Part shown: one piece after another, positions 1 through 33,769 of the stretch | How positions within the stretch are numbered: the first letter of the stretch is position 1 | Layout: each line of letters begins with the position of its first letter | Assembly (NCBI GenBank): GCA_029238255.1 | Contig: JAQWGK010000062.1 | Span: 1 to 33,769, forward strand | Direction of reading: 5' to 3' | From: Porticoccaceae bacterium | GTDB lineage: Bacteria > Pseudomonadota > Gammaproteobacteria > Pseudomonadales > Porticoccaceae | Length of the DNA stretch: 33,769 nt | Notes under the pieces: model-generated | Seen by the model: only the letters and a program-made list of their open reading frames with translations | What the model was told of the DNA's origin: nothing | The model's database searches: none | Position numbers and translations under genes: made by a program

Positions 1-311
1 TACTTGTCAGCCATCTCTAACCAATCAGCGATGGATGAATCTTTTTCTTCATCAGGGAATGAGCCGCCGCCATTGAGGACAGAGCCAATGTGATATCTTT
101 TAACTTCTGAATAAGAAATTTCCTGAATCTCAGGCTGAACCATCTGACCAACTTTTTGATCTACAGTCATCTTTTCAATAATAGCTGTAATGCGTGACTC
201 TATTGCTTCGGCAGACTCTTGAGATAAAGCCATAGACGGCAATACAAAAGAAACCAACGCAACTGATTTCACAAACAGGTTCAGTGTTTGAGACCATTTT
301 TTAACTAGCAC
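1..311 (-). CDS. Secreted GH3 beta-glucosidase/exo-beta-glucanase, N-terminal fragment
   Basis: This is the first 103 codons of a gene that runs off the left edge. The proposed start is GTG at 309-311, preceded by AAGGGG at suitable spacing; no upstream in-frame ATG fits. The product begins with a signal peptide (VLVKKW, a hydrophobic stretch, then PSMALS-QES). It continues into the opening of glycoside hydrolase family 3: MTVDQKVGQMVQPE, then a segment containing YHIGSVLNGGGSFP and ADWLEMADK. These match the N-terminus of BglX/ExoP-type enzymes, which remove glucose from beta-linked glucans in the periplasm or outside the cell. The catalytic residues lie outside the window, so substrate and activity cannot be judged here. 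It is co-directional with the two response regulators and the kinase to its right, and a TonB receptor and glucan-domain lipoprotein lie beyond, suggesting a glucan-utilisation locus. Confidence 0.85.
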   Translation of the reverse strand, partial: MLVKKWSQTLNLFVKSVALVSFVLPSMALSQESAEAIESRITAIIEKMTVDQKVGQMVQPEIQEISYSEVKRYHIGSVLNGGGSFPDEEKDSSIADWLEMADK

Positions 312-503
312 ATCTTTCCCCTTAACTTAAAAATCACAGCAATATAAAATCAACGTTGAGCATTAGCTCGGTGATAGAACAACGCTGTTATTGCCGCTTA
401 AATTGTCATCCATTTGTTTTTATTGATCTATGCTGGGCACTCAGACCCAAAATATTATTAACAATCAGTAATGGCACCATTTTTTCACGGCAGGGAGCCT
501 GTT

Positions 504-526
504 GGAAGGTCAGATGCGACCACTAG
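504..526. repeat. 23-bp repeat, copy 1, between GH3 gene and first LytTR gene
   Basis: An exact 23-bp match to 1686-1708. Its core GGTCAGATGCGACC has self-complementary ends (GGTC/GACC). Both copies lie about 30-90 bp beyond the stop codon of a LytTR response regulator gene, and weaker similarity continues on both sides. The simplest reading is that it is part of the unit copied when the regulator gene duplicated. A conserved protein-binding site is the alternative. Confidence 0.7.
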
Positions 527-558
527 TTGCTAGACTGCGGTAAAGGGGGTAACAGGGA

Positions 559-1386
559 TTACTGAAACAATTTACGGGTAGATTCGCGATGATTTCTGCT
601 TACTTTGAGAGTTTGACCGTCAGATAGATGAACAAGGCTGCCGCGCTTCTGGCTTAATGATGTTGAGACCACTCTGGTGATATTAACCACGGTGGAGCGA
701 TGGATACGAACAAATAGATTGTCATCGAGTTTCTTCTGTAGGTCGAGTAGCGTACTGCGCATAATATGGGTTTCACCAAGCGCGTGAATACACATGTAAT
801 CCCCAGCGGCATCAATCCAATCTATATCTTCGAAGGGAATAAGCTTCACTGTCCCAGAATCACGAATTAGCAATTTTCTCTTGAGTCGCTCGGGCTGCTC
901 TTCGGCAAGATTCTCTTGCCCATCACCCGAATCCACAGAACCAGATTGGTCTTTATCCAAACGAATCGCAATATCATTAATGGCACCAATCAGCGGGGCT
1001 TTTAACACCTCCTGCTGGACTCTTTTACGCTCTACAGCGCGCTGCACTGCAACTGAAATACGCTCTGGATCAAAGGGTTTAAGCAGGTAGTCAACTGCAT
1101 GCATATCGAAAGCATCAACGGCGTATTGGTTATAAGCTGTAGCAAAAATTACCATCGGCATGGCATCAGACTGCAGTGCCTTAACCACTTCAAACCCATT
1201 GACCTGGGGCATCATAATATCGAGAAAAATCAGATCCGGTGCCATAGACATTGCAGAATCTATAGCTTCGCGACCATTCTTGCACTCGCCAATAATATCA
1301 ATATCAGCTATTTCAGTGGCGATAGAACGCAACAGGTCACGGGCAAGTGGCTCGTCATCAACGAGCAGAGTTCTCAGCTTCGACAT
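559..1386 (-). CDS. LytTR-family response regulator, copy 1
   Basis: A 275-residue two-component response regulator of the AlgR/LytR class. Residues 1-120 are a receiver domain with the acidic pair D10-D11, phospho-acceptor D56 (DLIFLDIMMP), T83 and K103 (LLKPFDPE). A linker of about 45 residues follows. Residues 170-275 form a LytTR DNA-binding domain, with IDWIDAAGDYMCIHA and FVRIHRSTVVN as hallmarks. It is a close paralogue of the regulator at 1795-2610, with near-identical receivers and ends and a divergent linker (SVDSGDGQENLAEEQ here). It should be phosphorylated by the LytS-type kinase at 2659-3819 and act as a transcription factor. The nearest downstream gene on its strand is the GH3 hydrolase. 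The ribosome-binding site before the ATG is weak. Confidence 0.93.
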   Translation of the reverse strand: MSKLRTLLVDDEPLARDLLRSIATEIADIDIIGECKNGREAIDSAMSMAPDLIFLDIMMPQVNGFEVVKALQSDAMPMVIFATAYNQYAVDAFDMHAVDYLLKPFDPERISVAVQRAVERKRVQQEVLKAPLIGAINDIAIRLDKDQSGSVDSGDGQENLAEEQPERLKRKLLIRDSGTVKLIPFEDIDWIDAAGDYMCIHALGETHIMRSTLLDLQKKLDDNLFVRIHRSTVVNITRVVSTSLSQKRGSLVHLSDGQTLKVSRNHRESTRKLFQ

Positions 1387-1438
1387 AATAATGCACGGTT
1401 ATTGGTTAGTAATTATTCTCAATAAGATTCTTGTACGC

Positions 1439-1453
1439 TTGGCGTTACGCCAA
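1439..1453. promoter_or_regulatory. 15-bp perfect palindrome upstream of LytTR copy 1
   Basis: TTGGCGT and ACGCCAA flank a single central base, about 53-67 bp upstream of the ATG at 1386. Size, symmetry and position suit a dimeric repressor or activator operator. There is no direct evidence of the protein that would bind it. Confidence 0.35.
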
Positions 1454-1570
1454 TGGTCCGGAGCCACCCTCTTTGAACCAAAATTACCGCGACTTGAAAA
1501 GCAGCCCTTTAGGCTTAACTTAAATAGTGATATTGGGTAATTAGAATCTATCGGTAGTTTTTTATTCTAA

Positions 1571-1616
1571 AAAGATCGATCTTTAAATTTCGGAGTTCCT
1601 CCGAAGAACGATCTTT
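1571..1616 (-). terminator. Nested hairpin, possible terminator of LytTR copy 2
   Basis: The outer arms AAAGATCG (1571-1578) and CGATCTTT (1609-1616) enclose a perfect inner stem TTCGGAG (1589-1595) / CTCCGAA (1599-1605) with a 3-nt loop. The left outer arm is also part of a 14-bp palindrome, AAAGATCGATCTTT (1571-1584), so an alternative fold exists. Read on the minus strand, the structure is followed by CTTTTTAGAATAAAAAA, a poor U-tract. It lies about 180 bp past the regulator stop. It could be a terminator, an mRNA processing structure or an element controlling RR1. Confidence 0.4.
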
Positions 1617-1685
1617 ACTAGCAACCTAATAAGCTGCTTTGCAAACTACTTTATAGCTAAATCTTTTCACGAGAGTGGACTTGGA

Positions 1686-1708
1686 GGAAGGTCAGATGCG
1701 ACCACTAG
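1686..1708. repeat. 23-bp repeat, copy 2
   Basis: Exact match to 504-526. It sits 87 bp past the end of the second LytTR gene, echoing the position of copy 1 past the first. Confidence 0.7.
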
Positions 1709-1794
1709 CTTACAAACTGAGATTAAAGGGAAATTAGTGAGATAAATGGGAGATTAAAAATAGGAATTAAACATATTAATCGCAAAAAATAAGG

Positions 1795-2610
1795 TTACTG
1801 AAATAACTTGCGAGTAGATTCCCGATAATTTCTACTGACTTTAAGGGTTTGACCCTCAGCCAGATGGAGCAGACTTCCGCCCTTCTGGATCGATGAAATA
1901 GAGACTACCCGAGCAATATTGACCACGGTTGAACGGTGAATGCGAACAAACAATTTATCATCCAGTTTCTTTAACAATTCACGTAAGGTACTGCGCACAA
2001 TATGGGTTTCACCCAACGCGTGAACACACATATAATCACCGGCAGCATCGACCCAGTCTATATCGTCAAAAGGAATCACTTTGACCACACCAGAATCGCG
2101 AATCAACAGCTTGCGCTTCATTCCCTCAGGGAGATTTTCTTCGCTTTCAACCGGCTCTTCGGAGTTTGGCTGATCCTTATCCAGACGCACAGCTATATCG
2201 TCAATAGCGCCAATAAGAGGCGTTTTAAGACCATCTTGCTGGGATTTATGCCTTTCTACTGCGCGCTGTACAGCCCTTAAAACACGCTCTGGATCAAAGG
2301 GTTTAAGCAGGTAATCAACGGCGTGAAGATCAAAGGCATCAATGGCGTACTGATTGTAGGCCGTGGCAAAAATCACCATCGGCATAATATCCGACTGCAA
2401 CGCCTTAACCACTTCAAAACCATTGACGTTGGGCATCTGAATATCGAGAAAGATAAGGTCCGGCGCCAACAGCATAGTGGACTCTATGGCTTCGCGACCA
2501 TTTTTGCATTCGCCAATAATTTCAATATCATCAATCTGGCTGACGATAGAACGCAATAAGTTCAGCGCCAGCGACTCATCATCAACCAGCAGAGTTCTCA
2601 GTTTTGACAT
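1795..2610 (-). CDS. LytTR-family response regulator, copy 2
   Basis: A 271-residue receiver-LytTR protein. The receiver has D10-D11, phospho-acceptor D56 (FLDIQMP), T83 and K103 (LLKPFDPERV). The C-terminal LytTR domain starts near residue 166 (KRKLLIRDSGVVKVIPF). It begins 48 bp after the kinase stop codon, so the kinase and this regulator are very probably one operon and this is the primary cognate partner. The linker (NSEEPVESEENLPEG) differs from copy 1, as do a few LytTR surface positions, so DNA targets or dimer contacts may have diverged. The ATG has only a weak Shine-Dalgarno, consistent with coupling to kinase translation. Confidence 0.94.
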   Translation of the reverse strand: MSKLRTLLVDDESLALNLLRSIVSQIDDIEIIGECKNGREAIESTMLLAPDLIFLDIQMPNVNGFEVVKALQSDIMPMVIFATAYNQYAIDAFDLHAVDYLLKPFDPERVLRAVQRAVERHKSQQDGLKTPLIGAIDDIAVRLDKDQPNSEEPVESEENLPEGMKRKLLIRDSGVVKVIPFDDIDWVDAAGDYMCVHALGETHIVRSTLRELLKKLDDKLFVRIHRSTVVNIARVVSISSIQKGGSLLHLAEGQTLKVSRNYRESTRKLFQ

Positions 2611-2658
2611 AACAGTCCATGGTTATTATTAAATATTTCTGATCTATTCATTACAGCC

Positions 2659-3819
2659 TTATTCACTATAGCCCTGCTGCGCCCGACTTTCAGCGGATTG
2701 TTTTTCCAAAGGCAGGCGAATAAATATCTTCAAGCCGCCCAAATCGCTAGTGCCTAATTGAAAAACATAGCGATCACCATAAAAAGTATCCAGTCGATCA
2801 ATGGTATTTTTCAAGCCAATACCAACACCAGCGGCCTTGTCGTTCTTCGACATCAATACCCCAGGGCCGGTGTCACTGACTTCAACCATAAGATAATCGC
2901 CATCAAGTTTTGCCAGAATACCAATTTCACCGCCATTTTCCATAGGCGCAATTGCGTATTTAATCGCATTCTCGACTAATGGCTGTAAAAGCAGACTGGG
3001 CACCTTTACCTCGTTTGCCGCTTCATCAATATCAAAATTTAGCTGCAGACGCTCACCAAATCGGGTCTGTTCAATATTCAGGTAGAGGCGCAGAGCGGCT
3101 AATTCTTCGGCGAGACTGACTCGCTGAATAGGATCACTCTCCAGAGAATAACGCAGGAAGTTGCTCAATTGAACAATCATAGTATTGGCGTTATCCGAAT
3201 GTTTTCCCTGTACCAATGAGGCAATGGCATTGAGGGTATTAAACAGAAAGTGCGGATTGAGCTGATAGCGCAACATCTTTAGCTGCGCCTCATGGGCTAT
3301 GGTCTCTGCCCTGCTGCGCTTAAGCTGTTCCTCTTTATTTTCGGCCTCAATGGTCAGCAGTGTTGCGTGCTCACTTTGCAGCAGTTGGTAATACTTAATA
3401 CCATGATAGAAGGCTGCCCAACACAGAAAGATAATGATCGAGGCAAATAACCAGCCACCAAAATCGCTCCATACTTCGGTCTCACCGGTCATCCACATAA
3501 ATACCGCGACCCGCATCACCGACCATATAACAGAGCAGATCAGTACTGCAGCCAGCGAGAGAAATAAACGCGGGAAAGGATTTTTATTCCACACCCGGTG
3601 AAATACAGGTCGCAGAGGCCAGGAGACAATAATACCAATCAGTGACTGAATCACTGTATGGGCAATATAGTCAAAGCTCTGCTGGTTGTACCACAGGGTT
3701 AAACTAAAATAAGTTATCAGCGAGAGACTAAACCAACCCACAAACTGCAACAGCAAGAACTGCATATCATTGTCTTGATACAACTTGGTTAGCGGGGCCG
3801 ATACTTTAGTTTTATTCAT
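2659..3819 (-). CDS. LytS/AlgZ-type membrane sensor histidine kinase
   Basis: A 386-residue kinase. Four hydrophobic segments (about residues 21-42, 51-70, 83-110, 119-140) form the membrane sensor, with very short loops and no periplasmic domain. A helical, charged segment (145-182) leads to the His-kinase core: QLNPHFLFNTLNAI with H190 as phospho-acceptor. The ATPase follows: N-box LLLQPLVENAIKYA (277-289), DTGPG (316-320) and GVGIGLKN (331-338). This is the His_kinase (PF06580) plus HATPase arrangement that pairs with LytTR regulators, and two such regulators follow on the same strand. With no extracytoplasmic sensor domain, the signal is probably sensed in the membrane or relayed by a partner. 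Confidence 0.93.
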   Translation of the reverse strand: MNKTKVSAPLTKLYQDNDMQFLLLQFVGWFSLSLITYFSLTLWYNQQSFDYIAHTVIQSLIGIIVSWPLRPVFHRVWNKNPFPRLFLSLAAVLICSVIWSVMRVAVFMWMTGETEVWSDFGGWLFASIIIFLCWAAFYHGIKYYQLLQSEHATLLTIEAENKEEQLKRSRAETIAHEAQLKMLRYQLNPHFLFNTLNAIASLVQGKHSDNANTMIVQLSNFLRYSLESDPIQRVSLAEELAALRLYLNIEQTRFGERLQLNFDIDEAANEVKVPSLLLQPLVENAIKYAIAPMENGGEIGILAKLDGDYLMVEVSDTGPGVLMSKNDKAAGVGIGLKNTIDRLDTFYGDRYVFQLGTSDLGGLKIFIRLPLEKQSAESRAQQGYSE

Positions 3820-4067
3820 AGGATTTTATAGTTGGCTTTGAGTTCAGTGCTGTTTATTGGGTGCTTTACGAGGGATCGACGGCAGTATAACAGCAAGGTT
3901 TCTCGAGGAAACCCCTTAGATAAATACCAGAGCGGGTTAAACCATTAATCTCACAACCTATAACAAGGGGAGTAAGGCAGTTATTTATTGATAGAATTTT
4001 GTTGTTTAATACTGAATACTTCCCACACAACAACCCAATAGCAGCAATCAAAGCATCTATTATCTCT

Positions 4068-4700
4068 ATGAAAAAACCACAGCCATTAGATAAACATTTA
4101 ATTTCCTTTATGGGAATAAATGCACTGCGCTCTAGCCATCCCGGGGTACGACAGTTAAAACGCCAGCAACAGGGCCACAGTGCCCATGGCAATAAAGTCT
4201 GGCGTTCAAGCTTTGTACTGATGGATTATCTCAGCAGCTGGGAAATTCCCGAGCGAGCTAAGGTATTGGATATAGGCTGTGGATGGGGTCTGGCGGGGAT
4301 TTATCTGGCAAAAAACTATCAGGCTCAGGTCACCGGTCTGGATATAGATGAAAAGGTACAGCCCTATCTCAACTTACAGGCTGAGATTAATCACTGTTTC
4401 ATTGAATTTACCGCTCGCAGTTTTCAATCTCTACAAAAAAGTGAATTGGCGAACTATCATACGCTGATGGGTACCGATATCTGTTTTTGGGATGAAATGA
4501 CCTCCCCCCTTTTTGACCTAATTGCTCTGGCACGCAGTGCCGGAACCGAGCAGATATTAATTGCCGATCCGGGCAGACCGCCATTTTGGGATTTAGCTGA
4601 ACGCTGTGTTGCTGAGCTTGGGGCGGAAATTATTACCCGCAGGATCTATGAGCCGTGGAAAACTGAAAAGTTTATTCTGGCAATCGGCGGTCGCGACTAA
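4068..4700 (+). CDS. Class I SAM-dependent methyltransferase
   Basis: The ATG at 4068 gives 210 residues. The frame is open from a TTG at 3999, but the extra N-terminus looks non-conserved, and neither start has a clear ribosome-binding site. Motif I is LDIGCGWGLAGIYLAKNY, followed by an acidic SAM-ribose position in VTGLDIDEKVQPYL. Later come GTDICFWDEM and a C-terminal ADPGRPPFWDLAE strand. The pattern recalls small protein or amine methyltransferases of the METTL/ETFB-lysine type, but the substrate cannot be read from sequence. It is the only plus-strand gene among minus-strand sugar-locus genes and may be unrelated to them. Confidence 0.75.
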   Translation: MKKPQPLDKHLISFMGINALRSSHPGVRQLKRQQQGHSAHGNKVWRSSFVLMDYLSSWEIPERAKVLDIGCGWGLAGIYLAKNYQAQVTGLDIDEKVQPYLNLQAEINHCFIEFTARSFQSLQKSELANYHTLMGTDICFWDEMTSPLFDLIALARSAGTEQILIADPGRPPFWDLAERCVAELGAEIITRRIYEPWKTEKFILAIGGRD

Positions 4701-4744
4701 CCACCACTCTGCTCCCTTCTATCTATCGCCTTTTTACAGGCAAA

Positions 4745-4774
4745 AAAAATGCCCTTTTTACAAAGGGCATTTTT
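4745..4774. terminator. Bidirectional rho-independent terminator
   Basis: AAAAATGCCCTTT (4745-4757) and AAAGGGCATTTTT (4762-4774) form a perfect 13-bp stem with a TTAC loop, flanked by A-runs on the left and T-runs on the right. It can stop both the methyltransferase (plus) and TonB receptor (minus) transcripts, which converge here. Confidence 0.9.
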
Positions 4775-4812
4775 CGTTTTACCTACACTGCTTTCATAAT
4801 ACTTTTTGTAAC

Positions 4813-7698
4813 TTAGAACGCCATGTTGAACTTCAAGCCGTAGTGACGTGGCTTGTAGAACGAACCGCGCATAAAGCCAGGACCACGATCGGCCCAGTTA
4901 CGAACAAGTTCGTTGCTTACGTTGCGTACATAGGCTTCAAACGCCCAGCGGTCTTCTTCATTGATCAGACGCAGAGCGAAGCTGCCAGTAGCAACTGCTG
5001 CTTGACCCGAGTGCAGAGCACCCTCATCGAAGTTACCCTTGTCAAAGAACATTTCATCAGTCCAGTTAACCGAGATATAGGGGCTTAGACGCAGACCATT
5101 GCTCAGGAACCAGTTGTGCTCGTAGTTAACAGTAGCTGAGTACTTTGGAGACCATGGCATAGCATTGCCTACAAAGCTGGTCCAACGACCCTCATCACCA
5201 TTAGCGTTAACGGTTCTTTCAGGACAGTTAGTCAGACCCAGAAGTGCTCTCTCAAGACAGTACCAACCGTCCTGTACATCTTCGAGATCACGGATTTCAG
5301 AATCCAACCATGCAACCCAACCAGTAACTCGGCCACCGTAGTAAGGGGCCCAATCAAATTCAATCTCAGCACCGATGTTACGGGTCTTACCAATATTCTG
5401 AGTAATCAGAGTACCGATATCACGACCTACAACAACACACTGAACGGGGTCTGGTGCTTCTTCGCCTTCAGCAAGCTCAACGACTTCCTGATTTGAACAG
5501 TCAACCTGACGGTTTTCAGTATCGATATAAGTGTCAGGAACTGCGATCTCTTCGCCACTGAAGCCAACGATTGCATAGAAAGTATCCTGCAGGTTGGTGT
5601 TATCCAGCATAAAGATGTTACCCAGAATATTCAGGCGACCGTCGAGCCAAGTGCTCTTGATACCCAGTTCATAAGTAATGTTTTCTTCTGGATCGTAGTC
5701 GAAAGTATCAACGATATTACAGTCACAGATATCAACGGCGTCGCCGAAACCACCGGACTTGTAGCCAGTACCGATTGAGCCGTAGACAAAGATGTCGTCA
5801 CTTACCAGATAGTCGAAACCAACTTTCCAGGTAACCTTGCTCCAATCACCTTTGTGGCTGTTATCTGAATACTGCAGACGCTCAAGGAAACCATCGCCCA
5901 GAGTACCCATATCAGTAGTCAAAACGTCCGACTGATAGAGATCAGCGGCGGAAGTCTGGATACCGAATTTTGTCCATGCTTCATAATCAAATGAAGGGCC
6001 ACTTACGCCGGGAACAAAAGCGGGATCGTAGAGACCGATATTTGGCTGACGGTAGCCAGCAGTGATGTAGTTTCTACCACCAATATCTTCTTTGGCATCA
6101 TAGGTATAGCGAGCGCCGAATGTAGTATTAAGCTTTTCGTTGACCTTGTAATCAAACTGGGCAAATACCGCAGCTGACTCAACAATACGCTCAGGCTGAA
6201 CAAATGACTGAGCCAGTGGCAAGACGATGCCACAACAGAAAGCGTCTTCAACATCAAAACGGATTTCGTTGTTTTCCTGCATCATAAACAGGCCAGTGAT
6301 CCACTGTAAGTCAGAATCAGAAGTCGACTTCAGCTGCAATTCTGCAACCACAGATCGGTAGTCTGAGTAGTTAGTCGTCAACGAAAGATCGTTAAATGGC
6401 TGCATAGCATTATCTTCGTAGCCCAGAGACTGAAGCAATGCCAGGTCGTTTACCAGGTTTGGACATTCAACCATAGTACCGTTACCGCCTTCACAACCTA
6501 CTGGAGCTGCACCAGCTGACCACCAGGTACGCATAAGGCCGTAAGCTGGGTGATCTGGATCAGCGTATACAACAGACGCATCGTGCTCCTGTGAACGCTG
6601 CTGACGAGAGAATCCAAGACGACCTTCAAAGAGAACATCTTCGTTAATATCCCAAGTCAGGACACCACGAATACCAACCATGTTCATATCCATCTTGCCG
6701 GGAACGTTTACATTAACGTCCCACTGATCGTGGTCACATTCAAAGAAGGTACCCTCAGCTTTAGCACAGTCCTTTAGACCGAGCGTGCCAGGTGAGTTAT
6801 CTTGAAAGTAGTCTGCAACCAGATCGAGGCTGATATCGTTATTTGGCTCGAAGCGCATACCCAGACGGGCACCTTTACGATCGACAGAACCATAGGATTC
6901 GCTTGCACTGAAAGGCAGAGGATTGCCATCAGCATCCTTTTTCAGACGACGCTGGTCAACATTGGGAATACCATCAGCGGCGATATCGCCGGAACCAATA
7001 GTTCCATCACCATTGACGTCCCATTCGAGGTCGAATGTGTCTGGCATCTGGTTGTACCAGCTGTCAGCCTGATCGACAAAGAAGCTAGCGCGCATGGCGA
7101 TTTCATTGTTAATTGGCTGGTTAAACCAACCTTTAACCGCTTGCTGGTTGTACTTGCCAATCTCAACTTCGATCTTACCTTCCTGCTGATCAAAGTTAGG
7201 ACGAGCACTGATTACGTTAACGCTACCAGCAGTCGAGTTACGACCAAACAGTGTGCCCTGTGGGCCACGGCTGATTTCTACACGCTCTACGTCATACATA
7301 AGAGCCAGACCAGCCTGTGGGCGTGGTGAGTAGAGTCCGTCAAAGTGCATAGCAACCGTAGGGTCACCAATTTCAGTGAAGTTGTTCGAAGACAGACCAC
7401 GAACGACTACCTGAACACCGGAGTCACTAGGTGACAGTGCGATTTGCATATTTGGAACCATATCACCGATATCAAGCAGGTTTTTAACACCGGCATCATC
7501 GATTGCTTCCTGTGAGAATGCAGATACAGCGATCGCTGTCTCCATCAGTGATGTCTCACGTTTTGTTGCTGTAACAATAACCTCGTCAAGCGCTTCAGCG
7601 GCCCGCTCCTCTTGCGCAGAAACGTAGCCGGATGTAAGACCCGACAACGCGACTGAAAGCGCGAGAGTTGACCGAGAAATATTTTTAAATTTATACAT
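4813..7698 (-). CDS. TonB-dependent outer-membrane receptor
   Basis: A 961-residue receptor. A signal peptide ends near VSAQ (residues 26-29). A TonB-box-like LDEVIVTATKRETSL (37-51) follows, then a plug domain with VERVEISRGPQGTLFGRNS (137-155). The remainder is a 22-strand beta-barrel rich in aromatic/Asp/Asn strands and ends in a terminal Phe. Such proteins import ligands such as oligosaccharides, siderophores or cofactors using TonB energy. There is no ferric-siderophore gene nearby; the linked GH3 enzyme and glucan-domain lipoprotein point to oligosaccharides. An insert at residues 227-238 (DVNGDGTIGSGD) is a canonical EF-hand/dockerin calcium loop. It follows the repeat lipoprotein on the same strand with a 114-bp gap containing a hairpin. 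Confidence 0.92.
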   Translation of the reverse strand: MYKFKNISRSTLALSVALSGLTSGYVSAQEERAAEALDEVIVTATKRETSLMETAIAVSAFSQEAIDDAGVKNLLDIGDMVPNMQIALSPSDSGVQVVVRGLSSNNFTEIGDPTVAMHFDGLYSPRPQAGLALMYDVERVEISRGPQGTLFGRNSTAGSVNVISARPNFDQQEGKIEVEIGKYNQQAVKGWFNQPINNEIAMRASFFVDQADSWYNQMPDTFDLEWDVNGDGTIGSGDIAADGIPNVDQRRLKKDADGNPLPFSASESYGSVDRKGARLGMRFEPNNDISLDLVADYFQDNSPGTLGLKDCAKAEGTFFECDHDQWDVNVNVPGKMDMNMVGIRGVLTWDINEDVLFEGRLGFSRQQRSQEHDASVVYADPDHPAYGLMRTWWSAGAAPVGCEGGNGTMVECPNLVNDLALLQSLGYEDNAMQPFNDLSLTTNYSDYRSVVAELQLKSTSDSDLQWITGLFMMQENNEIRFDVEDAFCCGIVLPLAQSFVQPERIVESAAVFAQFDYKVNEKLNTTFGARYTYDAKEDIGGRNYITAGYRQPNIGLYDPAFVPGVSGPSFDYEAWTKFGIQTSAADLYQSDVLTTDMGTLGDGFLERLQYSDNSHKGDWSKVTWKVGFDYLVSDDIFVYGSIGTGYKSGGFGDAVDICDCNIVDTFDYDPEENITYELGIKSTWLDGRLNILGNIFMLDNTNLQDTFYAIVGFSGEEIAVPDTYIDTENRQVDCSNQEVVELAEGEEAPDPVQCVVVGRDIGTLITQNIGKTRNIGAEIEFDWAPYYGGRVTGWVAWLDSEIRDLEDVQDGWYCLERALLGLTNCPERTVNANGDEGRWTSFVGNAMPWSPKYSATVNYEHNWFLSNGLRLSPYISVNWTDEMFFDKGNFDEGALHSGQAAVATGSFALRLINEEDRWAFEAYVRNVSNELVRNWADRGPGFMRGSFYKPRHYGLKFNMAF

Positions 7699-7746
7699 TG
7701 TTATCTCTTCCCCGTAGCTAAACTAATAATTTAATCTTTTTTTATA

Positions 7747-7782
7747 ATTTCACCCGATCGCTATAAGAGCGTCGGGTGAAAT
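7747..7782 (-). other. Strong hairpin between lipoprotein and receptor genes
   Basis: ATTTCACCCGA (7747-7757) pairs with TCGGGTGAAAT (7772-7782), with an inner CGCT/AGCG stem and an ATAAG loop. Neither side has a U-tract in the correct direction: minus-strand reading is followed by TATAAAAAAAG. It may therefore be an mRNA-stabilising or processing structure rather than an efficient terminator, adjusting lipoprotein versus receptor expression. Confidence 0.6.
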
Positions 7783-9816
7783 AAAATCTTTCAAACACGA
7801 TAAGCGTGCAATTTACTGCCAGCGAACATCGTCAATCTGGTAGACAAGACCTGCGCCTTGATTGACATCTGGAAAGAGAATAAACGGAGCAGTTACAGCC
7901 GTTAAATCAACTCCACCGAACGCAGTCACTGGCACTGTAAAGGTCTGCCAAAATTCACTATCAGTTGGAGTGACATCAACAGGAGGATGATTACTGCCAG
8001 CAGACTTAGTGATTAAGTTAAAACCAACACCCGCGTCTATATTCAGAATTTTTATATCGAATGAGAGCTCAGTAAAAGCAGACACATCTACTGATGTATC
8101 AGTGTTTTCAATAACTAGTACCGCGTGGCCGGCATTATCAGAATAGGAGATCTGTAAAACATCTCCGCGCTGATCATCAGCAACTGTCGCCTGAGTAATT
8201 TCATCACAGGTACCACAGGCTGCAAAGCTCATAGAAGCATTACCGCCCCACTCAGTAGTAACAGCTGCTTCGTTAAGAACCTCAATGCCGGGGCTTGTAG
8301 GCGCTTCATAAGTAGCTTCTTCAGGAAGACCAGTGCTACCACCGTCATGGGTGACAACAATATCTTTAACCATCACCGGTGAATCATTCTCAACCACGTA
8401 CATCAGGAAAGACTCGTAGGTATTGGCTGAATCCTGGGCAGGAATAGCGACCGTATATTCAGTCTCTGCTTCACCACTGATCAGGACATAATCCAGATTG
8501 AACGATGGCTCAACATCCGGATGAGGTAGACGCTCAAAGCGGAAGTAGATATTGGTCGCAACGCCGTCAGCTGGAATTGCAGCTGTAAAGGTAATGCTGC
8601 CAGGATTGACAAAGGTAAACGGATACACATCAGTATTGAGGTTAGCAAAGCCGGCCCATACTTCTGACCCTGCAGGGAAGCTATAGGTGCTAGCCGCAAG
8701 CGCTGCACCACCAAAAGACCCAGTCATATCAACAACATCAGAAGGCTCTTCGTCAGTACCACCGTCGGTAGCGCCATCGGTAGCGCCGCCATCAGTAGAA
8801 CCGCCGTCGGTAGTGCCACCGTCAGTAGATCCGCCATCGGTAGTGCCACCGTCAGTAGAACCGCCACCTGCAACACGATCACCATCGGTGCTGCCACTGT
8901 CATCAGTGACAACAATATCTTTTACCATCACTGGAGAATCTTGCTCAACCACATACATCAGGAACGATGAGTAGGTATTTGCCGAATCCTGAGCAGGAAT
9001 GGTTACGGTATATTCCAGTTCAGCTTCACCGCTGATTACAACCGCATCAAGGTTAAAGGATGGATCAACATCCGGGTGAGGCAGACGCTCAAAGCGGAAG
9101 TAGACGCTGGTATCAGTGCCACCATTTGGAACCGCTGCAGTAAAGGTAATAGTGCCACCGTTAACAAAGGTAAACGGATAAAGGTCAAAGTTAAGGTTGG
9201 CGTAACCAGCCCATACTTCTGCACCTGCAGGGTAGGTAAACAGGTTATCTTCAACCAGTGCACCACCAAAACCTTCGATCATTTCAACAGGGCCAGCGCT
9301 AGTGCTACCGTCAGTGCTTCCACCATCAGTAGTGCCGCCGTCGGTTGAACCACCATCGGTAGTTCCGCCATCAGTAGTGCCACCGTCAGTAGTACCGCCA
9401 TCGCTAGAACCACCACCGGTACCGCCATCTGTGCTGCCACCGTCATCAGTGACAACAATGTCTTTTACCATCACTGGAGAATCTTGCTCAACCACATACA
9501 TCAGGAATGATGAGTAGGTATTGGCAGAATCCTGAGCAGGGATAGTCACTGTGTACTGCTGTTCAGCTTCACCGCTGATCACAACCGCATCAAGGTTAAA
9601 GGACGGATCAACATCCGGATGAGGCAGACGCTCAAAGCGGAAGTAAACGCTAGTATCAGTACCACCATTAGGAACAGCTGCAGTAAAGGTCACTGAACCG
9701 CCGTTGGCAAAGGTGAACGGATAAATATCTTCATTCAGGTTAGCAAAGCCAGCCCATACTTCTGAGCCTGCTGGGTAGGTAAAGGTAGTGCCGTCAACCA
9801 GTGCACCACCAAAGCC

Positions 9817-9819
9817 TTA
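9817..9819 (-). other. In-frame TAA splitting the repeat lipoprotein
   Basis: On the minus strand the codons are GTT GAA ATG ATT TAA GGC TTT GGT GGT. Copy 3 reads the same protein with GAA in place of TAA, and copy 1 has VEMVEGFGG. One G-to-T change explains it. Both flanking segments are in the same frame and keep perfect repeat structure. Confidence 0.95.
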
Positions 9820-9834
9820 AATCATTTCAACATT

Positions 9835-9951
9835 ACCAGCGCTGCTGCTACCGTCAGTGCTTCCACCATCAGTAGTTCCACCATCAGTGCTTCCGCCGTC
9901 AGATGAACCGCCATCAGTAGTTCCACCATCGGTGCCGCCTGTGGTGCCGTT
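9835..9951 (-). repeat. 15-bp tandem repeat encoding (S/T)(S/T)DGG linker, second linker
   Basis: Linker between domain copies 1 and 2: about six TDGG/SDGG units encoded by a 15-nt minisatellite. Comparable linkers lie at about 10351-10458, 9295-9441 and 8743-8898; the last is interrupted by GDRVAGGG. Unit number differs between linkers, as expected from replication slippage. Confidence 0.85.
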
Positions 9952-11069
9952 ATCATCAGTCACAACAATATCTTTTACCATTACCGGAGAATCTTGCTCA
10001 ACCACATACATCAGGAATGATGAGTAGGTATTGGCAGAATCCTGAGCAGGAATAGACAGCGTGTACTGCTGTTCAGCTTCACCACTGATCACAACCGCTT
10101 CAAGGTTAAAGGATGGTTCAACATCCGGGTGAGGTAGGCGTTCAAATCGGAAGTAAACGCTAGTATCACTTCCACCATTAGGAACAGCTGCAGTAAAGGT
10201 AATTGAACCGCCACCAGCAAAGCTAAAGGGATAGACATCTTCATTCAGATTGGCAAAACCGGCCCAAACTTCTGAACCTGCGGGGAAGGTATAGGTATTG
10301 CCATCAACCAGCGCGCCACCAAAACCTTCAACCATTTCAATAGCAGCAGCTGGAGTAGAACCACCGTCTGTAGAACCGCCATCGGAAGAACCGCCATCGC
10401 TAGATCCGCCGTCAGACGAACCACCGTCTGAAGATCCGCCATCGGTAGAACCACCACCATTGCCCGTGCCACAACCCTCGGCACAGTAATAGATAGCGCT
10501 CTCATCCGTAGTGGCTGAAACATCAGCGCCAGGATTAGTATTTAGATCCACATAAGAGATGCTAAAAGTAACAACACCGTCGGCATCGCCTTCTGTCATT
10601 ACTCGTGAGGCTGTCCAAGAGGTGCCTGCACCTTTGACTGAATCTGCAGCCATGCCATTAATCATTACTGTTGGAGCAATAATCGCTTCATCAGCAGTAA
10701 TATTAATTTGGAAGGTACCACCAAGAACCACATCGTTACGCAGAGGTGCATCAGCATCCTGCACTGTAACTTCTGTAAGAGATGGTGATACATAATCATT
10801 TGAATCTGGATTATCGTATCCACCACTACAGGCCGACAGAATTATTGAAAATAAAAGTGCCGAAACTGCACCGAAATGATTAGCTTGGAAAAAACCAGCA
10901 ACGCCAGTCGTTACTTGCGAACGCATAAATCCCCCTGGATTAATTTGATATTCTATTTTTGAGCTTTATTTTTAGACATGCTCGAACCCCGATTGTCCCG
11001 TGCCTGAGTAGACAGAACCAGAACTTTACGGCGAACAGCCACTTATATGCGGTGAATTGGTTAATTGTT

Positions 11070-11100
11070 CAACGTTTGAGCGATGAAATGCCCGTTAAAC
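11070..11100. promoter_or_regulatory. Candidate regulator-binding direct repeats upstream of the lipoprotein
   Basis: AACGTTTGA (from 11071) and CCCGTTAAA (from 11091) share a CGTT core 20 bp apart, about 145-175 bp upstream of the lipoprotein ATG. Pairs of GTT-containing 9-mers two helical turns apart are the usual LytTR site layout. The match to consensus is partial. TCAACGTTTGAG here also resembles TCAACGTTGAG at 350-360, just before the GH3 gene. Confidence 0.25.
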
Positions 11101-11136
11101 CGGAACTTTAGTGCAATTGGAGCCTGACGAGGGGGA

Positions 11137-11457
11137 CTATTTTGCCTTGCTGCCGCCAAGACAGTTAGGGGATTCGGGGGCAACAGCATTCTTCTCAGCC
11201 CATTCTGAAATGGTGTAAGTATGCAGCGCCAGAGCGTGAATTGGGCCGGCCAGATCTTCCGCTAACAGTCGATAAATTGACTGATGGCGCTGAACTAAAC
11301 GCTGACCCTGAAACTGATCACAGACAATTACCAACTTAAAGTGACTCTCCGACCCTTCAGGCACCGAATGCATAAAACTCTCATTGGTGACCTGAAGAAA
11401 TTGTGCCTCAAAAAAAGCACTGAGCTTATCGGTAATGGAGCGCTCAACGGGCCCCAT
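11137..11457 (-). CDS. bolA: BolA family transcriptional/iron-sulfur regulator
   Basis: 106 residues from ATG 11457, one base after the oadB stop (TAAgATG), so translation is probably coupled. A longer frame to 11475 would overlap oadB and adds nothing conserved. It matches E. coli BolA closely in length and content: ESFMHSVPEGSESHFKLVIV, RLVQRHQSIYRLLAED, IHALALHTYTISEW. The conserved His and the RH and HALALHTYT motifs support a class I BolA, which binds DNA in stress and shape control and cooperates with monothiol glutaredoxins in iron-sulfur handling. Its place as last gene of an oxaloacetate decarboxylase operon is unusual. Confidence 0.93.
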   Translation of the reverse strand: MGPVERSITDKLSAFFEAQFLQVTNESFMHSVPEGSESHFKLVIVCDQFQGQRLVQRHQSIYRLLAEDLAGPIHALALHTYTISEWAEKNAVAPESPNCLGGSKAK

Positions 11458-11458
11458 C

Positions 11459-12631
11459 TTACATACCACTGACAAGATTAATCATCACACCAGCGGCGAC
11501 CGCAGAGCCGATTACACCAGCAACATTGGGACCCATGGCATGCATTAGCAGGAAGTTTTGTGGATTTGCATCCAGTCCGACCTTATTGGCAACTCGCGCC
11601 GCCATAGGGACAGCAGACACCCCTGCCGCGCCGATCAGCGGGTTGACCTTGTGTTTGGCCATGGTGTTCATCAGCTTGGCCATCAACACGCCAGAGGCAG
11701 TACCAATACAGAAAGCCACCGCACCCAGCGCCAGAATACCCATAGTTTCCGGGTTGAGGAACTTTTCGGCACTCATCTTTGAACCCACACCCAAACCGAG
11801 GAAGATAGTGACAATATTGATCAGCGCATTTTGCGTCGTATCGCTTAGACGATTGACCACACCACATTCGCGCATCAAATTACCGAAACAGAACATGCCG
11901 AGTAATGGCGCCGCATCGGGAAGCAGAAAGGCAACCAGAACCAGTAGCGCTAGAGGAAATACAATGCGCTCAGCTTTGGTCACTGGACGCAGCTGTTCCA
12001 TCTTAATTTCTCGCTCCGCCGGCGTGGTCAGTGCACGCATAATCGGTGGCTGAATAATTGGCACCAGAGCCATATAGGAATAGGCCGCCACCGCAATTGC
12101 GCCGAGTAGATCCGGGGCTAACTTACTGGTCACAAAAATAGCCGTTGGACCATCGGCACCACCGATAATACCGATCGAAGCCGCTTCGCGAATACTGAAA
12201 TCGAGGATACCAAAGTGCCCCAGTGCAACAGCGCCGATAACGGTCGTAAAGATACCGACCTGAGCAGCAGCACCTAGCAGCAGAGTCTTGGGGTTAGCTA
12301 GCAGTGGACCAAAATCGGTCATCGAGCCAACACCCATAAAGATAATCAATGGAAACAGGCCAGTTTCAATACCGGCGTGATAGATATAATAGAGCAGCCC
12401 GCCGGGGCTCTCCATATGACCCATGGCATCATAGATTGGCGCTGCCTCAAAGCCAGCTCCGGGAATATTGACCAAAATTGTACCAAAGCCAATTGGCACC
12501 AAAAGCAGCGGTTCAAAACCTTTGCTGATAGCCAAAAACAGCAGAACCAGACCCACAGTCATCATAATCATCTGACCGAGTTGCATCTGGGCAAGGCCAG
12601 AACTGGCCCATAAACTGATTAAATTTTCCAT
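11459..12631 (-). CDS. oadB: Oxaloacetate decarboxylase, sodium-pump beta subunit
   Basis: 390-residue, highly hydrophobic integral membrane protein. Family hallmarks are visible: [17 protein letters not shown] near the N-terminus, [17 protein letters not shown] containing the conserved Asp of the sodium path, and the C-terminal [18 protein letters not shown]. It decarboxylates carboxybiotin carried by OadA and uses the energy to export Na+. AAGGAG precedes the ATG, and the gene starts 13 bp after oadA. Methylmalonyl-CoA decarboxylase beta subunits are related, but the OadA partner settles the call. Confidence 0.95.
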
Positions 12632-12644
12632 ACTCAGCGACTCC

Positions 12645-14432
12645 TTAAGCCAGGGTTACCAAAACATCACCGACTTTCACGCTGTCGCCGTTTTTCGCTC
12701 TTACTTCAACAATTTGACCCGCCGCTGGCGCACTTACCGAAGTCTCCATCTTCATGGCTTCGAGAATCGCAATACTTTCACCTTCAGCAACCTGCTGACC
12801 GGGCTGAACCAGCATCTTCACCACTGTACCTGCCAGTGGCGCAACAATTGGCTCACCGCCAGTAGCGGCAGCGGCGCTCGGTGCGGCGCTGGCAGCATTG
12901 CCGGCACCGGCAATCGCGCTAACGTCACCACCATCGGTGACGGCAACGGTGTAGGAGCGACCCTCAACCTCAACCGTGTAAATCTCTTCACCGGCATCAT
13001 TGGTCTGCACTTTGGACTTGCCGGTAGGCACAGGCTCAAAGGCATCCGGGTTATTTTTATTCTGTAAAAACTTGAGTCCAACCTGAGGGAACAGAGAATA
13101 GGTCAGTACATCGTCAACCTGCCCTTCACCACTGCACAGCTCAAAGCCATGTTCAGCGGACAAACCCTCTAGCTCCAAGGTCAGAGCTTCAAGTTCTGGC
13201 TCGAGGTTATCGGCTGGGCGACAGGTAATCGCCTCTTCGCCCTCATCCAAAACTCGCGACTGTAACTCAACATTAACTGGCGCCGGTGTGGCACCGTACT
13301 CTCCACGCAAGACGCCAGAAGTCTCTTTGGTGATCGACTTATAACGCTCACCGGTCAATACATTCAATACCGCCTGGCTGCCAACAATCTGGGAGGTTGG
13401 GGTTACCAGCGGGATAAAACCGAGGTCTTCACGAACCTTGGGGATTTCGGCAAGTACATCATCGAGACGATCTTCCGCGCCCTGCTGGCGCAACTGAGAT
13501 TCCATATTGGTCAACATACCACCGGGAACCTGAGCCACCAGAATCCGTGAATCTACACCGCGCAGTGAACCTTCGAACTCGGAATATTTTTTACGTACTT
13601 CTCTAAAGTAAGCGGCAATCTCTTCAAGCTTATTAATATTTAAGCCGGAATCACGCTCGGTGCCTTTAAAGATTGAGACCACTGACTCAGTCGCCGAGTG
13701 ACCATAGGTCATCGACATTGACGAGATAGCGGTATCCACATTATCGATACCAGCTTCCACGCACTTCAGAATGGTGCTTGTAGAGAGTCCGGTTGTTGCA
13801 TGACAGTGCAACTGCAGCGGAATAGATACCGCAGCTTTTAATTTAGTCACCAGCTCAAAGCCGGCATAGGGAGTCAGCAGACCGGCCATATCTTTAATAC
13901 AGATAGAGTCCGCGCCGGCATCTTCAAGCTGACGACCCAGATCAACCCAGCGATCAATAGTGTGAACCGGGCTCACGGTGTAAGAGATTGTGCCCTGGGC
14001 GTGCTTGCCAACCTGTTTGACCGCACGCAGTGCAGTGGTTAGGTTGCGCATATCGTTCATCGCATCGAAAACACGGAACACATCAATACCGTTGATAGCA
14101 GCGCGCTCGACAAACTTCTCGACCACATCATCCGCATAGTGACGGTAGCCTAGAATATTCTGACCACGGAAAAGCATCTGCTGCGGGGTATTTGGCATGG
14201 CTTTTTTAATCTCGCGGATACGATCCCAGGGATCTTCGCCGAGAAAACGAATACAGGAATCAAATGTAGCGCCACCCCAGGACTCCATAGACCAGTAACC
14301 GATCTCATCGAGTTTTGCTGCAATCGGCAGCATGTCGTCAATCCGCATACGGGTTGCAAACAGTGATTGATGGGCGTCGCGCAATACTACTTCTGTAATG
14401 CCTAGGGCGGCAGTTTTCGAGGGCATATTCAT
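12645..14432 (-). CDS. oadA: Oxaloacetate decarboxylase alpha subunit (biotin carboxyltransferase)
   Basis: 595 residues. The N-terminal carboxyltransferase TIM barrel shows [45 protein letters not shown] and [10 protein letters not shown], the last holding metal-ligand histidines. A conserved central region ([15 protein letters not shown]) follows. An Ala/Pro-rich hinge near 505-520 precedes a biotinyl domain with EAMKMET, biotinylated Lys at about 561. It transfers CO2 from oxaloacetate to biotin, giving pyruvate. Complete length for the family. The ATG at 14432 has an in-frame ATG two codons on; neither has a strong Shine-Dalgarno. Confidence 0.96.
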
Positions 14433-14470
14433 GTCCGTTTAGTAAATTCCAGTGAAGTTATTATTTTTAA

Positions 14471-14707
14471 CTATTTACGATGCTGGTCTATTGCAGCCTG
14501 TATCACCTTGGCAATTCTTGGCTCAACAGCCTGCGGAGTGCTAGTTAGCACGGGAGCAGCAGGAGCCAATTCAGTCTCAACAACCAGTTTATTGACAACC
14601 GATGACATCAGAGTAGTAATACCAACCAACAGGGTAAGAAAAGCAAAAACCGTGCCCATACCATAAAGCATTAAGTCCAAGCCCTGTGTAACAAGTGTTG
14701 ATTCCAT
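14471..14707 (-). CDS. oadG: Oxaloacetate decarboxylase gamma subunit
   Basis: 78 residues from ATG 14707 (MESTLVTQGLDLMLYGMG). One transmembrane helix (VFAFLTLLVGITTLMSSVV) is followed by a Pro/Ala-rich cytoplasmic tail, the standard OadG plan for anchoring OadA to OadB. The frame is open to 14842, but the extra 45 residues are unlike OadG, so the shorter start is preferred. First gene of oadG-A-B-bolA; the operon promoter should lie in 14708-14878, shared with divergent argS. Confidence 0.85.
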   Translation of the reverse strand: MESTLVTQGLDLMLYGMGTVFAFLTLLVGITTLMSSVVNKLVVETELAPAAPVLTSTPQAVEPRIAKVIQAAIDQHRK

Positions 14708-14878
14708 TAGTATTCCAAGATAATCAGTGATTTTATAAATATAAAAGGCCGTTTTTAGGCCATAGCCCAAAACTATATCAATAAGCGGATTTTTTTCCAA
14801 GTATGGCTTTGCTTTCAGTACCAGTAAATCTACAATCCGCACTCTTATTTAAGCCTAATTTCAAGGACAACCATCACC

Positions 14879-16603
14879 ATGCGAATCAAAGAGCTTCTCA
14901 ACCAGCGTTTCTCCGCCGCCATGCAGGCCGCAGGAATCCCTAACGAATGCTCTCCAGCTCTGGCCCTTAGCGGCAAACCGCAATTTGGTGATTATCAGGC
15001 TAACGGTGCCATGGGCGCCGCGAAACGTTTAAAGACCAATCCTCGCGATCTGGCGACAAAAATTTTAGAAAACCTCGACCTTGAGGGCATCGCTGACAAA
15101 CTGGAAATCGCCGGCCCCGGATTTATTAATATTTATCTGAGCAGTAAATTTCTCGCCAGCGCGGTTGCCGATAACGCACCAAAATCGAGCAATAACAATC
15201 CGCAGACCATCGTCGTGGACTACTCCTCCCCCAACCTCGCCAAAGAAATGCACGTCGGTCATCTGCGCTCGACCATTATTGGCGATGCAGTGGCACGAGT
15301 ACTGGAGTATCAGGGACATAAGGTTGTTCGCCAAAATCATATGGGCGACTGGGGCACACAGTTTGGAATGTTAATCGCCGAACTGGAACTGCAACTTAGC
15401 GAAGGCGAACAGGCCGAGCTGGCCCTCAATGATCTCGAAGTGTTTTACCAGCAATCAAAAAAGCATTTTGATGAAGACCCCGAGTTTGCCGACACCGCCC
15501 GAGCCTATGTGGTTAAGCTTCAGTCTGGGGATCAGCACTGTCGCACTCTCTGGCAGAAGTTTATTCAGGTCTCAGTGGCGCACAATCTGGACATATATAA
15601 GCAGCTTAATGTTGGCCTCAACGAAGCCCATATTATGCCCGAGAGCGCTTACAACGATGATCTGCAAAATGTTCTCGACGATCTGACTAACAAGGGACTG
15701 GCTGTAGAGAGCGACGGCGCCAAAGTTGTGTTTCTCGAAGAGCTGGCCGATAAAAATGGCGACCCCTCGGTAATGATTGTGCAGAAATCCGGCGGCGGTT
15801 TCCTCTACGCCACCTCCGATCTGGCGGCCATGCGCTACCGGGTTAATACGCTCGAAGCCGACCGTATACTCTTCTATATCGACGCACGCCAATCACTGCA
15901 TATGAAACAGGTGTTCGCCGCCGCTCGCAAAGCTGGCTATGCACCTGAAACCGTCGGTCTTGAACACCACCCGTTCGGCACCATGATGGGCAAAGATGGC
16001 AGACCCTTTAAAACGCGCAGTGGCGGCACCGTAAAACTGGCCGACCTGTTGGTTGAAGCGGTTGAACGTGCCGAGCAACTATTGCGCGATAAAAACACCG
16101 ACCTCAGCGACGACGCAATAAAAATTATCGCCCGCAAAGTCGGTATAGGCGCCATCAAATATGCCGACCTGAGTAAAACCCGCACCAACGACTATATTTT
16201 TGACTGGGACGCCATGATGTCTTTCGAAGGCAACACCGCCCCCTACCTGCAGTACGCCTACACGCGTATTCGCAGTATCTTCCGCAAAGCGCAGATAGAT
16301 CCGCAGAGCTTTAAGGCCGAAATCAATATTGTTGAGCCACAGGAAAAAGCACTGGCGATGAAACTGCTTCAGTTTGAAGAAATTATTGATCAGGTTGCCA
16401 GCGAAGGTTATCCGCATATTCTCTGCAACTATGTCTATGAACTGGCCAGTGCCTTTATGTCCTTTTACGAGCACTGCCCAATCCTCAAAGATGAGATTGA
16501 CGAAGCGACGAAAAACAGCCGCCTGCAACTTAGCAAGCAGACATCAGAAGCTATAGCTCAGGGACTCGACCTGCTGGGTATTGAAGTTATGGAAAAAATG
16601 TAA
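14879..16603 (+). CDS. argS: Arginyl-tRNA synthetase
   Basis: 574 residues, the normal ArgS length. The N-terminal Add-1 domain has [13 protein letters not shown]. The class I HIGH signature is HVGH at 125-128 within [17 protein letters not shown]. The KMSKS-equivalent region reads [18 protein letters not shown], and a DALR anticodon-binding domain is C-terminal. It charges tRNA-Arg. The coding sequence is intact and divergent from the oad operon. The aminopeptidase gene follows after 59 bp on the same strand. Confidence 0.98.
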
Positions 16604-16662
16604 CCCTTGATGCCGGCAGCCAGTTAAACGTCCCAACTGAAATAACCATAGGACTACCCCTG

Positions 16663-19359
16663 ATGCGTCTGTCGACTTTAATCCTTCTCAGTTTCCTGAT
16701 CAGCAGCTGTAACAATAATCTCAATAGCGGCAGTCATATAAGGCCAGCAGAGCGGGGGCTGAACCAAGCCAGCGCAGAACTGCGCAAGCAGCAGGTCAGC
16801 AATCCCAGCTACCAGATTCACCTCAGGTTAAATGCTCAGGGCACCGACTTTAGCGGCAGTAATATCCTCGACTTTGATTTCAAGCCCCAGGGCAGCGATC
16901 TGACCATCGACTTTACCAATGGCAGCATCAACCAGATCAGTATCAATGGGAAAGTTAGCGACTATCAATACAATGGTTTCTTTATCAGTATTGCCGAACA
17001 GCAGCTGGTAGCTGGCAACAACCGTATAGAGATTAACTACAGCCATCCCTACAGCAAAGATGGCGCCGGACTCTATTACTTTAAAGATCCGATCGACGAC
17101 CGCGTCTACACCTATAGCGACCTCGAACCCTACGACGCCAACCGCATCTTTCCAATATTCGACCAGCCCAATCTCAAAGCCAAATTTACCCTGAGCGTCG
17201 ATGCCCCGGCAACATGGCAAGTGATCAGCGCCAATCGCGAAACTTCAATCACTAAAAATGCTGACCGCGCTGTCTGGCAATTTCCGCCCACACTGCCAAT
17301 CAGCAGCTATATTATGCCAGTGCATGCCGGTAACTATGCCAGCTTTGATTTAGGGGATTATCAGGGAATTGCTCTGCGTCTTTTCTCCCGTCAGTCCAAT
17401 GCGCAGTATGTGCCAGTGGAAGAATGGAATGCCGCCACCCGCCATGGCTTTGCCTTCTTTAATGACTTTTTTGGTATCGACTATCCGTTCGGAAAATACG
17501 ATCAGATCGCCGTGCCTGACTTTAATTCTGGTGCCATGGAAAATGTCGGCGCCGTGACTTTCTCCGATCGTTACTGCTGTATTCCCGGCAGCCGCAGTAT
17601 CGGCGAGAAATCCTTTCTCACCAATGCGATTCTCCACGAGCAGGCCCATATGTGGTTTGGCAATCTGGTGACCATGGATTGGTGGGATGATATCTGGCTC
17701 AACGAAAGCTTTGCCGAAATTGCCAGTTATTTTGCTCTCGAGAGCTACGAGAACTTTGATCAACCCTGGCTGGAATTTCTATTGCAGCGAAAGACCTGGG
17801 GATACCGGGATGATGAATATATTACCTCCCACCCAATCAAAGGGGAGATTAAACACACCGATCTGGTAATGGCCTCTATCGACGGTATTACCTACGCCAA
17901 GGGCGGTTCGGTGCTGCGCCAGCTAAGATACTATATTGGCGAAGATATCTTCCGTAGCGGCCTGCAGAGCTATATGAAGAAATACGCCTATCAGAACACC
18001 AGATTTCAAGATCTGCTCGATGAACTTGCCCACGCCGCTGCGGACAATAAGACCGTGAATATAAACCAGTGGGCTGATCAATGGATTAAAACCATCGGTG
18101 TTAACCGTGTCTCCTCAGAGCTGCAGTGCAGCAATGGGCAGGTTGAATCTCTGCATTTAATTCAGAGTGGCAGCCACAATAGTGCATTACTGCGAACCCA
18201 CAAACTGCAGGTTGGGCTCTACCCCCTAAAAGATCAAAAGCTTCAACAACCCACTATTTTACCGGTCACAATAGAGGGGAAAAGAACCCCAGTTGAAGCT
18301 GCCACTGGTCAGCCCTGCCCGGCACTGGTACTACCCAATATTGGCGACTATGCCTATATCAAGGTCAATCTGGATACCCAGACTCGAGATACCTTGGCTA
18401 AACACCTCTCTGGGATTGATGATCCAGTGGCCAGCGCCCTATTCTGGCTGGCGCTTTGGGACGGGGCTATGGATGGTGAATACCCCGTAACCGAGCACAG
18501 CCAAATAGCCCTTAAACATGTGCGTCTGGAAACTAACAACCAGATGATTGATGAAATTGCCAACTCTCTTGCCAACACCCATCGCTGGATAGAGCGCATG
18601 AACGATCAGGGTCAGTTCGATCAATTATTAGCCAAGCTTTCATCACAGATAGTTGAGCTTGCCGATCAGCGCCTGTCACTGATCGAACAATCTTCTAAGC
18701 AGCCGACTAATAACCAACAGCCCTCTGGTCTGGGCGGTGATGAGTTTCAAATCTGGTTTGATCTCTACAAGAGTGCGATCCACCTTCCAGAGCAACTTCA
18801 GACTGCTGCCCTGTGGCTAGAAAACAACAGGGCCTTTAGCTGGCCACTGGATCAGCGTAGCCGCTGGTCAATACTGTCGATCTTGGCCAGTAATTATTAC
18901 CCGAATATTGAAAAAATAATTGAAACTGAACTGGCCAGTTATAGTTCCGCGCGGGGTAAATTACGCTACCTGTCAGTAAAAACAAAGATTGCCGATAAAA
19001 ATCAAAAGCTCAATATTATCCAACAGGTGCTCGACTCCAATAGCGATAAAAGTCTCGCCAACCGCAAGGCCATGGCAGGCACTTTATTTGATATTCGAGA
19101 TCGCCAGACCACCAGAGAACAGACCGAACTGGTCGTACAGCGACTGATTAACGAAGACAGCAGCCTTGACCCTAGAATACGAGATTATTTGGCTTCTCGA
19201 GTTGTGGGCAGTGCCTATCTCTGTTCGGAGCAGTGGAATCAGTTTGTCGACAACTATTTAAACAGTTCCAAACAACTTAACCAGTTGCTGGTTAATGGAC
19301 TGCGGGAATCACAGCAAAACAATAATCGCTGTATCAAAGCCAAAGCGCTGCTGTTGTAA
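16663..19359 (+). CDS. pepN: Lipoprotein M1 family aminopeptidase N
   Basis: 898 residues. A short signal sequence ends in lipobox LISSC (Cys16), so this enzyme should be membrane-anchored and face the periplasm, unlike cytoplasmic E. coli PepN. Catalytic parts are intact: GAMEN at 290-294, zinc motif H325-E-Q-A-H329 with E348 (WLNESFAE), and Tyr411 in TYAKGGSVLRQL. A C-terminal helical ERAP1-like domain follows. The GAMENVGAVTF form is closer to the Streptomyces-type PepN than to the E. coli enzyme. Likely role: trimming N-terminal residues from peptides in the envelope. The start ATG at 16663 is supported by the signal peptide it yields. Confidence 0.93.
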   Translation: MRLSTLILLSFLISSCNNNLNSGSHIRPAERGLNQASAELRKQQVSNPSYQIHLRLNAQGTDFSGSNILDFDFKPQGSDLTIDFTNGSINQISINGKVSDYQYNGFFISIAEQQLVAGNNRIEINYSHPYSKDGAGLYYFKDPIDDRVYTYSDLEPYDANRIFPIFDQPNLKAKFTLSVDAPATWQVISANRETSITKNADRAVWQFPPTLPISSYIMPVHAGNYASFDLGDYQGIALRLFSRQSNAQYVPVEEWNAATRHGFAFFNDFFGIDYPFGKYDQIAVPDFNSGAMENVGAVTFSDRYCCIPGSRSIGEKSFLTNAILHEQAHMWFGNLVTMDWWDDIWLNESFAEIASYFALESYENFDQPWLEFLLQRKTWGYRDDEYITSHPIKGEIKHTDLVMASIDGITYAKGGSVLRQLRYYIGEDIFRSGLQSYMKKYAYQNTRFQDLLDELAHAAADNKTVNINQWADQWIKTIGVNRVSSELQCSNGQVESLHLIQSGSHNSALLRTHKLQVGLYPLKDQKLQQPTILPVTIEGKRTPVEAATGQPCPALVLPNIGDYAYIKVNLDTQTRDTLAKHLSGIDDPVASALFWLALWDGAMDGEYPVTEHSQIALKHVRLETNNQMIDEIANSLANTHRWIERMNDQGQFDQLLAKLSSQIVELADQRLSLIEQSSKQPTNNQQPSGLGGDEFQIWFDLYKSAIHLPEQLQTAALWLENNRAFSWPLDQRSRWSILSILASNYYPNIEKIIETELASYSSARGKLRYLSVKTKIADKNQKLNIIQQVLDSNSDKSLANRKAMAGTLFDIRDRQTTREQTELVVQRLINEDSSLDPRIRDYLASRVVGSAYLCSEQWNQFVDNYLNSSKQLNQLLVNGLRESQQNNNRCIKAKALLL

Positions 19360-19383
19360 TTATCAGGCGCTTATCAACACCAA

Positions 19384-19881
19384 CTACCGCCCCACCTGAG
19401 TTCGATAGAGGGCGGTGGTTACCGGATCGGAACAGCAAAAAATCACCCACTCCATCAATGGGTTTTTACGCAGTGCAGAGTCCACCTGCTGAACGGCAAT
19501 CTTAGTCGCACGGTTGGCGGGAAACCCCTTTGCACCGCCGCTAATTGGGGTAAAGGCTATAATCCGAAAGTTCTGCTTCTTAGCCATATCCATGGCCTTT
19601 CTATAGCAGGAGGCCAACTGCTCTTCTTCCTGATAGTCGCCGCCGCGCCACAGCGGGCCAATAACCTCAATAACCGCATTGGGGCTATCCGCAGATGCGG
19701 GAACAATACGAATCTCTCCGATAAGAGAGTTTTGTGACTGGAACTGATTTGGGTTGGTTTTATCACTGGATTCTTTATGACTTTTCTGTCGATCAAAAGA
19801 ATCTTTGCCAATTAATGGATTGACGATCGCATCCACATTTAGTGTTGCGACCTTACCCTGATGAATTTTTATACGATGCAC
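19384..19881 (-). CDS. Degenerate macro-domain protein
   Basis: 165 residues from GTG 19881, which has AGGTGGGG just upstream. The frame is open further only with a TTG start at 19932. Macro-domain features remain: IKIHQGKVATLNVDAIVNP at the start, AVIEVIGPLWRGG in the middle, and IIAFTPISGGAKGFPANRA at the end. The usual catalytic loop after VDAIVN (NAANxxLxGGGGVDGAI) is missing and replaced by a polar, Lys/Ser/Gln-rich stretch. ADP-ribose hydrolase or O-acetyl-ADP-ribose deacetylase activity is therefore doubtful; ligand binding may remain. It converges with the aminopeptidase gene; the gap is 24 bp. Confidence 0.8.
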   Translation of the reverse strand: MHRIKIHQGKVATLNVDAIVNPLIGKDSFDRQKSHKESSDKTNPNQFQSQNSLIGEIRIVPASADSPNAVIEVIGPLWRGGDYQEEEQLASCYRKAMDMAKKQNFRIIAFTPISGGAKGFPANRATKIAVQQVDSALRKNPLMEWVIFCCSDPVTTALYRTQVGR

Positions 19882-19992
19882 TATTTTCCCCACCTCGAAA
19901 TAGACTTCAGGATTATAGGAAAAAGACCTCAATAGAATGGTGATGCCTGTCTCAATCCCTATGACTAATAAGGCGAGGGGCAGCTATAAAAA

Positions 19993-20826
19993 TTACAGAT
20001 TAATTGCCTTGATAGCGGACATATCAATATCTTCTCGTTCAATTTTCAAGGTTTCAAAATCAAACAGATCGGTGTCCGCCAACTGCGAGGGAGAGATATT
20101 CTGGACTGCGCCAAAAATCTGATCGATGCGGCCGGGGAACTGACGCTCCCAATCCACCAACATCTGCTTGACCACATTGCGCTGCAAGCCTTCCTGAGAA
20201 CCACAGAGATTGCAGGGAATAATCGGGAACTGCTTTAACTCTGCCAGAGCGATCAGATCCGACTCGCGGCAGTAAGCCAGCGGCCGAATAATAATATTTT
20301 TCTTATCGTCGGAGAGCAGCTTGGGCGGCATTGCCTTGAGCTTTGCCTGATGGAACATATTTAAAAATAGCGTCTCAACAATATCATCGCGGTGATGACC
20401 CAGAGCAACTTTGGTACAGCCAATCTGCTCGGCAAAACCGTAGAGGGTTCCGCGACGCAAACGAGAGCAAAGACTGCAATAGGTTTTGCCTTCGGGAATC
20501 TTGCTAGTCACAATGCTGTAGGTATCTTTTTCCAGAATATGATATTCGATTCCCAGAGTATCCAAATACTGGGGAAGAACATGCTCGGGAAAGCCCGGCT
20601 GCTTTTGATCCATATTGACCGCCACCAGATCAAATTTGATCGGCGCACTGGCTTGCAGATTAAGCAGTATATCCAGCATGGCATAGGAATCTTTGCCGCC
20701 GGACATACAGACCATAATCCGGTCGCCCTCTTCGATCATATTGTAATCGGCAATAGCCTGCCCCACATTGCGACGCAGGCGCTTTTGCAGTTTATTGGCT
20801 TCTAGCTGATTTTTTCGAATCGACAT
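19993..20826 (-). CDS. ttcA: tRNA 2-thiocytidine biosynthesis protein TtcA
   Basis: 277 residues. The PP-loop ATPase motif SGGKDS is at 42-47, and [14 protein letters not shown] follows near 143-156. Iron-sulfur ligands are C117-x2-C120 (CSLC) and C205 in PCNLCGSQ. This is the TtcA arrangement, which adenylates and thiolates cytidine 32 of certain tRNAs using a [4Fe-4S] cluster. Length and termini are normal. It is probably monocistronic, with the macro-domain gene 111 bp beyond its end. Confidence 0.97.
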
Positions 20827-20922
20827 CTTGGGCTCTGTTCGCGGTTGCTTAAAAGCCGGCTATTGTAATTGCACAGTGTCGTTTTCACCAAGGGGCAGTT
20901 ACAGTTTTGTTAGACGATTACA

Positions 20923-21100
20923 ATATGAGTAACCTGATGGAGATCCCTCGTCGCTGCGCTCTGTCGGGATGACGGTGGTTTTTTTGCCATCCTGAACACT
21001 TTCGCTGTCATCCTGAACTTTCCAGCTGTCATCCTGAACGCAGTGAAGGATCTCCATCAGGTTCCTCCTTAATGGATATGAGTAATCGGATGGAGGTCCC
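20923..21100. repeat. Composite intergenic repeat with inverted and direct arms
   Basis: AACCTGATGGAGATCC (20931-20946) is a perfect inverted repeat of GGATCTCCATCAGGTT (21048-21063). The left arm with flank (20923-20947, ATATGAGTAA..GATGGA.GTCCC) recurs as a direct repeat at 21076-21100. Between the arms, TCATCCTGAAC occurs three times at exact 21-bp steps (20987, 21008, 21029; the first with one mismatch). Confidence 0.85.
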
Positions 21101-21119
21101 AGCATACGCTGGGATGACG
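21098..21119. repeat. Short palindromic repeat (CCAGC..GCTGG type), copy 1
   Basis: CCCAGC-ATAC-GCTGGG followed by ATGACG. The same design recurs at 30330-30352 and, inverted and diverged, at 21131-21154. It belongs to the dispersed small palindromes common between proteobacterial genes. Confidence 0.75.
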
Positions 21120-21130
21120 GGGGATTCTTT

Positions 21131-21154
21131 CGTCATACTGGCGTAGGCCAGTAT
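21131..21154. repeat. Short palindromic repeat, inverted diverged copy
   Basis: CGTC then ATACTGGC (21135-21142) and GCCAGTAT (21147-21154) form a perfect 8-bp stem with a GTAG loop. The CGTCAT flank is the reverse complement of the ATGACG flank of the 21098 copy. It lies just past the DUF547 gene end and may double as a transcript end. Confidence 0.7.
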
Positions 21155-21175
21155 CTCAGGCTCAGTGCTCCACCC

Positions 21176-21997
21176 CTACAACGGCCAAACCGTCTCAGGA
21201 GAATTCGGTCGTGCATCATAGTTAAATTCAATATCACCACTAAAACCGAGAATATAAAGGGCCTTTTTATCATCGGCGTAGTGGGCAAATAACTTTAATA
21301 AGCGTTTATCGTCAGCACCAAAATCCTCGCGGTACCAGTCAAAAATCTTTGATACCCGCATCTCCTGTCGACTCACAACCAGACCTCGGGGATGATTAAT
21401 AAACTCTCGCGCAGACTGCCTTAACAGAGCATCCATATTAGCCACCGTAAAAGCTTTGGCCTGAATCGCTGGACAGCCGACAGTGGCACAGCTGAGTCCA
21501 AAAATAACTTTGTAGTCATGCCATAGGGGACGCAATATACGATCGCCTATATCCGCTCGGCTAAGTTTGATCCCCGCGACTTTGACCCGCGTATTTAATT
21601 TGCTTGCCCTCACCGATTTAAGGGGGTAATTTTTTAATAGACCCTGAATGGTCAGTGCATTGTAAAGATTTAACCAGTAGGCCTTCTGCTCACGCCTTGG
21701 ATAGTCACGGGGATCTATAGAGGTCATCTGTTTGATATAGGCCTTGAGTTGCTTGCCATCTCTGCGACTGACATCGCCATAGCGAAAACGATTAATGCCA
21801 GAGGGGTGGTTGGTCACCACGTAGGTTTTTAAAAAGCCATCAAAGACTGAATGATCTATAATGGCCGGATTGGATTCATTGCTCTTGTTCCAGATCGGCC
21901 AGGACTGAGTATCGAGACTGGCAACAGCGGTCGAGGCGAATGTAAGGGCAAAAGTAGCCGTAAGGATTACCACAGAAAACAACTTGAAAGCGCGCAT
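21176..21997 (-). CDS. Exported DUF547 protein
   Basis: 273 residues with a Sec signal peptide (MRAFKLFSVVILTATFALTF, cleavage near VAS). The body carries DUF547 features: QKAYWLNLYNALTIQGLL, LSRADIGDRILRPLW, and the Cys-containing IFGLSCATVGCPAI. The fold is related to papain/transglutaminase-like proteins, but function is unknown. GGAG precedes the ATG. Divergent from bioA with 98 bp between them. There are no partners that suggest a role. Confidence 0.88.
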   Translation of the reverse strand: MRAFKLFSVVILTATFALTFASTAVASLDTQSWPIWNKSNESNPAIIDHSVFDGFLKTYVVTNHPSGINRFRYGDVSRRDGKQLKAYIKQMTSIDPRDYPRREQKAYWLNLYNALTIQGLLKNYPLKSVRASKLNTRVKVAGIKLSRADIGDRILRPLWHDYKVIFGLSCATVGCPAIQAKAFTVANMDALLRQSAREFINHPRGLVVSRQEMRVSKIFDWYREDFGADDKRLLKLFAHYADDKKALYILGFSGDIEFNYDARPNSPETVWPL

Positions 21998-22095
21998 ATA
22001 AACTCCGTTTGGGCATTGCTTTTAAAGAAAAATTTTAAACAGGTTGTCTTGGTAACACTGCCCTCCCAGGCAATCAATTTGGAGTCATCAGAACT

Positions 22096-23400
22096 TTGAA
22101 CAGCATCACCAAAATCGACCAATCCCAGTCACAACTTATGCAAAATGATCAGCGTTTTGTCTGGCACCCCTATTCCTCCCTGACCGCACCAATTCCCGCC
22201 TACGAGGTGGTATCTGCTGAGGGTGTCTACCTGAAATTAGCGGATGGCACCGAGCTCATCGATGGCATGGCCTCCTGGTGGTGTGCGATCCATGGTTACA
22301 ATCATCCGGTGCTTAATGCTGCGGCAAAAAACCAGATCGATAAGTTCAGTCATGTGATGTTTGGCGGCATAACCCATGCCCCGGCAGTTGATCTCTGCGC
22401 AAAGCTGGTCGAAATCACCCCATCGGGACTGGATAAGGTATTTCTCTCCGACTCTGGCTCAGTCGCCGTAGAGGTGGCGATTAAAATGGCCTTCCAGTAT
22501 TGGATTTCCCAGGGACAGCCAAATAAAAACCGACTACTCAGTCTGCGCAGTGGCTACCATGGCGATACTTTTGCCGCCATGTCGGTCTGCGACCCAGTCA
22601 CTGGTATGCATCATATGTTCGATCAGGTGGTTGCCAAACAGTACTTTGCACCGGCCCCGCAGACCGCTATTCATGAGCCTTGGGACGAACAGGATATCGC
22701 CGAATTTGCCACAATGATTAGCGACAAAAAAGATCAGCTGGCGGCAGTGATTCTAGAGCCCATAGTTCAGGGGGCTGGAGGTATGCGCTTCTACTCACCA
22801 GATTATCTCAAGCGCGTGCGGGAACTCTGCGACCAGCACAATGTGCTGTTGATCGCCGATGAAATCGCCACGGGCTTTGGCCGCAGCGGCAAGTTATTTG
22901 GCTGCGAATGGGCGGGTATTTCTCCGGATATTATGTGTCTGGGCAAAGCGATTACCGGTGGCTATATGACCCTTGCCGCCACCCTGTGCAGCGAAAAAGT
23001 CAGCAACGGTATCTGCAATGGTGAAGCTGGCTGCTTTATGCACGGCCCGACCTTTATGGGCAACCCCCTCGCCTGCGCAGTGGCCAACGCCAGTATTGAT
23101 CTGTTGCTTAGCAGTGATTGGCAAGCCAATATTCAGCGTATTGAAGGCACATTAAAAACCGAACTAGCACCTTTTGAGGCTCTGGAGAATGTTGCTGAAA
23201 CTCGCGTTTTAGGCGCTATAGGTGTGATTGAAATGAAACAGCCAGTGACTCTGGCTGAGATTCAGAAGCAATTTGTCGCCGAGGGAATATGGGTGCGACC
23301 CTTTGGAAAATTGGTCTATGTAATGCCGCCCTATATCACTACGGATAAGCAGTTACATAAGCTGGTACAAGGGATTTACGCTGTTCTATCGAAAGGCTAA
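22096..23400 (+). CDS. bioA: Adenosylmethionine-8-amino-7-oxononanoate aminotransferase
   Basis: 434 residues, strikingly close to E. coli BioA throughout: RFVWHPYSSLTAPIPAYEVV, DGMASWWCAIHGYNHP, FGGITHAP, LSDSGSVAVEVA, IVQGAGGMR, ADEIATGFGRSG and GEAGCFMHGPTFMGNPLA. The PLP-binding lysine is K284 in CLGKAITGG. It makes 7,8-diaminopelargonate in biotin synthesis. The chosen start is TTG 22096, about 12 nt after a GGAG; ATG 22138 is the alternative and has no visible ribosome-binding site but fits the family nearly as well. The other bio genes are not in the window. Confidence 0.95.
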   Translation: MNSITKIDQSQSQLMQNDQRFVWHPYSSLTAPIPAYEVVSAEGVYLKLADGTELIDGMASWWCAIHGYNHPVLNAAAKNQIDKFSHVMFGGITHAPAVDLCAKLVEITPSGLDKVFLSDSGSVAVEVAIKMAFQYWISQGQPNKNRLLSLRSGYHGDTFAAMSVCDPVTGMHHMFDQVVAKQYFAPAPQTAIHEPWDEQDIAEFATMISDKKDQLAAVILEPIVQGAGGMRFYSPDYLKRVRELCDQHNVLLIADEIATGFGRSGKLFGCEWAGISPDIMCLGKAITGGYMTLAATLCSEKVSNGICNGEAGCFMHGPTFMGNPLACAVANASIDLLLSSDWQANIQRIEGTLKTELAPFEALENVAETRVLGAIGVIEMKQPVTLAEIQKQFVAEGIWVRPFGKLVYVMPPYITTDKQLHKLVQGIYAVLSKG

Positions 23401-23497
23401 ATAGAGGCTACAGGCCTGCTACAGCGCTCCGTTAGGGGAGATGGTGCCAACCCTACTTACTTGCTGCAGCGTTCCTTGGTTAGCATGATGACGGATA

Positions 23498-24760
23498 TTA
23501 GAGAGATCCCCGCCAATCAATGCGGTTTTCCGGTTTGATAAGCACCAAATGGGCATCACCCAGCGCGCGCTCGAGAAAACCACCTTCGCTGTAACAGAGA
23601 TAGAACTCCCACATACGAATAAACTGGTCTGAGTAACCCAGCGCTTTAACCTGTTCGATATTGTCAAAAAAGCGTTCGCGCCAGTGTTGCAGTGTGGTGG
23701 CATAGTGCGGGCCAATATCTTCGAGATGAAACAGACGCATATCGGTGGCCTTTTTTACCGAGTCAGCAATAGCACTGACCGAGGGAATAAATCCACCGGG
23801 GAAAATAAATTTCTGAATAAAATCCACCGAATTAATAGCCTGATCATAGTACTGATCGGCAATGGTAATCGCCTGAATCAGCATAATGCCTTCAGGCTTA
23901 AGCAGTGAGCTGCACTTGGCAAAGTAGGTATCCAGATACTGGTGCCCTACTGCCTCGATCATCTCAATTGAAACCAACTTATCGTACTGACCGCTGAGGT
24001 CGCGATAGTCTTCCATCAGCAGTGTAATCTTATCTTCAAGGCCAGCGGCGGCAACTCGACTGGCGGCCATCGCATGCTGCTCTTTAGAGATAGTGGTGGT
24101 GGTTACTCTGCAGCCATAGTGGGTGGCGGCATAGATAGCAAAACCACCCCAGCCAGTGCCGATCTCAATCACATGGTCGTCACTATTGAGTTGTAACTTG
24201 TCACAGATACGTTTGAGCTTGCCGACTGAAGCCTCTTCAAGGGTGGATTCAGGCCGGGGATAGTAGGCGCTTGAATACATCATTGTCGGGTCGAGAAATA
24301 ACTCAAACATCTCGTTACCCAGATCGTAATGAGCTTCAATATTGCGGCGACTGCCGCTCTGGGTATTGCGATTTAACCAGTGACCGATGCGCAGCAGCGG
24401 TGCTTTAAGTTTGGAGAGGCTGCCTTCAACAGCATCTAGCACATGGCGGTTGCGCACCATAATACGAACCAGCGCTGTCAGGTCGCTGCAGGTCCAGCAA
24501 CCTTGCATATAAGACTCGCCGGCGGCAACAGAGCCACCAAAAGCGAGATCGGAGTAGAAACGCGGTTCGATCACTTTGATATCGACGCACAGTTCCCCAT
24601 CGCTGACGGGCTGACCAAAAATCATCTCACCGCGACTATCGGTAATACGTATCTGTCCGTAGCTGATCTTTTCAAATCGCGCCATCACGCCTTTGCGTGC
24701 AAACTGGTCAATCCAGCGCGGTCGACTCGAGGTGATTTTTTGGGAAATATCTGTGCTCAC
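23498..24760 (-). CDS. cfa: Cyclopropane-fatty-acyl-phospholipid synthase family methyltransferase
   Basis: 420 residues from GTG 24760, which has AGAGAGAG upstream and sits 20 bp past the DUF1365 stop. The longer frame to 24853 would overlap that gene. Core motifs: IEAHYDLGNEMFELFLDP and MMYSSAYY (141-167), SAM motif I EIGTGWGGFAIYAA (199-212), then TTTISKEQ, SIEMIEAVGHQYLDTYF, and a C-terminal Cys/Glu-containing segment (WEFYLCYSEGGF). These fit Cfa/mycolic-type methylases that methylate double bonds of membrane phospholipid acyl chains. Last gene of the lipid operon; with DUF1365 and an amine-oxidase-like partner, the product may be a modified fatty acid other than a plain cyclopropane. 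Confidence 0.92.
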   Translation of the reverse strand: MSTDISQKITSSRPRWIDQFARKGVMARFEKISYGQIRITDSRGEMIFGQPVSDGELCVDIKVIEPRFYSDLAFGGSVAAGESYMQGCWTCSDLTALVRIMVRNRHVLDAVEGSLSKLKAPLLRIGHWLNRNTQSGSRRNIEAHYDLGNEMFELFLDPTMMYSSAYYPRPESTLEEASVGKLKRICDKLQLNSDDHVIEIGTGWGGFAIYAATHYGCRVTTTTISKEQHAMAASRVAAAGLEDKITLLMEDYRDLSGQYDKLVSIEMIEAVGHQYLDTYFAKCSSLLKPEGIMLIQAITIADQYYDQAINSVDFIQKFIFPGGFIPSVSAIADSVKKATDMRLFHLEDIGPHYATTLQHWRERFFDNIEQVKALGYSDQFIRMWEFYLCYSEGGFLERALGDAHLVLIKPENRIDWRGSL

Positions 24761-24780
24761 GTTAGAACTCTCTCTTGTTA

Positions 24781-25563
24781 TTATTTTTGTTGATAGTCGC
24801 CACCATGGCCTAAAAATGGAACCCGCTTCAACCAGATTTTTAAGGCCTGCCAATAAATTGCTGCTGTTACCTTTGCGGTCATCAAGGGCAGTTTAAACAA
24901 CTGCTTTGCCAGAGTTGCCGAGGTTATAGGCTGAGCTAGCATATCAAGCTCAACATCAAAGACTCTCTGTCCTTGACGATGATTCTGCATTCTTACCTTT
25001 AACTGCTCAGTTGGCAATGAAAACTCAAACTTATAGTACATATCCATAGGCATAAAGGGCGATACGGTAAATCGCTTATCGGTGCGGTAATAGAGGTTGG
25101 CACCTTCAATCTCGGGCGTATCTTTCTCGTTTTCACCCAGCACATAACAGTAACGCTCTCCCCAGGGGGTATTGGTCACTTCCGCCACTATGCTGTGGAT
25201 AGTTTCATCATCGGCGTTAAAACAGTAGTAAAAGCTGACTGGATTGGATTTATAGAATAGATAGCGCAGATTGGTTAGCAGGCGAATGGGGCCACTGGGT
25301 CTGCTGCCGGTTTTCTCACTGACCAGTTCCCGTATAGAGTCTGCTAGTGGTTGCTCTGAATCGCCGCTGTGATCGGCGCGATTAAACCAGGCAAAATTGA
25401 GTCGTTTACTGGACCACAGCCAGTATTTATCAAACAGGCTGTCGACCTCATCGAGATCTAGGTAGAGCATAAATAGTTGATAGCGAAACCTGTTCACTGC
25501 CGGCATATGTCGACAGTGGCCGATGGTGCCAGCGTAGAGTCGACTGTGAATGCCTGATTTCAT
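24781..25563 (-). CDS. DUF1365 family protein
   Basis: 260 residues. Family signature at the start: HSRLYAGTIGHCRHMPAVNRF then YQLFMLYLDLDEVD. Next come RLLTNLRYLFYKSNPVSFYY and MDMYYKFEF, typical of DUF1365. Members are nearly always next to a Cfa-like methylase and an FAD amine-oxidase-like protein, as here, and are thought to take part in fatty-acid modification; no reaction is assigned from the sequence. The start ATG at 25563 follows an unusual run of tandem 14-16-bp repeats. Confidence 0.9.
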   Translation of the reverse strand: MKSGIHSRLYAGTIGHCRHMPAVNRFRYQLFMLYLDLDEVDSLFDKYWLWSSKRLNFAWFNRADHSGDSEQPLADSIRELVSEKTGSRPSGPIRLLTNLRYLFYKSNPVSFYYCFNADDETIHSIVAEVTNTPWGERYCYVLGENEKDTPEIEGANLYYRTDKRFTVSPFMPMDMYYKFEFSLPTEQLKVRMQNHRQGQRVFDVELDMLAQPITSATLAKQLFKLPLMTAKVTAAIYWQALKIWLKRVPFLGHGGDYQQK

Positions 25564-25578
25564 ACTACCTACTGCCTC

Positions 25579-25633
25579 TTATCGAAAGCCTGTTATTGAA
25601 AAAGCCCGTTAATGAAAGCCCGCTATTGAAAGC
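25579..25633 (-). repeat. Degenerate 14-16-bp tandem repeat at a gene end
   Basis: Read on the minus strand, four units of the form GGCTTTCAATAR follow one another (about 25621-25633, 25607-25620, 25591-25606, 25579-25590). The first contains the last codons and TAG stop of the FAD protein gene. The units appear to be copies of this stop-bearing end and separate it from DUF1365. Confidence 0.7.
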
Positions 25634-26864
25634 TATTTTTAAAATGCTCCAGCGCATCCAGCGCACTGACCACACCGTCCTCATGAAAACCGTAACGCCA
25701 GTAGGCACCACAGTAAAAAGTGCGGGCAGTATTGATCTCCGCCTGTCGCGCCTGTGCGGCGACCGACTCTGGCGTGTATACCGGATGCTGATAATTCATG
25801 CGCTTTAATACTTTACTCGGATCAATTGCGTCACTGTTATTTAAAGTTACGCAAAATTGCTCCGGGCACTCAAAGCCCTGCAGAATATTCATATTGTAAG
25901 TGACCGGAACCCGACCCTGCTCGCCCTCAAGCAGATGGTAATTCCAAGCCGCCCATGCAAGCTTGCGCAGGGGCATAACCGACTCATCTGTATGCAACAG
26001 CACTTCGTTATCCTGATAGGTTATTGCGCCCAACACCTGCTGTTCCGCTTCACTGGGATCGGCCAACATAGCCAGTGCCTGATCACTGTGACTGGCAATA
26101 AATACCGCATCAAAATGCTCTTCGCCAGCAGCGCTGGTAATTACCACACCGGTCTCTGTGCGCTGGACTTTTTTAACTGGCGTAGAGAGTCTAATCCTGT
26201 CTTTAAAGGAGGCGGTTAAGGCACTGGCATAGGTTTTTGAGCCACCTTTAATCACGTACCAGTCGGGGCGATCATTAACACTGAGCAGACCGTGATTCTG
26301 AAAGAAGCGAATAAGGTAACGGGCTGGGAACTGATACATTATTTGCAGATCCGCCGACCACACAGCGGCAGCCATAGGGATTAAATACAGATCAATAAAG
26401 TTCTGGCTGTAGTTACCGCGCTGCAGATATTCTCCAAGGGTAATATCGTCGATATCCTCGGTGACCAGTGCGCTGGCTTCTTTATTAAAGCGCAGAATCT
26501 CAAAAATCATCTTCCAGAACGAGGGACGCAATAAATTGCGACGCTGGGCAAACAGGCTGTTTAGGGTTGAACCCATATATTCCAGACCGGTCTTCTCGCA
26601 CTTAATACCAAAGCTCATGGTGGACAGCTGTTCTTCTACGCCTAGCTCGGCCAGTAACTTTATAAAATTGGGATAGGTTTTGTGATTAAAAACAATAAAG
26701 CCTGAGTCGACTTTATAGGTTTTACCATTGGATTCTATATCGTGGGTGTGGGTGTGACCGCCAATATAATTATTGGCCTCAAATACAGTGATCTCGTGCT
26801 CTTTATTGAGATGGTAAGCGGCGACATTACCGGAGATTCCTGTGCCAATAACTGCAATTTTCAT
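25623..26864 (-). CDS. FAD-dependent amine-oxidase-like oxidoreductase
   Basis: 413 residues. The N-terminal Rossmann fold has IGTGISGNVAAYHL (G7-x-G9-x2-G12), followed by the acidic ribose site VFEANNYIGGHTHTHDI. The rest follows the flavin amine oxidase/phytoene desaturase-like plan, with FHEDGVVSALDA at the C-terminus covering the FAD. In the Cfa/DUF1365 context the substrate is likely an acyl chain of phospholipid rather than an amine. Related genes in Rhodobacter are, as I recall, in the RpoE-ChrR singlet-oxygen regulon and furan fatty acid pathway; that link is inference here. A 42-bp gap separates it from the upstream lipocalin gene. Confidence 0.9.
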   Translation of the reverse strand: MKIAVIGTGISGNVAAYHLNKEHEITVFEANNYIGGHTHTHDIESNGKTYKVDSGFIVFNHKTYPNFIKLLAELGVEEQLSTMSFGIKCEKTGLEYMGSTLNSLFAQRRNLLRPSFWKMIFEILRFNKEASALVTEDIDDITLGEYLQRGNYSQNFIDLYLIPMAAAVWSADLQIMYQFPARYLIRFFQNHGLLSVNDRPDWYVIKGGSKTYASALTASFKDRIRLSTPVKKVQRTETGVVITSAAGEEHFDAVFIASHSDQALAMLADPSEAEQQVLGAITYQDNEVLLHTDESVMPLRKLAWAAWNYHLLEGEQGRVPVTYNMNILQGFECPEQFCVTLNNSDAIDPSKVLKRMNYQHPVYTPESVAAQARQAEINTARTFYCGAYWRYGFHEDGVVSALDALEHFKNSFQ

Positions 26865-26906
26865 ATTTTCACTTGTACTTCTATTTTTGTTATTTTTATA
26901 TTTCTT

Positions 26907-27443
26907 TTATTGAATGTCAGCCATCTGGTGCGGGGCTTTTTCCAACATCTCAGAATTGTATCCGAGCGCGGTGACAAAGTTCTCTAATTCTACATAAATA
27001 TGCGCCGGTATTTGCGGGCTGCGGGCCATTATCCACACATAGTCGCGATTGTTGCGACCAATTATCGTGTATTGGTACTCATCATCCAGATAGACAATGC
27101 GATAGTCCGCTTTAATTGGCCATATAAATTGCATACCCCACTCGGCATTGGTCTGGGCATTTTTGATAAAACCGCGGGGCTGATAGGTTTTTTTCTCCCC
27201 ATCAAACCCATCGGCATTAAAGGTAAAGGTAGTGGCAATAGTGCCATCAGTATCCAGTCGGTAGGACTCAATGGGATTGTGTGCGCCCTTCTCTACAAAG
27301 GTGGGAATATTGGCGATCACATACCAGTCACCCATAAAGCGCTCGATATCCACATATTCAACCGTTGCCATAGGTGGCTGGGAATTGCAGCTTGCCAGTA
27401 GAAAAAACAATGGTGCCAAAACGGTTAGCTTTAAGTTTTTCAT
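26907..27443 (-). CDS. Lipocalin family outer-membrane lipoprotein (Blc-like)
   Basis: 178 residues from ATG 27443, two bases after the preceding TGA (TGAtaATG), with AGGA upstream. Lipobox LLASC near residue 19. Lipocalin motif 1 reads ERFMGDWYVIANIP (the G-x-W), and later YTIIGRNNRDYVWIMARSP matches the TDYxxxY-like second signature of bacterial lipocalins. Blc-type proteins bind fatty acids or lysophospholipids at the outer membrane, which suits the lipid-modification operon. Confidence 0.93.
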   Translation of the reverse strand: MKNLKLTVLAPLFFLLASCNSQPPMATVEYVDIERFMGDWYVIANIPTFVEKGAHNPIESYRLDTDGTIATTFTFNADGFDGEKKTYQPRGFIKNAQTNAEWGMQFIWPIKADYRIVYLDDEYQYTIIGRNNRDYVWIMARSPQIPAHIYVELENFVTALGYNSEMLEKAPHQMADIQ

Positions 27444-27445
27444 TA

Positions 27446-28102
27446 TCAATGTCCTGTGTGGGGTGAAAGCGCTTCAAAAATCCGCTGATAGCGAATTAAG
27501 CCACCGATCTGCAACTTTGATTCCAGCGACAGCCAGTTACCCGCCGCATCGTATTGCAAGCGCACATCGGCCTCGGGGCCAGCGATAAGCATATGGGTAA
27601 TATTGCTCTGCTCAGATAGGCTGCTGCTGATCTCAACGGGAAGATACTGACCGGATTCAGCATTGAGAAGAAAATCCGCTTCGAGCAACTGAGGATTCCA
27701 GTAGGCAAAACCTCTGGCACAGCCATCAATAGCCTGAGAACCCTCTGCATTTGTCACGACCAAACCATTGGCACCAGAGGTCGCGTTAACAGTGATAGTT
27801 TTGCCCTGCTTTTGGGTTTGGCTTTTTAAGGAGACCAGACAGCCCCCCTGCCAAACTTCTTCGGCCTGATGGAGGTATTTTATTTTTTTGATCATTAGCA
27901 CCTTAAAGTCCAGATGCATGGTCGAGGAGACCTGAAGATTTTCACCCTGCTGAAGCAGGCGAAATTTGTGACTACCAACTTCTCGATCGTTGATAAACAC
28001 TTTGAAATCGAGATTTTTTTCAACCGTCTCAATCGGCGTTTCCAGTGCAGAACTACTCTGGATTAACAGCAGTAAAAGTACACCAGTTAAAGTCCTAATC
28101 AT
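27446..28102 (-). CDS. DUF6134-like exported protein
   Basis: 218 residues from ATG 28102, which has GGAGAAG at good spacing. The open frame extends to 28132 without a better start. An N-terminal signal peptide (MIRTLTGVLLLLLIQSSSA) is followed by a beta-rich body starting LDFKVFINDREVGSHKFRLL, then LDFKVLMIKKIKYLHQAEEVW and GFAYWNPQLLEADFLLN. I recognise the pattern as DUF6134 from memory. No enzymatic motif is evident; it may bind or carry a lipid in the periplasm. Tight spacing with both neighbours marks it as part of the operon. Confidence 0.75.
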   Translation of the reverse strand: MIRTLTGVLLLLLIQSSSALETPIETVEKNLDFKVFINDREVGSHKFRLLQQGENLQVSSTMHLDFKVLMIKKIKYLHQAEEVWQGGCLVSLKSQTQKQGKTITVNATSGANGLVVTNAEGSQAIDGCARGFAYWNPQLLEADFLLNAESGQYLPVEISSSLSEQSNITHMLIAGPEADVRLQYDAAGNWLSLESKLQIGGLIRYQRIFEALSPHTGH

Positions 28103-28135
28103 GTTGCTTCTCCAATCCATGGATTTGCCCAACCA

Positions 28136-28960
28136 CTACGTTTGCACGGCCACTATCTTACGTGGCTTCCAGGGGAAGAAGGTATTGGTGGAGTCTATAT
28201 AGGCCTGATAATCAGGTCTGCGTGAGGTAATGCCATTCTCCATATTGCCAACACCGGAGAACTTCATCAGCAAAAAGGTCATCACTAGCGGAGCCACTAA
28301 AATCCAAACAGAAGCGGTTGGAATCGCAAAGATAAACCATGCCCACCAGATACAAAACTCGCCGAAATAATTGGGGTGACGGCAGTAATGCCAGAGCCCG
28401 GTATTCAGAGTTTTTCTATCCTGTACTACCTTGTTGTTAAAAGCGTGCAACTGGTTGTCGGCAACGCTTTCAAATATAAAACCAAACAGCCATAGAGCCA
28501 CACCGGCACTGTGCCAGAAACTCCAGCTAAGGGCAGTTGCCGCGGTCGCACCGGCATCGAATACAGGAACAAAGATAATACTGATAATCCAAGCGATAAG
28601 GCTCTGGAATATAAAGATCAAATAGAGGCTTTTAAGGCCAAAATTTGGAGAATTGCGCTTGCGGATAACCTGATAGCGACGATCTTCAGGCTGGTTGCGA
28701 CCACGCTTCATCAAAAAGTAAGTCAACCTAAGCGCCCAGACAGTGACCATCAGCAACAGCACCAAGCTGACAGTGCTCTCTATACCCGTATGGTAGGCAT
28801 AGGTAGCTGCAGCTGCCAGTGACAGCAGCGACCAGATATAGTCGACTATGCTGACATCATCAATAGCCAGACTGATAAGCCAGGTGGTGCCCCCTATCAG
28901 AAGCAGTACCGGCAGTGCCTGCAACATTAGCTCCAGATTAATGCTAAGTAATAAACTCAT
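28136..28960 (-). CDS. DUF1295 / steroid 5-alpha-reductase-like membrane protein
   Basis: 274 residues with about six to seven membrane helices. The C-terminal part carries the family signature: NTGLWHYCRHPNYFGEFCIW, then MLKFSGVGNMENGITSRRPDY-type residues (positions near 235-260). This fold includes 3-oxo-5-alpha-steroid 4-dehydrogenases and isoprenylcysteine methyltransferase-like enzymes, so a NADPH-dependent reduction or methyl transfer on a lipid is plausible. Its ATG overlaps the preceding DUF2878 stop by 4 nt (ATGA), showing translational coupling. Confidence 0.9.
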   Translation of the reverse strand: MSLLLSINLELMLQALPVLLLIGGTTWLISLAIDDVSIVDYIWSLLSLAAAATYAYHTGIESTVSLVLLLMVTVWALRLTYFLMKRGRNQPEDRRYQVIRKRNSPNFGLKSLYLIFIFQSLIAWIISIIFVPVFDAGATAATALSWSFWHSAGVALWLFGFIFESVADNQLHAFNNKVVQDRKTLNTGLWHYCRHPNYFGEFCIWWAWFIFAIPTASVWILVAPLVMTFLLMKFSGVGNMENGITSRRPDYQAYIDSTNTFFPWKPRKIVAVQT

Positions 28961-29493
28961 TGAGCTTCTCCCTCAATTTGGCCATAGCCATTGATTCTTT
29001 CTGCTACCCAGAGGATTAGGGGCATAAGTATTGCCCAACCCAAGGAAAGTGCAATTAATGCGCGCTGGTTATCAATAAATTCAACGGCGCCGAGCTTTTC
29101 TCCGGCAATAAATGCCATCGGGCCAAACACCGCGCCCATAACGACAGCCAACAGCCAGCGGCCCTTCATCCAAGCCATAGAGACGTTAATAGTAGTTGCA
29201 AATAATGCCCACATAACCACCAGCCAGTAGGGTGCCAGGCTGCTACCTAGAGCAGAGGTTCCAGCATAGGCCAGCCAGTGCTGAGATAACAGCAGGGTTT
29301 CCCAAGAAAACCCAATGGCCGCAGCGGCCAAAACCAGATATAGCTCTGCGCGGAAGTCAGTAACTCTGTAGAGGTGTAGTGCAATCAAAAGGATAGCGAT
29401 GGATGAACCCAGCAGCGACATATTGCTGGCAGCACCGATCACACAGGCTAACCAGCCTATATGAAAAACACCAAAATTAAGAATTAGATTCAT
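28957..29493 (-). CDS. DUF2878 membrane protein
   Basis: 178 residues, five to six hydrophobic helices, with FHIGWLACVIGAAS near the start and SWETLLLSQHWLAYAG and APYWLVVMWALFATTIN in the middle. This is the DUF2878 pattern. Function unknown; members commonly accompany DUF1295 and Cfa-type genes. First gene of the seven-gene lipid operon, with a candidate ECF-type promoter 32-59 bp upstream. Confidence 0.87.
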   Translation of the reverse strand: MNLILNFGVFHIGWLACVIGAASNMSLLGSSIAILLIALHLYRVTDFRAELYLVLAAAAIGFSWETLLLSQHWLAYAGTSALGSSLAPYWLVVMWALFATTINVSMAWMKGRWLLAVVMGAVFGPMAFIAGEKLGAVEFIDNQRALIALSLGWAILMPLILWVAERINGYGQIEGEAQ

Positions 29494-29524
29494 CCGTTGG
29501 CCCCATTGCCTTTATTCTTCTGTT

Positions 29525-29552
29525 GTTACGCCCTATATCGGCAAAAGGATCA
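29525..29552 (-). promoter_or_regulatory. Candidate ECF sigma-factor promoter of the lipid operon
   Basis: Minus-strand TGATCC (29552-29547), 16-nt spacer, CGTAAC (29530-29525), about 31 nt before the DUF2878 ATG. As I remember it, TGATCC with a CGTAA/TAAG-type -10 is the promoter recognised by RpoE-ChrR (ECF11) sigma factors that drive Cfa/DUF1365/amine-oxidase genes in other proteobacteria. No such sigma factor gene is in the window. Confidence 0.5.
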
Positions 29553-29569
29553 TATACAGCGCTTACAAA

Positions 29570-29591
29570 AAAAGCCCTGTAGCGGGCTTTT
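29570..29591 (-). terminator. Rho-independent terminator of smrA
   Basis: Minus-strand reading: AAAAGCCC (29591-29584), GCTACA loop, GGGCTTTT (29577-29570), followed by a run of T. It ends the smrA transcript just before the lipid operon promoter. Confidence 0.88.
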
Positions 29592-29628
29592 AATTTATAG
29601 CTAGAGAACTGGATAACAGAGTTGCAGA

Positions 29629-30273
29629 TTAACGCTTGGTACGGCGCGCCTGCTCAAGTTTTTCACTGGTATTCTGGCGCGCAGCGCTGCTTTTCTTAAC
29701 CAACACATAGGTTGCACCTAGACCACCGTGATGCTTCTGTGCGGTGTGAAAGGCGAGCACCTGATCAAACTGTTTCAGCCAGTGATTAACACAGCTCTTC
29801 AGGATTGCCGGGCGTTCGCGACCCTCACCTTTACCATGAGTAATCAAAGCACAGCGCACCCCATGTTTTTGACAGTCATCAACAAAACGCCAAAGTGCCG
29901 TGCGCGCCTGCTCAACATTGTGGCGATGCAGGTCAAGCCGCGATTGAATTTCATATTTACCCATGCGCAGATTTTTATAGACCCCGTGCTGAACACCGGG
30001 ACGGGAAAATTCGAGGGGATCCAGCGCTGCGACCTGAGTGATAATACTGTCGGGATCGAGGAAGTTGCCATCGGCCTGCATTTCCAACTGCGCGGCTTTG
30101 CGACGGGCTATTACACCGGGAGTTACCTCAGCAGATTTGGGAACAAAGGCGGCACCTTTGCCCTTTAAAGGCTCAACATCGTCACCAAACATTGCGCCAA
30201 ACTGGTCTTGATCATCTGACTGTGGGTCGGCCTGTTGTCCGTTGGGTCTATTGTGGTTGCGGGCCGATGACAT
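29629..30273 (-). CDS. smrA: SmrA-type Smr-domain endonuclease
   Basis: 214 residues from ATG 30273, which has AGAGGAA at good spacing; an upstream in-frame start at 30300 is less likely. An acidic N-terminus leads to LDPLEFSRPGVQHGVYKNLR, as in E. coli SmrA (YdaL). The Smr domain has LDLHRHNVEQAR and ITHGKG, plus HHGGLGATYVLVKK at the end. Smr domains nick or cleave nucleic acids and may act in recombination or ribosome rescue. The canonical LDLHG reads LDLHR here. Divergent from slyD. Confidence 0.92.
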   Translation of the reverse strand: MSSARNHNRPNGQQADPQSDDQDQFGAMFGDDVEPLKGKGAAFVPKSAEVTPGVIARRKAAQLEMQADGNFLDPDSIITQVAALDPLEFSRPGVQHGVYKNLRMGKYEIQSRLDLHRHNVEQARTALWRFVDDCQKHGVRCALITHGKGEGRERPAILKSCVNHWLKQFDQVLAFHTAQKHHGGLGATYVLVKKSSAARQNTSEKLEQARRTKR

Positions 30274-30329
30274 GGCTGAGGTTCCTCTTGTTTTAACCAT
30301 CTTTCTATATTTTCTCGATCTTAAACTAG

Positions 30330-30352
30330 CCCCAGCCTGCGCTGGGGTGACG
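30330..30352. repeat. Short palindromic repeat (CCAGC..GCTGG type), copy 2
   Basis: CCCCAGC-CTGC-GCTGGGG followed by TGACG, matching 21098-21119 in design. It lies between divergent smrA and slyD. Dispersed intergenic repeat. Confidence 0.75.
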
Positions 30353-30446
30353 TTCCTGAAGCAGAAGGACGCAATTGATTTATGTACCCAGTGTCCACTT
30401 AGGGTAAAATCGCCGGCCTGTCATTTACCGCCATCAGGAACAGACT

Positions 30447-30950
30447 ATGCAGGTCAGCCACAACCACGTTATCACCCTTCACTATCAGCTTAAAGATGAT
30501 AATGAAGCAATTCTCGATAAAACTTACGGCAATGATGAACCAATGGTTTATCTGCACGGACATCGTCAGATGATTCGCGGCTTTGAGTTGGCGATTAAGG
30601 ACGCTGAAGTGGGTGAAAAACGCAGCTTTATGGTAATGCCTGCAGAGGGCTATGGGCTGCGCAATGTAAATAATACTCAGCGTATTCCAACCAAATATCT
30701 CAAACATGAAGGCCGGTTAAGCGCTGGCCAGAGCATTAATGTAAATACTGACAACGGTGTAAAACCGGGGACTATTATCAAGGTCGGAAAATTTAATGCG
30801 GATGTCGATATGAACCATCCACTGGCGGGTAAGAACCTTCACTTTGATGTAGAGATTCTCAATATCCGCGCCGCCACGGAGGAAGAAGTCTCCCAGGGTC
30901 GTGTTAATGGCAACGGTGACTGTGGTGGCTGCGCTAGCTGCGACAACTGA
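30447..30950 (+). CDS. slyD: FKBP-type peptidyl-prolyl isomerase SlyD
   Basis: 167 residues. It opens HVITLHYQLKDDNEAILDKT, then PMVYLHGHRQMIRGFELAI, the FKBP active-site strand; an insert-in-flap domain (RIPTKYLKHEGRL to VGKFNADVDMNHPLAGKNL) completes it. The tail GDCGGCASCDN is a short Cys cluster, less His-rich than E. coli SlyD, but could still bind nickel or other metal. It acts as prolyl isomerase/chaperone. Its stop overlaps the start of the permease gene by one base (TGATG). Confidence 0.95.
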   Translation: MQVSHNHVITLHYQLKDDNEAILDKTYGNDEPMVYLHGHRQMIRGFELAIKDAEVGEKRSFMVMPAEGYGLRNVNNTQRIPTKYLKHEGRLSAGQSINVNTDNGVKPGTIIKVGKFNADVDMNHPLAGKNLHFDVEILNIRAATEEEVSQGRVNGNGDCGGCASCDN

Positions 30951-31735
30951 TGGAGCTTGTCTGGCAGCAATACCTGCTTATTGTTCTGGTGTTTATATGG
31001 AGCGGCTTTGTTCGCTCCGGACTCGGCTTTGGCGGGGCGCTGTTTACCATCCCATTTTTATTGCTGATTCACAATGACCCGCTGTTTTTTCTACCGATTA
31101 TCTCTATACATTTATTATTTTTTGCCTCGCTGACCCTGCTACCGAAAATAGGTACCTCAAAGCAGTCATTAGATAAAACCGATCAGCAACCGCTACCGAC
31201 CGTTAACTGGCGCTTTGTACGCTACGCGCTGCTGATTATGATTATCCCCAAATTAGCTGGGGTTATTGGCCTGCTGATACTGCCGTCGGATTTAATGAAC
31301 TGCATTATTTTCGTTTTAATCGGTGCCTACTCAATGACCTATATTATCGGTCGCCCGCTTACCAGCAATAGTCGACTACTGGATATTCTATTTTTGGTTC
31401 TTGGAGCCTATATCAGCGGCACCTCGCTAATTGGCGGGCCACTGGTTATAGCCGTGGCCATGCGCCATATAAAATCCCATGAGTTTCGCAATACCCTATT
31501 TGTACTCTGGACGGTACTGGTCAGCATCAAGTTAGCGGCCTTTGCCTATGCCGGTGTCGATCTGCAATTTGCCGCGGCACTCTGGCTGCTGCCCTTTGCC
31601 GCTATTGGCCATTTTATTGGCCTGCGTTTTCATCAGCAGCTATTGCAGCAGAGCAATGCCCGCTTCTATCAAATCCTCGGTGGTGTGCTATTAACCGCCA
31701 GTGTTGCCGGGGTGGCGCAAATTCTCTACGGGTAG
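30950..31735 (+). CDS. TauE/SafE (TSUP) family permease
   Basis: 261 residues with about eight hydrophobic helices. The N-terminal repeat has GFVRSGLGFGGALFTIPFLL, and the second half has LGAYISGTSLIGGPLVIAVA, the two family repeats. Members export sulfite, sulfonates or other anions. No sulfur-metabolism gene is adjacent, so the substrate is open. Translation is coupled to slyD by the TGATG overlap, a combination with no obvious functional logic. Confidence 0.9.
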   Translation: MELVWQQYLLIVLVFIWSGFVRSGLGFGGALFTIPFLLLIHNDPLFFLPIISIHLLFFASLTLLPKIGTSKQSLDKTDQQPLPTVNWRFVRYALLIMIIPKLAGVIGLLILPSDLMNCIIFVLIGAYSMTYIIGRPLTSNSRLLDILFLVLGAYISGTSLIGGPLVIAVAMRHIKSHEFRNTLFVLWTVLVSIKLAAFAYAGVDLQFAAALWLLPFAAIGHFIGLRFHQQLLQQSNARFYQILGGVLLTASVAGVAQILYG

Positions 31736-31818
31736 AAGGCATCCACTGTGGCGATCGCGGCAAGCTTTGCTACTATAAAGGGAGTACAGCAGTCCATAAG
31801 GAAGGAATCCCGCAATCC

Positions 31819-33048
31819 ATGTCTCCTATTTTTGTGCGCCTGGCTATACCCGCTGTCTGCTTTGCAGCAGCGCTGATATTGCGCAACTGGTTTATCAGCC
31901 ATGGCCTCAACAACCCCACTGAAGATCTGACCTTCCTGCTTCTCAACCTTCCCTATATCTTACTCGCCCTGAGTGCGCTGTTAGCGCTGTTGAGTGAGCA
32001 CGCTGTGGAGGCCGGAATTAGCCTCTGTATGCTCTGTGCTTACTGGCTAGTTCAAACTCAACTGCAGGTGCCACTGGAAACTCAGCCTGCCGGACAGATA
32101 TATTATCTTCTCAACCTCCTATTACCCTGCCTGATATTTGCCTATGCCTTTCTGCCGGAACAGAGCTATCGACAGCCACTGGGACTAGCGGCAATTGCTC
32201 TGGCGCCGGTGATTATTATTCTGCTCGCGCGAATCATGGCCTTTGATAGCCAGCTGTTTTTTGCCTCGGCACAGCAAGCACTTGGCAATCCGGTTTTTAG
32301 CCATCTATCAGCCGCCTCCAGCGCGCTCTACCTTATCGTTTTTGGAGTCTGTCTGGGTCTCTGCATTTACCGCCAACAGACCTTGGAAAGCTCTCTGCTT
32401 GGCTGCACGCTGATTACCTACAGTACCTTTGGCTGGATCCACCTAAGCCATATTTCGGCCTTTATGTTTTCCGCTATTGGGGTGCTGCTAAGTATTAATT
32501 TGATTATCAGCTTGCTGACTATTGGTTATCGCGATGAACTCACCCAGATAGGTAACCGCCGGGCACTAAAACAGAGCGCCAAAAATCTCCGCGGCAGTTA
32601 CTCGGTGGCAATGGTGGATGCGGATTATTTTAAAAAGATCAATGATCAGTACGGCCACGACCTGGGTGATCAGGCGCTCAGAGTTATTGCTGGATTGCTG
32701 CGTAAAACTGCAGATGGAGCAAAGCCTTTTCGCTATGGCGGTGAGGAGTTCTGTCTGCTTTTTAAAGGAAAATCCCGACAGGAAGTCATAGATACGCTGG
32801 AGAATATTCGTCAGGCCATTGCTAATTACGATATGGTTATTCGAGATAAAAAACATCGCCCCAGAGCCTCAAAACAGGGTGAAAAACGCCGTGGTGCCAG
32901 TCGTCGCAACGGTGATCTGCGCCTGACCGTTAGCATCGGAGTTGCTAGCAGCGATAACAGCGGGCAGTTTGATCAGGTACTGAAAAAAGCTGACAAGGCA
33001 CTCTACCGCGCCAAAGCCAGAGGCCGCAATCGTGTGCAGGCGGCCTAG
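31819..33048 (+). CDS. Membrane-bound diguanylate cyclase (GGDEF)
   Basis: 409 residues. Seven or so hydrophobic helices (residues 1-240) form an unrecognised membrane sensor. The GGDEF domain begins YRDELTQIGNRRALKQ, then MVDADYFKKINDQYGHDLGD with metal and base contacts, and the active loop RYGGEEFCLLF. It should make cyclic di-GMP. The RxxD inhibitory site is not conserved in place (KTAD, two residues further away). A basic insert (about residues 350-373, KKHRPR through RRGASRRNG) interrupts the domain before LTVSIGVA. GGAAGGAA precedes the ATG. The 3' end overlaps the convergent nitroreductase gene by 4 nt. Confidence 0.94.
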   Translation: MSPIFVRLAIPAVCFAAALILRNWFISHGLNNPTEDLTFLLLNLPYILLALSALLALLSEHAVEAGISLCMLCAYWLVQTQLQVPLETQPAGQIYYLLNLLLPCLIFAYAFLPEQSYRQPLGLAAIALAPVIIILLARIMAFDSQLFFASAQQALGNPVFSHLSAASSALYLIVFGVCLGLCIYRQQTLESSLLGCTLITYSTFGWIHLSHISAFMFSAIGVLLSINLIISLLTIGYRDELTQIGNRRALKQSAKNLRGSYSVAMVDADYFKKINDQYGHDLGDQALRVIAGLLRKTADGAKPFRYGGEEFCLLFKGKSRQEVIDTLENIRQAIANYDMVIRDKKHRPRASKQGEKRRGASRRNGDLRLTVSIGVASSDNSGQFDQVLKKADKALYRAKARGRNRVQAA

Positions 33049-33713
33049 CTATGAAACACCGTTGTCTCTTCCAGAGCCGCGCGGTCAGTGCGGAAGTTAT
33101 TGGCAGCATCAGATTTATCTATATAGCCAAATGACAGTCCCATCAATAATTTAAAGTGACTCTCCACAGCCAGTTCTTCGCGAACCAAATCGGGGAAACA
33201 GCTAATGGATGTCTGGGGGCAGGACCCTATTCCGGCATTGGCAAGAGATAGCATTAGGGTCTGGGCATACATTCCCACATCGGCAGCAAGACGCACAGTC
33301 TCGGGAAATTCATCGGTGACAAAAACAAATGCCACATGGGGTGCATCAAAAAATTCAAAGTTGCGCATCCATGACCAGGCGCGCTTCTCTCGGTCCTGGC
33401 GTGTAACACCCTGGTACTCCCAGAGACCAAGTGCCGAACAGATCTGACGCTGTTTGTAGTCGCCGCTAAACTTACCCTTCCAGGGGAAATCAGGATTTCC
33501 CTCACCCCCTTCCAGTGCCGCAGCTTTCATTTTTTCCCGCATTCGATCACAGGCCTCACCAGACAACACATGCACATGCCAGGGCTGCACATTGCAGTTG
33601 GAGGGCGCCCAGCTAGCCAATTCAAAGACTTCTTTTAAGGTTCTCTCATCAACCGCTTTGGGTAAAAATCCGCGGTATGAATGTCGCGCTTTAACAACGT
33701 CGGTAAATTCCAT
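33045..33713 (-). CDS. Nitroreductase family FMN oxidoreductase
   Basis: 222 residues. It opens VVKARHSYRGFLPKAVDE, where the RxSxR-like stretch contacts FMN phosphate. ASWAPSNCNVQPWHVHVLSG is the family hallmark, and NAGIGSCPQTSISCFPDLVR is the C-terminal FMN-binding region. It fits NfsB/nitrobenzoate-type reductases using NAD(P)H; the natural substrate is unknown. AGAGAAAAG precedes the ATG. Nothing else is seen to the right edge (33714-33769). Confidence 0.93.
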   Translation of the reverse strand: MEFTDVVKARHSYRGFLPKAVDERTLKEVFELASWAPSNCNVQPWHVHVLSGEACDRMREKMKAAALEGGEGNPDFPWKGKFSGDYKQRQICSALGLWEYQGVTRQDREKRAWSWMRNFEFFDAPHVAFVFVTDEFPETVRLAADVGMYAQTLMLSLANAGIGSCPQTSISCFPDLVREELAVESHFKLLMGLSFGYIDKSDAANNFRTDRAALEETTVFHS

Positions 33714-33769
33714 TAACTTTTCTCTGTAAAGTTTCTATTCGGCGCGGGACTGTAACAATCAGGGCAAAC

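Follow-up and report, generated by a model that had tools for sequence, protein, structure and literature searches.

The window, by which we mean the whole 33,769-nt stretch analysed here, is contig C62 of genome G000, a 2.2-Mb draft in 79 contigs that is 98.3% complete. On its minus strand lie, in this order, oadA, oadB, a lipoprotein gene, a gene for a TonB-dependent receptor, a histidine kinase gene and two genes for LytTR regulators (Table 1). The nearest relatives found are the MAGs X_MB111 (OX044363.1, henceforth G018) and P_MB232 (henceforth G017), both of which align collinearly and in one piece, G018 over window positions 1638-16605 and G017 over 4101-16611. G000 may belong to the SAR92 clade and come from a marine habitat. 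Within the lipoprotein gene, a TAA at 9817-9819 interrupts a single frame running from 10926 to 7813, leaving 369 open codons ahead of it and 667 after it. Translation across the TAA keeps all four repeats in register, and both points agree with a preliminary description of this DNA made from the letters alone. The truncated lipoprotein with one repeat copy that this description envisaged is indeed what the 369-codon open frame would encode; the LSAC lipobox of its lipoprotein signal was recognized by eye in the translation. Over the first 120 bases of the gene (10807-10926, minus strand), the window and G018 do not differ even at silent sites, and G017 is nearly identical.

Table 1. Positions of the features discussed in the text, in window coordinates.
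Feature	Position	Strand	Remarks
In-frame TAA in repeat 2	9817..9819	-	absent from the G018 and G017 orthologues
369-aa open frame	9817..10926	-	signal peptide with LSAC lipobox, N-terminal domain, Gly-rich linker, repeat 1, linker
667 codons behind the stop	7813..9816	-	rest of repeat 2, repeats 3 and 4, C-terminal domain
Repeat domain 1	9952..10341	-	130 aa
Repeat domain 2	9442..9831	-	the stop is its fifth codon
Repeat domain 3	8899..9288	-	
Repeat domain 4	8344..8733	-	
G018-like tract	8732..9830		6 substitutions and one 15-nt length difference; in-gene flanks ~87% identical
TonB-dependent receptor	4813..7698	-	intact; downstream of the lipoprotein gene
Intergenic stretch	7699..7812	-	hairpin kept in three genomes
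Direct repeat, 21-nt spacing	11029..11056	-	upstream of the lipoprotein gene; conserved

At the repeat column occupied by the stop, repeats 1-4 of the window carry the codons GAA, TAA, GAA and GGG, compared with GAA, GAA, GAA and GCT in G018 and GAA, GAA, GAA and GGG in G017. The earlier statement that the sister repeats have Glu at this place is therefore correct for two of the three sisters (GAA) and wrong for the fourth repeat, which has Gly (GGG); the differing base had been put at 9818, a coordinate off by one within the codon. Comparison with orthologues in close relatives, proposed as a check, bore the observation out: at the same place in G018 the gene is one uninterrupted ORF of 1030 aa, and the stop is absent from both G018 and G017. 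Although G017 lacks the stop, its lipoprotein gene is broken by two one-base insertions. Together with three breaks in its GH81 gene (L032 10698-14451), which is split into four frames, these are the clear frame breaks of G017 in long ORFs across two collinear 21-kb stretches, and they are likely sequencing errors. The idea that G017 represents a second natural knock-out was set aside because the three further frame-breaking gaps in its GH81 gene resemble what unpolished long reads might give. Breaks also occur in G018, where one TonB receptor is split at L031:5306, a small gap lies close to the beginning of the receptor adjoining the lipoprotein (L029:13300) and the second LytTR gene is shortened.

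Neither piece of the window gene has a Pfam match above cut-off. The C-terminal domain gave a sub-threshold match to Exop_C (21.7 bits against a cut-off of 26.1), the SusD Pfam model matched neither piece at E values up to 0.01, and a profile search of solved structures with the repeat, at E values up to 1, returned 10 weak matches (best E 0.045), none convincingly related. With neither a Pfam match above cut-off nor a convincing solved relative, the assignment of glucan binding rests on the company that the domain keeps. ORFs of G000 that contain GH81, GH16 and GH5/CBM6 domains also carry the repeat domain, as do two more G000 loci with no recognized enzyme domain (L033 and L035), the paralogue repeats being 52-83% identical to repeat 1; in G018, the domain occurs in a GH81 ORF and in the ORF preceding GH81. 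Unlike the GH81, GH16 and GH5/CBM6 ORFs of G000, the lipoprotein has no recognized catalytic domain. Surface glycan-binding lipoproteins (SGBP, SusD-like) belong to the polysaccharide loci of Bacteroidota. The window gene resembles them in its lipoprotein signal, its tandem putative carbohydrate-binding domains and its TonB-dependent receptor neighbour, and differs from them in having no SusD Pfam match, in a host genome related to Pseudomonadales, and in showing no glycoside hydrolase in a scan of ten window proteins. In North Sea Gammaproteobacteria, according to PMC8371827, predicted laminarin clusters hold GH3, GH16, GH17, GH30 and occasionally GH5 and GH81, and other TonB transporters replace the SusCD pair. 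Based on these clusters and on the enzyme ORFs that share the repeat, our best guess from sequence is that the lipoprotein is a beta-glucan-binding surface protein, with lipid anchoring, surface position and glucan binding all predicted; it would probably help the cell to retain algal sugars. The 'glucan domain' label of the preliminary description has thus gained support from the domain's presence in glycoside hydrolase ORFs.

Across the genus, 27 of 56 searched genomes have a match to the 369-aa piece. We read 23 loci (the window, L029, L030 and L042-L061), 22 of which have oadB beside the lipoprotein start, and the N-terminal part was found downstream of oadB across the genus. Nine of the 22 oadB-linked loci hold a single frame to its stop in the available sequence, nine run off the contig inside the gene, one contains an N run and three are interrupted or reduced, namely the G000 stop, the G017 gene with its two insertions, and G024. 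This gene accordingly often breaks assemblies in the genus. As a further broken locus, G033 was rejected because an N run lies inside its gene. The nine frames with a visible end, taken as they read, span 773 to 1661 aa, and across the genus the repeats differ in kind; G011 has a single recognized repeat copy in a 1255-aa frame. In G024 (L059 3800-4140), the lipoprotein match extends only up to residue 56, and the upstream site is kept.

The TonB receptor was found at five of the 23 loci (the window, G018, G017, G011 and the second locus of G023); it did not turn up at the remaining 18, of which many are short. Folded as a whole, the 114 bases between lipoprotein and receptor reach -27.1 kcal/mol (z -2.5); no terminator-like site came up in the scan of 7699..7812. 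A polar effect of the stop on the receptor is possible, if hypothetical. Beyond the receptor, positions 559-3819 (minus strand) encode a histidine kinase (PF06580) and two LytTR response regulators that are 77% alike; matches to the kinase occur at nine of the 23 loci. An RNA element was considered as well and rejected, as no Rfam model scored at or above its gathering threshold in the window. Upstream of the lipoprotein gene, the direct repeat is present at all 22 oadB-linked loci and absent at the one other locus (at most 5 mismatches allowed, at most 3 in 21). Eight whole genomes, seven of which had contributed to the alignment that gave the pattern, yielded nine matches, eight of them at the lipoprotein gene, and a reversed control gave none. 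The direct repeat may be a candidate site of the neighbouring LytTR regulators, and it presumably resembles BtsR sites. The BtsR motif itself is not given in the available portions of PMC5552118 and PMC10653868.

Comparison with G018 places the stop in or at the border of a tract that is almost the same in both genomes. From 9830 to 8732, only six substitutions occur in 1084 aligned bases, compared with 254 in 2009 elsewhere in the gene. This tract is the longest six-substitution span in the collinear alignment of 15,374 columns (1107, the next being 396), and the longest such span in 277 kb aligned on contig C55 is 625, as counted in blastn pieces of at least 1000 bases, so that spans cut at piece ends are missed. 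Silent divergence from G018 follows the same outline, with dS at 0.43 before the stop, 0.43 behind the tract and 0.016 inside it. Given this near-identity to G018, repeats 2-3 were probably exchanged between the lineages, and recently so, or strains were merged in the assembly, which would look the same. Recombination at the repeats had been considered possible on account of their high mutual identity and finds support in the 1.1-kb tract, which points to between-lineage exchange. The stop is the outermost of the six tract differences, 12 bases from the tract edge; it may therefore postdate the exchange or sit just outside the exchanged tract.

For the parts of the gene outside the tract, the comparison of window with G018 gives a dN/dS of 0.137 ahead of the stop and of 0.157 past the tract. 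When changes were assigned to branches by polarization with G017, which left 18 sites unpolarized before the stop, 12 behind the tract and 1 within it, the window branch showed silent-to-replacement counts of 46:25 before the stop, 41:20 behind the tract and 1:2 in the tract, the last counting the stop and one tract-edge site. The corresponding counts for the G018 branch are 24:17, 18:25 and 3:0. On this coarse test, the window branch behind the stop has no sign of decay; the 18:25 of the G018 branch behind the tract suggests that the ratio is noisy or that constraint is weak there. The stop looks young, and the comparison shows apparent purifying selection on the longer form on both sides of the stop.

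The cleanliness of the assembly was assessed in two ways. A codon-usage scan for in-frame ORF pairs in 25 stretches of G000 (472,321 bases, the window included and L036, which overlaps L077, left out) gave 10 pairs. Seven of these are ordinary neighbours, in which an ATG follows the stop at a distance of 1-14 codons, and two others are short frames of 66-133 codons; the lipoprotein pair is the sole one with long coding frames on both sides, its first ATG lying 105 codons behind the stop. A second long in-frame split was thus not found in 472 kb of G000. When 12 G018 ORFs were compared with the window, 11 matched, and the one match with a stop inside it was the lipoprotein gene. On 300 kb of C55, 164 of 171 G018 ORFs had an orthologue, one of which has stops in its best match. 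The doubtful case is a 311-aa G018 frame, interrupted in its G000 match at residues 2 and 65. Its beginning coincides with part of another ORF, and G000 still has an open frame of 243 aa; we tentatively read this as a start that was placed too far upstream. Seven C55 matches cover less than 90% of the length, six because they are cut at stretch borders and one because of a gap inside it. These results speak for a real mutation, but they cover unique genes more than repeat genes.

Several explanations of the stop have to be weighed against this evidence. The one we prefer, and hold to be moderately probable, is an ordinary recent nonsense mutation carried by the source population. It is the best supported of the three options offered earlier, which were a fresh pseudogene, a sequencing or assembly error, and a truncated product, on the strength of an uninterrupted G018 gene, a sense codon in both near relatives, the absence of decay behind the stop and a nearly clean remainder of the sampled assembly. 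We thus infer that the stop is present in the organism and not only in the assembly. That the gene is in reality unbroken, with the stop arising from a base error or from two co-occurring strains merged at a repeat, strikes us as rather unlikely, though it has several points in its favour. The gene is repetitive and the genome a 79-contig draft, many oadB-linked loci end inside the gene or, in one case, contain N, and the stop sits on the border of the longest G018-like tract found, a place where a mixture of strains could lead an assembler astray. G-to-T changes are, moreover, a known type of library damage. Against an error of this kind, the change is a substitution and not an indel, and the sampled assembly holds no further long split in frame, and of the 164 orthologues a single one is doubtful. 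Furthermore, a k-mer assembly junction, if the method was such, invents no new words, and the stop would then have to be in the reads.

A different reading takes the shortening as functional, with a working one-repeat lipoprotein whose N-terminal module is kept while binding modules are lost, gained or swapped. Consistent with this are the N-terminal part and upstream site retained across the genus, the wide range of lengths and the varied kinds of repeat, the minimal match in G024, which has kept the upstream site, and the apparent exchange of repeats 2-3 between lineages. We nevertheless consider it improbable, as the longer form appears to be under purifying selection on both sides of the stop, none of the nine frames with a visible end falls below 773 aa, and even the single-repeat gene of G011 sits in a long frame. 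Programmed readthrough or a reassigned TAA, either of which would yield the full protein, agrees with the preserved frame and register and is hardly credible. The two nearest relatives have a sense codon at this place, so the stop is not conserved, and TAA separates seven of the nine other scanned ORF pairs, which indicates that it ends ordinary frames in G000. This explanation was rejected.

If the nonsense mutation is real, its consequences can be outlined. The gene would encode a four-repeat lipoprotein with probable beta-glucan-binding domains, next to a TonB-dependent receptor, and a recent nonsense mutation would have arisen in repeat 2 in the population behind the assembly. Translation would then stop after 369 codons, and the resulting lipoprotein would comprise the signal peptide, the N-terminal domain and a single repeat out of four. 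Loss of the remaining repeats and the C-terminal domain would be expected to weaken binding of long glucans. An internal restart at the next listed start (GTG, frame 9693-7813) was discounted: its product would have no signal peptide, which makes a lipoprotein from this start unlikely. The case resembles recent bacterial nonsense pseudogenes in its one stop, its lack of further decay and the open frame in a close relative, and it differs from them in that the stop lies in or at the edge of a near-identical inter-lineage tract inside a repeat gene.

A broader interpretation, which we regard as distinctly unlikely, is that this is a diversity locus of the genus at which signal, N-terminal module and upstream control site are kept while repeats are swapped and short alleles circulate, the stop being one of these. 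Should it be true, such diversity would perhaps be driven by phages or changing glycans. A single broken gene in a draft genome matters little; the case shows that, for repeat-rich genes of uncultured bacteria, reads should be consulted ahead of any claim of lost function. Beyond the stop itself, the finding points to a locus that combines module exchange with a conserved upstream site.
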